IMG/VR virus record: IMGVR_UViG_3300047382_000480
Span: 62,001 to 126,000 of that record
Origin: a virus
Length of the DNA stretch: 64,000 nt
Strand: one strand, 5' to 3'
The notes beneath the pieces were generated by a model. That model made no database searches, had not been told where the DNA came from, and saw only the letters and a list, made by a program, of their open reading frames with translations. The number at the start of each line of letters is the position of its first letter. Position 1 is the first letter of the stretch. Shown piece after piece: positions 1 to 64,000 of this stretch. The translations under genes and the position numbers were made by a program.

Positions 1-369
1 ATGCTGTTGCGAACCATAACCAGAAACCTTAGAAGTTTGCACTATAACTGTCCCTGCACCACCTGTAACCGAGACAACAATATCTGACGCTTGTTCTCTG
101 ATGTCGGCAAACCCATAAAATTCTAATTTGCCTGACATGTGCATAGTATGTAACAACACGCTATTTCTTGTTACAGTTGCTGTGGCGCCACTCCCTAGTG
201 TCCAATAAAGTGCACTGATGTTGACCAATGGAGTAGAAACAGTTTCTGATGATTTCTTTAGGTCAGCTGATATATCGATAGTTTGGGCTGCAGGTGTGCT
301 TCCGTTTTCAGAAACAACAGTGACACCTTGAACCTGTGTTAACTTTAAATTTGCTTTGGTGGACGCCAT
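1..369 (-). CDS. Unknown virion-type protein, 3' end beyond window
   Basis: Open frame of 123 codons running off the left edge, starting with ATG (MASTKANLKLTQV). GGAG lies about 12 nt upstream, inside the last codons of the preceding gene. The product is rich in Ser, Thr, Val and Gly with alternating beta-strand pattern and has no signal peptide or membrane segment. It follows the portal and prohead-core genes on the same strand, at the place where T4 carries small prohead genes before the protease gp21. A structural or prohead role is inferred from position only; I do not recognise the family. Confidence 0.7.
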   Translation of the reverse strand, partial: MASTKANLKLTQVQGVTVVSENGSTPAAQTIDISADLKKSSETVSTPLVNISALYWTLGSGATATVTRNSVLLHTMHMSGKLEFYGFADIREQASDIVVSVTGGAGTVIVQTSKVSGYGSQQH

Positions 370-375
370 TTTTTA

Positions 376-744
376 TTATTCTCCTACAGGTTCAAGTTCC
401 CAAACAGGAACACGTTTTAAAGATTCTTTAAACATAACCTCAGCAACCGCATCAACCCCTTCCCCATAAGTAGCAAGAACTGTTCCTTCGCCTTCTTTAT
501 GGTGCATTATTGTAGCGTTTGGAGCCATATAAAACTTTTCTGTATTTGAGCTTCCTTGAGTTGGAGGAGTTTTATCCCCTTCTTCCCCTTTATCTGCTGC
601 ACCATGATTAGCTGTAGGTTCTTCAGCTTCTGGTTTGTTGACACATTCTTCTTCCTCGGTAATCATTTCTTCCGAAACGATTTCTTCCCCTGTGAGGATT
701 TTAAAGACTGTGTCTACTAGGTCTTGTGGTATACTTGGTTTCAT
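376..744 (-). CDS. Acidic small protein in the prohead gene cluster
   Basis: 122 aa. The first third (MKPSIPQDLVDTVFKIL) is a short predicted helix. It is followed by a very acidic, low-complexity Glu/Asp/Pro stretch and then a C-terminal part with TYGEGVDAVAEVMF. It lies 4 bp after the gp67-like gene and 6 bp before the next one, so it is co-transcribed with the portal and prohead-core genes. T4 has gp68 in this slot, and an acidic core protein would fit, but I see no clear sequence match. Function unknown. Confidence 0.7.
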   Translation of the reverse strand: MKPSIPQDLVDTVFKILTGEEIVSEEMITEEEECVNKPEAEEPTANHGAADKGEEGDKTPPTQGSSNTEKFYMAPNATIMHHKEGEGTVLATYGEGVDAVAEVMFKESLKRVPVWELEPVGE

Positions 745-748
745 TTTC

Positions 749-1027
749 TTATTCCGTTTCTGGTTCTGCCTCGGCAGTAGTTTCTGGAACTGCGACTTCT
801 CCCGCAGTCGGTTCTGGTAAATCTATTTCTTCGACCGATTGATTAAACATACCAGAAGCAACTTCAGCCTTTCTATCAGCTACCATTGAATCGGCACGAT
901 CATTCATCATGCTATTAAAAGTATCCTGAGCATCTGTCAGTTTACCATCTTTCCACTGATCCATCATTTTACGGACAGCATCAGCACGTTCATTTTCTAC
1001 ATTGCGTTCTGCAGTTTCTTCACTCAT
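749..1027 (-). CDS. gp67: Prohead core protein, gp67-like
   Basis: 92 aa, highly charged and helical. It begins MSEETAERNVENERADAVRKM and carries a second helix ADSMVADRKAEVASGMFN, then an acidic Pro/Glu-rich tail. T4 gp67 is a small (about 80 aa) acidic component of the scaffold core inside the prohead, encoded directly after the portal gene 20. This gene starts 2 bp after the portal stop, in the same order. The assignment rests on size, charge, helix content and position. Confidence 0.7.
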   Translation of the reverse strand: MSEETAERNVENERADAVRKMMDQWKDGKLTDAQDTFNSMMNDRADSMVADRKAEVASGMFNQSVEEIDLPEPTAGEVAVPETTAEAEPETE

Positions 1028-1029
1028 AA

Positions 1030-2547
1030 TTACTCACCTTCTTGGTCTTGATATTGTTGCGGTTCGGCTTGAAGTGCCTCCCCCTCTATTTGTTTATTGA
1101 TGACATTTATTTCATCATCTCGCATCTTAAGAATTTCTTTTTGCACATATTCTTTAGAGAAGTATTCGCCTACATAATTTGAAAGACCATTTAAAACTTC
1201 TACTCGGCTTCGTAGGATTTCTTGTTCTTTTGACTCAGTATAATATGCGTCAGAAGAATAAACATACCTTATGCCGTCTCTTAGTTCTGGCCATTCGGCT
1301 TCGGTTATAACACCCTTTAGAATAAGTTGCGTTTTCAGCAAATCGTCAAATAATGCTGAAAAACGTCTACGAAGTTTAGCGATAAACTTGGTAAACTTTA
1401 ATTCGTCTCGGCTGATTTCGGCACTACGACCAAAATTTAACCCTTGTTGGGCACCTTCTAATCTAGAGATCGGGACATTCAACGCTTGATATAATTTGCG
1501 TTGGAAATAGTCTACGTCACCAGTTTCTCCAAGGTTTTGACCTCCAGGAAGTGTTTGAATCTCTGTACCTCGACCGCCTTCGCGTCTTGGCATCCAGAAG
1601 TCTTCAAGCATAGACATAAACTTCTTGTCGTCTCTAATCTCTCCCGATTCGCCATCATAAACCAATTTGTTTCGATAGCGGTTCATTATATCTTTTAGAT
1701 ACTGTTCTGCCTTCATTGTTGGGAGATTACCAGTATCAACATAAAACACTCTGCGTTCTGGAGCACGAGTAATACGATATACAACAACAGCATTCTCCAT
1801 CATTCTCAGCTGATTCGCTGGTCTGATTGCTTTGTGTAAATATGACAAAGGTATATTTTTATCTTGATCTAACAAACCTGAAGGAATATATGTAATTGCA
1901 TCCTTCGATATTTTTAGGGATTTATCGTTAGCGTTCCCTGCTTTATACATTCCAGGTTTGTTCGCTATTCCCTTGTCATCGTAAATGAAATACTCATTTA
2001 TCTCTTTGACCATACTTACGCCAGTCTTGGCGTCTTTCTGTTTCTTGACGTCACGAACCTTTTTTATCTTTCGTGGGTCGATATATCTTACGTCATGAAG
2101 ACCTTTCCTGGGATTAGATTTATCCACAACTTTGTGGAAATAAATTCTTCCGTCGATATACCATCTTCGATAATAGTCTTGCGCCCTATTGTTAAAGTCA
2201 AGCATTGACAATAGACTTGCATATTCGTCAGCAATAGCTTTTTTAACAGTGGCTGATGCTTTAACGTCATCAGTGTTAACTGTTACTGGTTTTTCATCGT
2301 CAAGGTTAGAGATACTATCGTTGACAACATCTTCAATTGCAGCATCAACATCAGCATACATTGATATGTCTCGGTATCTCTTAATGAGTTGCTCTTCAGT
2401 ATTTGCAACTCCCTCAACATCAAAATAAGTGCCATAATAACCACCACCACGGATGGCTTCTAATGCACCATCAGAATCAGGAGCAACGAAAGACTCTGCA
2501 GTCTTCGGCTCCTTTTTCCGATTAATTTCAAATCCAAACAATTCCAT
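1030..2547 (-). CDS. gp20: Portal vertex protein gp20
   Basis: 505 aa (T4 gp20 is 524 aa). Portal-family features include the N-terminal FGFEINRKKE, an early ADVDAAIEDVVND helix, the wing segment RIYFHKVVD, and the stem/clip region with AVVVYRITRAPERRVFYVDTG, typical of T4-type portals. The C-terminal part includes the crown and tunnel region (ISRDELKFTKFIAKLRRRF). Twelve copies are expected to form the ring through which the terminase pumps DNA. It lies between the tail tube gene and the gp67-like gene, as in T4. Confidence 0.95.
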   Translation of the reverse strand: MELFGFEINRKKEPKTAESFVAPDSDGALEAIRGGGYYGTYFDVEGVANTEEQLIKRYRDISMYADVDAAIEDVVNDSISNLDDEKPVTVNTDDVKASATVKKAIADEYASLLSMLDFNNRAQDYYRRWYIDGRIYFHKVVDKSNPRKGLHDVRYIDPRKIKKVRDVKKQKDAKTGVSMVKEINEYFIYDDKGIANKPGMYKAGNANDKSLKISKDAITYIPSGLLDQDKNIPLSYLHKAIRPANQLRMMENAVVVYRITRAPERRVFYVDTGNLPTMKAEQYLKDIMNRYRNKLVYDGESGEIRDDKKFMSMLEDFWMPRREGGRGTEIQTLPGGQNLGETGDVDYFQRKLYQALNVPISRLEGAQQGLNFGRSAEISRDELKFTKFIAKLRRRFSALFDDLLKTQLILKGVITEAEWPELRDGIRYVYSSDAYYTESKEQEILRSRVEVLNGLSNYVGEYFSKEYVQKEILKMRDDEINVINKQIEGEALQAEPQQYQDQEGE

Positions 2548-2581
2548 TATTATAAGTCCCCTATACTAGATGTATTACTAT

Positions 2582-3097
2582 TTAGGCTACATCGTAATGT
2601 GTATATTGGAAGGTCACAGTAAATTCTTCAAAGATATCGTTTTGAGCATACTGCAAAGTGATTTCCGACATATTAATTGGGAAGGCATTCTTAAGAGTAT
2701 ACTTTCCTCCAGGCAACACTTCATCGTTTCTATCCAAATGCTCAACGACAATGTCTGCTTGATATTCACTTGGAGTAAGAACACCAGTATTACTTTCTCT
2801 ATCGTTTAAACCATTCATCCATTGCTCGAAAGGTTGGCGCAGTGAGAAACCAGAGTCGTTTACGATTGTTACAGTAAACGGATCAAAGATTCTTTCACCT
2901 GCCAATTTAACCTCACGACCTCTATACTGGATGATTGCAGGGTTTACATTAGAGGCAGGAAGTGCTGCCCCTGTTACCAAAAGACTATAGCTTGTGTCAA
3001 CATTTGGCACATAGCTTGGGAAGGCGAGGCTCACTCTAAACTGGTTAGGGCGAGCACCACCAGCACCTAATCTAGCCTTAAATTCTTCAATATTCAT
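2582..3097 (-). CDS. gp19: Tail tube protein gp19
   Basis: 171 aa (T4 gp19 is 163 aa). It has the tail-tube beta-sandwich pattern: NQFRVSLAFP near the N-terminus, the loop GREVKLAGERIFDPFTVTI, QPFEQWMNGLND, and a C-terminal FEEFTVTFQYTHYDVA strand. It stacks in hexameric rings to form the inner tail tube. It sits between sheath gp18 and portal gp20 as in T4. A diverged paralogue is encoded at 48088-48717. The start ATG has AGGAGATAAAA upstream. Confidence 0.93.
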   Translation of the reverse strand: MNIEEFKARLGAGGARPNQFRVSLAFPSYVPNVDTSYSLLVTGAALPASNVNPAIIQYRGREVKLAGERIFDPFTVTIVNDSGFSLRQPFEQWMNGLNDRESNTGVLTPSEYQADIVVEHLDRNDEVLPGGKYTLKNAFPINMSEITLQYAQNDIFEEFTVTFQYTHYDVA

Positions 3098-3119
3098 TTT
3101 TATCTCCTATAATCCTAGA

Positions 3120-5360
3120 TTAAGCACCCAACTCTTCAAACGAAATACCAGTTCTGGTAGCAACGAATGTAAGAGTGATGAAGTTAATTGATTTCGCTGG
3201 CTTGATGAAGATGTCAGCACGGAATTCGTTAGCATCAATAACCTGACCAGTGTTGTTTGTTTCATCACAAACTACACGGAAGTCATATACGCCTCGACGA
3301 CCTTGTACGTCACGCAAGAATGGTTCTACCAAACTTCTAAACTGGGCTCTTGTAAAGGCATCGTTGAATTCGAATAGCTGGAACTTTGCAGCTGCAGCAA
3401 CCGCTTTCTCAATAACGATAAACAATCTACGAACATTGATGCGATTAAACGCACTTGTTTTGGCTAGAAGTGTCTTATCACCAAATAAGATAATACCTTG
3501 TTGGGCATTTTGAACGATTGGGTTGACACCAGCAGAGTATAGCGCATCACGATCAGCTTTAGTAGGATTGAACGCCAATTTAACAGCATTCTTAATCGAA
3601 CCTCGATTCACCCCAGCTGGAGAGAACCATGGATCAGCTTCAAGGTCTGCTGTCACACAACAACCTGCTGTATCTCCATTTACTGGAACCCACGCATAAA
3701 TGTCATTGTAGCGATCGTACATATATTTCCAACCACTATCCATCACAGCATAGGAAGATCTTGTGTAACTTGCCAACTCAGCTTTGATATCAGTTACTTC
3801 AGAACCAGAGTTATTAACAACGCTTGCTCTTGCAGGAGATACAAATGTTAAGCAATCTTTTCTGATCTCAGATACATTATCGATGATGTAATCACCGACA
3901 GTTGCACTATGACCACCAGCAATGATTAGGCTTACGTCAGTTTCTTCATCGTTAGCAAACTTAGCGTATGAGGTTTGTAAATCACCATCAGTTGGTGCTG
4001 CATCTACGCCACCATTAAACGACCAAGCATTTGTATCAGAAGATCCTAAAAGTTTTGGATAAGGTTGTGAGAAACTACCACTTATATCAGTGTTGGCTTG
4101 GGTAGTTGCTAGGTCTTGCCCCCAACTTGTACCAATAAACACAGAATTTGTAGGGACTTGATCAGTGAATCTAATCCAATTAGATCTTGCATTTATTGCA
4201 TCTTTATAGTAATTTGCAGAGTTATCGTCGGATTTTGCGCCTTGTACTTTTGAAAGACCCTCGTATTTCTCGAGAACTGTACCAGCAGTACCAGTAATTT
4301 CACCACCTTCGTCGATCACGATAACGTGCAATTCATCAAAGTTAATTCCGTTTGAGTCAGCCCAGTCAGAAGTTCCTGGAACATTATCAAATTGACCAGC
4401 ATATATCCACTCTGTAGTCAAAGTAGCAGTTGCCTGAGCACCACTCCCACCACCACCACTAAATGTGATTGCAGGGGCAGAAGTATAGCCAAATCCTGGA
4501 TAGATTAAAACTACAGATTCAACAGCACCAGAGTTTAATGTCGCGTATGCATTAGCAGTACCGCCTGTTCTCGGGGAAGCTGCAAACGATACTGTAGGCG
4601 CAGAAGTGTATCCCGACCCACCAGCATCAATAGTGATAGTTTGGCTGACAGCATTAGCAGTGAAGTTACCTAAATCAGCGACTGAGACCTTTAAAGAGTC
4701 GCCAAGTTTTCCTGGGAATTTTGCAGCGAATGGTCCGACACCATTAGATTCTCCTGCATAGGTTGCATCATAATCATCGTCGTTTCTGATTAACTTACCC
4801 TGATTTGCTGAATCTAAGACAACACTAGCGGAAGCACCAGAACCGCCACCGCCTGTGAAGGTTACATTGGGAGCAACAGTATAGCCGAAACCTTGATTGG
4901 TTATAGTAATTCCTGTCACCGCACCACCGACAATTGTTGCAGTAGCGGTAGCAGTAATACCGCCATTTGCTGGGGATACACCAGTTGGGGCTGCAATAGT
5001 TACTGTTGGTGCCGAAGTATAACCCGAACCTCCAGCAGTTATAGTTATACCAGCTGTTGAGACCTGTTTGCTCGTTACCGAAACAGCGTTCCTCGCAGTT
5101 GAACCAACTTCTCTTGATACTAGTAAGTTTGAACCATATGCTAAGAAAGATGAAGCAGTTAGGAAGTCTACGTTATTTGTTCTTCTTGGTTTACCAAATC
5201 GTGCAACAAGATTGTTTTCCCCTGAAACAGAAACCAGTTCACGTGCAGGACCCCAAGCGAAATCGCCTACAAACCCCCCGACTGTGGTTCCAACTGCAGG
5301 AACGACAGCTGTCGCGTCTTGTTCTCTTACGAGAACTCCTGGACTTAATTGAAATGCCAT
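3120..5360 (-). CDS. gp18: Contractile tail sheath protein gp18
   Basis: 746 aa, longer than T4 gp18 (659 aa). The N-terminus MAFQLSPGVLVREQD and the C-terminal part (NPIVQNAQQGIILFGDKT, INVRRLFIVIEKAV, FRVVCDETNNTGQVID) are typical of T4-type sheath. The extra length comes from two paired copies of a GGSGYTSAPTV...GGGGSGA module at about residues 100-320. This module also occurs in other virion proteins of this phage and probably lies on the outer sheath surface, as variable sheath insertions do. A late-type -10 box lies 64 bp upstream. Confidence 0.95.
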   Translation of the reverse strand: MAFQLSPGVLVREQDATAVVPAVGTTVGGFVGDFAWGPARELVSVSGENNLVARFGKPRRTNNVDFLTASSFLAYGSNLLVSREVGSTARNAVSVTSKQVSTAGITITAGGSGYTSAPTVTIAAPTGVSPANGGITATATATIVGGAVTGITITNQGFGYTVAPNVTFTGGGGSGASASVVLDSANQGKLIRNDDDYDATYAGESNGVGPFAAKFPGKLGDSLKVSVADLGNFTANAVSQTITIDAGGSGYTSAPTVSFAASPRTGGTANAYATLNSGAVESVVLIYPGFGYTSAPAITFSGGGGSGAQATATLTTEWIYAGQFDNVPGTSDWADSNGINFDELHVIVIDEGGEITGTAGTVLEKYEGLSKVQGAKSDDNSANYYKDAINARSNWIRFTDQVPTNSVFIGTSWGQDLATTQANTDISGSFSQPYPKLLGSSDTNAWSFNGGVDAAPTDGDLQTSYAKFANDEETDVSLIIAGGHSATVGDYIIDNVSEIRKDCLTFVSPARASVVNNSGSEVTDIKAELASYTRSSYAVMDSGWKYMYDRYNDIYAWVPVNGDTAGCCVTADLEADPWFSPAGVNRGSIKNAVKLAFNPTKADRDALYSAGVNPIVQNAQQGIILFGDKTLLAKTSAFNRINVRRLFIVIEKAVAAAAKFQLFEFNDAFTRAQFRSLVEPFLRDVQGRRGVYDFRVVCDETNNTGQVIDANEFRADIFIKPAKSINFITLTFVATRTGISFEELGA

Positions 5361-5423
5361 TTTTTATCTCCTCGATATTATGGATAATCGTTATTATTAA
5401 TGCTCAATTGCGTTTACTGAAAT

Positions 5424-5431
5424 TATTTATA
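5424..5431 (-). promoter_or_regulatory. T4-late-like promoter upstream of gp18
   Basis: TATAAATA on the minus strand, identical to the T4 late -10 box recognised by gp55-RNA polymerase. It overlaps the gp17 stop codon and lies 64 bp before the gp18 ATG. Late promoters in T4 have no -35 element, so the match is short, but the same octamer recurs before many structural operons here. Confidence 0.65.
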
Positions 5432-7064
5432 ATAATGACGTTTTCTCTCTATCTGCAGTATACCAGATATCTCCACCCATAACTTCTACTTCTTCTTCAG
5501 AACCATCAACAATTTGACCGAATGGCGTTAAATCGTTCTCAATCATTCTCATTTCAGCGTTAAATAAACCTTCTCTAACATTAACATTTGTTAAATCTGA
5601 GAAAAATGTATTGGTTGTTATCCACCCAAACAGAACCAACGTCATTGCAAGGTCGTCATTATACCCCTCGTCAGCTTGGAATGTCTGTCCCTTTTCTGTA
5701 AATACAGACAATTCTCCTATGATATCGGCATCGTGGATCAACAATTTTGTATCTTCAACAAGGGATTTTATAGCAAAACACCCTTGCCTTTTGACTGCCT
5801 TTGAGGTTGTTACACCCAATTTAGCAGACCTTCCGAATCCAGGAGTCAAATACTGCTTTCCATTCTCGGTTAAAGTCGTGAATATGTTATCATATTCTTC
5901 TTCCTGATGTAATATATCTAATACTTGTTGCCCAATGTCATTCGCTTCAACTAAAACATATGCATTATTAAAGTCTTTTCCGACCTTAGATATGACACTC
6001 GGGTACAACATTGGAGATATTTTATTATGTCTGTATTTTCCCACCAATCTGTATGGCATTTCAGTGACATCTATTAAGGTAAATGCCGAATAATCTCCAC
6101 CGATACCTCTTGCAACATCTACTGCCATCATATAATAATGATTTGGGATTGGTTCTTCGTACAGATCTAACCCATCTTTACTGTATTCTGGATTTTTTGC
6201 AGACATTACCGAAAGTGTTTTGCCGTTAATTAGTGTATTTGTAGAACCTAAAAACTCACACAACACTTCCTGATTGAATTTTAACTCTCCGAGAAGTTTC
6301 AGTTGCTCGTCTGCCCACGACTCATCTCTTCCAGGGATTTCGCTGTATGGGATGAACATACGTTGAAATCCATTTTTACCTTCTTCGGCTTCGTTCCAAA
6401 ACTTCCAGAAATGGTTATAACCTAGAGGTGTAGAAGTAAGAAGAATCTTTGTAGTTTCACCAGCAGAAATGGTAGGATAAACAGCAGTAAAAAACTCTTC
6501 AGCAATATTATTCGGTATGATTGCTGCCTCGTCAATATACAACCAGTTTACAGATTTACCCCGAATACCAGAAGAAGTTGTAGCTGAGGTGAATACAACA
6601 GAGCCATTTTCTAAATCTACGTTACCTTTGTTCCAAGTTTTTACACCTTGTTGCATCCAGATAGGAAGACCTTCGTACATAATTTGGTAACGAGATAAAA
6701 CTTCTCTTGCAGCAGCAGTTTTGTTTGCAAGAATAGCAACAGTTTTATTTTCTTGAAATATTGTATAATGAAGGATACATGCTGCAGCAGTAACAGTCTT
6801 TCCTTGCTGACGACCTTCCATCAGGATAGTTTGTCGATTGTTCATAATAAAATCGACTTTTTTCTTTTGGCAGTCGTAAAGTTTGAATGGTTGTAATCCC
6901 TTATCAAGAGTTACAATTTGGCAATAATTTTCTATGAAGTAAATAGGATCATCTTTACATTTCAGCAGTTCTTTTATCTGCTCTTTAGTAAAGTCGTGTT
7001 GATGACCAATAGATTTTAAATTTGGATTTCCGTGATAGGAAGTTTCTTCAGTCGGTATCGCCAT
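5427..7064 (-). CDS. gp17: Terminase large subunit gp17
   Basis: 545 aa. The ATPase part has Walker A GRQQGKT at residues 84-90 and Walker B WLYIDE at 174-179, with the coupling motif LLTSTP at 208-213. The C-terminal RNase H-like nuclease shows AVDVARG (Asp316), VEAN (Glu373) and a late DDLA acidic motif. This is the DNA-packaging motor and headful nuclease. It overlaps the end of gp16 by 17 nt, as expected of translationally coupled terminase subunits. Confidence 0.97.
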   Translation of the reverse strand: MAIPTEETSYHGNPNLKSIGHQHDFTKEQIKELLKCKDDPIYFIENYCQIVTLDKGLQPFKLYDCQKKKVDFIMNNRQTILMEGRQQGKTVTAAACILHYTIFQENKTVAILANKTAAAREVLSRYQIMYEGLPIWMQQGVKTWNKGNVDLENGSVVFTSATTSSGIRGKSVNWLYIDEAAIIPNNIAEEFFTAVYPTISAGETTKILLTSTPLGYNHFWKFWNEAEEGKNGFQRMFIPYSEIPGRDESWADEQLKLLGELKFNQEVLCEFLGSTNTLINGKTLSVMSAKNPEYSKDGLDLYEEPIPNHYYMMAVDVARGIGGDYSAFTLIDVTEMPYRLVGKYRHNKISPMLYPSVISKVGKDFNNAYVLVEANDIGQQVLDILHQEEEYDNIFTTLTENGKQYLTPGFGRSAKLGVTTSKAVKRQGCFAIKSLVEDTKLLIHDADIIGELSVFTEKGQTFQADEGYNDDLAMTLVLFGWITTNTFFSDLTNVNVREGLFNAEMRMIENDLTPFGQIVDGSEEEVEVMGGDIWYTADREKTSLL

Positions 7065-7491
7065 CTTTTATTTCGCCTTCGATGACTTTTTCGTCATCTT
7101 GTTTCAACGCTTTCATCAATTCTGATGTGCTTCCATTAAATAAGACATTGGTTTGATGACCAATTTGAGGCTGTTTTTTAACATCTTTTTCGTCGAGTTT
7201 CTTTTTCTTTTGTTGCAACTCTAGAATATCTTTAGCCTGATCCCCAAACATTTTGATCAACTGACCAGCAACTTCATATGCTCTAGGGTTATCGCTGTTC
7301 TCAGCAACATTTACGATCCCCTGTAAAGTTGACTCGCTATATGCCATGGCTCGTTTTAACGCTCCACGTGCTTCATCGAAATCTTCGTCTACTGTCCCGT
7401 CAGTGGTTACGACTGGAACCTTTGGTTCAGATTCTTTTGTTGTGGTTTCAAAAGTTTTATCAAGCGCATCAAAAATTTTATTTTTACTCAT
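7048..7491 (-). CDS. gp16: Terminase small subunit gp16
   Basis: 147 aa from the ATG at 7491 (MSKNKIFDALDKTF). An upstream TTG at 7512 would add seven residues but is less likely, because the ATG overlaps the gp15 stop in an ATGAGTAA arrangement. The central part is helical (SESTLQGIVNVAEN, AYEVAGQLIKMFGDQAKDIL), as in T4-type gp16, and the tail is acidic. It regulates gp17 and packaging initiation. T4 gp16 is 164 aa. Confidence 0.9.
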   Translation of the reverse strand: MSKNKIFDALDKTFETTTKESEPKVPVVTTDGTVDEDFDEARGALKRAMAYSESTLQGIVNVAENSDNPRAYEVAGQLIKMFGDQAKDILELQQKKKKLDEKDVKKQPQIGHQTNVLFNGSTSELMKALKQDDEKVIEGEIKDGDTD

Positions 7492-8503
7492 AATTTGTGT
7501 CAAACTCTTCAAGGAATCGGTATGTGTCGTCTACACTTTGATTACCATCATCTGGTGCCTCAAAGGTAACAGTAGGGACACTCGTATATCCTGAACCGCC
7601 ATCATTTATTGTGACTGATTTTACTCTATATTTTCCTGTATTTATAGGATCTGGTTCCATCGTAACAGAAGCTCTTGCTCCCGATCCGTCACCAGTAATT
7701 GTTATATTTGGTCCATTTTGAGTATAACCACCACCCTTATACGTCAATTCTATTGCACTCACCGCAGTACCTGTTAAAACTGCAGTTCCCGTGGCTGTTG
7801 CTGAAGATACAGTATATGATTGTCTGGAAAATTTACCCGAAAGATCTGGGTCTTGGAATATATCAACAACAGCTTTTCTTATCACATCTTGATTTCCGAT
7901 GTAACCATAGAAATTTAGTTTCATATTAAAAGTCAAAGTCCAAACAATACTCGAACGATCTGAATAAGTTCCTTGAGTTTGATCTTCGTATCCGACAGAA
8001 TCTAATGTCAATTTTATGTCTCTTTTTATTCCCATTTCAGGAAGGTCGTTGACAGTGATGCTGAAATCTGGATTAAAGAAAGGTAAGATCTGCTCTATAA
8101 TTTGAAGACCATCTTCTTGGTTTTTTGCAAAAACATATAACTGTAAAGAAAGGTCGTATGGTGTAGAAGTAAAAACTTGCTTCACAGACGTTGCTGAACC
8201 TGAACCTTTTTTATGATGATGGATGGGAGAAACACGCCTTGCTGCATCGTATTGAAGAGAAACAATCTCAAACCCCATTCGTGGTAATACTAATGCAACC
8301 TCACCACGACTCTCAACGCTAGGAACCTGTTCGATTCTAGAAATGAATTTTTGTTTTGTTGAATACGCTAATGGTACTCTCAACGATTGAACAACATTAC
8401 CGCTAGAATCTGTTCTTTCTATGTTTATATTATTGAAAATTGTGCCAAAAGCAGCAACTGCTTTTCGGATATGAGAATGATAGAAAGTTTTACCCTTAAA
8501 CAT
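7484..8503 (-). CDS. gp15: Tail completion/sheath terminator gp15
   Basis: 339 aa (T4 gp15 is 272 aa). The first roughly 240 residues match the gp15 type: MFKGKTFYHSHIRKAVAAFG, VQSLRVPLAYSTKQKF, and QLYVFAKNQEDGLQIIEQIL. The protein caps the tail tube and sheath and joins the tail to the neck. The last roughly 90 residues are an added GGGYTQNGPNI...GGSGYTSVPTV module, the same beta module seen in gp18, gp8 and gp7, which explains the extra length. Its ATG overlaps the gp14 stop by one base. Confidence 0.9.
   Translation of the reverse strand: MFKGKTFYHSHIRKAVAAFGTIFNNINIERTDSSGNVVQSLRVPLAYSTKQKFISRIEQVPSVESRGEVALVLPRMGFEIVSLQYDAARRVSPIHHHKKGSGSATSVKQVFTSTPYDLSLQLYVFAKNQEDGLQIIEQILPFFNPDFSITVNDLPEMGIKRDIKLTLDSVGYEDQTQGTYSDRSSIVWTLTFNMKLNFYGYIGNQDVIRKAVVDIFQDPDLSGKFSRQSYTVSSATATGTAVLTGTAVSAIELTYKGGGYTQNGPNITITGDGSGARASVTMEPDPINTGKYRVKSVTINDGGSGYTSVPTVTFEAPDDGNQSVDDTYRFLEEFDTNYE
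7639..7646 (-). promoter_or_regulatory. T4-late-like -10 box inside gp15
   Basis: TATAAATA on the minus strand inside the 3' part of gp15, about 150 bp before gp16. It may give a separate late transcript for the terminase genes. A chance match within coding DNA cannot be excluded. Confidence 0.4.
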
Positions 8504-9246
8504 TAAAAGTCTCCAAACGGATTAGATTCCGTGAAGTCAAGGATATTACTTGCAGTCTCTGCAGCTTGGAAATCGTCACCTTGAACAGATGGTTTTATAG
8601 CATAATCTTCTTTAATCAAAGAACCTCCATCTTCAAGGGTAATATTACCTGAAGCATCTTCAAGCACAAGTTGGAACAGGCGTTGGTCAACTGTATTTGA
8701 ATCTTCAATTGCATCAATATCAGTAATTCCAGTATCGATGGATTCAGAACTGTATTCAAATAATTCACACTTCATCTTGAAAACATAAATTTTTCCAAGT
8801 TGGTAAAATGGATCTTGAAACTCTACAAATTTTATTTCGAATAAAGATTTTGTTTTGGGAAAGAACAACAAATCCCCTTCCATTGGTCTTGCCCCACCGC
8901 CTACAAACGAAGCACCATCGGTATTTGACACAACATCATCCCACCTTTTTCGAGACATAACAAATGTTGCTTGATCTCTTATTTCAAGACCAAATCTCTG
9001 GAATAATTCTCCGTCTCCCTCGAATCCTTCTGCGTTTTCGAGATACATTTCGACTGGATATGCCTGCTCAAACTTTGACAATTCATCTTCATCAAAAATA
9101 GTGTCTGTGTTCACAAAGGAACGAGGCATATAATAGATGTCATGTCCATAGATCTTGAGAGACTCTACAACAAGGTCTTCAACTAACCTCTGTTCGGCAG
9201 TAGTTCCTGATGTGTCTCCAGATTGAAAATAGAAATTGGTAGCCAT
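8503..9246 (-). CDS. gp14: Neck protein gp14
   Basis: 247 aa (T4 gp14 is 256 aa). Typical features are MATNFYFQSGDTSGTTAEQR, DLVVESLKIYGHDIYYMPR, FEQAYPVEMYLENAEGFEG and the Gly/Phe-rich PMEGDLLFFPKTKSLFEIKF segment. With gp13 it forms the neck that closes the filled head and receives the tail. It sits in a gp13-gp14-gp15-gp16-gp17 run identical in order to T4. Confidence 0.93.
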   Translation of the reverse strand: MATNFYFQSGDTSGTTAEQRLVEDLVVESLKIYGHDIYYMPRSFVNTDTIFDEDELSKFEQAYPVEMYLENAEGFEGDGELFQRFGLEIRDQATFVMSRKRWDDVVSNTDGASFVGGGARPMEGDLLFFPKTKSLFEIKFVEFQDPFYQLGKIYVFKMKCELFEYSSESIDTGITDIDAIEDSNTVDQRLFQLVLEDASGNITLEDGGSLIKEDYAIKPSVQGDDFQAAETASNILDFTESNPFGDF

Positions 9247-9247
9247 A

Positions 9248-10249
9248 TTATCCCGTCATAAATGTTGGGGGAAGTTCGTATCTAACCTGCATTTCTTCTT
9301 CTATTGTGGCAATTTCATTTATCGCTTCACCGAATATCTGATCGCCATTAAGAGTTACGCCTCCAGGAAGTTGTATACCACCAAACTTCTTCATATTCTC
9401 GCCCCACTGACGTTTGATCAAAGCTGTCGCGTATTTCTTCAACCACATATCATCATAAACTTCTGAATAGTCTGTTCCTGATACTAGTGCATACCCTTCT
9501 GCAATGACGTAATCTCCAATATCAAAGGTCTGATCCATATCAGTGTCTATGTAAAGTTTATTTGTTTTACGATTAAATCGTATTTGTCGATCGTTAACAA
9601 ATAGACTCTCAAGAACATTCATATGTGTTTTGACCATAGAATAATATGTTACATCTGCACTCAGTAGATTATATAAATCGTTTTGAGCAAACTGATAATC
9701 TACGTCAAAAAGCCCATCAGAGTTAGAGGTGGAGCCGACTCCACCAAATTTAAATAGTTTAGTTACACCGAGAATATTGTTTCCTATGGAGATATATCCA
9801 TTCTCTATATCTCCTTTGGTGACTGACAAGACTATACCTTGCCCTGAGTTAGAATTTAAAGTTGTAGAAGTTCCTGTGTCGTATTTTCGTAATTGCTCTG
9901 ATGGTGAGAACCCACTTCCAGCATCTAGATTTTTATAAGTTATTTTTTTATTGGAAGACCCTTCTACATCATCGATTGCGGTTATCTTTGCTCTCGAATT
10001 AGAAGTCACCCCAATAATAGTATCTCCTACAGAAAAATCAACAGTAAACGAGTATTGTAAAGTAGAACCTTCGAGTGCTTTTTTGATGTAAACACGCTCA
10101 ACACCATCGAAATGATATTCTTGCCATAATTGTATGGCATCATCTATTCGGTCGCTTATCTGGTCGTCGTCTACATTTATTTCGATTACAGGGAATCCTA
10201 ATCTTCGTAGGCAGTAATCTATTAGTTCTTGTCTGGATGATAAAGCCAT
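9248..10249 (-). CDS. gp13: Neck protein gp13
   Basis: 333 aa (T4 gp13 is 309 aa). The N-terminus SRQELIDYCLRRLGFPVIEIN and the helix DDAIQLWQEYHFDGVERVY are typical head-completion/adaptor features. The C-terminal half has LYNLLSADVTYYSMVKTHMN and WLKKYATALIKRQWGENMKKF. It binds the portal after packaging. A small inserted beta-rich stretch (about residues 75-165) contains a Gly/Ser-rich piece related in style to the repeats in other virion proteins. Confidence 0.92.
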   Translation of the reverse strand: MALSSRQELIDYCLRRLGFPVIEINVDDDQISDRIDDAIQLWQEYHFDGVERVYIKKALEGSTLQYSFTVDFSVGDTIIGVTSNSRAKITAIDDVEGSSNKKITYKNLDAGSGFSPSEQLRKYDTGTSTTLNSNSGQGIVLSVTKGDIENGYISIGNNILGVTKLFKFGGVGSTSNSDGLFDVDYQFAQNDLYNLLSADVTYYSMVKTHMNVLESLFVNDRQIRFNRKTNKLYIDTDMDQTFDIGDYVIAEGYALVSGTDYSEVYDDMWLKKYATALIKRQWGENMKKFGGIQLPGGVTLNGDQIFGEAINEIATIEEEMQVRYELPPTFMTG

Positions 10250-10283
10250 TTGAACCCCTGTCGGTTATTGTTAAATCTATGAC

Positions 10284-10291
10284 TATTTATA
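10284..10291 (-). promoter_or_regulatory. T4-late-like promoter upstream of gp13
   Basis: TATAAATA on the minus strand, 34 bp before the gp13 ATG, in a 64-bp gap between fibre and neck genes. It is well placed to start the gp13-gp17 operon late in infection. Confidence 0.65.
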
Positions 10292-10313
10292 ATTATGAAA
10301 AGGCTAGAGATCG

Positions 10314-11513
10314 TTAGATGATAGCAAATTTTATATATGCAAGGCTCGCACAATCGACACCATAATAAACATCAATCGTATCTCCAGTATTTAGATAATA
10401 TCCAGGAGATTTAGCGTGGTAATATTGATTTGAAACCCTGAAGGTAGTAGTAGAACTGCTTGTTTCAAAGAACCCATACCCTCTACTTGTATTATTATTA
10501 TTGGGAAACCCTTGTGCGATGTTGTATAGTCTTCCAGTACCTTGACTGCCCGTGGGTGAATTTATACTTCTAATTACAAACCTTCCGCTGCTTCCATTAT
10601 TCATTGAAGTAATAACAGATGATTCTGATTCGTTCCATTCATCAGGGTTAGAAGCTGTGGGTGGAACTGCAACCATTGTTTTCCATCCAGGTTGAAAAGA
10701 TCCATTATCTAATTCAAATGGATACAGCGTGTCATTTACAGCATATGATGCAAATTGAGCATCTCCACGGAAATATTGCGCAGTACCGCCATTACCATCG
10801 AGTTGTGCGCTAATATGTAAATATTTTGTTCCAGCAGTTCCTGTATATGTTAATGTGACTCTTCTCCAATATTCAGTCCCTGTTATTTGGGTATTGGAAC
10901 TTATAGAACCCACAACATTAGGAGCAGGAATATCAGTATCCGTAAATGTGTCATTAGCACTGTTGTATGAACCATGAGGGTATGATGGAGTGTACGTCTT
11001 TCCATACATATTAAGAAGTTCAACATCATACCCTGTTGTTGCAGAAGTGCCATTAGCTAATATTCTAGACCCATAATCATTCAACGAAATTTGTTTTCCT
11101 GCCACACCACCGATCTCTAATTGAACAGAATTGGGTGGATTATCTCCAGACATGGTCATTTCCTGTGCTGGGTCAGAACTATTTTGAGCAGTGAAATACC
11201 CGCTTATCTGAAATAATTTTGATTGAGTGTTCTGATAAATGTATGTAGAAAAGTTTCCCGAAACAGAATTTGCAAAGGATACAACCATAGTGGTTACTGT
11301 GGGAGTGCTATTGTTTGCAGTGCTATCATCACCGACAGTATTGATAGTTATTGAGCAATTTTGGGGAGAGATGTATGTCGGAGTGTCATAAGTTTCGACA
11401 ACTGCCGTGATAGTTTCACCATTATCGACAACCAACCCTGTAGCTGTGGTATAATCATTTGCAGACCTTATACTACCAGTAAGGTTTATTTCATCTATTG
11501 CTGTGAGTGTCAT
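10314..11513 (-). CDS. Putative tail fibre/adhesin protein
   Basis: 399 aa, no recognised catalytic motif. The protein is dominated by Thr, Ser, Asn and Gly with repeated beta-strand patterns (SITINTVGDDSTAN, RRVTLTYTGTAGTKYLHISA) and ends in DVYYGVDCASLAYIKFAII. It starts in an ATGA overlap with the preceding gene. It lies at the end of a four-gene block led by an S74 fibre, so I infer an adhesin or fibre-tip role. It could instead be a baseplate decoration. Confidence 0.7.
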   Translation of the reverse strand: MTLTAIDEINLTGSIRSANDYTTATGLVVDNGETITAVVETYDTPTYISPQNCSITINTVGDDSTANNSTPTVTTMVVSFANSVSGNFSTYIYQNTQSKLFQISGYFTAQNSSDPAQEMTMSGDNPPNSVQLEIGGVAGKQISLNDYGSRILANGTSATTGYDVELLNMYGKTYTPSYPHGSYNSANDTFTDTDIPAPNVVGSISSNTQITGTEYWRRVTLTYTGTAGTKYLHISAQLDGNGGTAQYFRGDAQFASYAVNDTLYPFELDNGSFQPGWKTMVAVPPTASNPDEWNESESSVITSMNNGSSGRFVIRSINSPTGSQGTGRLYNIAQGFPNNNNTSRGYGFFETSSSTTTFRVSNQYYHAKSPGYYLNTGDTIDVYYGVDCASLAYIKFAII

Positions 11514-11881
11514 CAGACTATATCATCTACGTCAATTTCTGGATCAACCCAATCCCAAGGATTTACCTCGTGCTCAGGTGGGTTCTTAGATAAAGATATA
11601 TCTTGTGCGATTACCGATTCTATACTAGAGACTTCTTCTTCACCGAGAGCAGTTTTAGCCCATCCAATCGTAATATCTTTAGTTACATCAGCCCATGCAA
11701 TAAACCCTTCCGCAGAAGGATCTGCTTCAACATCAACGCTCCCATAGCGTCTACCTCTATGAATTACCTGCTTGCTTGCATCTTGTACTGTTTCATAGTC
11801 TGTGGCTTCCCAATGTATCCTCCTAATAGAACCATCAGAAATGCTCGAATCGACCTTTGTTATATTCCAAGTAACAGCCAT
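11513..11881 (-). CDS. Small fibre-associated protein
   Basis: 122 aa, starting MAVTWNITKVDSSISDG. The centre IRRIHWEATDYETV and the later DPSAEGFIAWADVTKDITIGW resemble a small protein type common beside tail-fibre genes of marine T4-like phages, whose function is not established. The C-terminus is acidic and Trp/Pro-rich. It lies 1 bp after the large fibre gene and overlaps the next gene by four bases, so the three are likely translated together. Confidence 0.7.
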   Translation of the reverse strand: MAVTWNITKVDSSISDGSIRRIHWEATDYETVQDASKQVIHRGRRYGSVDVEADPSAEGFIAWADVTKDITIGWAKTALGEEEVSSIESVIAQDISLSKNPPEHEVNPWDWVDPEIDVDDIV

Positions 11882-11882
11882 T

Positions 11883-14800
11883 CTATTTCTCCATTTCCTT
11901 CATTTTCGTTTCTAACTCACCAACCTTTTTCGTTAATTCTTTTATTGACTCAATCAATAAAGGTGTCAGCTTGTCGTAATGAACACTTTTATAGTCTTCT
12001 CCAAACTCGTCTTGACCTACCGCAGATTTAGTTACAATCTCAGGTAATACTTCCTCAACCTCTTGAGCAGATACACCGACCTCTAGTTCGGTATTATCCA
12101 CACCCAAAGAATGCGCTAATGCGTTTGGTGTATAGTAATATCCTGTGAGTTTATTAACTTTATCTAGAGCATCTGGAATTGCGCCCTTCAAGTCTTTTAG
12201 TCTTTCGTCAGAGTAATACGCAGTCACATTACCTGTAGCAACAATATCACCGACAACATGGAGTGCTTCGGCTGGAACAGAAGTTCCTATCCCAAGCCTA
12301 CCATTACCCTTAAATCGGAACTTTTCAGAACCTGCACCAAAGTGCATCTTTATATCATGAGCAGCACCATTCAAAGTTGCGTATGAGTCTATTTGAGTTG
12401 TCCCATTAGAACAACTCAACCCAGTGGTAGAATCAGTACCACTAGTGTTTACAACCTGCAAACCACCAGAAGATGAGCTTGTTCCTGAGGTATTGATATT
12501 CGCTTTAATGGTGGCACCAGAGGTGCCAGTAACTGTTAAATTCGCATTATTGACAGCTGTATTTCCATTAAGGTTAATAAATTTAGTAGTAGTATTTGAT
12601 GTTGGACCAATATTAATGTTGGTTGTTCCACCATTATGAAAGTTTGTCCCTATATTGACATTTTTTATGACATTAGTGCTACCAGAATTTGCCCCAATGG
12701 CAATATTATCATTTGTCGTAGTGTTATTGCCGTGAGATTGCGTCGTGGTAATAGTCTTTGTTGTTAATAGGCTAGGAACTGTCAGAATCGCATTATTTTT
12801 AAGTTCGACTGAAGGTATACCTTGATCATTAGCGACCTCAAAAACTTCGGTCATAGTCCCGTTGAGAGCAACATTAAATTTAAGACTTCCGTCTTCAGAA
12901 GTATAGGCATGATCTATTATTGAAGAAGATATACTTGCATAATCGGCAGGCGTGCCATTAACCGCTGGTGCGTTAAATTGAATTGATCCAATATTGCTAC
13001 CCTCAGCGACAGTAGCAGTCCTTACTAATTCAATTATTGGGAAAGTGCTTGTCGTTGTTGATGTAGTCTCTACTGTGACTTTACCAGAGTCAGTAGACCC
13101 ATGGCTTGTAAACGCAGTATTTCCAGCGATTTCAGATCTGGCAGATGGAGAAGCATTAAGTTGAATTTTTGTAGCACTACCACTAGCTGGAGATCCTAAC
13201 CTAGATTCAATAAGAATGTAACCATGACTGTCATTTATATCTGAAAGACCACCTGTGTCAATTCTAGACCCAGCTCTTATAACAGAACCATTGCTTGTGG
13301 TTCCTGCTACTCCGGAGTAATTATTATTACTTAAAATTCGAAAAGCTGCAACACTTGTTGGGGTGTTATGTTGTGTTCCTTTCAGCGTTAATGGCACAGT
13401 CCCTAGCGTAGAAGAAGGAATATATCCAATTGCTACTGGCTTGCTTATGTGACTATCGCCTTCGCTGTCAAACCTTATGGTCTCATCGTGAGTATCAGAT
13501 GAGGAATTACCTGTCGTTTGATACATAGATAATCTAGAGCTGTCTCCAGAACTCTCTAGAACAAGCGACTCTAGCTTATCGTAATCTGTTATTGTACCAC
13601 CACCAGTGTAGCTGGCATTATCTGAATTTCTTATAACTGTTTCAAACAAAGTTATCTTACCATCACCCTCGCATCTAATTCCAGGATTAGCATGATCGGG
13701 AGTAGTGGTGTACCTAATATCAAAGAATCCACCAGAATTGAGTTGAGTAAATGTGGTATTACCATTAATATCAATTGTATGAGTGCCACCAGTATTTGTT
13801 GCACTCGCGCCACCGATTGTCACTGCCGTATTTGCTGATGAAGACCCAGTTGGTGCTGCTATGTCTACGTTTGTGGTGCTAGTGCTTTGACCCGAACTAG
13901 CGATATTGATGGTTTGAGTTGTATTACCTTCTGTTGCGGCATCACCGATATTAATGGTGTTAGCTTTGGTGCTGTTACCGACAGTGATTGTACCAGTTTT
14001 TGTACTACTACCTAATGTGATTGGTTTATCGTCACGACCGCTCATAACAATCCCATTAGCATAACTCATTTGCAATTCTGTAGCACCAGCTGTATTGAAG
14101 GTAATGTTATTGGTCAGTGATGGTGGGTTACCATCATCAACAATTATTATACTAGTATCATTTTTAATAATTCTATCAAAGGTGGTGTTACCTGCCATCG
14201 CAGTTGTAGCAGTTGTGCCTATTTGTAGTGTAGTTACAGCACCAGTATTTCCATCAACACTTGTTACTGCATCTGTGGGTGTAGCAAGTAGTGTGAAGTT
14301 TGTCATATCATGTGGATCAGTAGTTCCACTATTCCGCATGTATGTTTTGTTTTCGTCAGTACGAACTACAACATCACCTTCTTCTGTTGTCAAGGCAAGT
14401 TGTGCAGATTCGCTTGCTGCAGTTTGTACTGTCGTAAGAGCAGTTGCTGCCATGTTACTCACAGGCAATGTTCCAGTTACTTGCGATGATAAATCAAGAC
14501 TACCACCTATTGCACTTAGAGCAGTATTACCCGCCATCGCAGTTGTGGCAGTTGTACCAATTTGCAATAGTGAAGTATCGCCCGCTAGAGCAGTCGTTGA
14601 TGTTGTACCTAATGCTAGTAGTGCAGTATCACCTGCGAGTGCAGTTGTTGATGTTGTACCTAGTTCTAATAATGCAGTATCACCTGCGAGTGCAGTTGTT
14701 GATGTTGTACCTAGTTCTAATAATGCAGTATCACCCGCAAGAGCAGTCGTTCCTGTTGTGCCTAACTGAAGTAATGAAGTATCACCCGCAAGAGCAGTTG

Positions 14801-17012
14801 TTGATGTTGTACCAAGTTGTAGTAAGGCTGTATCGCCCGCAAGTGCTGTCGTTGATGATGTACCAAGTTGCAATAGTGCGGTATCGCCTGCCAATGCTGT
14901 AGTGGAACTTGTACCTAATTGCAATAATGAAGTGTTACCAGCTAGTGCTGTAGTAGAAGTTGTACCTAACTGAAGTAATGAAGTATCACCTGCCAATGCT
15001 GTAGTAGAAGTTGTGCCAAGTTGTAATAATGAAGTGTTACCAGCTAGTGCTGTTGTTGCGGTTGTACCTAATTGTAGTGTTGTGACTGCGCCAGTATTTC
15101 CGTCGACGCTTGTTACTGAATCAGTTGGAGTCGCAAGAAGTGTAAAATCTGCCATTGTTCCTGCAGAACCACCATTATGCATATATGTTTTATTTTGGTC
15201 AGTCCGAACTACAACATCGCCTTCTTCTGTTGTTAGAGCCAGTTGTGCAGCTTCATCCGCAGCAGTCTGTATTGTTGTAAGTGCTGTTGCTGCCATGTTG
15301 CTGACAGGAAGAATTCCAGTCACCTGTGTAGATGCGTCAATAGAAAGTGCAGATTGATGTGCAGTTACGTCAGTTTCGCTAACAGTTTTTTTATACCCTG
15401 CATTCCCTACAAGAGTGTCTAGTGACCCAGTAATTGCCTGATTTGATGAATTACCGATAAAAATATCGCCATCGTCGAGATTGGGTGTAGCATTAGTTCT
15501 TCCCGCACCCATAATCTTAATAGAACCAGAAGTTGCGTGTACTCTAGTGACCTTTGCGATTTTCTGTATGAGGTTTGCACTTCCTGATGGTGCTGTATTA
15601 ACTAACACCCCAGCTGTTGAAGCTGATACATATAATTCATCATTGATCGAAAAACTACTTGTGTCTATACCAGACAATGTGCCAAAGGTATAAACATCAA
15701 CATTTGCATTAGCATTCGCAGCCGTGGAAACAATACCAAATGCTGGCATTTTAGCAGCATCACTTGCATTTGCCTTAGCAACTTGCGTTTGATTGCCTGT
15801 TGTATCGTACTGATCAATATAAACAACATCGCCTTTAGCCAGACCTTCACTTGCCTTAGCTTTAAATAATACCGCTCCTCGAACATCACCAATAAATTCA
15901 TCAGCCTCAACATCACCAGTAACTTCTACACCATCATTTGTTGTCTGTAATCTTGAGGAATTATTATAATATAATCTGATAAATGGAGAAGTTCCAGGCA
16001 TAGTAAATGCGGCAAGGGCTCTCTGCCTAGAATCGTTTTCTAGAAATATACCATTTCCGTCACTAGAAAGATAAAGTCCATTGGTGCCCACATCTTTGAT
16101 TACAGACCTTCCATCTCCAACAGCTTCACTAGTTGTGTCGTGGTAAATAAGTAAGTCATTGCTATCACCAAACTTAGCTTTTACGTCATCCCCGAATGAT
16201 ATATCACCAGTAAACGTAGCACCAGATAATTCTGCATATCTACCATCAAAGTCTGTAGTAACTGTACTGTTGTCAGATTTAGTGAGAGTGAGTACTCCAT
16301 CAGAAGTTTCGAAAGATGCTGATGTTATACCAACAGCACTACCGCCACCATCTGCACCAACCCACTTTGATAAAGACGAGTCATATTTCAGAAATTTACC
16401 ATCCACGAGGGCAGTTGAACGATCTACATCGTCCATATCTTTTATTTTTACTGCACCACCGCCACCAGAACCTTGCATACCTAATCTAAGGCTTGAAATA
16501 GATTTCTTAACATCTTCGATTTGTTTCTCAAGTGATTTCATTTTCACTTGATCTTCAGATAATTCAACACGCTTAGTTTTAAGGTAGTCTAATGCTTGCT
16601 CGTGTAATGGTGTTTCAGCTAACTCTTCAAGGTTCTCTGTTTCTTTGATTATTTCTTCTTCAGATTCTTCAACTAATTCTTCAATTTCCACTAAAGGTTC
16701 TTCAACGATTTCCTCTACTGGGTCTTGGATCTTATCTTCGGTGAAAGTCTCCTCAATATCTTCTGAGACTATCTGTGGCTGGACTTCTTCTTTCACTGTT
16801 GGTGATGTGAGCCATGCTTCCATGGCAGCAATTTCTCGCTTCTGGTTTTCCTCTTGCTCTTTCAACTGCTTGAGTTCAGAAGAAAATGCTTCTAAGAAGT
16901 CTTGCTTCAGATCTTCTGATTTCTTCTTAGTTTTATTTTTCTTTTTCTTTTCTTCTGCAGAATTCTTAGCCTTTTCTTCGGCTAACATCTTAAACAGATC
17001 ATTCATATCCAT
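11883..17012 (-). CDS. Large tail fibre with S74 autochaperone
   Basis: 1709 aa. Residues 1-75 are Lys/Glu-rich coiled coil and about 75-170 are acidic. The linker VKIKDMDDVDRS is followed by a long Thr/Ser/Gly beta-helix-like shaft. The middle holds eleven copies of a 17-residue unit (LGTTSTTALAGDTSLLQ), flanked by two copies of a roughly 100-residue module containing LPVSNMAATALTT and EEGDVVVRTD. The last 110 residues are a Peptidase_S74 intramolecular chaperone domain with the Ser-Lys dyad motif SDERLK, which trims itself off after trimer folding, and a terminal coiled coil. Host-recognition fibre is inferred. Confidence 0.88.
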   Translation of the reverse strand: MDMNDLFKMLAEEKAKNSAEEKKKKNKTKKKSEDLKQDFLEAFSSELKQLKEQEENQKREIAAMEAWLTSPTVKEEVQPQIVSEDIEETFTEDKIQDPVEEIVEEPLVEIEELVEESEEEIIKETENLEELAETPLHEQALDYLKTKRVELSEDQVKMKSLEKQIEDVKKSISSLRLGMQGSGGGGAVKIKDMDDVDRSTALVDGKFLKYDSSLSKWVGADGGGSAVGITSASFETSDGVLTLTKSDNSTVTTDFDGRYAELSGATFTGDISFGDDVKAKFGDSNDLLIYHDTTSEAVGDGRSVIKDVGTNGLYLSSDGNGIFLENDSRQRALAAFTMPGTSPFIRLYYNNSSRLQTTNDGVEVTGDVEADEFIGDVRGAVLFKAKASEGLAKGDVVYIDQYDTTGNQTQVAKANASDAAKMPAFGIVSTAANANANVDVYTFGTLSGIDTSSFSINDELYVSASTAGVLVNTAPSGSANLIQKIAKVTRVHATSGSIKIMGAGRTNATPNLDDGDIFIGNSSNQAITGSLDTLVGNAGYKKTVSETDVTAHQSALSIDASTQVTGILPVSNMAATALTTIQTAADEAAQLALTTEEGDVVVRTDQNKTYMHNGGSAGTMADFTLLATPTDSVTSVDGNTGAVTTLQLGTTATTALAGNTSLLQLGTTSTTALAGDTSLLQLGTTSTTALAGNTSLLQLGTSSTTALAGDTALLQLGTSSTTALAGDTALLQLGTTSTTALAGDTSLLQLGTTGTTALAGDTALLELGTTSTTALAGDTALLELGTTSTTALAGDTALLALGTTSTTALAGDTSLLQIGTTATTAMAGNTALSAIGGSLDLSSQVTGTLPVSNMAATALTTVQTAASESAQLALTTEEGDVVVRTDENKTYMRNSGTTDPHDMTNFTLLATPTDAVTSVDGNTGAVTTLQIGTTATTAMAGNTTFDRIIKNDTSIIIVDDGNPPSLTNNITFNTAGATELQMSYANGIVMSGRDDKPITLGSSTKTGTITVGNSTKANTINIGDAATEGNTTQTINIASSGQSTSTTNVDIAAPTGSSSANTAVTIGGASATNTGGTHTIDINGNTTFTQLNSGGFFDIRYTTTPDHANPGIRCEGDGKITLFETVIRNSDNASYTGGGTITDYDKLESLVLESSGDSSRLSMYQTTGNSSSDTHDETIRFDSEGDSHISKPVAIGYIPSSTLGTVPLTLKGTQHNTPTSVAAFRILSNNNYSGVAGTTSNGSVIRAGSRIDTGGLSDINDSHGYILIESRLGSPASGSATKIQLNASPSARSEIAGNTAFTSHGSTDSGKVTVETTSTTTSTFPIIELVRTATVAEGSNIGSIQFNAPAVNGTPADYASISSSIIDHAYTSEDGSLKFNVALNGTMTEVFEVANDQGIPSVELKNNAILTVPSLLTTKTITTTQSHGNNTTTNDNIAIGANSGSTNVIKNVNIGTNFHNGGTTNINIGPTSNTTTKFINLNGNTAVNNANLTVTGTSGATIKANINTSGTSSSSGGLQVVNTSGTDSTTGLSCSNGTTQIDSYATLNGAAHDIKMHFGAGSEKFRFKGNGRLGIGTSVPAEALHVVGDIVATGNVTAYYSDERLKDLKGAIPDALDKVNKLTGYYYTPNALAHSLGVDNTELEVGVSAQEVEEVLPEIVTKSAVGQDEFGEDYKSVHYDKLTPLLIESIKELTKKVGELETKMKEMEK
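14515..15080 (-). repeat. Eleven tandem 51-bp repeats in fibre gene
   Basis: A direct tandem array inside the 1709-aa fibre gene. Each 51-bp unit encodes LGTT(S/A)TTALAG(D/N)T(S/A)LLQ with small changes, and the last unit is the most diverged (IGTTATTAMAGNTALSA). Synonymous differences between units show that the array is not a recent single amplification, but some neighbouring units are nearly identical in DNA. Unit edges are approximate. Confidence 0.9.
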
Positions 17013-17018
17013 GATAAA

Positions 17019-17348
17019 TTATGCCTTTGTTACTTGGGGTGTGACTGTGAGTATTCCTTCTACAACTCGTATAGTTTCCGACCCTGATGCACTTTCAACA
17101 TCGTAAACGTAACGACCTGCCTTCAAATTTCCAGTTTGCGTAGCTGTCAATGAGAGAGTTATCACTCCCGTACCATTTACTTGAGATGTCGTGAAACTGG
17201 TTGAGGTAGAACTATAATAACTCTTTCTTATTTGTGCAGTTGTTGTATAACCAGAAAGATTTTTTGCTGAACCAGTGCTATCCTTCGCTGTCACATCAAC
17301 GGAAAATGTTGTACCTTGATCAATTACAATATTCTTTTGAGTCGCCAT
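17019..17348 (-). CDS. Ig-like small virion protein
   Basis: 109 aa from the ATG at 17348 (MATQKNIVIDQGTTFSVDV), which has CGGAG 8 nt upstream. A TTG at 17366 would add six residues and has no such site. The sequence shows an Ig-like beta sandwich resembling the BppU-type N-terminal domain of phage baseplate proteins: KNLSGYTTTAQIRKSYYS, then GVITLSLTATQTGNLKAGRYVYDVE and VVEGILTVTPQVT. It is the first gene of the fibre block and may attach the fibre. Confidence 0.8.
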   Translation of the reverse strand: MATQKNIVIDQGTTFSVDVTAKDSTGSAKNLSGYTTTAQIRKSYYSSTSTSFTTSQVNGTGVITLSLTATQTGNLKAGRYVYDVESASGSETIRVVEGILTVTPQVTKA

Positions 17349-17375
17349 ATCTTTTGCTCCGAACAATGATACTGG

Positions 17376-17383
17376 TATTTATA
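17376..17383 (-). promoter_or_regulatory. T4-late-like promoter for fibre block
   Basis: TATAAATA on the minus strand, 27 bp before the ATG at 17348. It shares the 87-bp gap with the divergent sigma70-like promoter of the plus-strand glycosylation island. Confidence 0.65.
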
Positions 17384-17397
17384 CGAATAAAAAAGAC

Positions 17398-17425
17398 TTG
17401 ACTTTCGGGCGAAAAAAAGTATAAT
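17398..17425 (+). promoter_or_regulatory. Sigma70-like promoter of glycosylation island
   Basis: TTGACT at 17398-17403 and TATAAT at 17420-17425 with a 16-bp spacer, both close to the bacterial consensus. The likely start is only a few bases before the ATG at 17436, so the leader would be very short. AAGG sits just before the ATG. A host-type promoter suggests early or middle expression, unlike the neighbouring late structural genes. Confidence 0.75.
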
Positions 17426-17435
17426 AAATAAGGTT

Positions 17436-18122
17436 ATGAAAAATATTTTTATGCTTTTATATGGAGACAAATACAACCACGAAGATGTTAATCGCATAGT
17501 CGAGGCAACTAATTGTCAAACAAAATATAATTACATCTTATACACCGACAATCCTGGGATGGATAATCTGCACCCGCAAATTGAAACTGTGAAGATTGAC
17601 TCAGACTGGGGAACTTTCAACAAAATTAAAATGTTTGAAAGAGATAATGTCGGAGAATGTGTATATTTAGATTTAGATATTATTATTCAATATCCAAATA
17701 TCGATATTCTATTTCACAAAGGGGTTCAAAAACCTGCTATTTGTAAAACATACTGGAAACACGAAGGATTTGAAGCTGAACATGATGGTGGAGATTTCAA
17801 TTCGAGCGTAATGAGTTGGAATTCATCGAATGCGAAACATATTTACGAACATTTTATGAAGAATCCAGATTATTTTATAACAAAATATAAAGGTTGTGAT
17901 GATAAATATTTGTTCCACGAACATAAAGATAATTTTTCAAATTATGGTCGAGGTAAAATATATTCTTATATGTATGGGATAGATCATAAAACTGATGTGA
18001 GCCCACGTGCTAAGAAATATCACGAATTTGCTTCAATCTGTTTGTTGAATGGTCAAGAAAACTATGATTTTGATTTGAGGTCTGATTACTATTTTAACCT
18101 TTCTAACAATAAAGTGGGGTAA
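17436..18122 (+). CDS. DxD glycosyltransferase-like protein 1
   Basis: 228 aa with a GT-A type layout. The N-terminal strand MKNIFMLLYGDKY and helix HEDVNRIVEAT are followed by ILYTDNPGM and then YLDLDIIIQ, where Asp79 and Asp81 form the DxD metal and nucleotide-sugar motif. The GGDFNSSVMSWN segment fits the acceptor-side loop of GT8-like enzymes. It is the first of four related genes on this strand. The sugar and acceptor are unknown. Its 3' end overlaps the likely true beginning of the next gene. Confidence 0.75.
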   Translation: MKNIFMLLYGDKYNHEDVNRIVEATNCQTKYNYILYTDNPGMDNLHPQIETVKIDSDWGTFNKIKMFERDNVGECVYLDLDIIIQYPNIDILFHKGVQKPAICKTYWKHEGFEAEHDGGDFNSSVMSWNSSNAKHIYEHFMKNPDYFITKYKGCDDKYLFHEHKDNFSNYGRGKIYSYMYGIDHKTDVSPRAKKYHEFASICLLNGQENYDFDLRSDYYFNLSNNKVG

Positions 18123-18141
18123 AAAATACTCACCTGAATAT

Positions 18142-19482
18142 GTGAATAACCTATATGGTATGATTGACGCAAATTATGTTAATCAATTTAAAATGGTATG
18201 TTTCACAGACGATCCAGAGGGTATTAGGGAAGAAGTAGATACTCACCCCATCCCAGACATTGAACCACTACACCCGAAATATTGGTTTGAAAAAGAAAAC
18301 TACTGCTGGGATCGTAGTAAATTTCTTTTATTCAACGCAAAGGAATGGTTAAATGAAGATGGTCCATTTTGCTATTTCGATCTAGATGTAATCATTCAAT
18401 CTTCTATTGACGAGTTTTACGAACTTGCGTTTGAACCGCATATTTTATATTCTCATTGGCAACCAGAAGGTCAAATAAAAGATAGAAGATTTAGAAACAT
18501 CAGAGGAACATACTTCAATTCTAGTTGTATGCTTTGGTGGTCTGATCAAACAAAGAAAATTTACGAAGATGTTGTGAGTAATCCAGATATCTTTACAATT
18601 TTTTACAAAGGTTCTGACAACTACCATCAATGGAGAAGACCAGCTGGAGCAAATTTCTGGAACTTCTTACCGCATGAATGGTACTATAGCTACAATTATG
18701 AAGATACTAATTATGATGCCAAACTTGCGCTGTTCAATCAAAATGTAATCAAAAACGATAATTCCATATCTATTGAAGATCTAGAAGATTCAATTCTTCT
18801 GAATCATTGGTACGGAAAATATGATATGTACAAGGATGTCCCTTCTAGGATAGTTTTAGAACTTTCAAACAAATACAATGATACAGAAAATAAATTCAAT
18901 GACCTGTTTGTAGAAGAAGACGAACTCACTCTTGACGAAATAAAAAGAATATTTGCAGACCCACCAGAATATGTAACTTTACTGACAACACTTTCTAAAC
19001 CTGAAAGATGTAAAGACTACTCAAAGATAGTTGATTGGTTTAAAAGCGTGGGGACTGAGGTAATTGAACCCCCGATGGATTTTCGAGTAAATGAAACCAC
19101 ACATGGCTCACACCCCAACACAGATATTAATAAAGACCTCATAACAAGGGAAAACATAAAAACATTTAAGCAAAAAGAAGAATATAGAAACATCACAAAA
19201 GAAGAAAACTGGGTAATTGATTGTGAAGCCAGAAACGAGAATATGGCTTATATCAATGCAAAGGGGCAAGTTTTCCCTTGTTCGTATATTGCTAGAGATA
19301 TTTTAGAAAACAGATTATATCCTTTGCACCCAATAGACTACCCATACAATCCTAAATACAACAACGCCAAATCCTTTTTGTTGAAGGATATTGTATATAA
19401 TGCAGACTTCGAATGTTATAATGATAGTCTGAAAAAAGACCCTTTGAAAATTTGTAAAGAGACTTGTGGAAGATGCGTGTAA
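18142..19482 (+). CDS. Glycosyltransferase fused to SPASM/twitch domain
   Basis: 446 aa from GTG at 18142, the first usual start codon. The conserved beginning of this family (IKWGKKYSPEYV) is encoded in frame upstream from about 18109, so the real start probably lies at an ATT near 18085-18091. Residues 1-235 are a DxD glycosyltransferase (FDLDVIIQ, Asp80/Asp82). Residues about 250-446 look like the end of a radical-SAM barrel plus a SPASM/twitch cluster domain: Cys361-X13-Gly375-X4-Cys380, then Cys425, Cys438, Cys442 and Cys445. The radical-SAM CxxxCxxC core itself is absent. Fusion product with unknown function. Confidence 0.8.
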   Translation: MNNLYGMIDANYVNQFKMVCFTDDPEGIREEVDTHPIPDIEPLHPKYWFEKENYCWDRSKFLLFNAKEWLNEDGPFCYFDLDVIIQSSIDEFYELAFEPHILYSHWQPEGQIKDRRFRNIRGTYFNSSCMLWWSDQTKKIYEDVVSNPDIFTIFYKGSDNYHQWRRPAGANFWNFLPHEWYYSYNYEDTNYDAKLALFNQNVIKNDNSISIEDLEDSILLNHWYGKYDMYKDVPSRIVLELSNKYNDTENKFNDLFVEEDELTLDEIKRIFADPPEYVTLLTTLSKPERCKDYSKIVDWFKSVGTEVIEPPMDFRVNETTHGSHPNTDINKDLITRENIKTFKQKEEYRNITKEENWVIDCEARNENMAYINAKGQVFPCSYIARDILENRLYPLHPIDYPYNPKYNNAKSFLLKDIVYNADFECYNDSLKKDPLKICKETCGRCV

Positions 19483-20273
19483 ATTTTGTATGTGCTAAGT
19501 GGGGAGAAAAATATGGTGCGCACTTTGTCAATCGTTTAAAAAACATGGCAAAGAGAAACACCCCCGAACAATTTGATGTGCATTTCTACTGCTACACAGA
19601 TGACCCGACTGGAATTGACCAAGACGTAAAAATAATAGAATTCCCAGACATTCCAAATATCCACCCAAAATACTGGTTTGGTTTAGAAGATTACAAATAC
19701 GGCATGGCTCGTTGTTGGGACAGAGCAAAAACCTTTGTTTTCAATACACATAACTTTGCAAAAGATAAACCAACTGGTCGATTTGTGTTTTTTGATTTAG
19801 ACGTAATCATTCAAAATGATCTAACTCCAATCATAACATACAATATGGAACAACCAACAAAAATGCGCTCTTGGTGGCAAGACCCAAGACCTATGGATAC
19901 CCGAAGATTTAAATTATCTCATGGAGCGTTTACAAACGGAAGCTGTAAGGTTTGGAGTGACGATCAATGTGAGCCTATATGGAATGATGTACTTAAACAT
20001 CAGGAAAAGATCTGGTTTACATTTACAGACGGCACTGATAATTACCATAGTTGGCGTTGGAAAGAACTATGGGATTATTTTCCTAGTTGGATGGCATACT
20101 CATACAATCGTGGTCGTTCTTGGGATGAAGACGATTTAAACGTAGGAATATACAGAAACAATTGTATCCTTTGCGTATTTAATGTAGACCTTCTACCATT
20201 TGAAGATGGATCTAGGGGAAAAACAAAACAAGACGATTTGGTAGACCCCAAGTTATTGGAGCATTGGCAATGA
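19473..20273 (+). CDS. DxD glycosyltransferase-like protein 3
   Basis: 266 aa from the ATG at 19473 (MRVNFVCAKWGEKYG), which overlaps the previous stop by 10 nt. A TTG nine bases earlier is less likely. It shares the whole pattern of its neighbours: KWGxKY, HFYCYTDDPTG, HPKYWFG, CWDRAKTFVFN and FFDLDVIIQ with Asp108/Asp110, and GTDNYHSWRW near the C-terminal third. It is clearly paralogous to the N-terminal half of the preceding fusion protein. It is probably a nucleotide-sugar-dependent transferase; substrate unknown. Confidence 0.78.
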   Translation: MRVNFVCAKWGEKYGAHFVNRLKNMAKRNTPEQFDVHFYCYTDDPTGIDQDVKIIEFPDIPNIHPKYWFGLEDYKYGMARCWDRAKTFVFNTHNFAKDKPTGRFVFFDLDVIIQNDLTPIITYNMEQPTKMRSWWQDPRPMDTRRFKLSHGAFTNGSCKVWSDDQCEPIWNDVLKHQEKIWFTFTDGTDNYHSWRWKELWDYFPSWMAYSYNRGRSWDEDDLNVGIYRNNCILCVFNVDLLPFEDGSRGKTKQDDLVDPKLLEHWQ

Positions 20274-20863
20274 GTTATGAATACAGAAAGTTTAGAGACA
20301 AGGAATGGCTTTGGCCAAAGGAAGATTACCATTGTTGGAAACACTTGACAAAACAGCACCCAGATATCCCGATACAAATATTAGTTATGATTGGTGGTGC
20401 TGATACAGTCGTTCAGGCTGGAGGAAATTGTGGACTATACACTGCGCAATATGCATCTCATGTAAATGAGGTATTAACATTCGAACCAGATTTGGTCAAT
20501 TATCACTGTTTGAAAGAAAATTTAAAAGAATATAATAATGTAACAATGCACCCATTTGCACTTGGAAGTAAAGAAGCAGTTGTTGGAATTAAAATAGATA
20601 GGGTTAATACTGGTGCTTCTTCAGTTTCAGAACAATTAGATGGAAAAATAAAACAAGTTCCCTTAGATAATTATGATATTGATCCTGATTTGATCCACTT
20701 AGATATCGAAGGGATGGAAAAAAACGCATTAGAGGGCATGACGAGGATATTGAAGAAATATCGCCCAGCGGTCGTAGTAGAAAGAAACAATGGCGGTGAT
20801 TTATTATTAGAACTTGGCTACAAAAAAATCGCTAATATTGGATTAGATTGGTTGTACGTGTGA
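20270..20863 (+). CDS. FkbM-family methyltransferase
   Basis: 197 aa from the ATG at 20270, in an ATGA overlap with the previous stop. A Rossmann-like SAM-binding core is visible: VMIGGADTVVQAGGNCGLYT (motif I), EVLTFEPD (motif II acidic residue), then PLDNYDIDPDLIHLDIEGME, the hallmark LDxEGxE segment of FkbM methyltransferases, and RPAVVVERNN. FkbM enzymes O-methylate sugars or polyketides. Between glycosyltransferases, a sugar O-methylation role is a reasonable inference. Confidence 0.85.
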   Translation: MSYEYRKFRDKEWLWPKEDYHCWKHLTKQHPDIPIQILVMIGGADTVVQAGGNCGLYTAQYASHVNEVLTFEPDLVNYHCLKENLKEYNNVTMHPFALGSKEAVVGIKIDRVNTGASSVSEQLDGKIKQVPLDNYDIDPDLIHLDIEGMEKNALEGMTRILKKYRPAVVVERNNGGDLLLELGYKKIANIGLDWLYV

Positions 20864-21534
20864 ACATCTATACAGTAAAATGGGGTACAAAATATTCTTC
20901 TGAATATGTAAATAAGATAGCAGAAGATCTCCAATCCCTTTCCCCAGAATCGCATAAAAAGGTTTTTTGCATAACCGACGATCCATCTGGACTCAGCGAT
21001 CTTGTTGAGCCAATACTCATACCAGAGGAAAATGATTTAGAAAAATGGTGGAACAAAATGTATTTGTTTTCTCCACTAGTAAGCCAAGAAGGGGAAAAAC
21101 TTTTTTTTGACCTCGATATACTAATCCAAAAAGAAATAAAACCCTTCGAGGAATTTGACCCAGAAAACTGCCTCGGGATTGTAAAGACTTGGTGGCATGA
21201 CCTAGAAAGGATGAAAGAAGAAACAAAACACGTTCCTCACAAATTCAGTGATATAAACTCAAGCATTTTAAGATGGAACGAAAATTTTGATTCAGAAAAA
21301 CTTTGGGAATACTTTAATAAATATAAGCAACAGATACTTTGGCAATATCGTGGTATTGATAATTTTCTTTGTGATAAGAACATAATCCCCATGAAACTTT
21401 TCCCAATAGGATGGGTATATAGTTTCAATCAAGGTTATATCTTTCCGCAAGACACTGAAAAGCACGTGTATCGAGAGATTCCGTATATTTGCTTGTTTGA
21501 CTCTATGGGTAAAAGTGAAGATGTTAAAATCTAA
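20860..21534 (+). CDS. DxD glycosyltransferase-like protein 4
   Basis: 224 aa from GTG at 20860, in a GTGTGA overlap with the previous stop. A TTG at 20848 is possible but adds residues absent from the paralogues. It begins MNIYTVKWGTKYSSEYV and then has VFCITDDPSGL, WNKMYLFSP and LFFDLDILIQ with Asp84/Asp86, SDINSSILRWN and RGIDNFLCD. It is the fourth member of the tandem family. Substrate unknown. Confidence 0.78.
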   Translation: MNIYTVKWGTKYSSEYVNKIAEDLQSLSPESHKKVFCITDDPSGLSDLVEPILIPEENDLEKWWNKMYLFSPLVSQEGEKLFFDLDILIQKEIKPFEEFDPENCLGIVKTWWHDLERMKEETKHVPHKFSDINSSILRWNENFDSEKLWEYFNKYKQQILWQYRGIDNFLCDKNIIPMKLFPIGWVYSFNQGYIFPQDTEKHVYREIPYICLFDSMGKSEDVKI

Positions 21535-22189
21535 TTTTCTTAATAATTTTAAATTCTATGGTGAAGCACTTCACTTCATAGAACAAAAAGCACCGCACAA
21601 ACTCACCGACTTACGTCAATGCCACGAGGAAAATCACGTTGAAGCAGTGACGTGGCTAGTGGAACAATTAATAAAGACTGTCGAAAACTGCGCTAGACAA
21701 GAGAAAATTAAGGTATTGGTGCTAAACTCTTGGTTAGGCGTGCCTCTCGTCCCTCTCCTTTGCGAAAACCTAGATATAGGGGAGTTACACTTAGTTGATT
21801 TAGATAAAGAAGCATTAGATATATCTAAAATAATGCATAAACATTATGCTCAGGAAAAGTTTGTAAAGATTCGACATCACAATCTAGACATTCCCTTTGC
21901 GTTTGATGAATTAAATAAAATCGATGCAGATATTGTTGTAGCAATTAATACAGAACAAATGTATCCACTGAAAGAACTTACAACAAAAAATCCAATGGCA
22001 GTATTCGCTTGTCAGAATAGCGATGTGATTGAGGAAATGTATGGTATAAATTGCGTTAAAAGTATCGACGAATTAAAAGAACAAATTGACTTAGAAGAAA
22101 CATATTATGAAGGACAACGAGAACAAACATATTATTCTTGGGATGGAAAAAGAAAATATAATAGATTCATGGTCATAGGGTCTAAATAG
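21521..22189 (+). CDS. SAM-dependent methyltransferase-like protein
   Basis: 222 aa from the ATG at 21521, overlapping the previous stop by 14 nt, with GTGAAG just upstream. A Rossmann-like stretch VLVLNSWLGVPLVPLL replaces the usual glycine-rich motif I. It is followed by ELHLVDLDKEALDIS (acidic residue after strand 2), FVKIRHHNLD and ADIVVAINTEQM. Motif I is weak, so activity is uncertain. It closes the plus-strand island, and its stop overlaps the stop of the converging minus-strand gene by 8 nt. Confidence 0.65.
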   Translation: MLKSNFLNNFKFYGEALHFIEQKAPHKLTDLRQCHEENHVEAVTWLVEQLIKTVENCARQEKIKVLVLNSWLGVPLVPLLCENLDIGELHLVDLDKEALDISKIMHKHYAQEKFVKIRHHNLDIPFAFDELNKIDADIVVAINTEQMYPLKELTTKNPMAVFACQNSDVIEEMYGINCVKSIDELKEQIDLEETYYEGQREQTYYSWDGKRKYNRFMVIGSK

Positions 22190-22793
22190 TAATATCCTCT
22201 ACCATCAGTTCCCACATATCTTTATCTGGTACAACAAACCCGACAGTAATTCTTGGACCACCCCCAGCGCAATGCCATACTGGATCAGATTGATCGCCAT
22301 AATAACCAACTTTGGCAGACCACCCTTTCCAATCTGGTAATGTGTGGATTATTTCTCCATCCCAAAATTGAAAATACCCATCTCCTAGATTATAGTTAAA
22401 CAAAATATTATATCCAGGAACATCCCAATTATTATGCCACCCCATAAATCCGTCTTCTGGATAGTACACGTGTACAGCACTATATTTGGCACCTAAAAAT
22501 TTAACCAGAGTGTCATTAAACCTTTGAGACTCTTTTTTAAATTTTTCTGGAGATTGAGCTCCAGGACCAAAGTGTACGTTCCGAACAACCTCTGGTGGAC
22601 CTGCATGTTGCCCTTCTTCCTTTCCCATTGGCTTTTTGAGCATTTCTTTTAAGTAGTCAAAAGATTGAGAATGTTCAGAGTTTGAGTTGCCGTGATCACT
22701 AATGACTAATTCTGATAAATCCTGATCAAAAAACCATTCACTGTGTTCATTTAAAATTTCTATTATTTCTTTATTAAGGTCTATAAATCTCAC
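22182..22793 (-). CDS. Putative 2OG-Fe(II) oxygenase-like protein
   Basis: 203 aa from GTG at 22793, overlapping the end of the previous gene. The C-terminal half resembles a double-stranded beta-helix oxygenase: GWHNNWDVPGYNILFNYN (His120, Asn121/122, Asp124), then WHCAGGGPRITVGFVV (His174, Arg181). His and Arg match the second iron ligand and the 2-oxoglutarate-binding residue, but the first HxD motif is not textbook. Possible hydroxylase of a sugar, protein or nucleotide. A glycan-linked role is inferred from its neighbours only. Confidence 0.55.
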   Translation of the reverse strand: MRFIDLNKEIIEILNEHSEWFFDQDLSELVISDHGNSNSEHSQSFDYLKEMLKKPMGKEEGQHAGPPEVVRNVHFGPGAQSPEKFKKESQRFNDTLVKFLGAKYSAVHVYYPEDGFMGWHNNWDVPGYNILFNYNLGDGYFQFWDGEIIHTLPDWKGWSAKVGYYGDQSDPVWHCAGGGPRITVGFVVPDKDMWELMVEDITI

Positions 22794-23484
22794 TGCACAT
22801 CATCCTAGTTCTTGATATTGTATAATGTTGAACAACTATATTTTGCCCCATCAGTTCTTCATCTTTGTAACCATTTACAAAGTTCCACTTTGCATCTGGG
22901 GCAGGGAACTCTCCTATTGTAACATTAAAATCACCATTAGTCAACATATTCCACATAGTAAATGTATCCCACTGCCTTACTTCTTCGGGATACGGAGAAG
23001 GATCCCAGCGTGGATCGGTTTGTTCAAGATACCAAGTGTACCAGTTATCCATCAGTTCTTTAGTCGTTTTAGTATTATACAAAAACAAACCGCAATGATA
23101 AATCATTTCTTCAGTTTCTGACAACTTAGTTATCTTTGCGTTGTATGGTCTACATCTAGTAAACAGTAAATCTTTGTCTCCAAGTAAATCGAAAACTTCA
23201 GATATTTCTTCGCTTTGAATTAGCGTATCGCAATCAATATAAAGGGTTGTATCGTATGGAGATTTAGACAACGCCCAAAGTTTTGCTCTTACGTGGTTGG
23301 GGACACCTTGCGTTATAATTTGATCAAAAATTTCACGTGCTTCATCACACACCCAAGATTCATGAGTGAACAGCGTTATTTTTGCTTCTGGGTAAAAATC
23401 TAAAAGGGATTGGGCAGAATAAAGTGCAGCATAATAAAATTCTTTTTTTACTGAAGCAACGTAGACATAACCATTACTCTTCAT
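22774..23484 (-). CDS. GT8-like glycosyltransferase
   Basis: 236 aa. GT-A signs include YVYVASVKKEFYYAALYSAQSL at the N-terminus, ITLFTHESW, VRAKLWALSKSPYDTTLYIDCDTLIQ with Asp84-Cys-Asp86 as the DxD motif, and CGLFLYNTKTTKELMDNW. This resembles GT8-type enzymes more closely than the four plus-strand paralogues do. It lies beside the oxygenase-like gene and converges on the glycosylation island, so the two strands together form one sugar-modification region. Confidence 0.75.
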   Translation of the reverse strand: MKSNGYVYVASVKKEFYYAALYSAQSLLDFYPEAKITLFTHESWVCDEAREIFDQIITQGVPNHVRAKLWALSKSPYDTTLYIDCDTLIQSEEISEVFDLLGDKDLLFTRCRPYNAKITKLSETEEMIYHCGLFLYNTKTTKELMDNWYTWYLEQTDPRWDPSPYPEEVRQWDTFTMWNMLTNGDFNVTIGEFPAPDAKWNFVNGYKDEELMGQNIVVQHYTISRTRMMCSEIYRP

Positions 23485-23929
23485 TGGCCAATGCTTCCTG
23501 TATCATCAGGGTTGCAAAGGCTTGGACTTCAATTGGCGTCTTTGCCTTTCTCAGACGCTTTTTAAGATCTCGGTTGGTAGAGTTTCGTATTTCTTCGATT
23601 TCAAATGCTTCCAACTTCATATTAAAAAGAACTTCTTGCTTGGCACGTGCCATGTCAGCTTCTTTTTGTTCTCTATGATGTTGTTCGCGTTCTTCAGATT
23701 CTTTTCTATGCTCTTCTGTATTTTTATCTAATTGCTCTTCACCAAACATTTCTAATATTTCATCGAAATCTTTGTTATAAGCATCATATGCATTAATGTG
23801 AACAACATTATATTCGCCATCATAAGATAACCTTCTGGCAACTATTTGGCGGTTTTCTTTATCTTTCCAGATGGGGTCTTTCCAAAGAGGTGGGCGTTCT
23901 TTGTCGTTTGAGGATGCGATAACTTCCAT
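23474..23929 (-). CDS. Charged coiled-coil protein, unknown
   Basis: 151 aa. A globular N-terminal part (PPLWKDPIWKDKENRQIVARRLSY) is followed from about residue 65 by a strongly charged helix rich in Glu, Lys, Arg and His (EEHRKESEEREQHH) and a C-terminal helix ending LMIQEALANEE. No catalytic motif. Its place between a YxG-repeat structural gene and the glycosyltransferase suggests a virion-assembly helper, but this is only positional. Confidence 0.65.
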   Translation of the reverse strand: MEVIASSNDKERPPLWKDPIWKDKENRQIVARRLSYDGEYNVVHINAYDAYNKDFDEILEMFGEEQLDKNTEEHRKESEEREQHHREQKEADMARAKQEVLFNMKLEAFEIEEIRNSTNRDLKKRLRKAKTPIEVQAFATLMIQEALANEE

Positions 23930-23961
23930 AATTTACTCCATAATGTAAAATTGTATTCTAT

Positions 23962-25104
23962 TTAGGCAGTTCTCAACCACAGTTTCTTATTGGACTGACT
24001 GGAGGATGTACTTATTATTGTAGCTCCATCATAATACCCAGCATAATCACCAGAATAGCTTCCGCTGTAGTTTCCAGTGTAATTACCAGTATAATAACCT
24101 GTGTAATATCCTGTGTATGTCACCCACGTTCTTGTATAACCTGCAAATCGAGGACTGTAACTTCCAGAATAGGTTCCAGAATATGTTCCGCTGTAATAAC
24201 CAGCATAGTTTCCAGTGTATGTCCCAGTATATGTTCCAGCATAAGCATATGTTGCAATGTTTTTTACTTGGTCCGTGAGAGTCTCTCCCATTTGCTGCCA
24301 TGTTCCAGTACTCGGAGCATTTTCTGAAAGAGCGTATATTCCTGGACCATCACGCTCAAGGATCCTATTTCCGAGATACACAGCCATCTGACGATACCTT
24401 ACAACATCTGCTTCTTGTAGACTTTCGTCATCGGTATTTCCACTTTGTTCCCTGATAACAATATTGTTACCCACACCAGTAGGAACTGTGCTGTTGGCTG
24501 TTGATTTTTGCCAAAGCGTTTTTGTAAATGAAGTATTATCTACTTGGGTGTCTTCAATATTACCGCGATTAACCCAAGTTCCACCAGTATTTGGTGCATT
24601 AGCTGACAAGTAATATTGCCCCGCAGTACTTGCAGATTGTTCACAATAGGCATCGATAACTATATCTAGAAAATCTTTTCGTTCGGTTTCAGTACTATCT
24701 TTAAGCCGATTATTGTCATCTAATATTACTGGAAATGGGTCGTCTCCCATGTTAACGACGTTTACGTTATTATTCTGAAGAAAGGTATACGTTTTGACTG
24801 TCGTTTGAGCACCAGATGTTGGGTGTGTACCTATTGTATCGTTTCGTTTTTTATCTACGAAAGTTCCAATCTGAGAATCTACTCCAAGAGTATATGGATA
24901 TTGAGCCGTCCCCTCGTGTAGTATAACTTGTGCAGGCTGTCCCTTACCATCCAGCATGGTTTGGGTATCATTATCAATATTATACACAAATGCTTCAGTG
25001 ATCCTACCTGCTACCGCACCTTTCATGTCTGCGGTGCTCATCTCCTGAAAACCTAAAACGACATCAGTGTTAGGATCAACTCTTACCTTTACAGGATTAC
25101 CCAT
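23962..25104 (-). CDS. Structural protein with Tyr-Gly repeat tail
   Basis: 380 aa. The first 270 residues are a mixed domain beginning MGNPVKVRVDPNTDVVLGFQE with no known motif. Residues about 285-365 are built from YxG units (YTGTYTGNYAGYYSGTYSG and similar), interrupted once by PRFAGYTRTWVTY. The tail is Ser-rich and ends KKLWLRTA. Such Tyr/Gly arrays form extended or beta-solenoid-like surfaces. It lies between fibre-like genes, so a tail fibre or adhesin part is inferred. Confidence 0.72.
   Translation of the reverse strand: MGNPVKVRVDPNTDVVLGFQEMSTADMKGAVAGRITEAFVYNIDNDTQTMLDGKGQPAQVILHEGTAQYPYTLGVDSQIGTFVDKKRNDTIGTHPTSGAQTTVKTYTFLQNNNVNVVNMGDDPFPVILDDNNRLKDSTETERKDFLDIVIDAYCEQSASTAGQYYLSANAPNTGGTWVNRGNIEDTQVDNTSFTKTLWQKSTANSTVPTGVGNNIVIREQSGNTDDESLQEADVVRYRQMAVYLGNRILERDGPGIYALSENAPSTGTWQQMGETLTDQVKNIATYAYAGTYTGTYTGNYAGYYSGTYSGTYSGSYSPRFAGYTRTWVTYTGYYTGYYTGNYTGNYSGSYSGDYAGYYDGATIISTSSSQSNKKLWLRTA
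24010..24260 (-). repeat. YxG short tandem repeat region
   Basis: DNA encoding about 25 Tyr-x-Gly or Tyr-x-Gly-x units in the C-terminal part of the 380-aa protein. The units are degenerate at DNA level, with short near-identical blocks such as the complement of tccagtgtaa and tccgctgtaa. Edges are approximate. Confidence 0.85.
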
Positions 25105-25113
25105 TATATTTCC

Positions 25114-26151
25114 TTAGTTTACGATATTACCCGACGAATTATAAATCACTAGAGGTCTTTTTACTTCCCAAGTCTCAGAATCTCTACACACTAGGCTCAT
25201 AGATGTGTTTGGGGGAAGGTCTTTAGCAGCATTAGACGAACCAAAATCAATCTTATCTGAAGTTGCAGGATATACTTTTATTGAAGAGGAAGTAGAATTG
25301 TAAATCTCTATATGTCTTCCCGTAGTCGCAGAAGGCAATTTAACACCTTCGTTATTAGAAGCAGTAGTTACAATATTTACTGTTTCTCCTAATTGAGTCG
25401 CATCGCTCTGAGCAGATCCTGCTGCAGTTACACCACCTTGCACACCAGTGATCATCGCCCCAGCAGCAATAAAATTACCTGTAACTGTGACACCTGCGGC
25501 AGACAACACACCTAAATTATCTACTGTAAAATTGTCATTTACGTTTATACCTCCATCAAGGGAAGCAAGACCATCAACATCTAGTGTGCCTGTGGTATTA
25601 ATATTACCTGTTGAGTCAGCAACAGTAAATGCCCCATCAACGTCAATACCTCCATCGAGGGAAGCAAGACCTGACGCATCTAATGAAGATGCAACAACTG
25701 CGTCACCCTCGTCTGTAGACTGCCATTGAGTTGCAGATACCGCAACAAAATCTCGACCTTTTTCTGGTCCAAGGGATAATGCAGCATTTGCAGAAAGATC
25801 ATTGATAGATTCACCCGCATATGGGTAAACTTTAATAGTCGTAGAAGTAGAATTAAAAACAGTTACACGTGTACCTGTTGAGGCATCAAGGAGTTTAACA
25901 CCTTGGTTTGATGTTGCTGTATTAATAATATTGTATGTCTTTGTTAATGCAGTAGCAGTTCCTTGTGTTGTACCAGCTGCAGTTACCGAGGCATCAACAC
26001 CAACTATAAAGCGACCAGATACTGTAATATCATCAACAATAATATCATCACCGCTTTGATACTTGTCGGTGTTTAGATTTGTAAAGTTTGAGTCAACCTC
26101 AGTATTAGTGAGAGGTGAACCTTTACCTGAGCGAGTTGTTAGTGTTGACAT
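25114..26151 (-). CDS. Tail-fibre-like protein with duplicated module
   Basis: 345 aa. The start MSTLTTRSGKGSPLTNTEVDSNFTNL is the short leader often seen on marine phage fibre proteins, and a relative occurs at the start of the gene at 39557. Two copies of a roughly 105-residue module follow (each with VTAAGxxQ, a GVKLxxAxTG strand and a NSTSxxIKVYP strand), separated by a repeat of DASGLASLDGGIDV type. No S74 domain. A trimeric fibre or baseplate decoration is likely. Confidence 0.75.
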   Translation of the reverse strand: MSTLTTRSGKGSPLTNTEVDSNFTNLNTDKYQSGDDIIVDDITVSGRFIVGVDASVTAAGTTQGTATALTKTYNIINTATSNQGVKLLDASTGTRVTVFNSTSTTIKVYPYAGESINDLSANAALSLGPEKGRDFVAVSATQWQSTDEGDAVVASSLDASGLASLDGGIDVDGAFTVADSTGNINTTGTLDVDGLASLDGGINVNDNFTVDNLGVLSAAGVTVTGNFIAAGAMITGVQGGVTAAGSAQSDATQLGETVNIVTTASNNEGVKLPSATTGRHIEIYNSTSSSIKVYPATSDKIDFGSSNAAKDLPPNTSMSLVCRDSETWEVKRPLVIYNSSGNIVN

Positions 26152-26156
26152 TTTTC

Positions 26157-26360
26157 TTACCTATTTTTTAGAATTATCTGAATGGCATCTTTTATCTGCG
26201 CCAAGTCTTCTTTAAGACTATTTATATCATCGCATACTTCATCTAGTTTTTTAGATTGCCTTTTTTTCGCGCGATATTGCTGTAATCCTGCCAAATCTTT
26301 GCTTATTAGAGCATTGCTGTTTGGGTCTCTGGAATATTTATCGGTAGTAAAATCAGCCAT
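26157..26360 (-). CDS. Small coiled-coil protein before fibre gene
   Basis: 67 aa. MADFTTDKYSRDPNSNALIS is followed by a basic helix (QQYRAKKRQSKKLDEV) and a heptad-like coiled coil ending DAIQIILKNR. It lies 5 bp before the fibre-like gene and 10 bp after the 1994-aa gene. The size and coiled coil suggest a fibre chaperone or adaptor, but no function is established. Confidence 0.65.
   Translation of the reverse strand: MADFTTDKYSRDPNSNALISKDLAGLQQYRAKKRQSKKLDEVCDDINSLKEDLAQIKDAIQIILKNR
26219..26226 (-). promoter_or_regulatory. T4-late-like -10 box inside 67-aa gene
   Basis: TATAAATA on the minus strand, 67 bp before the ATG at 26151. It could give extra transcript of the fibre-like gene and the genes after it. 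Confidence 0.45.
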
Positions 26361-26370
26361 TTATGAAATC

Positions 26371-29300
26371 CTATACTTGTAACGCAATTGCTCTCAGATT
26401 CTTACACTGAGGAACATTAGACGTATTATCCGTTAACATTACAATTTTTATCGCAAACTCCTTGAATGTTACGAAATTTGTTGTAGAAAGTGTTGCCGTT
26501 GCTGTGGCGCCAGAACCGCCACCCCCAGAAATTGTTAATGTTGGTGTAGCAGAATTAGTTGCGTATCTTCCTGGATCTGTTATGACAATAGAGGAAACCG
26601 CACCTGCGCTCAACACAGCAATTGCTTTAGCTTGCCTTGTTGACGTACCGCCTGTAATTGTTACAGTTGGTGGGCTAGTATATCCAGAACCCCCAGCACT
26701 AACAGTTGTCGATCCAACACGCTTAGTTGCATATGTAAGAACGTCGGATCCATTGAGGTTTGCATTATCGATAGTGTATCTATGCTCAACAAAACCTGTT
26801 TGACTCAACCCTCTGTTATCTGGTATTGAATCTTCTTTTAACAAGAACCAATCAAGTTCTTGTCTTAGATCAGCATCGTCTTCTGCTGCCATGAATTTAC
26901 CATAAACCTTTATTTCAGAACCAAATGGAGTTTTTTGGTCTAGATAAACTTTCAGGTCTTGTGCATCTTGACCATCTGACAATCTAACTGTCTTAGAGAT
27001 ATATTTAGCAAGAGCACTTCCGCTATTATTTGCGTCTTCATTGGTTGAGTTGTTATTAATGATATTTTGAGTCGCGATGAATCCACATCTAGATAAGTCA
27101 ATAACTGGACTTATGAATTTACTAGAAGTTAACATCTTCGCCTCACTCTTGAAGGACTTAGCACCACTCAAGTTAGCATCTTCGTTTGATTTAGAATATA
27201 CAGCATATTCTTTGTTTGTTATTTGTTGTTCCTGCTTAACAATTTTCCTAGAAGTTGTTCCAGCTGCAGCAACACCAGTTGAGTCTGTTGGAGTGTAGCT
27301 GTGATCAACCCTAGTTTGAGGAAGAACTATTTCACCAAAGTTTAACTGCAGTTTGTTAAAGATTTTATTATCAATGGTTTCAAGTTTTCCTTGAGTAGAA
27401 CCATTACCAATAATATCGTTAACATCAAAATCAGATTTTGTAAGTTGGATCCTAGCAACATCGTTTAAAGAAGAATACCTTTCGACAGCACCAGTCTTTG
27501 TTACAACATCGACTATCATACCAGTACCAGAGCCAGTTGTCCCAGATTGTGCTACATTTGTTCCATCTGCAGTAAACCCAGAACCCAACTCTTCAATACT
27601 AAACGCAGTAACAACATTAGATTGGACTTGCGTTACTTTAAGTTTTAAACCAGTACCGCCACCAAACCCCGCAAAGGTTATCACGTCATTAACAGAGTGT
27701 CCAGTTCCCCCATTATCTAATGTTACATTAAATGAGTGAAGGTTGTCACCAGCTTCAAACGCTCCATTGGTGTACTCAACCATTGATAGAAAATCTATTG
27801 GTCCATTAGTGAATTTTGCTGATCCTTCAGTATCAGTTGTAAAGTTACAACGATAAATTCTATGCATTAGATCTTCGGCTTGGAACGCATTCCAAGATCT
27901 GTTGTTTGACGAAACAAACAAAACACCGCCAGTAACATCTTCTGCAACAATTCTTTGAGTGGTTCCTACCTTATTTTCTCCCAACTCTGAAACCCAAACT
28001 TCATAATCTGGGCTATTTCCTTGAGGTAGTGTTACAATACAATATTCTCTACCGCCTTCCAAGAAAACTGGGGAATCAAACGTAACGCCAGTTGCAGAAA
28101 ACGTAACTGTTCCGTCTGATGCTTCTGATGAGATATTAACCTGAGAAGGAGAAAGATATTTGGAACCATATGGTAGAACTCTAGATCCAGGATACCCATT
28201 TACAACTTCACGAAGTTGAATAGTTATACCATCAGTAGAAGATTTATTTCTGAAATAAAGGTCTATTTTAGGGCAGAATATCCCTTCTTTATTTGAGACA
28301 ATAAAGGTCTGCGCAGTTGGATCGTCAGTTGTTAAGTCGACGTCTACTGAAACATTACTTGTTATGTCCTCAGTTCGCACATCAGTTACTACTTCAGCAA
28401 CTACTTGTGGATCTCCAGCTTGAGTTCCTGTCGTGAAAGATGGAACCTGCGTAGAAACGATAGTTCCTTGCGAAATAACATCAAGACCAAACGAAGAATA
28501 TGTAGATTCAGTTGACGTAGTTGTAAACCCATCCCTGTTCAGGACATCATCAGTTAAACGAAGGATTTTTTCTCCAATGCGGAAAGTTTCTGCTGGTATT
28601 CTAAATTGAGCTGCAAGTCTTCCTTCTGAATCTGTCACCAGAGGAGTTCCAAATGCATTTGTTGTTTCATTGAAATCTGACCAGAAGTTGTTGACCCCTG
28701 AAGACAATCTAGAAGTAAATGTTGAATATGTTAATTTACGACAATGATCAGAAACTGGGTCTCCGTCAAAATATGCATAAACGCGAGTATTTGGTTTTAA
28801 TCTTGTCGCGTGGAATGTGACATTTTGAGATCTCATGAAAGGTGTGAAACCAATATCAGTTACTCGATCGCCAAAATCTTGCGTGACTGTATCGCTTCCA
28901 GTAGAATTAATTGTTAAAGTATCAACCGATTGAGATATAGCTGCAGAATCAACGACTTGTGTCATAGAAGCATCAAAACTAACATCTACTGTTGAGTCTA
29001 CGTTTCCGCGACGCCCACCTCGATCAGTGTCTCCATCGCTACCACCAAACTCAATATCTTGTGTGTCTGATGTTACACCACCCATAGTAGTGTTAACACC
29101 ATTAACGATACCCGCATTTCCTAGAGAATCAGTAAGATTTTCTAAACCTTGTGCGATTGCACTATTCTCAACAATTTGATCGCCACCATCTTCCATTGCA
29201 ACAAAGTTATCTGATTGAGGATAAAGTTGCAAATCACCTTTATAATTGAACAACAAAGAACCAATACAATTCCTAAATTTAGAGGCATTAATATTTCGTT

Positions 29301-32300
29301 GATTATCCACTAATGTGTATGGAAGAGTTACTAAATTTCCTGTTTTGGTTACACCAGAAGAATTAGAATTATCAAATAGAACGTCAACCTGTTCTTCTTC
29401 GAAGTTTGCTGTGAGGAATTTGTTTCTTGTGTCAACTGCAGCATTAAAATCAGGGTCTCTGAGATTACTTAATCCATGGTCTGCGAAATTATGAATAAAG
29501 ATACCATTCTTAAATCTATTGTTTCCTGAGGAATCTGTAATAACAAGGTTCTCGGTATCCTTCTCAAGCATATTCATAGAAGTGTAATACTCAAGGCGAT
29601 TTATCCGTTTTTCTATGGCACCAATATCTGACATGGTGTAGCGTCTATTTTGTTTAACGGCAATTGTACAAGATAAATCTTTCCTTCCGCTTGTTCTGCC
29701 AATATATGGCGATAAAGAAGGATATGGTGGTATTGTTACCTTACCCAATTCCATAGCTGTAATAGGAGCAACAGGTGATTTTGGATTCAGCCTTGCAGCA
29801 CCCTTAATTACATCGACAGTACCCTTTTCTCCGATAACAATTTTATCAATTCGAGACAAATAATATTCTGCATCTGTAGTATATGATTCTGTTGGAACAG
29901 GCATTTCATAACCACCAGAAACAGTTCTGAGGTCGTTTGCTTCTATTGGATTTATGGTCGCTTGCGCTAAAGAAGTCGCGTCTGCCGAAGTATGATTAAC
30001 AAATGGTCGGAAATCAACACAATCCCTTAGATCATATTTCCCGCTCTTCTTAGAATAAAATACTGGTATTTCGTATGTGTAAATACCAGTCGAACCTGTG
30101 TCGTCAACAGGGTAAGAATCAATAGCAAAGTATGATCCAACCGAAGTACTGTAGTTCGGATCAAGATAAGAAAGTTTAACAACAATTGATTTGCCATTTG
30201 TATTCAATCTTGACTTCGGCTTCTTAATTAGTTTTGCATGGTCATAAACATTCTCTTTTTGACCATTATCCAATATAAACTGATCTTTGTGGTCAGTTCC
30301 AGTTTCAGTATAAGAAGATCCGACATAAACCCCTTCAATCTTGTATACATTACAGAAACCCAAGTTCCAAGGTCCAAATTGACCACCATCATTGGTACTT
30401 GTATCAATTTTAACATATCTAGTTTTTTTAGCAACAAATTGTACTGGAACTACGTCAGTTTGTTTGACTTTTATTTGCAGAGTTACATCAGTTGCGGCAG
30501 AAAGACTATTTCCAATATCAAAATTAATTGCAGTATTAGAAATAGATGTTATCATAGAAGGTGTTAATCTAAATGGCTCACCTTTTTTGTATAACGTATT
30601 ATCTAATGTCACATCAGATTGGAATACCAAATAAAACTCATTATCAAGTTGAGTTTGTGTTGGTGTTGAAGAATACGGGAAAGACTCTGTTCCTGTAACT
30701 GTTACAGTTGACACACCAGAAACTGAAACCTCAGCGGTAAACTCTTTCTGATATGTATAATTATTATCGTATGTTCCACCTGTATCAACCGCAAAAGTTT
30801 TTGCAGCCTTAAATGGAGCTCTGAATACCAGCTGATTAGAATTTGATTCTTTGAGAACTGCTTTACTGCTTTCCAATACTGGGTCAGCAAACCCATTCAT
30901 TGTAGAGTCTTCGTTGTAGATAGTTCTAATATCATCAAAAGAACCGCCAAACATACGAATATCATAAAGATATAAACGATATTTACATGCTGCAGCATTT
31001 ACTGTTCCGCTTTCATAACGGATTTGCCTTATACGTGCTTGACCGATAATCGTAGAAGGAGCAGCATGGTTTGAATAGGTATTATCTGATGCTGCATTAG
31101 AAGCAGTATTACCGAATTTTAATAATGACCCATCTTTAATGTCCCAGTTACCAGCAACTTCATCAACAATGATATAATTACCATAGTTGGTTGATACTGT
31201 AAATCCTTCTTCAACTACACTTTCGTTGCCCTTTTCCACCTTAACATATGTTGGAGAAAGGAACTCTCGCCTATATCCATTAACGTAGGCAAGACCACGA
31301 CCAACACCAACAGCGATATGATCCGCTGAGCCACCACTGCTTGTATCTAGCAATCCTCTGTTAGAAGATGTTTTTAAATGTTCCCTTACAGTAACCTCAA
31401 AATTGCGGATAACATAGTTCCCGCTTTCGTCAAATGTTCTTAATGCAAGTTGTGCGCCAAGTTTGTTGTAATAATCTAAATCACCGATATCGTCACCGCG
31501 AGATAATAGACCATCTTCAACTGTATATAAAGAAATGAAATCAGAATCATTGGTTGCGGTCAAAGCCAATTTTGCGATTTCAGTAGAAGTCTTATAACGA
31601 TCAGCCCCTGGAGCATTAAAATTAAATGTTCCTGATGCTGGGTCGTTCAATGTACTGTCTGCATCAGAAGTTACAATAGAATCTTTGAATTTGACACCAA
31701 CATAATAATTTGCTGATGTCTTATATTTTTCAAGATTAATTGTTTGTGTATCGTGATATACAAAGTAACCATCGATATACAAAATACCTTCTTCAATTAC
31801 AAAATCTAACCCTTTACCGAAATAATTTCTAGTTACATCGCTTGAATCTGTTCCGTTATCGACAACAAATGTGTTACCATTTCTGCCGTTATCGGTAGAT
31901 GTTACTGTAAGAGTTTCCCCTGCTTCAAAGTGAAGATATGACCCAGTAGCGTTACCTTCCGTGTATTCTATATAAAATGTCTTTTTATCTACGGCATCTG
32001 TATCTAACCCTGTTGCGGTTTTTGAGATCTTTGCCTTAAGACCGCTAGTTCCACCAGTCACAATATCACCGACATAATTCGCCAAAGTGTCATTAGCAAC
32101 AGTCGCTGAAGATGCATCAAGATCATTCAACTTAATGAAATCTCTGACTAGAGGTGCACCTGATGCCCCCTTTACTCTTGCCCCATCTTTAAAAAGATGA
32201 TCAGCAAAATTACCCACAGTATCTTGTAAAATAGTCTGTAGTTGTGTTAGTTCCCTTGCCTGTACAGCAACTCCAGGCTTGAACAGTATGCGAGAAAACT

Positions 32301-32355
32301 TTTTCGCATCATCGAAATTGTCAAAATATGGGCTTGTATTTAGATTTAGAGCCAT
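26371..32355 (-). CDS. Giant tail/baseplate protein, DUF4815-like
   Basis: 1994 aa. The N-terminus (SPYFDNFDDAKKFSRILFKPGVAVQARELTQL) is typical of the large T4-like marine phage structural proteins carrying the DUF4815 domain. The rest is a long mosaic of beta-rich segments (KVEKGNESVVEEGFTV, DDPTAQTFIVSNKEGIFCPKI) with a late GGSGYTSPPTVTI...GGGGSGA pair at about residues 1900-1970. It follows gp8 directly, the slot of gp9-gp12 in T4, so it may do the work of peripheral baseplate or fibre-attachment proteins. This is inferred. Confidence 0.8.
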   Translation of the reverse strand: MALNLNTSPYFDNFDDAKKFSRILFKPGVAVQARELTQLQTILQDTVGNFADHLFKDGARVKGASGAPLVRDFIKLNDLDASSATVANDTLANYVGDIVTGGTSGLKAKISKTATGLDTDAVDKKTFYIEYTEGNATGSYLHFEAGETLTVTSTDNGRNGNTFVVDNGTDSSDVTRNYFGKGLDFVIEEGILYIDGYFVYHDTQTINLEKYKTSANYYVGVKFKDSIVTSDADSTLNDPASGTFNFNAPGADRYKTSTEIAKLALTATNDSDFISLYTVEDGLLSRGDDIGDLDYYNKLGAQLALRTFDESGNYVIRNFEVTVREHLKTSSNRGLLDTSSGGSADHIAVGVGRGLAYVNGYRREFLSPTYVKVEKGNESVVEEGFTVSTNYGNYIIVDEVAGNWDIKDGSLLKFGNTASNAASDNTYSNHAAPSTIIGQARIRQIRYESGTVNAAACKYRLYLYDIRMFGGSFDDIRTIYNEDSTMNGFADPVLESSKAVLKESNSNQLVFRAPFKAAKTFAVDTGGTYDNNYTYQKEFTAEVSVSGVSTVTVTGTESFPYSSTPTQTQLDNEFYLVFQSDVTLDNTLYKKGEPFRLTPSMITSISNTAINFDIGNSLSAATDVTLQIKVKQTDVVPVQFVAKKTRYVKIDTSTNDGGQFGPWNLGFCNVYKIEGVYVGSSYTETGTDHKDQFILDNGQKENVYDHAKLIKKPKSRLNTNGKSIVVKLSYLDPNYSTSVGSYFAIDSYPVDDTGSTGIYTYEIPVFYSKKSGKYDLRDCVDFRPFVNHTSADATSLAQATINPIEANDLRTVSGGYEMPVPTESYTTDAEYYLSRIDKIVIGEKGTVDVIKGAARLNPKSPVAPITAMELGKVTIPPYPSLSPYIGRTSGRKDLSCTIAVKQNRRYTMSDIGAIEKRINRLEYYTSMNMLEKDTENLVITDSSGNNRFKNGIFIHNFADHGLSNLRDPDFNAAVDTRNKFLTANFEEEQVDVLFDNSNSSGVTKTGNLVTLPYTLVDNQRNINASKFRNCIGSLLFNYKGDLQLYPQSDNFVAMEDGGDQIVENSAIAQGLENLTDSLGNAGIVNGVNTTMGGVTSDTQDIEFGGSDGDTDRGGRRGNVDSTVDVSFDASMTQVVDSAAISQSVDTLTINSTGSDTVTQDFGDRVTDIGFTPFMRSQNVTFHATRLKPNTRVYAYFDGDPVSDHCRKLTYSTFTSRLSSGVNNFWSDFNETTNAFGTPLVTDSEGRLAAQFRIPAETFRIGEKILRLTDDVLNRDGFTTTSTESTYSSFGLDVISQGTIVSTQVPSFTTGTQAGDPQVVAEVVTDVRTEDITSNVSVDVDLTTDDPTAQTFIVSNKEGIFCPKIDLYFRNKSSTDGITIQLREVVNGYPGSRVLPYGSKYLSPSQVNISSEASDGTVTFSATGVTFDSPVFLEGGREYCIVTLPQGNSPDYEVWVSELGENKVGTTQRIVAEDVTGGVLFVSSNNRSWNAFQAEDLMHRIYRCNFTTDTEGSAKFTNGPIDFLSMVEYTNGAFEAGDNLHSFNVTLDNGGTGHSVNDVITFAGFGGGTGLKLKVTQVQSNVVTAFSIEELGSGFTADGTNVAQSGTTGSGTGMIVDVVTKTGAVERYSSLNDVARIQLTKSDFDVNDIIGNGSTQGKLETIDNKIFNKLQLNFGEIVLPQTRVDHSYTPTDSTGVAAAGTTSRKIVKQEQQITNKEYAVYSKSNEDANLSGAKSFKSEAKMLTSSKFISPVIDLSRCGFIATQNIINNNSTNEDANNSGSALAKYISKTVRLSDGQDAQDLKVYLDQKTPFGSEIKVYGKFMAAEDDADLRQELDWFLLKEDSIPDNRGLSQTGFVEHRYTIDNANLNGSDVLTYATKRVGSTTVSAGGSGYTSPPTVTITGGTSTRQAKAIAVLSAGAVSSIVITDPGRYATNSATPTLTISGGGGSGATATATLSTTNFVTFKEFAIKIVMLTDNTSNVPQCKNLRAIALQV

Positions 32356-32364
32356 TTCTTTACC

Positions 32365-33969
32365 TTAAAAGTTAAATACCACTTTCAGCGTTTCTACCTG
32401 ATTTTCATCGCGAGTGATAGGTCTACGATTGTCAATATAGAGAATCTCACCAGAATGATTACTTATTTCTGGTGTTGTCAGGCTATTTATAGTTATTCCT
32501 GTATCGCCTGTAGTCACATTTGTGAATGATGACGATGATCCGATTCCAGGATATTTTTGTAATAGATAAACTGTATCTTTAGTTCCGTTACCTGTAGTAT
32601 CTATTGACTGAATTACACTAAACTCACCGCCATCGTTAGTTTGCAGCACATCATCTAAATTAAATTTTGTTATATTTGAAGAAGATACTGTTACAACGTG
32701 ACATGGAGTTCCAACTGTTGATGTAAATGTTGCAGTCTCTGCAAAATTATGCATATTTTTGATAATACCAACTTGTCTAAACTCATTACCAATAATTATG
32801 TCATTTTCGTCGGAGGTGAAAGAAACAGTTACGCCAATATTTTTGGCGAAAAGTTCTCTAGGAGGATTACCTCCGTGACCAGAGTTTGGGGCTACAACTG
32901 GTCTTAATATTGCAGATGTACCAGCACCAATCGATTGCGTTATTTCAATGTCAATAAAAGTGTAATTGGATCCAGGATTAGTCACTATCACATCAGTAAT
33001 AGTTCCAGCAGTATTAACGATAGCAGAAGCAGTTGCACCAGTCCCGTCACCCTTTACAACTAGTGCTACATCTCCTTCAACGTAATCAACACCACCATTT
33101 GTGACAGAAACACGATCCAAAGTACCTTTCACTGCTGCAGCCTCGACCGAGGACTGAAGTGATGGTGTTTCTGAAGAACCGAGTGCAGCTGTAGCAGTAG
33201 CACCCGATCCACCGCCACCAGTAAGTTTGATGAACGCAAAGGAATAACCTCTGCCCTCGCTAGTGATGGTTATACCTGTCACCTGACCACCCGAAACAGT
33301 AGCAGTTGCAACTGCCCCTGTTCCATCGCCTTCTATGACAACAGTGGGCGCAGAACTATACCCAGAGCCACCAGCAGTTACTGTTATTGAATCCAATTCA
33401 CCATTTACATCAAATGCTGGATTACCTGCGCCTGAAACTTTGCGGACAGGAATAAAGTTAGTGTTCAAAAATTTAGTTCTGTCTGCAGAACCAATTTGGA
33501 ACATAAACTTCCACATGTAACCATCATCCAAGGTGAACGTGTCTGTTGCAGTTGATGTTGGTTTAATCGTACTTTGAGCATTGTTGTTATTCTCAAGGCA
33601 CTTATAAACATTGAATTCATCTGTGACTACATAGAACTTGGCGTCAGACAAATTAGTTGCACCACTGTATGCTGGATGATTGTCTGCGTATTCGTCATCG
33701 TACTGGTCGTAAATTGTACCAGAAACCCAGTCATACCTTGGAGCAAGCAATACTGCATCAGATGCATTTATTCGTTTAACGAATAACATATCTTGGCGAT
33801 ATTGTGATTGGTAATACTGAGAGTCACGGGGATTCTCGGGAGTCGTATCGTCATCCCAAGGTCTCGCCCTCGAAGCAAACATATAGAAAAAGTCGTTTTC
33901 GTTAAATATATCTCTATAAAACGAACGAGCATTTTCTACCCTTGCAGCTGATCTTAGTAATAATGCCAT
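32365..33969 (-). CDS. gp8: Baseplate wedge protein gp8
   Basis: 534 aa (T4 gp8 is 334 aa). The N-terminus [21 protein letters not shown] and the later [12 protein letters not shown] match gp8, and the C-terminus [17 protein letters not shown]...VVFNF closely parallels the T4 gp8 C-terminus (HSGEMIYMENRPPI...ILFTF). The roughly 200 extra residues (about 185-370) are [11 protein letters not shown]...GGGGSGA-type modules inserted in the middle. gp8 links wedge subunits in the baseplate. Neighbours gp7 and gp6 are in T4 order. Confidence 0.9.
32484..32491 (-). promoter_or_regulatory. T4-late-like -10 box inside gp8
   Basis: TATAAATA on the minus strand in the 3' end of gp8, 128 bp before the 1994-aa gene. 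It would allow independent late transcription of the giant gene. Confidence 0.45.
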
Positions 33970-33991
33970 GTCTAACTCCTATACGTTAGGT

Positions 33992-34453
33992 TTAGGTGTC
34001 AGAAACAGTCAAAGTCCAAGTAATTTTCAGTGTATCTGCCGCACCTTTGTTTACAACCGAAAACGTAGTTCGGCAAAGCATAGTACCAGCAGAAGTAGCA
34101 TTAAAGATACCAGCTTCTGTTACAGCACCAGTACCAGTATTAGCAGGGAAATCACCAACATATTCAACAGTATTAGTTGATACAGTCTGTGATGTCAGAG
34201 TAACACGAGCAGAAGAAATTGGGCTAATCAATGTAGTTTGAGAAGCACTTGGTCCTGTAGTACCTGTTCCCACTTCCATATTAGACATACGAGTTGGTGG
34301 TGATGAGTTTCCGAGGCGGTCAGCAATGTGGTTTAGACCAGATGTAACTACCAAGTTGTTTACAGTTTGCTCTTCTTTTAGGTTGCCCTTTGCATCGAAA
34401 AGCTGAATTTGAACACGCCCCAACGCATTCATTTTATCTACATCAAGAATCAT
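33992..34453 (-). CDS. Small tail protein, unknown
   Basis: 153 aa, beta-rich. MILDVDKMNALGRVQIQLFD leads into VTSGLNHIADRL, then VGTGTTGPSASQTTL and TGAVTEAGIFNATSAG, a pattern seen in small tail-tip or fibre-associated phage proteins, ending TLKITWTLTVSD. The ATG has TAGGAGAAAAAA upstream. It lies between gp7 and gp8 behind its own late promoter. Virion structural role inferred. Confidence 0.72.
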   Translation of the reverse strand: MILDVDKMNALGRVQIQLFDAKGNLKEEQTVNNLVVTSGLNHIADRLGNSSPPTRMSNMEVGTGTTGPSASQTTLISPISSARVTLTSQTVSTNTVEYVGDFPANTGTGAVTEAGIFNATSAGTMLCRTTFSVVNKGAADTLKITWTLTVSDT

Positions 34454-34490
34454 TTTTTTCTCCTAGTTGATGTGTAGTATATTTGTTTTG

Positions 34491-34498
34491 TATTTATA
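34491..34498 (-). promoter_or_regulatory. T4-late-like promoter before 153-aa gene
   Basis: TATAAATA on the minus strand, 37 bp before the ATG at 34453, in the 61-bp gap after gp7. It is positioned to drive the 153-aa gene, gp8 and the giant gene. Confidence 0.65.
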
Positions 34499-34514
34499 AC
34501 GATTGTTTCCCTTG

Positions 34515-37500
34515 TTAGGAAATATTTCTTACTTCCCCAACATAATCTTCTGCAAAATAATCACCTGCGTAGTTTTGAGCAATTACCTTTCCAGATTCAC
34601 CCCAAACTGCGCTTTCAGTTTTACTGGTGGCAAATAGTAAGACATTTGATTCGTCAACAAGTGGGTCTTCGGTGTAAGCATTTTCTGAAGCTCGAGTTAC
34701 TGAGGTGTCATTTAACTCAACTGGGTCTGCTTTAACTAGACCTGGAGAAAGATTGGCTACATCATTCCAGTCAACAGATTCTTGTTTATTCAAACCGACG
34801 ACTCTAGTTACAACCTCAGCCCAATCTACTGAATCAATTGGATCTCTGGCAATAAAGAATAATATGTCAACTATTTCAGACCAATCTACAGAATCAGTTA
34901 TATTTGGTCTGTGGAAATCTAACGCAGGTGCATCTTGTATCACAGGATCTTCAGTTTTCGCAAAAACTATATCAAACTTATTTATTGTGTCGTCAAAAGA
35001 TGGAGTTTCAACTTTATTCAAGTTGGGAAGTAATAGTATGGTGTCATCAGAAGCACCAGTTCTCTTATCAGACCAATCTATAGAATCAGTGATATTTGGT
35101 CTGTGGAAGAATAATTGCGGTGCATCTTGAACAACTACATTTTCAATATCTGCGAATATGCGGAATACAATTATGTCTGGTAATGCATTAAACGAAGATC
35201 CCATATCAACCAATTGATTTATTTGGAGGTCAGTCCAAGCAATCATACCAGCAGGATGAGCAATCCGATCTAGAAGTTCTCCCCATTGTGTTTTTGGTCT
35301 AGAAGTTCTAACTTGATACGCGAAGTTTTGGTAAACAGAATTATCTTGTATTCTATTGGCATCAGAAAGAAATCCCTGAGAGTTTTTAAAACTTCCAGGA
35401 TATGTATGTGAGAAACCTGTATTGCAAGTAAGTGTTGTTGTCTCATTTGTTGCTGAACGGAGAATAAAATCAAATGACTCTCTCTGGAAACCTGTACCTG
35501 TAGAGATAACTTCTACGAATGCGGGATAATTGTTTGAATCTAATGTCTTAATCCTAACAACAGCATTGTTATCAATACCAGTAATCGTGTAATCCTCACC
35601 GAAATAATCGATTGCATATACACCTAGAATATCCCCTGTCTCTGAAACTTTGAATGTTTCACCGATAACAAAACCGCCATTTGATGTACCAGAGTTGGTT
35701 TTGAGAGAAACTTTATTTAAAACACGTGTCAAAAATGCTGTTTTATCAGTAATAGTGTCAAGACTTCCCTCAACACCAATCCAAGATCTAACTGCATCAG
35801 TATTGAGAACGATTGTAGGAACATTATTATAACCAACACCTGTTGTATTATTGACAAATAAAACATTGGATATAGAACCATTCGTCAATCTAGCTTCTAC
35901 AACGGCAGTTGTTGTAATCGTGTCATCTGGGTGAGGTAAAACAATAACATCTGGATTAGCAGAATAACCAGCACCTGCATCAGCGATTGTTAACGAAGCA
36001 AGTTTACCCTCTGTTATTGTAGCAACATTACACGTGAGGTTTGCCCCACCACCAAAATATGATGCAGGGAAAACTATCTGTTCACCCTTAACATAATTAG
36101 TTCCTGGATATCCACTAACCAAGCCAATTGTAGCTGCACCAGAAGAATCTATAGTTACAGTAAATCTTGCTCCAGAACCCGAAATATTTGGATTAGCAAC
36201 AACCATCGGGGTAGTATTACTAGCAATAATTTGAGTGGAAGCTGTTCTCAATGCATCGGCTGCACTTATCGACCCAACACTAGCGATTTTACCCTTAACA
36301 GTTGCAGTAATTTCACCTTCAACGCCTTGCCCTGGAATAATGGTATCTCCAGGAAGATCCAGTGTTAATTCAAATGCTTCTGGTGCAGTGTATGCAATTT
36401 TTTTAACACGTGTGACTGAAGTGTTTATAATTTTTCTTTTTGTTATGGATGCTGTAGATTCATAATAATGAACAGAAGCACGCCTTCCCCTCAGATTTAA
36501 TGGATTTGGAACTGGGGATATTTCTGTATTTGCATATGCTTTGACTGTTAATTCTTTTCTATAAATTCCATCTGATGGTCTTAGTATGAATTCAGAAGGA
36601 AGAAATACCTCAACATCTTCATTGTACATAAGTTTAAAGAATTGTTGTATGCCTTGTCGAGAACCTTTTGATTCAAGAAAGGTTTTCATATGCTTTATTA
36701 GCATCCTTGAATCTACAGCAGCAGTAGTCGGGAAGTCTAATGCATACTGTTCTAACATAGGCTGCAAGAAATCTGGGTCATTATGATCAATGTTTATTTT
36801 ATCGATCATCTCCTGGAGAAGGTGAGTCGGGCTGTATTGACTTTCGGATGATCCATTTGATATGTTAAGAGAGGTATATTCCTCTTGCCCAAGATCTTCA
36901 AATCTATAATAGTCTTTTATGAATCTAGCAAAGTTTGGATAGTCAGTTTTTATGAATTCTGGAATCTGAGAATCAGATATGTAACTCATATTATCGTGAT
37001 AATAACCCTGACCCTTTGCAATCTTTTGCAGTACTATGTCAAAGGTTGCGCCCTTACCACCACCCTTCAAACTATCTACAGTGAATGTGATGTCTGGTGC
37101 ATTGTTTACACCACCAATGTCAATATCTAAAACTGTTACAGTTTCGCCTTCTCTATAAAGAGACCCATCATCAATAATAGAATATGAAAGAATTGAACCG
37201 CTGTTATCGATAATGAGACTGATCCTAGCACCTGTCCCTGTTTTTGATGATACTAAAGGAACATTGGTATAGAGACCTGCTGATCTTCTAGAGTCTGCGG
37301 AAGTCGTGTTTATAAGACCAGCACCACCGCTTTTCAGGGGAGAAAGTATGGCAATCTCGGGTGCATCCCGATACCCATCACCCTCTGATGTAATTTGAAT
37401 CGAAGTAACCTGACCATTATTGATTTCAACTTCAGCAGTTGCTTGTATTTGCTCAGACTCAGCTGCACCAGTTGGAGGGCTAATGAGAACAGAAACATCT

Positions 37501-37586
37501 CCTAATTGAGAAGAATAGTTAGAACCCGCAGATGTTATCGTTATGGATTCAATGTATTCCTTGAAATTTGGTGCTGATCTCGCCAT
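34515..37586 (-). CDS. gp7: Baseplate wedge protein gp7-like
   Basis: 1023 aa (T4 gp7 is 1032 aa). The part around residues 280-330 (LIKHMKTFLESKGSRQGIQQFFKLMYNEDVEVFLPS) parallels the T4 gp7 segment ARFFESRSYDFYSTKGI...LYNEEVEIE, and QWGELLDRIAHPAGM parallels the conserved RFVHPVG region. The N-terminus and middle carry beta modules of GxGYxxxP type instead of the T4 N-terminal domains. The last 200 residues hold short repeats (SVDWxE, ITDSVDWSE). gp7 is the core of the wedge. Confidence 0.85.
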   Translation of the reverse strand: MARSAPNFKEYIESITITSAGSNYSSQLGDVSVLISPPTGAAESEQIQATAEVEINNGQVTSIQITSEGDGYRDAPEIAILSPLKSGGAGLINTTSADSRRSAGLYTNVPLVSSKTGTGARISLIIDNSGSILSYSIIDDGSLYREGETVTVLDIDIGGVNNAPDITFTVDSLKGGGKGATFDIVLQKIAKGQGYYHDNMSYISDSQIPEFIKTDYPNFARFIKDYYRFEDLGQEEYTSLNISNGSSESQYSPTHLLQEMIDKINIDHNDPDFLQPMLEQYALDFPTTAAVDSRMLIKHMKTFLESKGSRQGIQQFFKLMYNEDVEVFLPSEFILRPSDGIYRKELTVKAYANTEISPVPNPLNLRGRRASVHYYESTASITKRKIINTSVTRVKKIAYTAPEAFELTLDLPGDTIIPGQGVEGEITATVKGKIASVGSISAADALRTASTQIIASNTTPMVVANPNISGSGARFTVTIDSSGAATIGLVSGYPGTNYVKGEQIVFPASYFGGGANLTCNVATITEGKLASLTIADAGAGYSANPDVIVLPHPDDTITTTAVVEARLTNGSISNVLFVNNTTGVGYNNVPTIVLNTDAVRSWIGVEGSLDTITDKTAFLTRVLNKVSLKTNSGTSNGGFVIGETFKVSETGDILGVYAIDYFGEDYTITGIDNNAVVRIKTLDSNNYPAFVEVISTGTGFQRESFDFILRSATNETTTLTCNTGFSHTYPGSFKNSQGFLSDANRIQDNSVYQNFAYQVRTSRPKTQWGELLDRIAHPAGMIAWTDLQINQLVDMGSSFNALPDIIVFRIFADIENVVVQDAPQLFFHRPNITDSIDWSDKRTGASDDTILLLPNLNKVETPSFDDTINKFDIVFAKTEDPVIQDAPALDFHRPNITDSVDWSEIVDILFFIARDPIDSVDWAEVVTRVVGLNKQESVDWNDVANLSPGLVKADPVELNDTSVTRASENAYTEDPLVDESNVLLFATSKTESAVWGESGKVIAQNYAGDYFAEDYVGEVRNIS

Positions 37587-37588
37587 TT

Positions 37589-39511
37589 TTAGCTATCCGA
37601 TATTCTAGCAGTCATTGTTATTGTAGTTCCTTGTCTGATATTGTTAGGGATATCAGCTACGCTATTATCTTGCGCTAAAATATAGTTTTTAGATGGTTTA
37701 GGGAAAACTGGAGAACCATCTTCATTTAGCTGTGTGGTCGAAGATAAAATATCGGTTTTAATATCCTTAGAACTCTCGTGTGGTTGACAAACTACATTTA
37801 GCGTTGTATTAGAACCCTTTATTTCAGTAATATTCAAAGAGTTTAATTCTATTTTACCTGTATCATAATTAATAGTCCCTGCGTTTGAATCGATGACAAT
37901 ATTATTATCTGCAGATTTAAGGATAATAGTTCCACTACCATTATATGCTGGGGCAATAACGTCGGGGTCTGGAATATCTGTTATGTAAACAGTATAAATT
38001 GCTTGATCTATCTTAGCATCAAAGAATCCACTAGAAATAGAATATGGTTGGAGCTTATTGTTGAACCTCATCTCATACTTAACATTTGTATTTAATGCTG
38101 GAACAACACGTTTCTGTAGTCTTAATTCTAAGTTAACAGCAACAAAGGATTTGGATAATTGCACCAATCTTGAAGAAAGAACTGAATAGTAAAAATTCTT
38201 GTTTAATGAATTTAGTTGATTGTCAAAAAAATCTTGCAATTCAGTTTGGATAAGGTTTTGCAATGCACCCTGCGATTCGGAAGTTTTCTTGGAGTCGTAA
38301 ATGACGCCAATGTTTAGACCAATATATGTGTATTCTGGGTCTACGAACTCTGATGTGATTGCAACTGGTTGTCTTGGACTAATGACTTCCCGTATAAGAT
38401 TATCCTTATCGTCTTGAGTGATAACCAATCCAGGTTGAGGTTGAAGAGAAACAAAGACCTTACCATAAATTGGTGGATCATTATCTTCTCCACCCCAAAC
38501 AGCAACTGATTTTACATTAGGATTAGAAGATAATATAAGAGACTTATAATCATTGGTGGTTACTGCTCTATTTTTCGTAGCATTAAACCTTGGAGCATTA
38601 TAACGAATACTATCAACGCTTTCTTGGGATGCACCGCCTGAAGATTGCGAAACTGTAGTGATTGACACAGTTTCTCCCGATCCTACTAGGACACTTGGAG
38701 GAGTAAATGATTTGATGCCATTTGCAGATGGTCCAGAAGAAGCAATATAATTTAATCTAACAATATTTCCAGTCTTTAATTTCTTACCGATCACCCCATC
38801 ACCAAATCTAACTTCGTAATATCCATTCAATGACTCTTCAATATAGTAAATGTTTGAAGTAGACTTTACTTCAAGGATATTATCAGAAAATTCAAATGTG
38901 TTAGTTGTGGTGTCAGAAACACTTTCCTGCACTGTCACAGTAAGCGTGGTTGTGTCAACATCTGGGTTTGCCATTAAGACTGGACCAGATAAGTTTTCTG
39001 CGCCTATAATTTCAGAGTTGTCAACACGAACACCTTCTACTAGTCTAATATCTTTGAAGTGAAAACCACTTGAACCACCGCTAGTGGTTGTCTTGTTTAC
39101 TGTATAATCTTTATCTGGGAAAAATTTAAACGTAGACCCATTAGAGGAAGTGATAAATGCCTTGTCTCTAGAAAGTGTAAATGAACCACTTGTATACGAA
39201 GAAGGGATGTTAGTTATATCTAAATCCACAACCGCAGCAGAAGACCTTGCAGATCTTGCAGTGTATCCCATCGTCTTTGCAATAGAGGCGACTGAGTTTC
39301 TTTTTACGGCTGAATCAATAAATGCTTCGTTAGCAACCATATGTGCCAAAAATGCGTTGTATTGAGTGTTATATGCCAAAAGATCTATTAAGACAGAAAG
39401 ACCCGATGCTTCAAAATCATAATCAGAATATTGATCCTGATCAGAAAGAAATGTCTTTAAGTTTGACTTAATAGATTCAAATTCAAGTTCTGTTAATTTT
39501 CTTACTGCCAT
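37589..39511 (-). CDS. gp6: Baseplate wedge protein gp6
   Basis: 640 aa (T4 gp6 is 660 aa). The N-terminus LTELEFESIKSNLKTFLSDQ, FEASGLSVLIDLLAYNTQYNA and ANEAFIDSAVKRNSVASIAKTMGY is characteristic of gp6 and the wider baseplate J-like family. The middle carries YYEVRFGDGVIGKKLKTGNIV, and the C-terminal half has VPALNTNVKYEMRFN. gp6 dimers form the inner ring that holds wedges together. The stop lies 2 bp before gp7. Confidence 0.95.
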   Translation of the reverse strand: MAVRKLTELEFESIKSNLKTFLSDQDQYSDYDFEASGLSVLIDLLAYNTQYNAFLAHMVANEAFIDSAVKRNSVASIAKTMGYTARSARSSAAVVDLDITNIPSSYTSGSFTLSRDKAFITSSNGSTFKFFPDKDYTVNKTTTSGGSSGFHFKDIRLVEGVRVDNSEIIGAENLSGPVLMANPDVDTTTLTVTVQESVSDTTTNTFEFSDNILEVKSTSNIYYIEESLNGYYEVRFGDGVIGKKLKTGNIVRLNYIASSGPSANGIKSFTPPSVLVGSGETVSITTVSQSSGGASQESVDSIRYNAPRFNATKNRAVTTNDYKSLILSSNPNVKSVAVWGGEDNDPPIYGKVFVSLQPQPGLVITQDDKDNLIREVISPRQPVAITSEFVDPEYTYIGLNIGVIYDSKKTSESQGALQNLIQTELQDFFDNQLNSLNKNFYYSVLSSRLVQLSKSFVAVNLELRLQKRVVPALNTNVKYEMRFNNKLQPYSISSGFFDAKIDQAIYTVYITDIPDPDVIAPAYNGSGTIILKSADNNIVIDSNAGTINYDTGKIELNSLNITEIKGSNTTLNVVCQPHESSKDIKTDILSSTTQLNEDGSPVFPKPSKNYILAQDNSVADIPNNIRQGTTITMTARISDS

Positions 39512-39538
39512 CGTAGACTCTTTGTTTTTATTTTTATG

Positions 39539-39546
39539 TATTTATA
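39539..39546 (-). promoter_or_regulatory. T4-late-like promoter upstream of gp6
   Basis: TATAAATA on the minus strand, 27 bp before the gp6 ATG, in the 45-bp gap between gp6 and the S74 fibre gene. Likely start of a gp6-gp7 transcript. Confidence 0.65.
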
Positions 39547-39556
39547 AACAGTTTTA

Positions 39557-40591
39557 TTAGTTTTCTAACTGGGTTATTCGTGCCGATAATGCTTCTATCT
39601 GCGCTTGTTGCTCTTGTATCGCTTTAGTCAATACAGGTATTAAATCAGCAGCAATTGTCTTGTACGGATCTTCTCCTTCAGGTGATTCGTCTAACCATTC
39701 ACCAATCATATCTGGAAAAACTTGTTCGAACTCCTGAGCAACGAACCCACGATCATCCGAAATACCACTTCCCTTACCTTCCTTCCAATCAAACTTTCTG
39801 GGTTGTAGCTGCATTATCTTAGATAGTCCGTCATCCAGATCTCTAATATTTTCCTTGAATCTTTCGTCTGAAATACTTGCAATGGTAGTAGAAGTAGAGT
39901 TTATCTGGCCAGTTTTGTTTACATAAAATCTCCACGCACCAGTCCATCTCACATGATAGGTGTTTAAATCGGCAGTTCCGAGAGAAGCGACCATTGACCC
40001 ATTTTTTGACAATTGCATACCTTGCACATCACTGGAATCATTTGCTTTGCCTATCAGTACATCACCATCTTGTCTAATCGTCATTGCTCTAAAGTCGGTG
40101 ACACCCCCTTCAGCTACAGCATCTTCTATAGAATTAGCAGCAGCAGATTGTGGAGCATTTGTGGTAGTGCTAATATCAAAACAATGATTAGATGCATAAT
40201 GCCTGATTCTATCTGAACCGCCACCCGCAGTTTCAGTATCATTCAATTTCATCAATAACAATTCTGAAGTTTCGCCCCTTGAATCACTCGAGGATCTAGG
40301 TTCGGCACCATAAATTCTTTCGCCGATATATGTGTAGGAAAAATCTCCGATTTGATTATCCCCACTAGTACCTTTAAATGCAATGTAATTCGCATATATT
40401 GGATATGTTGTATGACTATCGGATAGAGTGCTAGCAATTTTTAATCCACCGATTTTTGCTTCACGGGTGCTTGTGTCTCCATTACTCAACACTCGGTCAA
40501 GAGTAGTGTCCTCGAACAGATCTCGGATATTCTCATCCAATTCCGCATAAGTAAGCGCACTACCTTTTGTTGACCTTTTTGTTATTGTCAT
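39557..40591 (-). CDS. Tail fibre protein with S74 autochaperone
   Basis: 344 aa. MTITKRSTKGSALTYAELDENI is a short N-terminal leader like that of the gene at 25114. A beta-rich shaft follows. From about residue 235 comes a Peptidase_S74 intramolecular chaperone: SDERFKENIRDL with the Ser-Lys dyad five residues apart, KFDWKEGKG, DRGFVAQEFEQVFPDM, and a terminal coiled coil QEQQAQIEALSARITQLEN. The domain drives trimer folding and then cleaves. It is a second, shorter fibre beside the 1709-aa one. Confidence 0.85.
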   Translation of the reverse strand: MTITKRSTKGSALTYAELDENIRDLFEDTTLDRVLSNGDTSTREAKIGGLKIASTLSDSHTTYPIYANYIAFKGTSGDNQIGDFSYTYIGERIYGAEPRSSSDSRGETSELLLMKLNDTETAGGGSDRIRHYASNHCFDISTTTNAPQSAAANSIEDAVAEGGVTDFRAMTIRQDGDVLIGKANDSSDVQGMQLSKNGSMVASLGTADLNTYHVRWTGAWRFYVNKTGQINSTSTTIASISDERFKENIRDLDDGLSKIMQLQPRKFDWKEGKGSGISDDRGFVAQEFEQVFPDMIGEWLDESPEGEDPYKTIAADLIPVLTKAIQEQQAQIEALSARITQLEN

Positions 40592-41262
40592 TGTATTATC
40601 CCGTCGATATTGTAATACACCCCAACATATGATGTTGGGTCAGGTGATTCTATTCTAACTGTATATGTTTGAGTTCGATTGTTAGCAGATTCATTCGACA
40701 AACCAGTAAAATAATCCAACCCAGTTGAGTTTGCCTCGTCAAAATCTACATAATGAAGCTGATTCCGTCCAATCTGATAAAAACCAGTAATGGTTCCAAC
40801 TAATTTACTACTCCCCGAACTAAACGTGATTTTCGCACCAGCAACTGCATTAGTAGTGCCTTCTGTAGACGAAGCAGTGTCTGACCACAACCACCAACTT
40901 CCCGATCTATTACCAACCACGCTGTGGGTTTGCGGTACATAATTGGGTTCAATATTACTATTATTAGCAGTAGCACCCACAAAAGACGCAAACGGAGTCA
41001 ACTCGGGTTTATAAGATTCTAATATACCAAATACCCCGATAGCAGCAACTTCCTTCTCAAAAGGGGTTGTCATCTGTTTCGCAACTGGAATTCCAGGATT
41101 ACCATCTATATACCCAAATTCCACATATTCAAATAATTCTTGTTCGTCTTCAGTTAATGGTTCTACAAACTGATAACACTGATCTATCAAATTTTGTTTT
41201 GTCGTGGGGTCTGTTTCTGCAGCAATTTGAGCCAATAAAGATGCGTAATTCGGATTGGGCAC
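40588..41262 (-). CDS. Tail protein of unknown function
   Basis: 224 aa. The N-terminal half is helical (NYASLLAQIAAETDPTTKQNLIDQCY, EDEQELFEYVEFGYIDG) and the C-terminal half is beta-rich, with SWWLWSD and NQLHYVDFDE. It starts 2 bp after the PAAR gene and overlaps the next fibre gene in an ATGA junction, so it probably belongs to the fibre or spike. I do not recognise the family. Confidence 0.65.
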   Translation of the reverse strand: MPNPNYASLLAQIAAETDPTTKQNLIDQCYQFVEPLTEDEQELFEYVEFGYIDGNPGIPVAKQMTTPFEKEVAAIGVFGILESYKPELTPFASFVGATANNSNIEPNYVPQTHSVVGNRSGSWWLWSDTASSTEGTTNAVAGAKITFSSGSSKLVGTITGFYQIGRNQLHYVDFDEANSTGLDYFTGLSNESANNRTQTYTVRIESPDPTSYVGVYYNIDGIIQ

Positions 41263-41264
41263 AC

Positions 41265-41555
41265 TTATCCCCCAGCAGTAACATTAGGCGATCCCGTAGA
41301 TGCAGCATTTGGAACCCAACTACCATGTCCGCTTGTTGAATCTCCTGTCCTATGAACACCTTTATTGTTTACTTTTACAGTTGCACTCCCCCCGACTGCT
41401 GTATCACCGCACCCTGTAGAGTCTCCAATAGTTACAATTGGAGAACCATTTGCATATACATTAGCACTAGATTTGTAAGGAGTCTTATGGAAACCATTTG
41501 GTGTTGGGCTTGCATGCCCTATATGAGTGTCCCCTGCTCTAATAACTGCTGGCAT
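41265..41555 (-). CDS. PAAR-motif tail spike tip protein
   Basis: 96 aa with repeated PAAR-type turns: MPAVIRAGDTHIGHASP, ANGSPIVTIGDSTGCGD, NNKGVHRTGDSTSGHG. His residues at these turns (HIGH, HRTGD, SGHG) fit metal binding at the tip. PAAR proteins such as T4 gp5.4 cap the central spike gp5 and pierce the outer membrane. Here it directly follows gp25 in a TAATG overlap, two genes from gp5. Confidence 0.88.
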   Translation of the reverse strand: MPAVIRAGDTHIGHASPTPNGFHKTPYKSSANVYANGSPIVTIGDSTGCGDTAVGGSATVKVNNKGVHRTGDSTSGHGSWVPNAASTGSPNVTAGG

Positions 41556-41956
41556 TATCTTAATCTCTCAAGTGCTGTTGTGTATACTTGTGGTTCTCTG
41601 ACACCAACCACATAAAATTCTATTCGTATTTCATAAGTATCTAAATCAAAATTTGGAGTACATTCAACATCAATCAATTCAACTCTTGATTCGTAGTTTT
41701 CAATTGAAGTCTCAATCTCTTTTTGCATAACACTACTCACAAGATAATCCATTGGCTCAAACAATAGATCATAAACACCAGATCCATAGTCTGGGTTAAA
41801 TGGCTTCTCACCTTTTTGAGTCAGTAGCAAATTTTTCAAAGACTGCTTGACTGCATTGACATCAAATTTCTTGTAGATGTCCTTTGTTAAATCGTTTAAA
41901 TTAAACGACATATCAATATCTTTGTATATTCTTTTTGGTTTGTTTGTAATAGCCAT
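41555..41956 (-). CDS. gp25: Baseplate wedge protein gp25
   Basis: 133 aa (T4 gp25 is 132 aa). The segment RIYKDIDMSFNLNDLTKDIY aligns with T4 KLYSDIDPEM..., followed by SLKNLLLTQKGEKPFNPDYGSGVYDLLFEP, the hallmark of the gp25 family, and IENYESRVELIDVE. gp25 connects gp53 and gp6 and helps start sheath assembly; despite the family's lysozyme-like name it is structural. A late -10 box lies only 4 bp before the ATG. Confidence 0.95.
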   Translation of the reverse strand: MAITNKPKRIYKDIDMSFNLNDLTKDIYKKFDVNAVKQSLKNLLLTQKGEKPFNPDYGSGVYDLLFEPMDYLVSSVMQKEIETSIENYESRVELIDVECTPNFDLDTYEIRIEFYVVGVREPQVYTTALERLR

Positions 41957-41960
41957 GTGT

Positions 41961-41968
41961 TATTTATA
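41961..41968 (-). promoter_or_regulatory. T4-late-like -10 box adjoining gp25 ATG
   Basis: TATAAATA on the minus strand with only four bases (ACAC) before the gp25 ATG. If used with T4 spacing, transcription would begin at or inside the start codon, giving a leaderless gp25 message or serving only the genes after it. Confidence 0.5.
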
Positions 41969-41971
41969 ACC

Positions 41972-42616
41972 TCAACTCTCGTTTCCTAATAAAAAACTAC
42001 TTGTTGCGTCATAATGAATATCATCCCATGTTTCTGGTTTGTCTTCTTCTGCGGGTGTGTCAAATCCATCTGAAAATTCTTCAAAAACTTCATCAAACCT
42101 TTTAATGAATGGGGAAGCTACTTGTTTAACAGGGTTAGTGGGTCGCTCAACAGTTCCTGACAAAGGTTTTCCTAATTCTACCAACTCACCATATCTAGAC
42201 TGTATATTGGGAACTATTTCGCAGAGTCTGTCAATATCGTCGCCAAGACCATTCAACAACTCTAAAATTTCTTCTGGGTCTCCGAGATCAACGTCAGAAT
42301 ATTTCTCGCCTATGTTAGCTACAAGTTCTGCCTTTTCTAATGTTTCACCGACAAGGTCGTTACCTGCAGCAATAAAGTCTTGAAACTCTTGCGGAAGAGA
42401 GGGGACTGCAGCCTCTACTAATGCAACAGGATCATCAAGTAAGTCTTTCATCATTTTCAGGTCTTGGGCGACCTGAGCAGCCATTGTTATTTCTGTATAT
42501 CCAGGAATACTAGCAATACGTTTCGGGAGAGCTGAAATGCCAGACTCAACAGTGTCAATTACACCATTGATACCATCTACAAGGTCAGTAAGTTGTTTTG
42601 GTGCACCACAGCTCAT
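41972..42616 (-). CDS. Baseplate-region protein, unknown
   Basis: 214 aa, mainly helical and acidic. MSCGAPKQLTDLVDGINGVIDTVESGISALPKRI is an amphipathic helix; further parts are DDPVALVEAAVPSLPQEFQDF and a Pro-rich C-terminus with WDDIHYDATSSFLL. It lies between gp5 and gp25 in the hub/wedge operon. Similar genes occur at this place in other marine T4-like phages as far as I recall, but no function is established. Confidence 0.68.
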   Translation of the reverse strand: MSCGAPKQLTDLVDGINGVIDTVESGISALPKRIASIPGYTEITMAAQVAQDLKMMKDLLDDPVALVEAAVPSLPQEFQDFIAAGNDLVGETLEKAELVANIGEKYSDVDLGDPEEILELLNGLGDDIDRLCEIVPNIQSRYGELVELGKPLSGTVERPTNPVKQVASPFIKRFDEVFEEFSDGFDTPAEEDKPETWDDIHYDATSSFLLGNES

Positions 42617-42625
42617 TTATCTCTC

Positions 42626-44038
42626 CTAGTTTAACGTGATCAATGTAGCATTGACGTCGAACAATGTTCCTGTATTATATGTCGCAGATGCTGCAGAGTT
42701 TAACTGCGCCCCGACAGTAGTCATCGTCAAAATTCCACCTGTGTCAATATTAGTATTCAATACAGAAGCAATATTGGTCTGACCAGCCGATGTACTTATC
42801 GAAGAAGTTGAACCTGCTGCAAGGTCAATATTACCCAAAGTTGTAACTGCAAACCCTTGTTGATTTGGTATAACACCGACAGTAAATTGAGTTTTACCCT
42901 TAGTTGTAACCGCATATTTGTTTCCAATATGTTCTGTCTTGTTACTTGCAACAGTGGTTGCTTGTGTACCCTTAACTAAAAGGATATCGGAACCAGATGG
43001 AACTGCCCCTATAAACGGAATTGTTATCGGTGGAGATGAGGTTGCACAATTAACAACTGTATATCTACTACCGCTTATGTTTATTTTCTGGTCAGAAAGA
43101 ACATCAAGCATATCATTACCAACAACCTTTGAATATCTACCCTTTCTAACAGTAGAATATATGTTGCCTGCATAGTCTTCGATAACATCGCCCTTGTCAA
43201 CTTTAATGTTAACATCTCCACGTGTAACATTAATGTTTAAATTACCTTCAACGTGCAATGTTTTATTACCATAAACAATCTCAAAATCATCACCAACTAT
43301 TTTTTGAACACGAGATCCATCTGGCTGAAACTCAACGAATGAACCAGATTTATGGTAAGTGTGTATTCTTTCTGATCCAGGAGTATCGTCAAACTCTTGG
43401 ACGTGACCAGATTCGTATTCATGAACATTATTATAAGGATATTGAGTTTTTGATTCTTCAGATCCTTGTGCGTGTGGTTCGCTCCAAGTAGCTGGATTTA
43501 CCTCAGGAAAAGCACCGCTCTCCCCATCTATGTTACTTGGTTGAGCAAAGGGTTGGTCTTTTACACGCATCGCTCTTTTTGCTGCAAGGGAAACGTGTTT
43601 CTCCGCAGTTTTACCACCGCGAGCCAGCCTAGATAAAGAAGATTCTCCAACCTGATTTCTGCCCTTATCTTGGGGTCTTAGTGCATTTAATGGGTATGTT
43701 GCAGAAGGATCTTGGAATCCAGTTTGACCATTCCCCTTCACACTATCGACTCCACCAATAGACCCCATTATTATAGGGAGTTGAGTCTCATTACTGTCAG
43801 TGAAAAATCCAACGACTGTAGAACCATTTAAAAGACCAATATTTGTATTACCAATACCTGACATTGCAGCCGATGAAGTCGGTTGAACAGTCATAGCCCA
43901 CGGAAGATCTTCTGTCGGAAGTACTGATTTATCATCTGTGTGATAACCAAGAATGCGGACTTTATACCGCCCAATCTTTTCGGGGTCGTTAACATCTTCA
44001 ACAGTCCCCAACCACCATGTAAAATCACCATAAATCAT
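42626..44038 (-). CDS. gp5: Baseplate central spike gp5, lysozyme-less
   Basis: 470 aa. Residues 1-110 are the gp5 OB-fold (WWLGTVEDVNDPEKIGRYKVRILGYH, LPWAMTVQPTSSAAMSGIG, VVGFFTDSNETQLPIIMGSIGG). The C-terminal part is a long series of short strands (VEGNLNINVTRGDVNIKV, NIDLAAGSTSSISTSAGQTN) typical of the spike beta-helix. T4 gp5 (575 aa) has a lysozyme domain between these parts. Here that space (about 110-230) shows no lysozyme-like catalytic Glu/Asp pattern. The tip is probably capped by the nearby PAAR protein. Confidence 0.88.
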   Translation of the reverse strand: MIYGDFTWWLGTVEDVNDPEKIGRYKVRILGYHTDDKSVLPTEDLPWAMTVQPTSSAAMSGIGNTNIGLLNGSTVVGFFTDSNETQLPIIMGSIGGVDSVKGNGQTGFQDPSATYPLNALRPQDKGRNQVGESSLSRLARGGKTAEKHVSLAAKRAMRVKDQPFAQPSNIDGESGAFPEVNPATWSEPHAQGSEESKTQYPYNNVHEYESGHVQEFDDTPGSERIHTYHKSGSFVEFQPDGSRVQKIVGDDFEIVYGNKTLHVEGNLNINVTRGDVNIKVDKGDVIEDYAGNIYSTVRKGRYSKVVGNDMLDVLSDQKINISGSRYTVVNCATSSPPITIPFIGAVPSGSDILLVKGTQATTVASNKTEHIGNKYAVTTKGKTQFTVGVIPNQQGFAVTTLGNIDLAAGSTSSISTSAGQTNIASVLNTNIDTGGILTMTTVGAQLNSAASATYNTGTLFDVNATLITLN

Positions 44039-45405
44039 TAAAAGTCTCCCAAACTATCTTTCATTATACTGAGCGTCATACTATGCTGCCCATTAGAAAT
44101 GTCATGACGAACACCAGTTATCAGATAGATACCAGAGATATATGGATCCTCTAATTCTTCGCGATCAACCCTTGTATCTCCCTTCTCAACAGTCCTCGGA
44201 TATACCAATCTAACTAGCATCCCTGTTTCCACGTCTGTTTTCCCTGGAACTGTAATTTCTAATGTTTGGTTTTGCAATTCAGCATCACCATATCTTCTGA
44301 CAAGGGTGTTTCGTATTTGTTCAACCCCTCTATGAAAACTACTCCCGAATGGAGATGTCGCCATTGGAGAAAATGTTCTATTGGCTAATGGATTACCAAG
44401 CATGTTTTGCGGAGTTGGGTTTATTTTTGATATTGTTTCAAAACTGTCAAAGTTTTCCCCCAAATATCTTCTATCATCTTTGGCAATATCTTTAGATTCT
44501 GGTCTTGAATCAAATTTCATCATCGCCATACGTTTTGTTGTCAAATCGTATGAAAAAATAGAACTAGCAGTATAGCCATCGTTTTGCGCTTTAATCTGAT
44601 CTTTAAATGTGGGGAAATATATACTTTCCACTTGATTAAAACGACTAGATATAAACGGAGAGATATAATTGTAAGAAGCAGAACGATTGTCTTGAGTTAT
44701 TTCTTGTGTCTGATTTTGTTGAACATTATACTCGTCATAAACTATTCTTTTTTCTTTTTGCTGTTTTATTAAAATTTCAGGGGAAGCAAAATAAAACCCA
44801 GCTTTCGTTTCATAAAATTTAAAATTGGACTTCGATGTCTCAGAACCAATAGACTTAGATGCTATATGATTAAGACACTTAAATGGAGACCAATAATTAG
44901 CTACAAATTCATAATTTTGAGAAAGATGAGGAGTACCTAAAATATTTACCTGAGTCTCACCAATAGGAGAAGAAGATTTAACTTGGTCGAAGATCTTTTC
45001 AACTAATTCATCAGTAGAACCTTTATATTTTGAATTTAATCTAACAAATGAATCTGAATATAATTCAGGCGTCACACAATGTAGTGTATAAAATTGTTCT
45101 CGGTCGTTATTTAATGTTCTGTGTTTAATAGAATGAACGATGAATGCTATGTTAATCGAGGAATCAAACGTGGGTGTTCTAAATTTAACTACAATCGATT
45201 CTTGTCCCAAAAATGGTGCAGCTGTAATCAAACCATTACTATCAATGATGGTTATTTCTGCTGACATACCATTGAGTTCCATATTCTCATATAAAACTGC
45301 TTCTGCCATAAAATTTTTGAGACTGAAAGAAGTTCCATCATTTGTGACAATATAGGCATCTTCTATCAGGACAGCTCCAGGCTGTCTTAATGTTTCTTTA
45401 CTCAT
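44038..45405 (-). CDS. Baseplate hub protein, gp27-like
   Basis: 455 aa (T4 gp27 is 391 aa). Beta-rich domains begin GAVLIEDAYIVTNDGTSFSL and include AEITIIDSNGLITAAPFLGQESIVVKF, FVHSIKHRTLNNDREQFYTLHC, FEFVANYWSPFKCLNHIA-like helices, and a C-terminal DVETGMLVRLVYPRT...YLITGVRHDISNGQHSMTLSI, which resembles the last domain of gp27/gpD-type hubs. It is encoded directly before gp5, with which gp27 forms the T4 hub. Hub function is well supported by context, less by sequence. Confidence 0.78.
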   Translation of the reverse strand: MSKETLRQPGAVLIEDAYIVTNDGTSFSLKNFMAEAVLYENMELNGMSAEITIIDSNGLITAAPFLGQESIVVKFRTPTFDSSINIAFIVHSIKHRTLNNDREQFYTLHCVTPELYSDSFVRLNSKYKGSTDELVEKIFDQVKSSSPIGETQVNILGTPHLSQNYEFVANYWSPFKCLNHIASKSIGSETSKSNFKFYETKAGFYFASPEILIKQQKEKRIVYDEYNVQQNQTQEITQDNRSASYNYISPFISSRFNQVESIYFPTFKDQIKAQNDGYTASSIFSYDLTTKRMAMMKFDSRPESKDIAKDDRRYLGENFDSFETISKINPTPQNMLGNPLANRTFSPMATSPFGSSFHRGVEQIRNTLVRRYGDAELQNQTLEITVPGKTDVETGMLVRLVYPRTVEKGDTRVDREELEDPYISGIYLITGVRHDISNGQHSMTLSIMKDSLGDF

Positions 45406-45901
45406 TTGCTAACCGATTAAATTCTGTCAAAAAATCTTGAATATATCTTGGGTTTATAACAGAGATATTTTGTCTTGCATCATTTTCTAATTGCTCGTGT
45501 TCAAGGTGAGAAATTTCTTTTATTTCTCCCGAAGCAAGTTTCTGTGCATCGTACTGAACACAAACAAGAGGGTTATCTGCTACTATATAATGGTGTGTAT
45601 TCCCAGAGTTTCCTACGCCATACTTATCTTCTACAAGGCTTCTTATTTGTTCTGGTGTGAAATACCATTCGTTGTATGGATCTATAATATTGTTCACGAG
45701 AAGAACAACCCAATATAATTTTGGGTCGTCATATAAAATATCTGCAACATCTTCTGGTTTTTGACCTGCTTCGATAGTATACTTTGTGAGAAGAAGTTCG
45801 TTGATCGCTATATCAGAAAGTGCAACCCTTCTAAAGATGTCCGTGGCAACAATTAATCTGCTATCGAGGGCATAACCAAATTGTGGGAAATTCTTAAACA
45901 T
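45398..45901 (-). CDS. gp53: Baseplate wedge protein gp53
   Basis: 167 aa (T4 gp53 is 196 aa). The segments SDIAINELLLTKYTIEAGQKPEDVADILYDDPKLYWVVLLVNNIIDPYNEW and YFTPEQIRSLVEDKYG are the conserved core of gp53, a LysM-like fold. gp53 is the last wedge protein added and contacts the hub and gp25. Its ATG overlaps the gp48 stop by one base. Confidence 0.93.
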   Translation of the reverse strand: MFKNFPQFGYALDSRLIVATDIFRRVALSDIAINELLLTKYTIEAGQKPEDVADILYDDPKLYWVVLLVNNIIDPYNEWYFTPEQIRSLVEDKYGVGNSGNTHHYIVADNPLVCVQYDAQKLASGEIKEISHLEHEQLENDARQNISVINPRYIQDFLTEFNRLANE

Positions 45902-47031
45902 TAAAACCCTTCCTCAACTTTATTTCTGGTAAGGAGCTCAGTTTCTTTGAACGCCATAGCCATTGTTATTTCTGATGGTGCACCACGTGCGTCTTTAAAT
46001 GTAGTAAATGTACCACCATTACCATAGTCGATTGACAAATCCGTTAGAAAACAAGGTGCTATTTTATTAAGGTATCTATTTTCTCTATTTTTATACACAT
46101 ACTCTATTTGAAATTCTGAGGGGAAAGTAAAAAATAATCCTGTCTCGTCTTTTTCTGGGTGCATATGTGATTTAAATAATTTGATAATATCCATTACATC
46201 TCTCAGTTCTTTCTCATTCCTTGGAGCGAACTTATATTCAAAAGCAAAACTTCTGAAACCCATAGTTTGAAAAATCTGTTCTTTATAGGGATTGCGAATT
46301 GTTCTTGTAGAAGACCTTATAGCACCGCTCACGTTCAGGTCGCCAAGACCCAACTCTCTTGGTATATTACCAGCACTAGAAATAGTTCTTGCAAGAACAC
46401 TACCTAATGGAGAACCTGCTGCAGCTTCCAATGCTTTACCAAACTCACCCTTTCCAATTAAATCCTTTACTGCATTAAATGTTTGGGTTAGTTGAGTGTC
46501 ACCTGCCATACCCCCGCCCATAATCGTTCCAAGATCTTCAATATTGAATTCAGCACCATATTTGGCTTGAGGTGAATTTGGGATGTAAAGAGATATCGAA
46601 GAATCTATTTTCTTGGTAATCCTTGACTGCATCGCTCCAGCTTTCTTAATTAATTCGCTTGCTCCTAATGATGCAGCACCCGCGACACCAGCTTTTTTCA
46701 CAGCACCGCCACTAGTTGCAGCTGAAAGACCTATACCAAAAGTTGCTGCAGCAGTAGTCCTGAGAAATGATTGCCTTCCTTCTTCTATTGATAGTTCCTT
46801 TGCAGCAGATCTGTCGCCTGCGTTAGCCAACCCCTTTAAATCGGAAACCCTTTCGTTTTTCTCTGTTAGGCTTTCAGTTTTGAAAATATAAAAATTTATA
46901 GCATGGGGTTGCTCATCAGAGCCGATATTTGAAGGATAGCGATATATCTTATTTTTTCGCCTTTTCCTTTTTTTCTCAACAACTGTGTCAGTAGTCAGCG
47001 GAGTATTTTTGGTGTCTGCTTCTGTAGCCAT
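45901..47031 (-). CDS. gp48: Baseplate tail-tube cap gp48
   Basis: 376 aa (T4 gp48 is 364 aa). The start is a basic, disordered tail (KKRKRRKNKIYRYPSN). A middle Ala/Gly-rich segment (AAATFGIGLSAATSGGAVKKAG) follows, and the tube-like C-terminal domain has FRSFAFEYKFAPRNEKELRDVMDII, LFFTFPSEFQIEYVY and NKIAPCFLTDLSIDYGNGG, typical of gp48. It covers the dome of the baseplate where tail-tube growth begins. It is the first gene of the minus-strand hub operon. Confidence 0.9.
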   Translation of the reverse strand: MATEADTKNTPLTTDTVVEKKRKRRKNKIYRYPSNIGSDEQPHAINFYIFKTESLTEKNERVSDLKGLANAGDRSAAKELSIEEGRQSFLRTTAAATFGIGLSAATSGGAVKKAGVAGAASLGASELIKKAGAMQSRITKKIDSSISLYIPNSPQAKYGAEFNIEDLGTIMGGGMAGDTQLTQTFNAVKDLIGKGEFGKALEAAAGSPLGSVLARTISSAGNIPRELGLGDLNVSGAIRSSTRTIRNPYKEQIFQTMGFRSFAFEYKFAPRNEKELRDVMDIIKLFKSHMHPEKDETGLFFTFPSEFQIEYVYKNRENRYLNKIAPCFLTDLSIDYGNGGTFTTFKDARGAPSEITMAMAFKETELLTRNKVEEGF

Positions 47032-47041
47032 TAGACTTCTC

Positions 47042-47049
47042 TATAAATA
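47042..47049 (+). promoter_or_regulatory. T4-late-like promoter for gp4 operon
   Basis: TATAAATA on the plus strand, 24 bp before the gp4 ATG. It faces the minus-strand box at 47066-47073, 16 bp away. Confidence 0.7.
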
Positions 47050-47065
47050 GGGTTATTATTCTTCT

Positions 47066-47073
47066 TATTTATA
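47066..47073 (-). promoter_or_regulatory. T4-late-like promoter for gp48 operon
   Basis: TATAAATA on the minus strand, touching the gp4 start codon and lying 34 bp before the gp48 ATG. Transcription from it must run through the opposing plus-strand box. Confidence 0.7.
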
Positions 47074-47517
47074 ATGCCATATTCAAAAAATGTTTACAAG
47101 GGTCGTTTTAAACCCACTAATCCAAAAAAATATTGTGGAGATGTCTCCAATATTATTTATCGCTCATCATATGAGCTAAAATTTATGAAATGGTGCGACC
47201 TCAACGAAAATATAATAGAGTGGGGTTCCGAAGAATTGTCTATACCATACAAATCACCAGTTGATAATAGAATACACAGATATTTCCCAGACTTCTATCT
47301 AAAATTAAATAACAAAAAATATCTGATAGAAATAAAACCTTCAAGGTTCACCCAAGAACCGAAAGTACCCAAAAGAAAAACAAAAAGATTTATTGAAGAA
47401 GTCAAACAATATGGAAATAACATAGCCAAATGGGAAAGTGCAACTGAGTTCTGTCTAGATAATGGTTGGGAATTTAAAATTATTACTGAAAAAGAATTAG
47501 GCATCTCTTATAAATAA
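47074..47517 (+). CDS. gp4: Head completion protein gp4
   Basis: 147 aa (T4 gp4 is 150 aa). The family pattern is clear: YKGRFKPTNPKKYCGD, YRSSYELKFMKWCDLN, then YFPDFYLKLNNKKYLIEIKPS, a PD-(D/E)xK-like nuclease signature (PD...EIK), and KRFIEEVKQYGNNIAKWESA. gp4 completes packaged heads so that tails can join; the nuclease-like fold suggests a DNA-end role. It is the first gene of the plus-strand operon. Confidence 0.93.
   Translation: MPYSKNVYKGRFKPTNPKKYCGDVSNIIYRSSYELKFMKWCDLNENIIEWGSEELSIPYKSPVDNRIHRYFPDFYLKLNNKKYLIEIKPSRFTQEPKVPKRKTKRFIEEVKQYGNNIAKWESATEFCLDNGWEFKIITEKELGISYK
47509..47516 (+). promoter_or_regulatory. T4-late-like -10 box adjoining 47522 ATG
   Basis: TATAAATA overlapping the gp4 stop codon, five bases before the next ATG. 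As at gp25, a transcript starting from it would be leaderless for that gene. AAGGA is also here but is too close to the ATG for normal ribosome-binding spacing. Confidence 0.45.
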
Positions 47518-47521
47518 GGAT

Positions 47522-48088
47522 ATGGCTAATCCTTTAGAAAAAATACGAGCAAACTCTAACGACCAGCAAAAATCTATGGACTGGTATCAGAGACAAGTGC
47601 GTCAATTGGCATCAAACGTCAATTCACCGCAAGCATATGTTCGTTCAAAAATGTTTGAAGTGAAATCAGATATAGAGATCGGAAGTATGTACCTCTATAG
47701 ATATGACCCGAAGCATAAAGAAACACTTCCATATTATGACACCTTCCCATTGGTTCTACCATTTGAACCTGCAAAGGGAGGGTTTTATGGATTAAATCTG
47801 CATTACTTACCATATATGATGAGAGCAAAACTTCTTGGTCAATTGCTAGAAACAGCGAACGATAAAACGATTGGTCCAGAAACTAAAATGAGATATAACT
47901 GGCAGATTTTAAAAAGCATTGGTAATGAAATAAAACCTTGTGTGAAAAGGTATTTGACAAATCACGTTGTAACATCTTTCTATAAAGTTAATCCAGAAGA
48001 TTGGAAATCAACTATCTTTCTTCCGATTGACAATTTTGTTGGTGCAACAAAGAATAAAGTATTTACAGATTCAAGGGCAATGCTATAA
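47522..48088 (+). CDS. Conserved head/tail completion protein, possibly gp2
   Basis: 188 aa. WYQRQVRQLASNVNSP leads to the distinctive SMYLYRYDPKHKETLPYYDTFPLVLPFEP and GFYGLNLHYLPYMMRAKLLGQL, followed by PCVKRYLTNHVVTSFYKV. I recall such a segment in T4-like proteins annotated as DNA end protector (gp2), which in T4 is the neighbour of gp4. The size (T4 gp2 is 274 aa) does not match well, so the name is tentative. The stop overlaps the next ATG by one base. Confidence 0.7.
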   Translation: MANPLEKIRANSNDQQKSMDWYQRQVRQLASNVNSPQAYVRSKMFEVKSDIEIGSMYLYRYDPKHKETLPYYDTFPLVLPFEPAKGGFYGLNLHYLPYMMRAKLLGQLLETANDKTIGPETKMRYNWQILKSIGNEIKPCVKRYLTNHVVTSFYKVNPEDWKSTIFLPIDNFVGATKNKVFTDSRAML

Positions 48089-48717
48089 TGGCTAATTTTC
48101 AATTAAATGACTTTTTAGCAAAGATACGTTCAGAAGATCTTGCAAGATCTAGTAGATTTGAGATAGTCATAACAACTCCTGGAAAATCCAGCAACGCAAG
48201 AAGTGTTTCTCTCCTATGCGAAGAAGCAGCAATTCCTGGATTAATATCAACCTTTGTACCAACAAAGATTGGTAACTGGACTGAATATCGTGTTCATGGC
48301 GTTGAATTCTTCGGGGATAATGCAACATTCGGGTTCTATGTTGATACGCAGTGGGGTGTGAGAGAGTTTTTTGAAGATTGGATTGCCACAACTCAAGTTG
48401 ATACTATATCAAAAGAAGTTGGGTTTTATGAAGACTACACTGCTGACATCGAGATATATACGCTGGATAGAGCTGACAACAGAACAGGGAAATGGTGTCT
48501 TCGGGATGCGTTCCCGAGGCTGGTAAACTTAACGCCAGTTTCTCAAGCTGCAGATTCACCAGCAAGAGTAAGTGTCACATTCGCTTACAAATATTGGACG
48601 TCAGATACAATTGAAGAAGGATTCCGCGAAGGCGGTGGACCACTCGGAAACATCAAACGATTGGTCAATATGTTTAAAAACGATGGTAAGGGGTTCAAAG
48701 ACCTTTTTGACTTTTAA
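48088..48717 (+). CDS. Tail-tube-fold protein, possible gp54
   Basis: 209 aa, clearly patterned like the tail tube protein gp19: SSRFEIVITTPGKS, CEEAAIPGLISTF, IGNWTEYRVHGVEFFGDNATFGFYV, REFFEDWIATTQ, and DAFPRLVNLTPV...VSVTFAYKYW. It has a C-terminal extension of about 40 residues not found in gp19. A tube-fold protein in the baseplate cluster fits the tube initiator gp54 of T4 (320 aa), though it is shorter. It may be a tube-cap or initiator protein. Confidence 0.75.
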   Translation: MANFQLNDFLAKIRSEDLARSSRFEIVITTPGKSSNARSVSLLCEEAAIPGLISTFVPTKIGNWTEYRVHGVEFFGDNATFGFYVDTQWGVREFFEDWIATTQVDTISKEVGFYEDYTADIEIYTLDRADNRTGKWCLRDAFPRLVNLTPVSQAADSPARVSVTFAYKYWTSDTIEEGFREGGGPLGNIKRLVNMFKNDGKGFKDLFDF

Positions 48718-48727
48718 GGAGTAAATA

Positions 48728-49426
48728 ATGGCACTACCGCAAATTGATGTGCAAACATTTAATATTAATATATCATCATTGGGAAAGAAATTTAAGTTTA
48801 GACCTTTCCTAGTAAAAGAAGAAAAATTGTTGGTTATGGCAGGGGAGTCTGAGGACAAATCTGATATGATAAATGCCGTGCAACAGATAATAACGAACTG
48901 TTCCATGGGAAAGGTAAACGGAGAAACCTTACCGATATTTGACCTCCAAAAAGTATTCTTAGAAATACGAGGGATGTCTGTATCAAACATCATAAACTTG
49001 GTTGCAAATTGCGGTGAGTGCGGTATAGAAAACGATGTTGTGTTTGACTTAGAAAAAGTCAAGATTACAAAAAACAAAGGACACACTAATAAAATAAAAC
49101 TCACCGAAACAATGATTCTGGAAATGGATTACCCAGACGTTCACGAAATCAGTAAACTGATGAGTGGTGAGACAGAAGAAATATATGAAGTAACAGCAAA
49201 TTGTATTAAAACGATCTATAACGACGAAGAAATAATTCAATTCCAAGAAAGTCCATTGGAAGAAAGAATTAATTTTATAGAAGGATTTTCGGTTAAACAA
49301 TTTGCTCTTATAAGACAATTTTACGAAAGTATGCCACAAATTTTACATGCGATTGATTTCAAATGTAAGGCATGCAAAAAGGACAATACGCTTGTTATTG
49401 ATGGCTACGAAAATTTTTTCGTCTAA
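48728..49426 (+). CDS. gp26: Baseplate hub assembly protein gp26
   Basis: 232 aa (T4 gp26 is 208 aa). MALPQIDVQTFNINISSLGKKFKFRPFLVKEEKLL is the characteristic start of the T4_baseplate/gp26 family. It contains two Cys pairs that look like a zinc ribbon: NCGECG near residue 98 and CKACK near residue 219. AAGGAG lies 8 nt upstream. The end of the gene (GAA AAT TTT TTC GTC TAA) contains a double slippery run that could send ribosomes into the -1 frame. Together with the next segment it resembles a phage tail-assembly-chaperone pair. Confidence 0.88.
   Translation: MALPQIDVQTFNINISSLGKKFKFRPFLVKEEKLLVMAGESEDKSDMINAVQQIITNCSMGKVNGETLPIFDLQKVFLEIRGMSVSNIINLVANCGECGIENDVVFDLEKVKITKNKGHTNKIKLTETMILEMDYPDVHEISKLMSGETEEIYEVTANCIKTIYNDEEIIQFQESPLEERINFIEGFSVKQFALIRQFYESMPQILHAIDFKCKACKKDNTLVIDGYENFFV
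49411..49420 (+). promoter_or_regulatory. Probable -1 ribosomal frameshift site
   Basis: AAATTTTTTC in the gp26 reading frame gives two overlapping X-XXY-YYZ heptamers, A-AAT-TTT and T-TTT-TTC, 3 bases before the gp26 stop codon. An AT hairpin (AATTTGTTT / AAACAAATT) lies about 30 bases downstream at 49450-49468. The -1 frame is blocked by TGA at 49399 and open from 49402 to 49596, so it can be entered only by shifting or from a weak internal start. Confidence 0.65.
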
Positions 49427-49596
49427 GCCTCTCTCACGAAACCTTGCAGAATTTGTTTAAAACAAATTTTTTATTAATGCAAGAACACCATTACTCTCTC
49501 ACGGAAATAGAGGCAATGGTTCCTTGGGAGAGGGAAGTCTACGTTGCTATGTTAGTTGAACATCTAAAGAAAAAGGCTGAGGCTGCAAAGAGATAA
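49420..49596 (+). CDS. gp51-like frameshift extension of gp26
   Basis: 58 codons in the -1 frame, no upstream ATG. The product reads RLSLSHETLQNLFKTNFLLM, then QEHHYSLTEIEAMVPWEREV and a basic helical end. The YSLTEIE...PWER pattern is that of C-terminal extensions of tail assembly chaperones and of small gp51-type hub assembly proteins. The first usual start is ATG at 49477 (39 codons), but the protein-like part begins before it. Shifting would give a 289-aa gp26 fusion. It lies directly before the candidate tape measure, the classical place. Confidence 0.68.
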   Translation, partial: RLSLSHETLQNLFKTNFLLMQEHHYSLTEIEAMVPWEREVYVAMLVEHLKKKAEAAKR

Positions 49597-49602
49597 AGAA
49601 CT

Positions 49603-51033
49603 ATGGCAGAAGAAATTAGACCAAACCTGAACAAATCCCGTGGGGATGTCGTTATCGGTTTTCCAGACCTTCTGAAAGGTAACGCTGGAAACTCCGCTAC
49701 ATCTGATCCAATCACAATGAAAAGGGCTGAAGAAGGTCAGTCTTTTGGCGGTTCTGGAAGTGGCGGTGGCGGTGGCATGTCTAATAACGTCACACCAATA
49801 CTTGGTGATCTTCAAGCTGCATCCGAACTCTCTATGGAAGAGTTGGCAAAACAAACAGATATCTTAGAAGGAATAGAAAAAAACACTTCTGAAACAACCA
49901 CTGCTGGCGGTCAAGAAAAGAAATCTTCCGAAGAAGATATAAGAGCAAAACTAGATGAATCAAAACCCCTTGACCAAGAACAAGGGAACAAGATAATCGA
50001 TAAGCTGGCTGAGCTCAATAGCAATAGTAAAGCAACAGCATCTCTGTTGTCAGTTGCTGCGGCATTTGCAGGAACTCAAGCCGACGAAATCACAGACGCA
50101 ATTGACAATATGACCACCACACAGAAGGCTGTTGCTGCAGCATTAACTGTTGGTGTTGCAGGAACTAGTATCGCTGCAAGTAAACTTGTGACCGCTCCAT
50201 TGAAAAAAATTGTTAGTCCTGACAAAAAGGAAAAACCAAAGCCCAATTCCTCGAAGTCAAAAAAACCAAAAACTGCTAAACCCAAACCCCCACCATCTCC
50301 CGCTAAACCCAAATCAGGAGTCGTTAAACAGGCAGCAAAGACAGGCGGTAAATTGATTGCTAAGCAGGGAGCAAAGGTGGCAACAATTGCTGCATCTGGT
50401 CCAGCAGCACCTATCGTCGCGAGTGTCATGGCTGCAGCAACAGTTTATGAGCTTGGTACAATGGCTCTGGAAAAGGCAGGTTATGGGGAAGAAGTCGAAG
50501 CATTTGAAACAGGTGCAATGAATCTTGCTGGGATTGAAACAGATGAACAAGAAATTGAAAAAGATGCAGCCAAAGTTGCATTGAATGAGAAGAAAATGCA
50601 GGCTTTGGTCAAGAAAATTGATTCGTCAGACCTCACCGACCAACAAAAAACATTTCAAAAGGCAGAGTTACAGAAGGCATTGAATAACAGCGGTGACGTA
50701 GATACATTCGGAGACAGAAAAGCAAGGATTGCAGATAGAACATTTAAGAGATATGAGAAAATGTATGGTGAAGTAGAGATAGAATCACCAATGACACCTC
50801 CTCCTCAAAGCTCAAACTCGATTGAATCAGAAACATCACAAGCTAGAGAAGCAGAGTTGTTGGCGATGATTCCTGATATTCAAATCCCACCGCAAATACC
50901 ACCAACAGTTAATGTACCAAACCAACCTGCTCCAAATGTTAGTGTGAGCGCAGTTCTTCCAAGAACAAACTTGCCATCCGAATTGTCTTCATTCGGGAAC
51001 CAAGCTAGGATTCCTAAACTAGTTGTTTCATAA
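49603..51033 (+). CDS. Candidate tape measure/hub protein (gp29-like)
   Basis: 476 aa. A Gly-rich hinge (GGSGSGGGGG) near residue 50 is followed by a long helical stretch (ASELSMEELAKQTDILEGIEKNT, IDKLAELNSNSKATASLLSVAA). Hydrophobic Ala/Val segments occur at about 145-190 and 260-290, with a Lys/Pro-rich linker (KPKPNSSKSKKPKTAKPKPP) between them and a Pro-rich C-terminus (IQIPPQIPPTVNVPNQPAP). No catalytic motif. The place after the chaperone pair, the helices and the hydrophobic patches fit a tape measure. T4 gp29 is 590 aa. Confidence 0.7.
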   Translation: MAEEIRPNLNKSRGDVVIGFPDLLKGNAGNSATSDPITMKRAEEGQSFGGSGSGGGGGMSNNVTPILGDLQAASELSMEELAKQTDILEGIEKNTSETTTAGGQEKKSSEEDIRAKLDESKPLDQEQGNKIIDKLAELNSNSKATASLLSVAAAFAGTQADEITDAIDNMTTTQKAVAAALTVGVAGTSIAASKLVTAPLKKIVSPDKKEKPKPNSSKSKKPKTAKPKPPPSPAKPKSGVVKQAAKTGGKLIAKQGAKVATIAASGPAAPIVASVMAAATVYELGTMALEKAGYGEEVEAFETGAMNLAGIETDEQEIEKDAAKVALNEKKMQALVKKIDSSDLTDQQKTFQKAELQKALNNSGDVDTFGDRKARIADRTFKRYEKMYGEVEIESPMTPPPQSSNSIESETSQAREAELLAMIPDIQIPPQIPPTVNVPNQPAPNVSVSAVLPRTNLPSELSSFGNQARIPKLVVS

Positions 51034-51056
51034 AAAAGGGGAGCATTGCGCTCCCC
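51032..51056 (-). terminator. Hairpin-U terminator after YRG mini-gene
   Basis: On the minus strand GGGGAGC, a five-base loop and GCTCCCC are followed by TTTTTT. It stops minus-strand transcription just before it would run antisense into the candidate tape measure gene. Confidence 0.85.
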
Positions 51057-51063
51057 AGTACCA

Positions 51064-51225
51064 CTAAGAACTAAACTCTACGCCACGATAAGTGTGTAAA
51101 CTTTCTTTCTTTTCTTGCTTCGGCAATTTTTCGTAAAAGGCTCCTCTATAAGTTTTTCTAGAGTTCTTTTTTACTTTTGCAGATTTTACTAATTGGCTTG
51201 CGCCACGATACATAAACGTGTTCAT
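51064..51225 (-). CDS. 53-aa YRG-repeat mini-protein (DUF4278-like)
   Basis: 53 codons, ATG at 51225 with GGGAGAAG four bases upstream. The product has three tyrosine-arginine-glycine units: MYRGASQ, TYRGAFYEK and TYRGVEFSS, separated by Lys-rich linkers. YRG motifs are the mark of the small DUF4278 family known mainly from cyanobacteria and their phages; the assignment is by motif only. It sits between the gp32 terminator and its own terminator, so it is an independent unit. Function unknown. Confidence 0.75.
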   Translation of the reverse strand: MNTFMYRGASQLVKSAKVKKNSRKTYRGAFYEKLPKQEKKESLHTYRGVEFSS

Positions 51226-51422
51226 AACACTTCTCCCTATACAAGGATTGAAGTAGTCTTTTAACGCATGAACAAATGCGAGTCGATAAAGATGACTAAT
51301 CTATTCTATTTAGTAATAAAAAAGGGACTCCGAAGAGTCCCTATAAACTTGCAACGAGTACTCTTGTTAAATTTTGTCGTTGAGTTTTACCAAGTTTCTA
51401 GCCAAGAGGAGCTAGATTCCTG
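51226..51422. other. Intergenic region between mini-gene and gp32
   Basis: 197 bp without an open frame of note. It holds the gp32 terminator at 51318-51341 and a second imperfect inverted element near its right end (tagccaagaggagctag). A promoter for the mini-gene is expected here, but I see no good TATAAATA or TTGACA/TATAAT pair. Confidence 0.6.
51318..51341 (-). terminator. UUCG-loop terminator downstream of gp32
   Basis: On the minus strand GGGACTC-TTCG-GAGTCCC followed by TTTTTTATTA: a seven-pair stem with the very stable UUCG tetraloop and a U tract. It ends the gp59/gp32 transcript about 80 bp past the gp32 stop. Confidence 0.9.
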
Positions 51423-52331
51423 TTAATCGTCTTCAGCCAACTTAGCGAAGTATGATAGTGTATCATCTTCATCATCGTCATTAGACGCAACTGATACCTC
51501 TGGTTTTGAATCAACAAAAATTTGATCTTCGACATCACCAGTTTGTTCGGCAACTTTCTCAGCTGTGGTTACTTTAGCACCACCAGTAAGAACCATTTCT
51601 AGTTTTTGCTTCAACTCATCATAAGACTTGAAGTTCTTTGGATCAACAATTTCAGCTAGAGAAATTTGTTTCGCCCAAATGGCTTCTATTTCTGAATCTT
51701 CGGAAGCGATAGGAGTTGGGGTAGTTTCAAACTCAGACTTGTCATAGTTACGATAACCATCAACTTGACGAGCCTTCAGTTTAAAGTTTACACCTTCCCA
51801 AAAATCAAAAGGATTAACTGGTGTTTCGTCTTCGAACTGTGGTTGCATAACGTCTTTGATTTTGTCAAAGATTTTCTTACCAAATTTGTAAAGCATAACC
51901 TGCCCCTCGTTTTGAGGATTAGCAGGATCCTTCACAACAAGAACATTAGCATAATAAGCAAGTCGACGTTTTTGTTTTCGGGCAAGATCTTTATTCGCCT
52001 CAACACCACTATTCCAAAGTTCGCTGTTCAATTCAGAAACAGGGTCTTGTTGGTTTAGAGTAGTGAGGGAGTTTTCAATATACCACTTACCAGTTGGACC
52101 TTGGAACCCATGATTAAACATACGAACCCATGGAAGTTCCTCGCCTTGAGGGGAAGGCAAAAAACGAAGAACAGCATAACCATTACCAGCGGAATCTACT
52201 GAGAGTTTCCACTCATTGCTGTCATCTTTTTTATAGTTGGTTTGTGGTGCATCAATTTTTTCGACTTCTTTCATTAGATTATCGAAAGAGCCTCTTGCTT
52301 TACGCAAGTCAGATAGGGAATTAAACGACAT
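51423..52331 (-). CDS. gp32: Single-stranded DNA-binding protein gp32
   Basis: 302 aa (T4 gp32 is 301 aa). The N-terminus MSFNSLSDLRKARGSFDNLMKEV is the self-association region. The DNA-binding core includes AVLRFLPSPQGEELPWVRMFNHGF, WYIENSLTTL and AYYANVLVVKDP, and the C-terminus is very acidic (NDDDEDDTLSYFAKLAEDD), as needed for partner binding. It coats ssDNA in replication and recombination. The protein has no cysteine, so the zinc site of T4 gp32 is missing. Confidence 0.96.
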   Translation of the reverse strand: MSFNSLSDLRKARGSFDNLMKEVEKIDAPQTNYKKDDSNEWKLSVDSAGNGYAVLRFLPSPQGEELPWVRMFNHGFQGPTGKWYIENSLTTLNQQDPVSELNSELWNSGVEANKDLARKQKRRLAYYANVLVVKDPANPQNEGQVMLYKFGKKIFDKIKDVMQPQFEDETPVNPFDFWEGVNFKLKARQVDGYRNYDKSEFETTPTPIASEDSEIEAIWAKQISLAEIVDPKNFKSYDELKQKLEMVLTGGAKVTTAEKVAEQTGDVEDQIFVDSKPEVSVASNDDDEDDTLSYFAKLAEDD

Positions 52332-52390
52332 ATTTTTTCTCCGTATAAGCGTTGTATTTACGATGTATTTTTTGTCCTTTATCAGCGGAC

Positions 52391-52966
52391 TTAGTATTTA
52401 TAAAGATTCTCACCTAGATACCTAGTCTTTTCTGTTAATTTGACAAATGGTCGATATTTTTTTATAAGCAAATTAATGCTCTCTAAAAATATATCATCAC
52501 TATTATCGCTTATTTCAAACAATTTGTCAAGCAAAACTAATGTCTCAATCGTTATTTTTTTACCAAGATAAAGACGATAGACTAATGCGTGATGTCCTTG
52601 TTCAGCGATAAATGGGTTAGAAATAGATTCTTTTTCCATTTCTAATTTTATCAGTTCTACGTCTTGCTCAAACTGATAATCTCTTCTCGCCTTGCGTGAT
52701 TTCCATTCCTTATAGATCTCAGAGGAGCGAGTATCAAACATCCCACCCCACTTGTCTCCAGAAACAAAATTAGCCACTAGCAAGTCGATAATTTCTTTTT
52801 TCTTGTAGTCCCTTGCAAGTTTACGCATTGCAATAATATCTTTCCTCTTCAGGAATGCCTTCTCGCTTGCCTTTACTGCACCACGTGTTTTTGTGATGTC
52901 ATACTTTTCAGTTGTAAAGTGTAGTTTGAGAGCAAGATATAATTTGTAAACCTCAAATGGGTCCAT
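52391..52966 (-). CDS. gp59: Helicase loader gp59
   Basis: 191 aa (T4 gp59 is 217 aa). MDPFEVYKLYLALKLHFTTEKYDITKTRG is the characteristic start; later FLKRKDIIAMRKLARDYKKKEIIDLLVANFVSGDKWGG and ERNPFI-like SNPFIAEQGHHAL follow. It is a basic all-helical protein that loads the replicative helicase gp41 on gp32-coated forks. It is adjacent to gp32 and gp33. The stop/start overlap with gp33 is one base. Confidence 0.92.
   Translation of the reverse strand: MDPFEVYKLYLALKLHFTTEKYDITKTRGAVKASEKAFLKRKDIIAMRKLARDYKKKEIIDLLVANFVSGDKWGGMFDTRSSEIYKEWKSRKARRDYQFEQDVELIKLEMEKESISNPFIAEQGHHALVYRLYLGKKITIETLVLLDKLFEISDNSDDIFLESINLLIKKYRPFVKLTEKTRYLGENLYKY
52395..52402 (-). promoter_or_regulatory. T4-late-like promoter upstream of gp32
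   Basis: TATAAATA on the minus strand, 64 bp before the gp32 ATG and overlapping the 3' end of gp59. It suggests a late supply of gp32 separate from the upstream replication operon. Confidence 0.6.
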
Positions 52967-53262
52967 TACAATGGCAACTTCCCTGACTTATCAAACTTCA
53001 AAAGATTCAATTCAGATGCCTCTACTTTAATTTTATCTTTCAATGATGCAGTCAATAATTTCTTGACAGATTCAATTTCTAAATTATTCTGTTCACAAAA
53101 ATAAACAATGGTATCGATATACCCAGACGCAGTTCTAACTGCTTCTTTCTCTATGTGCTGAGAGAAATCAGAGGAACTCTTGAATTGTTTTGTGATCAAA
53201 TATTGGTCTGTGACTTTCGAAGCATCCGTCGTCATATCGTTATCAACTACCACTTTTGGCAT
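52966..53262 (-). CDS. gp33: Late transcription coactivator gp33
   Basis: 98 aa from the ATG at 53262 (MPKVVVDNDMTTDASKV), which has GGAGA eight bases upstream; longer starts would run into the epimerase gene. YLITKQFKSSSDFSQHIEKEA and SGYIDTIVYFCEQNNLEIESVKKLLTASLKDKI match the gp33 type, and the C-terminus LLKFDKSGKLPL fits the sliding-clamp/flap-binding end. With gp55 and gp45 it activates late promoters such as the TATAAATA boxes here. T4 gp33 is 112 aa. Confidence 0.87.
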   Translation of the reverse strand: MPKVVVDNDMTTDASKVTDQYLITKQFKSSSDFSQHIEKEAVRTASGYIDTIVYFCEQNNLEIESVKKLLTASLKDKIKVEASELNLLKFDKSGKLPL

Positions 53263-54085
53263 CTTGAAATCTCCCTTTCCAATCTCTAATATATTCAATG
53301 ACATCATGACTCCGTTTTATATATGGGGTTTCACAAATAGTGTGTTCAGCCTCACCCTTTCGGTCAAACTCGTAGACAGAAGGATGATCAAATGCCTCCG
53401 CTATCTGATTAATTGTATATGGGTTGTTTGAACCGAAATGCGCTTCTCTTATTTTCTTTCCAGACACAACAAGGTTCACAACCCCCTTCGCTACATCTTC
53501 AATATGGGTGAAATCTCTTGACTTATTCCCAGTACCGAATATCCGTAGACTCTCATTTTTAATAATTTGGTTTTTAAATGCTCTTATAACAGTGCTGTGT
53601 TCACCATAGTCCGCTTCTCTCGGACCATATACATTATAAAAGAACATGAGGTGAAAGTCAAGGGAATATTGAAGACTGTAAAAATTCAATGCTTCTTCGC
53701 ACATAGCCTTCCCAAACGTATATGCATTAGAATATGGATCAGTAAATTCTACGCTAGATGATTGAGCAAAATACAAGGGGCATTTAAACCTTGTAGCCCA
53801 CTCACAAACAGCAACTGTTGGGTTGATATTGTTTAGTATGGATTCTGCTGGGTGATCAAAGGATGCCCTTACTCTTGGAGTATTCGCAAGATGTATTATC
53901 CCGTCACACGGAGGTGGGGTGACATTACAAACATCATCAAAAATATAAGATACATTAGGAGAATCAGAAACATATGTTCCATTTCTTTTGTCGTCTACTA
54001 CTGTCACTGAGCAATCTTGTTCAGCTAGTAAATCAACGACATGACTTCCTATAAACCCGCAACCGCCAGTTACAACGATATGCAT
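53243..54085 (-). CDS. NAD-dependent epimerase/dehydratase
   Basis: 280 aa extended SDR. The Rossmann motif TGGCGFIGSHV lies at residues 6-16 and VVDD follows strand 2 (NAD-type). The active-site block YSNAYTFGKAMCEE gives YxxxK, and the middle has HLANTPRVRASFDHPAESILNN. The end is short compared with GalE-type enzymes (about 330 aa). It probably makes a nucleotide sugar for the phage or host glycan. It is unusual as it sits among replication genes, upstream of gp33, with a 20-nt overlap. Confidence 0.85.
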   Translation of the reverse strand: MHIVVTGGCGFIGSHVVDLLAEQDCSVTVVDDKRNGTYVSDSPNVSYIFDDVCNVTPPPCDGIIHLANTPRVRASFDHPAESILNNINPTVAVCEWATRFKCPLYFAQSSSVEFTDPYSNAYTFGKAMCEEALNFYSLQYSLDFHLMFFYNVYGPREADYGEHSTVIRAFKNQIIKNESLRIFGTGNKSRDFTHIEDVAKGVVNLVVSGKKIREAHFGSNNPYTINQIAEAFDHPSVYEFDRKGEAEHTICETPYIKRSHDVIEYIRDWKGRFQDAKSGS

Positions 54086-54086
54086 T

Positions 54087-54512
54087 CTATACTTCTTCTA
54101 CTGAGAGTTGACCTTCGAAAACAACCATTGATTCGTCACAATAGTATCCATTTTCTTCTAGATAACTTACACCATCTAAATCAACACCTTCCCAGACTTC
54201 ATCTATAGTTCCATCTAATTCTTCATCTTCAGTCCAGCCGATATAGTCAACATCCTCCACATAACCATCGAAAGATGCTGCAAACTCAGTATCGCTGTAA
54301 TCATAAGGTCTGAATGAATCATTTTCTCCATTAGCTAATGCAGTTTGCAATAAGTTTACTTCGTCGTCAGTCCTTGGAGTAATGTTAATTGTACCTCTTT
54401 TCCAGATGGTTGTTAACACAACTTTTTTGGAGTCACAAACCCAATCTTCAACCTCTTTAAATCCATACTTGGGTGGATTAACTGCATATGTTTTATCTTT
54501 TTGAATCTTCAT
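54087..54512 (-). CDS. Acidic protein of unknown function
   Basis: 141 aa, strongly acidic. It starts MKIQKDKTYAVNPPKYGFKEVEDWVCDS, then VLTTIWKRGTINITPRTDDE and repeated acidic/aromatic segments (DYIGWTEDEELDGTIDEVWEG). No known motif. It is the first gene behind both an early-type and a late-type promoter and is followed by the epimerase and gp33. A protein mimicking DNA charge or binding polymerase would fit, but this is speculation. Confidence 0.7.
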   Translation of the reverse strand: MKIQKDKTYAVNPPKYGFKEVEDWVCDSKKVVLTTIWKRGTINITPRTDDEVNLLQTALANGENDSFRPYDYSDTEFAASFDGYVEDVDYIGWTEDEELDGTIDEVWEGVDLDGVSYLEENGYYCDESMVVFEGQLSVEEV

Positions 54513-54545
54513 TTGAATCCCACATTTATATCTGCATAGTGAATT

Positions 54546-54553
54546 TATTTATA
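54546..54553 (-). promoter_or_regulatory. T4-late-like box before 141-aa gene
   Basis: TATAAATA on the minus strand, 33 bp before the ATG at 54512. It lies just downstream of a sigma70-like promoter, giving an early/late tandem. Confidence 0.55.
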
Positions 54554-54554
54554 C

Positions 54555-54583
54555 ATTATACCATAAAGTCTGTGATTAGTCAA
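54555..54583 (-). promoter_or_regulatory. Sigma70-like early promoter
   Basis: On the minus strand TTGACT (54583-54578), 17 bp, TATAAT (54560-54555). Optimal spacing and near-consensus boxes point to strong use by unmodified host RNA polymerase. It would drive the 141-aa gene, the epimerase, gp33, gp59 and gp32. Confidence 0.8.
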
Positions 54584-54594
54584 GTAAAATTTTA

Positions 54595-55254
54595 CTAGAC
54601 ATTCTCGCTCTCCCAGATATCTCTTGCATTGAGTAACAACTCCACATAGTTATCTCGTTTCTCAACAAATATTTGTGGGTCATCTCCCTCGACAGCAACC
54701 ATAATAACACTCTGGTCTATGGGAATACCAGTTCTTTCTTCGTACATAATTGCATATGCTGCAGCTTGAGCAAAGTAATTACTAATCCATTCCTTCTTTT
54801 TTGGTTTTGCTGAGGTTTTAAAATCAATAATTGACAACTTACCTTCATATTCAGCAATGCAATCAACACGACCTGCTAGTCTTAAATGATCGCTATACAA
54901 CGCTATCTCTTGTCCATGAATATTGTCTATACGATCTAACAGTGGTCTGAAATTATTAAACATCTCCTTATCAAGCAAGGACATATTTGACATATCAATT
55001 TGTTTGTTATTGAGTATATCTTCACACAATAAATGTATTTTTGTCCCACGAGTTGATGCTTGACGGCTCACACGATTAGCTGTTTCCTCACCAACTCTAT
55101 CTCTCCATTTCTTTATGGAGTCTCTAGATAGGACACTTAAGACAGTTGTAACAGATGGATATGCCGCACCAGAGTCAGTATGATAACGTCTACTTCCATC
55201 TGGTGCGGTTTTATCTTTTGCGAAATCAGCGATTTCTTTTAAGTGATTGAACAT
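54595..55254 (-). CDS. PD-(D/E)XK exonuclease (Cas4/RecB/MGME1-like)
   Basis: 219 aa. Motifs of the RecB-type nuclease family are seen in order: PSVTTVLS at the start, TRGTKIHLLCE with His74, Glu117, GRVDCIAEYEGKLSIIDFKTS giving Asp131, Asp144 and Lys146 (D-xFK), and QAAAYAIMYEE giving Gln163 and Tyr167. This set is complete, so it should be active on single-stranded or end-containing DNA. It may take part in recombination or host DNA breakdown. It follows the 98-aa gene from the same early promoter. Confidence 0.9.
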   Translation of the reverse strand: MFNHLKEIADFAKDKTAPDGSRRYHTDSGAAYPSVTTVLSVLSRDSIKKWRDRVGEETANRVSRQASTRGTKIHLLCEDILNNKQIDMSNMSLLDKEMFNNFRPLLDRIDNIHGQEIALYSDHLRLAGRVDCIAEYEGKLSIIDFKTSAKPKKKEWISNYFAQAAAYAIMYEERTGIPIDQSVIMVAVEGDDPQIFVEKRDNYVELLLNARDIWESENV

Positions 55255-55551
55255 TTAAGATTTCTTTCTAGGCTTGAAACCTAACATTTTCATCGCTTCA
55301 AGTGGAGTAAACTCCTCAGCCAGTTTCAAGTAAATTTCAACATGGGCATTTTTGACGAGATAATTTACCCAAGACTTCCAAGGTTTTGAACCATACTTGA
55401 ATCGTGCGATAAAAGCAGGTTTCATTTTACCTACCCAAGATGGGTGACAGGTAGGATTAACTTCGTCCATAGTCTGTGAACCCTCATATGGACCATTATA
55501 CATAAGGAATGACCCATCCCACTGAAACAACTCTTTATCAAATCTAGTCAT
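55255..55551 (-). CDS. Small protein of unknown function
   Basis: 98 aa, basic and aromatic: MTRFDKELFQWDGSFLMYNGPYEG, then PSWVGKMKPAFIARFKYGSKPWKSWVNYLVK and a C-terminal helix KLAEEFTPLEAMKMLGFKPRKK. The KPWKSW stretch and positive charge might suggest nucleic-acid contact. It stands one base ahead of the exonuclease gene and directly behind a strong early promoter, so it is likely expressed early with it. Confidence 0.72.
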   Translation of the reverse strand: MTRFDKELFQWDGSFLMYNGPYEGSQTMDEVNPTCHPSWVGKMKPAFIARFKYGSKPWKSWVNYLVKNAHVEIYLKLAEEFTPLEAMKMLGFKPRKKS

Positions 55552-55583
55552 AATCTCACTCTCTCATCTCAATTTATACAACT

Positions 55584-55612
55584 ATTATACTACAAAGAGT
55601 TTTAAAAGTCAA
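55584..55612 (-). promoter_or_regulatory. Sigma70-like early promoter
   Basis: On the minus strand TTGACT (55612-55607), 17 bp, TATAAT (55589-55584), in the 87-bp gap after the PhoH gene. It lies 33 bp before the ATG at 55551 and likely drives the 98-aa gene and the exonuclease. Confidence 0.8.
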
Positions 55613-55638
55613 CACTTTTTTTTATTTTTTTCAAGTAT

Positions 55639-56394
55639 TTAAACTGAATATTGCTCCTCATATTGCTCTCTGGCAATGATATATTCTTTAACAATGTCGC
55701 TTCTCACTATATCCTCAGGTGTAAACTCGAATATATTAAACGATGGCATAAGATCTGCTATAACCATAAATTTCTTTAGACCTGACATATCATTTCTCTT
55801 TGAATAAAGATCTGACTGTTTGAAGTCTCCTGCAAAGATTACTTTACTTCTCTGACCAATACGTGTCATTATGGAATTCAGTTCCATATCATTCATATTC
55901 TGACACTCATCAACAATAATAATCGCATCGTCTAGTGTAATGCCTCGAACAAATGATGTTATCATCCAGTCTATCTTTTTTGATTCTTGTAGACGCTCAA
56001 ATACCTGATGTTTGTCTGGAAATAATTCCTCGCACATATCAATATATGGGCGCATATAGACTTCTGTTTTCTCTATTTCGTTTCCAGGAAGGTGACCAAT
56101 ATCTCGAGATGCAACAGCAGAACGACATACAACAACCTTATTAAAAGGATTGCCTTTGTCGAGGACTTCTTCTAATGCTTTGTAAAGTGCGATAAAGGTT
56201 TTACCTGTACCAGCGGAGCCGTGGAGGAGCATACAGGTTGAGGATCGGTAAGCCTCATAAAAAGATTTTTGAGTCGGGGTGAGCGGGTCGAATACTTGTA
56301 GATCGTCAATTTTTGGTTGGAGCCTATTGTTTCCTTTTTTGAAAGTTGATTTGTCGTCTTGGATGAGTTGCAGGCTTGCTTGTTTTTTCGACAT
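55639..56394 (-). CDS. phoH: PhoH-like ATPase
   Basis: 251 aa. The ATPase core has Walker A GSAGTGKT at residues 59-66, VVVCRSAV, the PhoH-typical GxLPGN-like HLPGNEIEKTEVYMRPYIDM, ITSFVRGITLDDAIIIVDECQN with Walker B at about 157-165, and FAGDFKQSDL as sensor region. PhoH genes are frequent in marine phages; the activity is usually described as NTPase/helicase and RNA-related, and the role in infection is unsettled. The N-terminal 35 residues are unordered and basic. Confidence 0.95.
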   Translation of the reverse strand: MSKKQASLQLIQDDKSTFKKGNNRLQPKIDDLQVFDPLTPTQKSFYEAYRSSTCMLLHGSAGTGKTFIALYKALEEVLDKGNPFNKVVVCRSAVASRDIGHLPGNEIEKTEVYMRPYIDMCEELFPDKHQVFERLQESKKIDWMITSFVRGITLDDAIIIVDECQNMNDMELNSIMTRIGQRSKVIFAGDFKQSDLYSKRNDMSGLKKFMVIADLMPSFNIFEFTPEDIVRSDIVKEYIIAREQYEEQYSV

Positions 56395-56423
56395 TTATAG
56401 ACCTTGTGTGTTGGTTGAGTTTT

Positions 56424-56726
56424 TTACGAAATTGCCCCCTTTCGCGAGGGAGTCACATCGGTCACGTTACTCATTATGCGGGAAATTATTGCCTTTGCGT
56501 CGCGAGATAGCAAAAAGCTAGATTGAGCCGATCGCATACAGTCTATTGTGTAATATGGATCAGCACTTCGTATATCGTTTTTTGTGAAAAGATCTGTTCG
56601 GGAACCGAATATATTAATGCAGAGGAGAACCATTTCTATTTCCTCTTCAGTGTAAAGTTTAATGGCGACTCCTAGAGGTGTCGTCCTCTGAAACTTCTTT
56701 GGGAATTTTACTATTTTTGCTTTCAT
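56424..56726 (-). CDS. Small protein of unknown function
   Basis: 100 aa. The N-terminus is basic (MKAKIVKFPKKFQRTTPLGV), the middle helix KLYTEEEIEMVLLCINIFG, and the C-terminal half carries IDCMRSAQSSFLLSRDAKAIISRIMS. No known motif. It lies between PhoH and the carbamoyltransferase gene, 11 bp after the latter, and could be translated from either transcript. Confidence 0.68.
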   Translation of the reverse strand: MKAKIVKFPKKFQRTTPLGVAIKLYTEEEIEMVLLCINIFGSRTDLFTKNDIRSADPYYTIDCMRSAQSSFLLSRDAKAIISRIMSNVTDVTPSRKGAIS

Positions 56727-56737
56727 TATTTTATTTA

Positions 56738-58174
56738 TTATGAAACTACTTTTACGCCATACTTTTTTTCAAATAAATTAGCATCTTCGCGACTATTAAC
56801 CATCGGTTCGCCTTTAATATTTAATGACGTATTTAACAACATAGGAATTCCAGTTTCCTTCTTCCATTTCTTTAGTAATCTCCAAAGACCTTCGTGTTGT
56901 TCTTTGGTCACAGTCTGTACTCTACTCGTTCCATCTTTATGTACAATTGCTGGATACTTTTCGGGATCCCTTGCTTTAACTATATATTGCATATATGGGC
57001 TCTCAAACCCCTCGTCAACATAGAAATGTTTGTGGACATCTTCTTGTAATATAACAGGAGCAAATGGTCTAAACTCTTGCCGTTTCTTAATCTTATTCAC
57101 CAAATCTTTCATTTCTAATCCAGTGGGATTGGCAAACAGACTTCTATTACCCAATGCTCTTGGACCAAACTCAGCACGACCACTAGCAACACCAACAATG
57201 TTATTATCTATCAACTCTTTGAAGAGTTTATTTACAGGGTAATCACCTTTTATCTCTTCACCGAGATATGGAGACTTCCAGTGTAACATTTCCATTTCAT
57301 TACCTGCAACTGCTCCAATAGAACTACCAGCATCTCCTGGATTTGGCATAACCCAAACATTATCAAAGAATTCATGAGCGTGTCTATTTGCTAAACAATT
57401 TAACGCACACCCGCCCATCAAAACAAGATTCGCGGATTTAGTTAGATGTTTAGCAAGTTTTAGAAGTTTAATAAATTCTTCTTCGTAAACTTTTTGTGCG
57501 GATGCAGCTAAATCAAAATGATCAGCATCGGGTAAAAGGTTTGAGCAACCTCTATGAAAATTAAACTTTGCTTCTAACATTTCTCTCATTTGGTCAGCAT
57601 ATTTTGGATCACCATATGCTGACATTCCCATGAGAATGTATTCGTCTTCGTTTGGTTTTAAATTTACACGACCTGTTATTGCAGAATAAAATAATCCAAG
57701 GGATTGAGGGTAAACTTTGGTGAACAGTTTTTTACTGCTGATGTTTCCGCTTTTGTCGCAAGAATATGCTGATATGGAAGTTGTATCAAACTCCCCTATG
57801 GCATCAATTACAAGAACAGCAGCATCTTTAAAATTAGAAGTAGCAAACCCAGCAGATGCGTGAGACCTGTGATGATTCCCATATTTAACTTTTGCGTCTA
57901 TCCCATACCCCTTGAGATATGTACGAGGGTTCATCCATTTATTGGGTTGCCCAGCATATAACTTCCGGAGAGCCTTTTTGTAAGGATCTTCATACCAGTG
58001 GATAATATCTGGATTCCCAAACTTCAACGCTTCTTCTATCAATTGTGTGTTTAGGTGTGCATCGTTTTTCTTTCTACTATATCTCTCAGTATGACTCGCA
58101 AAAAGAATTTCATTATCTTTAACTACTGCAAGAGACCCATCATGAGTCCCTGCTGCAACACCCCACTTAATCAT
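56738..58174 (-). CDS. Carbamoyltransferase (NodU/CmcH type)
   Basis: 478 aa. The N-terminal ASKHA-like domain starts WGVAAGTHDGSLAVVKDNEILFAS. It is followed by NHHRSHASAGF (the double-His active-site region), ILMGMSAYGDP and GGCALNCLANRHAH. The C-terminal Carbam_trans_C domain shows SGRAEFGPRALGNRS, RPFAPVIL and LLNTSLNIKGEPMV. The family moves a carbamoyl group to sugar or antibiotic hydroxyls using carbamoyl phosphate and ATP. It is shorter than NodU (about 560 aa). As head of a sugar cassette it likely decorates a glycan. Confidence 0.93.
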   Translation of the reverse strand: MIKWGVAAGTHDGSLAVVKDNEILFASHTERYSRKKNDAHLNTQLIEEALKFGNPDIIHWYEDPYKKALRKLYAGQPNKWMNPRTYLKGYGIDAKVKYGNHHRSHASAGFATSNFKDAAVLVIDAIGEFDTTSISAYSCDKSGNISSKKLFTKVYPQSLGLFYSAITGRVNLKPNEDEYILMGMSAYGDPKYADQMREMLEAKFNFHRGCSNLLPDADHFDLAASAQKVYEEEFIKLLKLAKHLTKSANLVLMGGCALNCLANRHAHEFFDNVWVMPNPGDAGSSIGAVAGNEMEMLHWKSPYLGEEIKGDYPVNKLFKELIDNNIVGVASGRAEFGPRALGNRSLFANPTGLEMKDLVNKIKKRQEFRPFAPVILQEDVHKHFYVDEGFESPYMQYIVKARDPEKYPAIVHKDGTSRVQTVTKEQHEGLWRLLKKWKKETGIPMLLNTSLNIKGEPMVNSREDANLFEKKYGVKVVS

Positions 58175-58271
58175 AGATAAACGGATCCTTGTCCCGAAGT
58201 TCCTTCAGGCGTTTTTTAAATGCACGTTTCGCTTTCCACTTATAATATATGTTTTTAACCCATCCAACCAT
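58167..58271 (-). CDS. 34-aa basic mini-protein
   Basis: 34 codons, ATG at 58271. The product starts MVGWVKNIYYKWKAKRAFK, continues with basic residues and ends DKDPFIYD. It overlaps the end of the SGNH gene by 17 nt and its stop overlaps the ATG of the carbamoyltransferase gene by 8 nt, filling the gap exactly. I recall similar mini-proteins ending in (K/R)DPFIY in marine phages. An amphipathic basic helix suggests membrane or nucleic-acid contact. Function unknown; coding status rests on the tight overlaps and the motif. Confidence 0.65.
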   Translation of the reverse strand: MVGWVKNIYYKWKAKRAFKKRLKELRDKDPFIYD

Positions 58272-58986
58272 TTTTCTCAAAATCCTCTTTTATTGTGTTC
58301 GACCACAGCTTATAAACATCCCCATTGGGGTGCAATCTATCCCTCGCCTTGTCTCCTTCGTTAGGCGACCACGCAAGATTTCTTTCCGTGCCAGCTATTT
58401 GTATAGGAGTATAATCAAGGTATCTCGTTATATTTAGCTGGTTCATGGTGTTAATAATCTGGTCATTGTGAAACATAAAATTATCATTTCTGATCCAAAA
58501 ATTTGTATATGCCTGATTCTGATCCCATGACCCTTCGTGAACAATCCCTGTGTTTCCAGTTTGAGGGTGGCAAAATTTCACATATCTATCTGGAGTGCTC
58601 CATTGAACCACGACCGCATATGGGGTTACGTGTTTCAGGAGATTTGCTGCGTTGTATAACATAAACATATTTGATGACCCAGCAACACCAAGATTAATTA
58701 CTGGTCTTCCGATTGCCTTTTGTAGCTGAGAGGATACTGTACATTCCTTTGGTACTCCTACGCCCATTGTGCAAGAATCCCCAATAATAACAACAGCGTT
58801 TTTCCAGTCTATTGTATCCCATTCATCAGTTCTATACCCATCGGAATTAAGGTCATATGTTATATGGACATCACGCCATTTCTCTTTCCATTTTCTACTT
58901 GATTTTTCCCAAGTCTCTGGATTATCAGTCGCCATCCATTCAGGGCTATTATTATCATAAGTTAGATTATTTCCCCTGAGTAACAT
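58255..58986 (-). CDS. SGNH/GDSL hydrolase A
   Basis: 243 aa. VVIIGDSCTMGVG gives block I (Asp and nucleophile Ser in GDS), VINLGVAGSSN gives block II (Gly and Asn), and DRLHPNGD gives block V (Asp and His), so the catalytic set is complete. The N-terminus ITYDLNSDGYRT is common in phage SGNH proteins. The likely reaction is removal or transfer of an acyl group on a glycan. It starts inside the end of the second SGNH gene (20-nt overlap). Confidence 0.85.
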   Translation of the reverse strand: MLLRGNNLTYDNNSPEWMATDNPETWEKSSRKWKEKWRDVHITYDLNSDGYRTDEWDTIDWKNAVVIIGDSCTMGVGVPKECTVSSQLQKAIGRPVINLGVAGSSNMFMLYNAANLLKHVTPYAVVVQWSTPDRYVKFCHPQTGNTGIVHEGSWDQNQAYTNFWIRNDNFMFHNDQIINTMNQLNITRYLDYTPIQIAGTERNLAWSPNEGDKARDRLHPNGDVYKLWSNTIKEDFEKNGWMG

Positions 58987-59806
58987 ATCCCCTCCGCATA
59001 ATCTCGTCCTCCAATAAACTAGAAATATGAATATGCCCTTGATTAGAAGGATGACCGCAAGGTGTGATCAATCCCTCTGCAAATCCAGGAATTTTATATC
59101 TGTTAAAATATTCATTAGAATAAATTGGTTGTAATTCATCTTCGGATAAAGATGGTTCTTGTTCTCTAACCAGATATTCCATTAGTGTTCTATTTCCCTT
59201 TGGTTTAACCATCAAGTCCCAATCAACAATATCCGCAAGATACTTTTTTGACTCTGGGATAATCATAGATCTAAACTCTTCTCTTCCAATCCTCAAGTCG
59301 AACGCAGAAACAAGAAGCAGTTTAGCATTATTTACTTTACACCAATTTTGTACCTCGGCAATGTTTAATATGCAATCTACTGCCTCTTGTTGCCAACTAT
59401 TCCCAAACTCAGCATATCCTTGCCAAAGTTTATTGCCACTAAGATCTGGAAATACTGGTTGGAAATGATGATCGACCAATTCTCCTTTAGGTTGTAAAAA
59501 ATCAAATCTAGATAAACCAGACAAACAAAAAACAACAATTTTTTCTGACGTTGAATCTAGCTGGTTCATATAAAGTTCTTTCGCAGCAGACCGATTCCCT
59601 CTTCCTTTAGAACCAAAATTCAAAGGTATGTAACCAATTCTATCCGCAAGGTTTGTAACCCAACTATGATCGCTTTCTACTCGGTCAATCATCGCTATTG
59701 GTGCTCTTTTATATACTCCGTCTCCGTATCTCGCGTGAAACTTTCTGGGCACTGACCCCTGTCCACTAGTGAAACTACAACCAATTCCAATCAAATACTT
59801 ACTCAT
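58967..59806 (-). CDS. SGNH-like hydrolase B
   Basis: 279 aa. The N-terminus KYLIGIGCSFTSGQGS has GCSFT in place of GDSxT, a variant block I often seen in phage proteins. PLNFGSKGRGNRSAAKELY gives block II, VFCLSGLSRFDFL gives block III, and the C-terminus has CGHPSNQGHIHIS, where the usual DxxH reads HPSNQGH. The Asp of block V is therefore not obvious. It may act on acylated sugars or be a binding protein. Overlaps the neighbours by 20 and 8 nt. Confidence 0.75.
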   Translation of the reverse strand: MSKYLIGIGCSFTSGQGSVPRKFHARYGDGVYKRAPIAMIDRVESDHSWVTNLADRIGYIPLNFGSKGRGNRSAAKELYMNQLDSTSEKIVVFCLSGLSRFDFLQPKGELVDHHFQPVFPDLSGNKLWQGYAEFGNSWQQEAVDCILNIAEVQNWCKVNNAKLLLVSAFDLRIGREEFRSMIIPESKKYLADIVDWDLMVKPKGNRTLMEYLVREQEPSLSEDELQPIYSNEYFNRYKIPGFAEGLITPCGHPSNQGHIHISSLLEDEIMRRGYVTQGK

Positions 59807-60956
59807 AAAAATAATCCTTGCAATATTGTCGAAGTTCTATGTGTGCTACATCAGGTTTTGAAGAATTTTCTGTGAGTTGGTTGTAGTTATGTTCTAAAAC
59901 AGGTCTCATAGATTCAAACCAAGAAACTTTATCCTCTATAGAATCAATGTACTTCAGAGTTTCTATAATAGCATCCATCCTTTTTGTGTCATCAAGTTTA
60001 TCATAAGACTCGTCAAAATAATCAGAAAATGTTTTATAACCTCTACTCTTCATTATTTCTAACTCACCCTTTCCACCAAGAACTATAAATGGGTGGTAGC
60101 AAGCGATTGGTTTGAATACCTTTTCGCTTGTGAATGTAGTAAGTTCTTTATCGTAATATTGTGGTTCGCTGACCACACTTACAAATGTCTTAAGAGAATA
60201 GTCAGTGTGTATTCTATTCATATAGTGCATCCAATCTTGGTCGTGTTTTTCTCCCAAAATATAATGATCTCTAGCAGGGAAGCTACACAATCCCCTTTCT
60301 AATACACCAGAAACACTCATCTTATCGAAAAACTCATGTCGGTGATATCTCGCTCTTTTTTGTGGGCAATTAAATGCCCAAACTTGATTATTTTTCTTAT
60401 ACTCTATGTGCTCATCTACTGATTCAATATTGGTTTGCATCATGGAAAGGGTTTTAACATGCTCCTCGAATAAAGCATATGGTAAGCATTTTATTCTGTT
60501 AAAAATAGATCTAGAGTTTGCCCATTCTTCATAATGTCTATCAACTAACATATTACCTGTCACATAAACAATTGCTTGTGGTGGAATGAGCAACCTTTCA
60601 CACTCACTATGAAACCAAGAAAATAACCAAGATTCTTGATAACCTTCTAGAGAAAAATCAATCAACAGAATGGCTGTTCCATCTCTAAGTTTTTCAAGAT
60701 AAGAATCATTGATAAAATCAAACAAAGAAGTTCCTCCAAACTCCTCACCCTTTGCCCATTGTTCGATTGCCCCATTCACGCCCACTGGAATGATAACATT
60801 TTTGCTATCGTGCGTTTGCAACTCAGCTTGACCAACTGTTCTGCAAATAACATTAACCATCGGGCTGACTTGAAACCTTTTTCTAGAATCTTCGAATTTA
60901 TCTTCGCAACTCAGTAGGTTTTCTCGGGTTAGGAAATTTTCAAAAATAAAATTCAT
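59799..60956 (-). CDS. GT-B/exostosin-like glycosyltransferase
   Basis: 385 aa. The C-terminal third reads FTSEKVFKPIACYHPFIVLGGKGELEIMKSRGYKTFSDYFDESYD, the nucleotide-sugar-binding pattern (EKxFKPI...P.I..G...L...G..TF) of GT-B enzymes of exostosin and fucosyltransferase type. The middle has NNQVWAFNCPQKRARYHRHEFF (Arg-rich), and the N-terminal half is less clear, with ILLIDFSLEGYQESWLFSWF. Sugar and acceptor unknown. It is encoded between SGNH and epimerase genes and belongs with them. Confidence 0.7.
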   Translation of the reverse strand: MNFIFENFLTRENLLSCEDKFEDSRKRFQVSPMVNVICRTVGQAELQTHDSKNVIIPVGVNGAIEQWAKGEEFGGTSLFDFINDSYLEKLRDGTAILLIDFSLEGYQESWLFSWFHSECERLLIPPQAIVYVTGNMLVDRHYEEWANSRSIFNRIKCLPYALFEEHVKTLSMMQTNIESVDEHIEYKKNNQVWAFNCPQKRARYHRHEFFDKMSVSGVLERGLCSFPARDHYILGEKHDQDWMHYMNRIHTDYSLKTFVSVVSEPQYYDKELTTFTSEKVFKPIACYHPFIVLGGKGELEIMKSRGYKTFSDYFDESYDKLDDTKRMDAIIETLKYIDSIEDKVSWFESMRPVLEHNYNQLTENSSKPDVAHIELRQYCKDYFYE

Positions 60957-60957
60957 A

Positions 60958-61974
60958 TTACATCAACCTGTCTTTCCATGTACTTGGAGTCTTATCATTT
61001 ATTATCTCTAATTTATAAGTGTAATCAAAATCTCTTGGTCCAACACTAGAAATGTAATCTACTGTCTTTTTGACTGCTTCTCGTAGAGTAGTAGATGTCT
61101 CATAACTCAACATCTTTCTTGCTTTATTGCTACTACAAAGAGCATTCTTAACTTCTTGAGGTCTGTCGTCTTTGTATATCGGATTACCATTAAAATTACA
61201 TTTTTCTGCAACAAGTTGTGACAATTCATTAATAGTCACTTCACCCTCGTCTGGACCAATATTAATTACCTCGTTAACAATATCTTTATCGAGTACCATT
61301 TTTGTTAAACAAGAAACGCAATCAGAAACATAAGAGAAACACCTTTTCTGTTCACCATCTCCGTATATGATCGAAGGTTTATTTTGTAAGTTTCTATTCG
61401 CCATAATACTAACGACGTTGCGATACGGATCATCGAATCTTTGCCGTTCACCAATTATATTGTGTGGTACTGCAATATTCCATTGCATCCCATGTACACC
61501 AGAAAGGCACTTTAATGTATCCTCTGCAGCAACCTTTGCGATACCATATGGGTCGACTGGCATAGGTTTCATATCTTCAGTAAATTGCCCTGAGTTTCCA
61601 TTTTGATTACCATATCTTGCCATACTACTACAAAAAACAAACCTCTTTACATTATTTGCGATACTTGCACTTATTACAGAGACACTCGCTTCATAAATGT
61701 TACGAGTAATAAATGATGGGCTGAAAACAGAGAACCCTTCGTGAGCGGTCGCTGCACAATGAACAACAACATCTATTTCTTCGCTTTTGATTATGTCATG
61801 CATCGCTTTTTGATTGCAACAATCAGCTTCAAAAAACTTTATCTTGTCGTTTAGATTACAACGGAATCCACCAATAAGATTATCAACACCAGCCACAGTA
61901 TGCCCGAGATCAATAAACTTGTCAGCTAGATGACTCCCCAGAAATCCTGCGACACCTGTTATAAAAATTTTCAT
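60958..61974 (-). CDS. NAD-dependent sugar epimerase, GalE-like
   Basis: 338 aa, usual extended-SDR length. TGVAGFLGSHLADKF is the NAD-binding motif at residues 6-20, VDNL follows strand 2, VVHCAATAHEG contains the substrate loop, and CSSMARYGN leads to VDPYGIAKVAAEDTL with the YxxxK catalytic pair. IGERQRFDDPYRNVVSIMANR and FSYVSDCV are typical UDP-sugar epimerase segments. Likely a UDP-sugar 4-epimerase supplying the neighbouring transferases. It starts 53 nt inside the radical SAM gene. Confidence 0.9.
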   Translation of the reverse strand: MKIFITGVAGFLGSHLADKFIDLGHTVAGVDNLIGGFRCNLNDKIKFFEADCCNQKAMHDIIKSEEIDVVVHCAATAHEGFSVFSPSFITRNIYEASVSVISASIANNVKRFVFCSSMARYGNQNGNSGQFTEDMKPMPVDPYGIAKVAAEDTLKCLSGVHGMQWNIAVPHNIIGERQRFDDPYRNVVSIMANRNLQNKPSIIYGDGEQKRCFSYVSDCVSCLTKMVLDKDIVNEVINIGPDEGEVTINELSQLVAEKCNFNGNPIYKDDRPQEVKNALCSSNKARKMLSYETSTTLREAVKKTVDYISSVGPRDFDYTYKLEIINDKTPSTWKDRLM

Positions 61975-63319
61975 ACTCAGGGAATGTCTCCAAAAAATTT
62001 GTATTTCTTCTGCGGTCGTGTTCGTTGAACCAATTGTAGAAATCTTTACGACCTTCGTTTAGTTTCTCTTCACCATAATCGCTAGTAGCCATGTAATCGT
62101 GCACTCTTCTGAACTTCTCAAACTCAATAGTCTGGAACATAGTTGGATCTGAATCGTCTACGTTTTCTTCAATGAAGTCAAGGCATTCTTTCATATAAGG
62201 CATAAATTCATCTTTCGGTAAGATATTCATATCGTAATGTAAAGGTTCTTTCAGATATGGTGTATCAAACCTTATTGTTCTTTTTGATACGCTGTCTGGA
62301 ACAATTACACCCTCATATTGTTTACGCCACTCAAGAATCTTAACCAACAATGTTTTAAATGTAGAAACAGTGAGTGCATTAAATGTGATCATAAGATTAA
62401 TCGGTGTCTTTGCTTTACTTGCATAAGAATGAAAGTTTCTTTCCCACAAGTCCAACTTCAACCCTGTTCTTATATACTCCGCTCTCTCATTCCAGCAATC
62501 AATGCTTGTATATAACGCAAAACTTTTGACACCATTTTCCTTTCTTATTAGATTTACATTCTCAGCAAGGTTGTCAACAAACTTTTCTTTCACACCAAGA
62601 TTAGTGTTTATATTAAGTTCTAGATGAGGTTGTGGGTTTCTATGGAGTTCCTCAAATAACCTCCAAGTAGACTTATGCATCAACGGCTCTCCACCAGTCA
62701 AGCGCAAAATACTAAGAGTCTTTACAACTTCTGGATACCATTTCCACCAAGCATCTACATACGGATTATCGTGTTCCTCATATGCCTTGAACCAATCAAT
62801 AGAAGCTGTATGGTTCTTCACCATATCGTATGGTCCAAATTTCTTGATCTCTGACATAAATCTAGAAGAAGAATTGGGGTGGCAATACCCGCACTTGAAA
62901 TTACACTCATTACTAAAAGAAAGTTCTATGTAATCAGGATTAACATTGAAGTCCCAATCAGATGCAATAATATCCCTCAACCTATCTTCTTTGTAAAGAG
63001 ATCCAGACCTTATAACTCTGTCAGAAATATAGTCCTCACCCATATCCTCAACATTCCAACAGTAAGTGCAACCAACGCATTTCTCACCATCAAGCATTTG
63101 TTTTCTTTCAACTTTCTTATGCGGTGTGTTATGAAGCTGACTCGGGTTTTCAGCAAGACCTTCTAACGGAATCTTGTGGGGAGCAGGGTGATAACAAGAA
63201 TGTGTCATACCAGTTTGCAAGTATATGGTTGTATGATACCACTTAGCAAAACAAAATGTTGGGCTTATAATATCATCCATTGAATCTCGGATGACTAGTG
63301 CTTTATCTAAATCACTCAC
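61922..63319 (-). CDS. Radical SAM protein with N-terminal twitch domain
   Basis: 465 aa from GTG at 63319, which overlaps the previous stop and has GGGAGAG six bases upstream; an ATG at 63334 is in frame but has no such site. Numbering from that ATG, a twitch-type cluster comes first: Cys28-X13-Gly-X4-Cys47, then Cys86, Cys89 and Cys92. The radical-SAM core follows with CNFKCGYC (Cys144, 148, 151) and LRLTGGEPLMH. Such enzymes use SAM radicals to modify sugars or peptides. The genes around it are sugar enzymes, so a sugar modification is likely; substrate unknown. Confidence 0.88.
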   Translation of the reverse strand: MSDLDKALVIRDSMDDIISPTFCFAKWYHTTIYLQTGMTHSCYHPAPHKIPLEGLAENPSQLHNTPHKKVERKQMLDGEKCVGCTYCWNVEDMGEDYISDRVIRSGSLYKEDRLRDIIASDWDFNVNPDYIELSFSNECNFKCGYCHPNSSSRFMSEIKKFGPYDMVKNHTASIDWFKAYEEHDNPYVDAWWKWYPEVVKTLSILRLTGGEPLMHKSTWRLFEELHRNPQPHLELNINTNLGVKEKFVDNLAENVNLIRKENGVKSFALYTSIDCWNERAEYIRTGLKLDLWERNFHSYASKAKTPINLMITFNALTVSTFKTLLVKILEWRKQYEGVIVPDSVSKRTIRFDTPYLKEPLHYDMNILPKDEFMPYMKECLDFIEENVDDSDPTMFQTIEFEKFRRVHDYMATSDYGEEKLNEGRKDFYNWFNEHDRRRNTNFLETFPEYENFYNRCRRISGESSS

Positions 63320-64000
63320 ACTAATCTCTCCCATTCAAAATTTATAATATTTTCTCTAACCCAAGTATCTGGGTTTTTATTTCTATTTTCAACAATATCG
63401 TATAATCTTGCCTTTCTTTCTTCTGAATATGTTGGGTGGATTAATGTCTCATCATCTGGGTAAGTTGTGATTCCATTATCAGAATATATCACCTTCCTCG
63501 CATTTCTAGTTGGCATAACCACGACAGGTATTGTCGTCGGGGATAAGTAAGAATTCAACCTCTCAACAAATATTCTATCGCCAACGTGCCAGTTTACAAA
63601 TTCCTCGTCATACCCTCCAGACTTCCACCAAGATTCTGTTCTGACGCAGTAATCATTATGTGTTACCTGAGTTCTTCCAAGTAATGTATTGAAATACTCA
63701 TTTGGTTCTGCCGACCTAACATATCTGTCTATAACAGGAGCAAACTGCCCTATCAAATCTCTGTCAATATCAGTCATATACGCCCACTCAGTCTCAACGT
63801 GCTTCATTGCAAGATTTCTCGCTCCGTGAGAGTTGAAGCCAATATCGTCTTTAACCCGAAAAAGTTTTATATTCTTTTCTGGGTAGTTTTTGACAATAGG
63901 TTCTGCTGGTTGTCTTGGAGATCCATCGTCAACAATAATGAGTTCTGAAAAATATTCTTCGTTGAATTGTTTCTCGATATAGTCTTTTAGTCTATACGGA
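63316..64000 (-). CDS. GT2-family glycosyltransferase, 5' end missing
   Basis: Open from the right edge; 227 codons are visible, without a start. The visible part begins in a GT-A fold: FSELIIVDDGSPRQPAEPIV (first nucleotide-binding strand with DDGS), then ARNLAMKHVETEWAYMTDIDRDL with the DID metal motif, and SGGYDEEFVNWHVGDRIFVER, the acceptor-side ED-like motif. It is a family-2 type inverting transferase. An internal ATG at 63807 would miss the nucleotide-binding strand, so the true start lies outside the window. Confidence 0.85.
   Translation of the reverse strand, partial: PYRLKDYIEKQFNEEYFSELIIVDDGSPRQPAEPIVKNYPEKNIKLFRVKDDIGFNSHGARNLAMKHVETEWAYMTDIDRDLIGQFAPVIDRYVRSAEPNEYFNTLLGRTQVTHNDYCVRTESWWKSGGYDEEFVNWHVGDRIFVERLNSYLSPTTIPVVVMPTRNARKVIYSDNGITTYPDDETLIHPTYSEERKARLYDIVENRNKNPDTWVRENIINFEWERLV

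Follow-up and report, generated by a model that had tools for sequence, protein, structure and literature searches.

A conserved poly-T slippery site and a very probable -1 frameshift fusion of gp26 and gp51 in an uncultured marine T4-like phage

Frameshifted tail assembly chaperones in long-tailed phages

In phage lambda, the slippery site of the gpG/gpGT system is GGGAAAG, which differs from the T TTT TTC of the locus described here. Moreover, homology between gp26 and lambda gpG was not detected (hhalign probability of 0.3% with a single lambda gpG sequence). In the E. coli dnaX gene, a Shine-Dalgarno-like element is located about 10 nt before the slippery heptamer. For T4-like phages, frameshifting at a poly-T site is reportedly apparently conserved in several groups, and T4 itself is said to use genes 26 and 51. 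A 2016 review stated that the G-T type of frameshifting is widely conserved in long-tailed phages "except T4" (PMC5009743). More recently, the tail assembly chaperones of T4-like phages were the subject of a dedicated study (Vladimirov, Gautam and Davidson, Virology 2022, 566:9-15). As far as this study is reflected in the papers citing it, it deals with the same gene pair and makes the same proposal, namely that a short (TAC-N) and a long (TAC-NC) chaperone form arise by -1 frameshifting. To judge from the same papers, a -1 frameshift in T4-type gp26, which is also our central claim, is already published, and the original prediction erred in supposing that it might be undescribed. The locus described here adds a new member, an uncultured marine phage. 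A similar arrangement has been found in the Vandenendeviridae, in which a conserved -1 frame and a poly-T motif likewise occur where TAC-N ends (phage Adele; PMC12846349). However, the motif is GTTTTT in this case and other phage families are concerned.

The gp26-gp51 locus and the proposed frameshift

The DNA analysed here, hereafter called the window, is a stretch of 64,000 nt from the IMG/VR virus record IMGVR_UViG_3300047382_000480. On its forward strand, the gp26 gene (48728-49426) encodes a protein of 232 amino acids, the presumed short form TAC-N. In profile searches, the whole protein matched PF12322 (E=3.5e-53, residues 11-231) and phrog_150 (E=2.8e-57). The AlphaFold model of gp26 is confident (mean pLDDT of 91) and matches the predicted structures of T4-type gp26 and gp51 and, more distantly, other proteins of long-tailed phages; a search of the PDB with the model gave no fold match at E<=0.001. 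The gene ends with GAA AAT TTT TTC GTC TAA. As described in the original prediction, this end contains two stacked -1 heptamers, A AAT TTT (49411-49417) and T TTT TTC (49414-49420), the latter being the proposed shift site, read as NNT TTT TTC in the gp26 frame. The gp26 stop codon TAA (49424-49426) follows the heptamer after one sense codon, a spacing shared by most relatives. The -1 frame opens after a TGA (49399-49401), spans 49402-49593 and is closed by a TAA (49594-49596). It contains a TTG at 49444 and, as predicted, a first ATG only at 49477, about 50 nt past the gp26 stop. The 64 codons that had been counted past this stop turned out to be the entire open -1 frame, of which about 57 codons lie past the stop and 58 past the shift.

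These 58 codons and their stop (49420-49596, forward strand) encode an extension that belongs to the gp51 family and is designated TAC-C. It matches phrog_634, the family of the gp51 "baseplate hub assembly catalyst", at positions 55-113 of 121 (E=2.9e-24), and is 51-58% identical to the extensions of cyanophages. Moreover, it matches the gp26 profile phrog_150 at positions 228-281 of 282 (E=7.6e-8), indicating that some members of phrog_150 are in-frame fusions. The gp26 part shares about 38% identity with its nearest named phage, and the window represents a new, uncultured marine member of the T4-like phages.

Our interpretation is that the locus is very probably a single chaperone gene, from which a short and a long form would be made by programmed -1 frameshifting, the long form being a gp26-gp51 fusion. 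Most ribosomes would terminate at the TAA at 49424 and release the 232-residue gp26. A minority would move back by one base while their P and A sites each hold tRNA-Phe on T TTT TTC, and would read 58 further codons, which yields the predicted fusion of 231 + 58 = 289 amino acids (TAC-NC), the size given in the original prediction. The analogy with lambda gpG/gpGT suggests that the short form may coat the tape measure protein, while the extension of the long form may recruit tail tube subunits. The comparisons described below establish the layout of the locus, its gp51 homology and the conservation of the frame, of the heptamer and of the coding ahead of the ATG; the slippage, its efficiency and the chaperone function are inferred.

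Directly upstream of gp26 lies a homologue of the tail tube protein (48088-48717, forward strand; phrog_45, E=1.2e-32). Downstream, an ORF of 476 amino acids with a long hydrophobic stretch (49603-51033, forward strand) occupies the position expected of the tape measure gene; it gave no family match in profile searches and has no similarity to the putative tape measure protein of HTVC008M. Elsewhere in the window, the tail sheath protein and two baseplate wedge-type proteins match the same virion-structural profiles, phrog_701, phrog_19630 and phrog_460 (ORFs at 3120-5357, 32368-33969 and 34518-37586, minus strand), suggesting that a repeated accessory domain has been inserted into several tail proteins.

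The locus taken singly is only suggestive. Open -1 frames past a stop codon are common in this genome and, because genes often overlap in it, the open -1 frame is nothing unusual by itself. In the main ORFs of the window, an in-frame T TTT TTN occurs in 5 of 14,672 codon pairs (0.034%). It would thus be expected among the eight final codons of a gene in about 0.3% of cases, and any heptamer of the type X XXY YYZ in about 5%. Therefore, the weight of the argument rests on the conservation of the site in 154 of 154 junctions.

The proposed shift site and its surroundings among relatives

Relatives were collected from IMG/VR by using patterns located within either the gp51 part or the N-terminus of gp26, both of which exclude the shift site, and were supplemented with named phages. 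The removal of identical sequences left 154 distinct junctions that are not of the T4 type, and thinning to less than 80% identity left 86 representatives. The gp51 part is located in the -1 frame in all 164 loci, and all of the 154 distinct junctions contain T TTT TTN in frame. Without exception, the first Phe codon of the 86 representatives is TTT (62 expected from codon usage) and the preceding codon ends in T (54 expected). Together, these two preferences have a log10 probability of about -32, a nominal value as the representatives are related to each other. Within the clade of the window, all 19 members carry TTTTTTCG unchanged. The same site was found in the Pelagibacter phage HTVC008M, the Ochrobactrum phage vB_OspM_OC, the Aeromonas phage phiWae14, KVP40, Cr30 and others. 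Of the two stacked heptamers, only T TTT TTC is conserved. The identical A AAT TTT is present in 11 of the 86 representatives; it is probably incidental and possibly helpful. The extension also lies in the -1 frame in the Ackermannviridae phage PhiSH19 and in Vibrio phage 1.244.A. PhiSH19 has no clear heptamer, the sequence at the respective place being GAG ATT TTC ATT TAA. In the record of this Salmonella phage, the -1 extension of the gp26 homologue (L010:2175-2440) is unannotated.

An indel in a single metagenomic contig is conceivable, and it could split one frame into two. However, a second IMG/VR contig encodes a gp26 and an extension identical to those of the window, and the -1 arrangement is common to all relatives, which leaves a sequencing error or a decayed gene as a negligible explanation. 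Slippage of the RNA polymerase on the T run, rather than of the ribosome, would also yield a fusion, and a run of at least six T is present in all junctions. Yet transcriptional slippage is indifferent to the codon phase, whereas the phase is always NNT TTT TTN. The other phase, TTT TTT, does exist in a PM2-type relative belonging to the T4 group (L180, GAG TTT TTT). Moreover, six T are short for polymerase slippage, and we regard this route as very improbable.

The remaining alternative is that gp51 is made as a separate small protein without fusion, either by termination-reinitiation or from a start codon of its own. Candidate starts are, in some relatives, an ATG that overlaps with the stop codon of gp26 and, in the window, the TTG at 49444 or the ATG at 49477. 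Public annotations indeed give gp51 its own CDS, and 8 of the 86 representatives, including KVP40, P10VF, Cr30 and Marzo, have the stop-overlapping ATG. However, 58 representatives have no ATG among codons 1-15 of the -1 frame, and in these the extension is nevertheless conserved as a protein all the way up to the heptamer (from position 3 on; L6 in 49/58, H8 in 48/58 and L11 in 54/58). The conserved positions ahead of the ATG lie past the gp26 stop in most relatives and, therefore, the gp26 frame cannot explain their conservation. This amino acid conservation, which agrees with the predicted protein-like sequence before the ATG, favours the fusion over a gp51 with a start of its own. Moreover, the heptamer is located 31-34 nt ahead of the gp26 stop in several relatives, which also speaks against this alternative. 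In the window, there is no ATG at or beside the gp26 stop, where termination-reinitiation would need one, and by inspection no Shine-Dalgarno-like match precedes the TTG at 49444 or the ATG at 49477. Reinitiation also leaves unexplained why T TTT TTN is present in 154 of 154 junctions and absent where gp51 is separate. Overall, we consider a separate gp51 very unlikely. Reinitiation may fit the minority of 8 of the 86 representatives as an addition to frameshifting, but not the remaining ones. The motif TRATG at the gp26 stop was found in KVP40, P10VF, Cr30, Marzo and Vibrio phage 1.244.A. Given that the heptamer is kept in the first four of these phages, both frameshifting and reinitiation could occur there.

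A point against the frameshift reading is that the heptamer of the window is flanked neither by a Shine-Dalgarno-like element nor by a conserved downstream structure. The stop-overlapping ATG in 8 of the 86 representatives and the lack of detected homology to lambda gpG likewise count against it. In 74 of the 86 representatives, a Shine-Dalgarno-like sequence with a value of -3 kcal/mol or lower is located 7-14 nt 5' of the heptamer, whereas in the background 7-8% of the positions are this strong for any one spacing. The signal is partly due to a conserved Glu-Gly. However, synonymous randomisation yielded weaker sites than the natural ones (Wilcoxon p=6e-7). Moreover, the Glu is encoded by GAG in 30 of 44 cases (background 26%) and the preceding Leu by TTG in 19 of 31 (background 17%). 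GAGG is present in 34 of the strong cases, and in 30 of them exactly 10 nt separate the end of this core from the heptamer; HTVC008M has GAGGG at this element. No early ATG is present in the -1 frame in 24 of 42 strong cases, and where an ATG overlaps the stop, the element lies about 20 nt before it, which is beyond the range for initiation and speaks against a separately initiated gp51. The spacing of 10 nt appears suited for stimulating a -1 shift and not for initiation, and the arrangement in the relatives resembles that of dnaX in that a two-tRNA slippery heptamer is preceded by a Shine-Dalgarno-like element at a distance of about 10 nt. The window differs from dnaX since it lacks the upstream element (best value of -1.8 kcal/mol), as does its clade, and a conserved downstream hairpin was not found. 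The upstream element is missing although the genes of the window do use Shine-Dalgarno initiation (78% versus 28% of random stretches). In our judgement, the chances are even that the cyanophage- and pelagiphage-type sites carry a selected GAGG stimulator while the window's clade relies on the bare heptamer (stacked in the window), so that the ratio of short to long form may differ by lineage. A description of a GAGG 10 nt upstream of the heptamer was not found in the literature, in which the 2022 paper was represented by its citing papers.

The AT-only hairpin at 49450-49468 that the original prediction pointed out does exist in the window. As a stimulator it was rejected: it is broken in relatives, and no consensus structure emerged in the window's clade. 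Across all representatives, the mean folding z-score 3' of the heptamer is about -1.2, compared with -0.1 to -0.3 in control stretches. Because this mean is only mildly negative and too weak, no structural element is named.

The T4 group and the annotation of gp51

The T4 group serves as a natural control. As in the window, PF12322 is found in the products of T4 genes 26 and 51. However, the two genes are separate and located on opposite strands in T4, with neither a frameshift nor a heptamer. T4 gp26 and gp51 both match PF12322 and phrog_150 and are similar to each other (BLASTP E=2e-6); the phrog_634 domain is confined to gp51. Since T4 gp51 matches phrog_150 over its full length and phrog_634 in addition, it is to be regarded as an in-frame long form. 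Judging by these profile matches, gene 51 of T4 already encodes the long form, and T4 does not frameshift at gene 26. T TTT TTN is absent from the end of gp26 in all 13 of the examined T4-group phages (Straboviridae) that have separate gp26 and gp51 genes. The GL..FF end of the protein is mostly kept in this group and is encoded by GAR TTC TTT or similar codons. For instance, T4 gp26 ends with GLKEFFELL, in which GAG TTC TTT is used. By contrast, KVP40, a member of the Straboviridae with the -1 arrangement, has the heptamer. The absence of the heptamer from the T4 group agrees with the conserved frame, the conserved heptamer, the coding ahead of the ATG and the gp51 homology, and the programmed -1 frameshift that had been predicted for gp26/gp51 is supported by all of these comparisons.

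In public annotations, gp51 is a separate CDS, and none of the records examined joins the gp51 part to gp26. The record of HTVC008M places the start of gp51 at a downstream ATG (L175:16366-16556, minus strand), although the -1 frame is open up to the gp26 heptamer. In the cyanophage ACG-2014e, the gp51 part (L005:1899-2090) carries no annotation.

These observations point to an evolutionary switch, in which the lineages with a slippery site keep the heptamer without exception in our sample while the T4 group with separate genes lacks it. They would also amend how a gene present in hundreds of T4-like phages is annotated, gp51 often being started downstream or omitted. Moreover, gp26 and gp51 of T4, its two proteins of hub assembly, are best read as the short and the long form of the chaperone.
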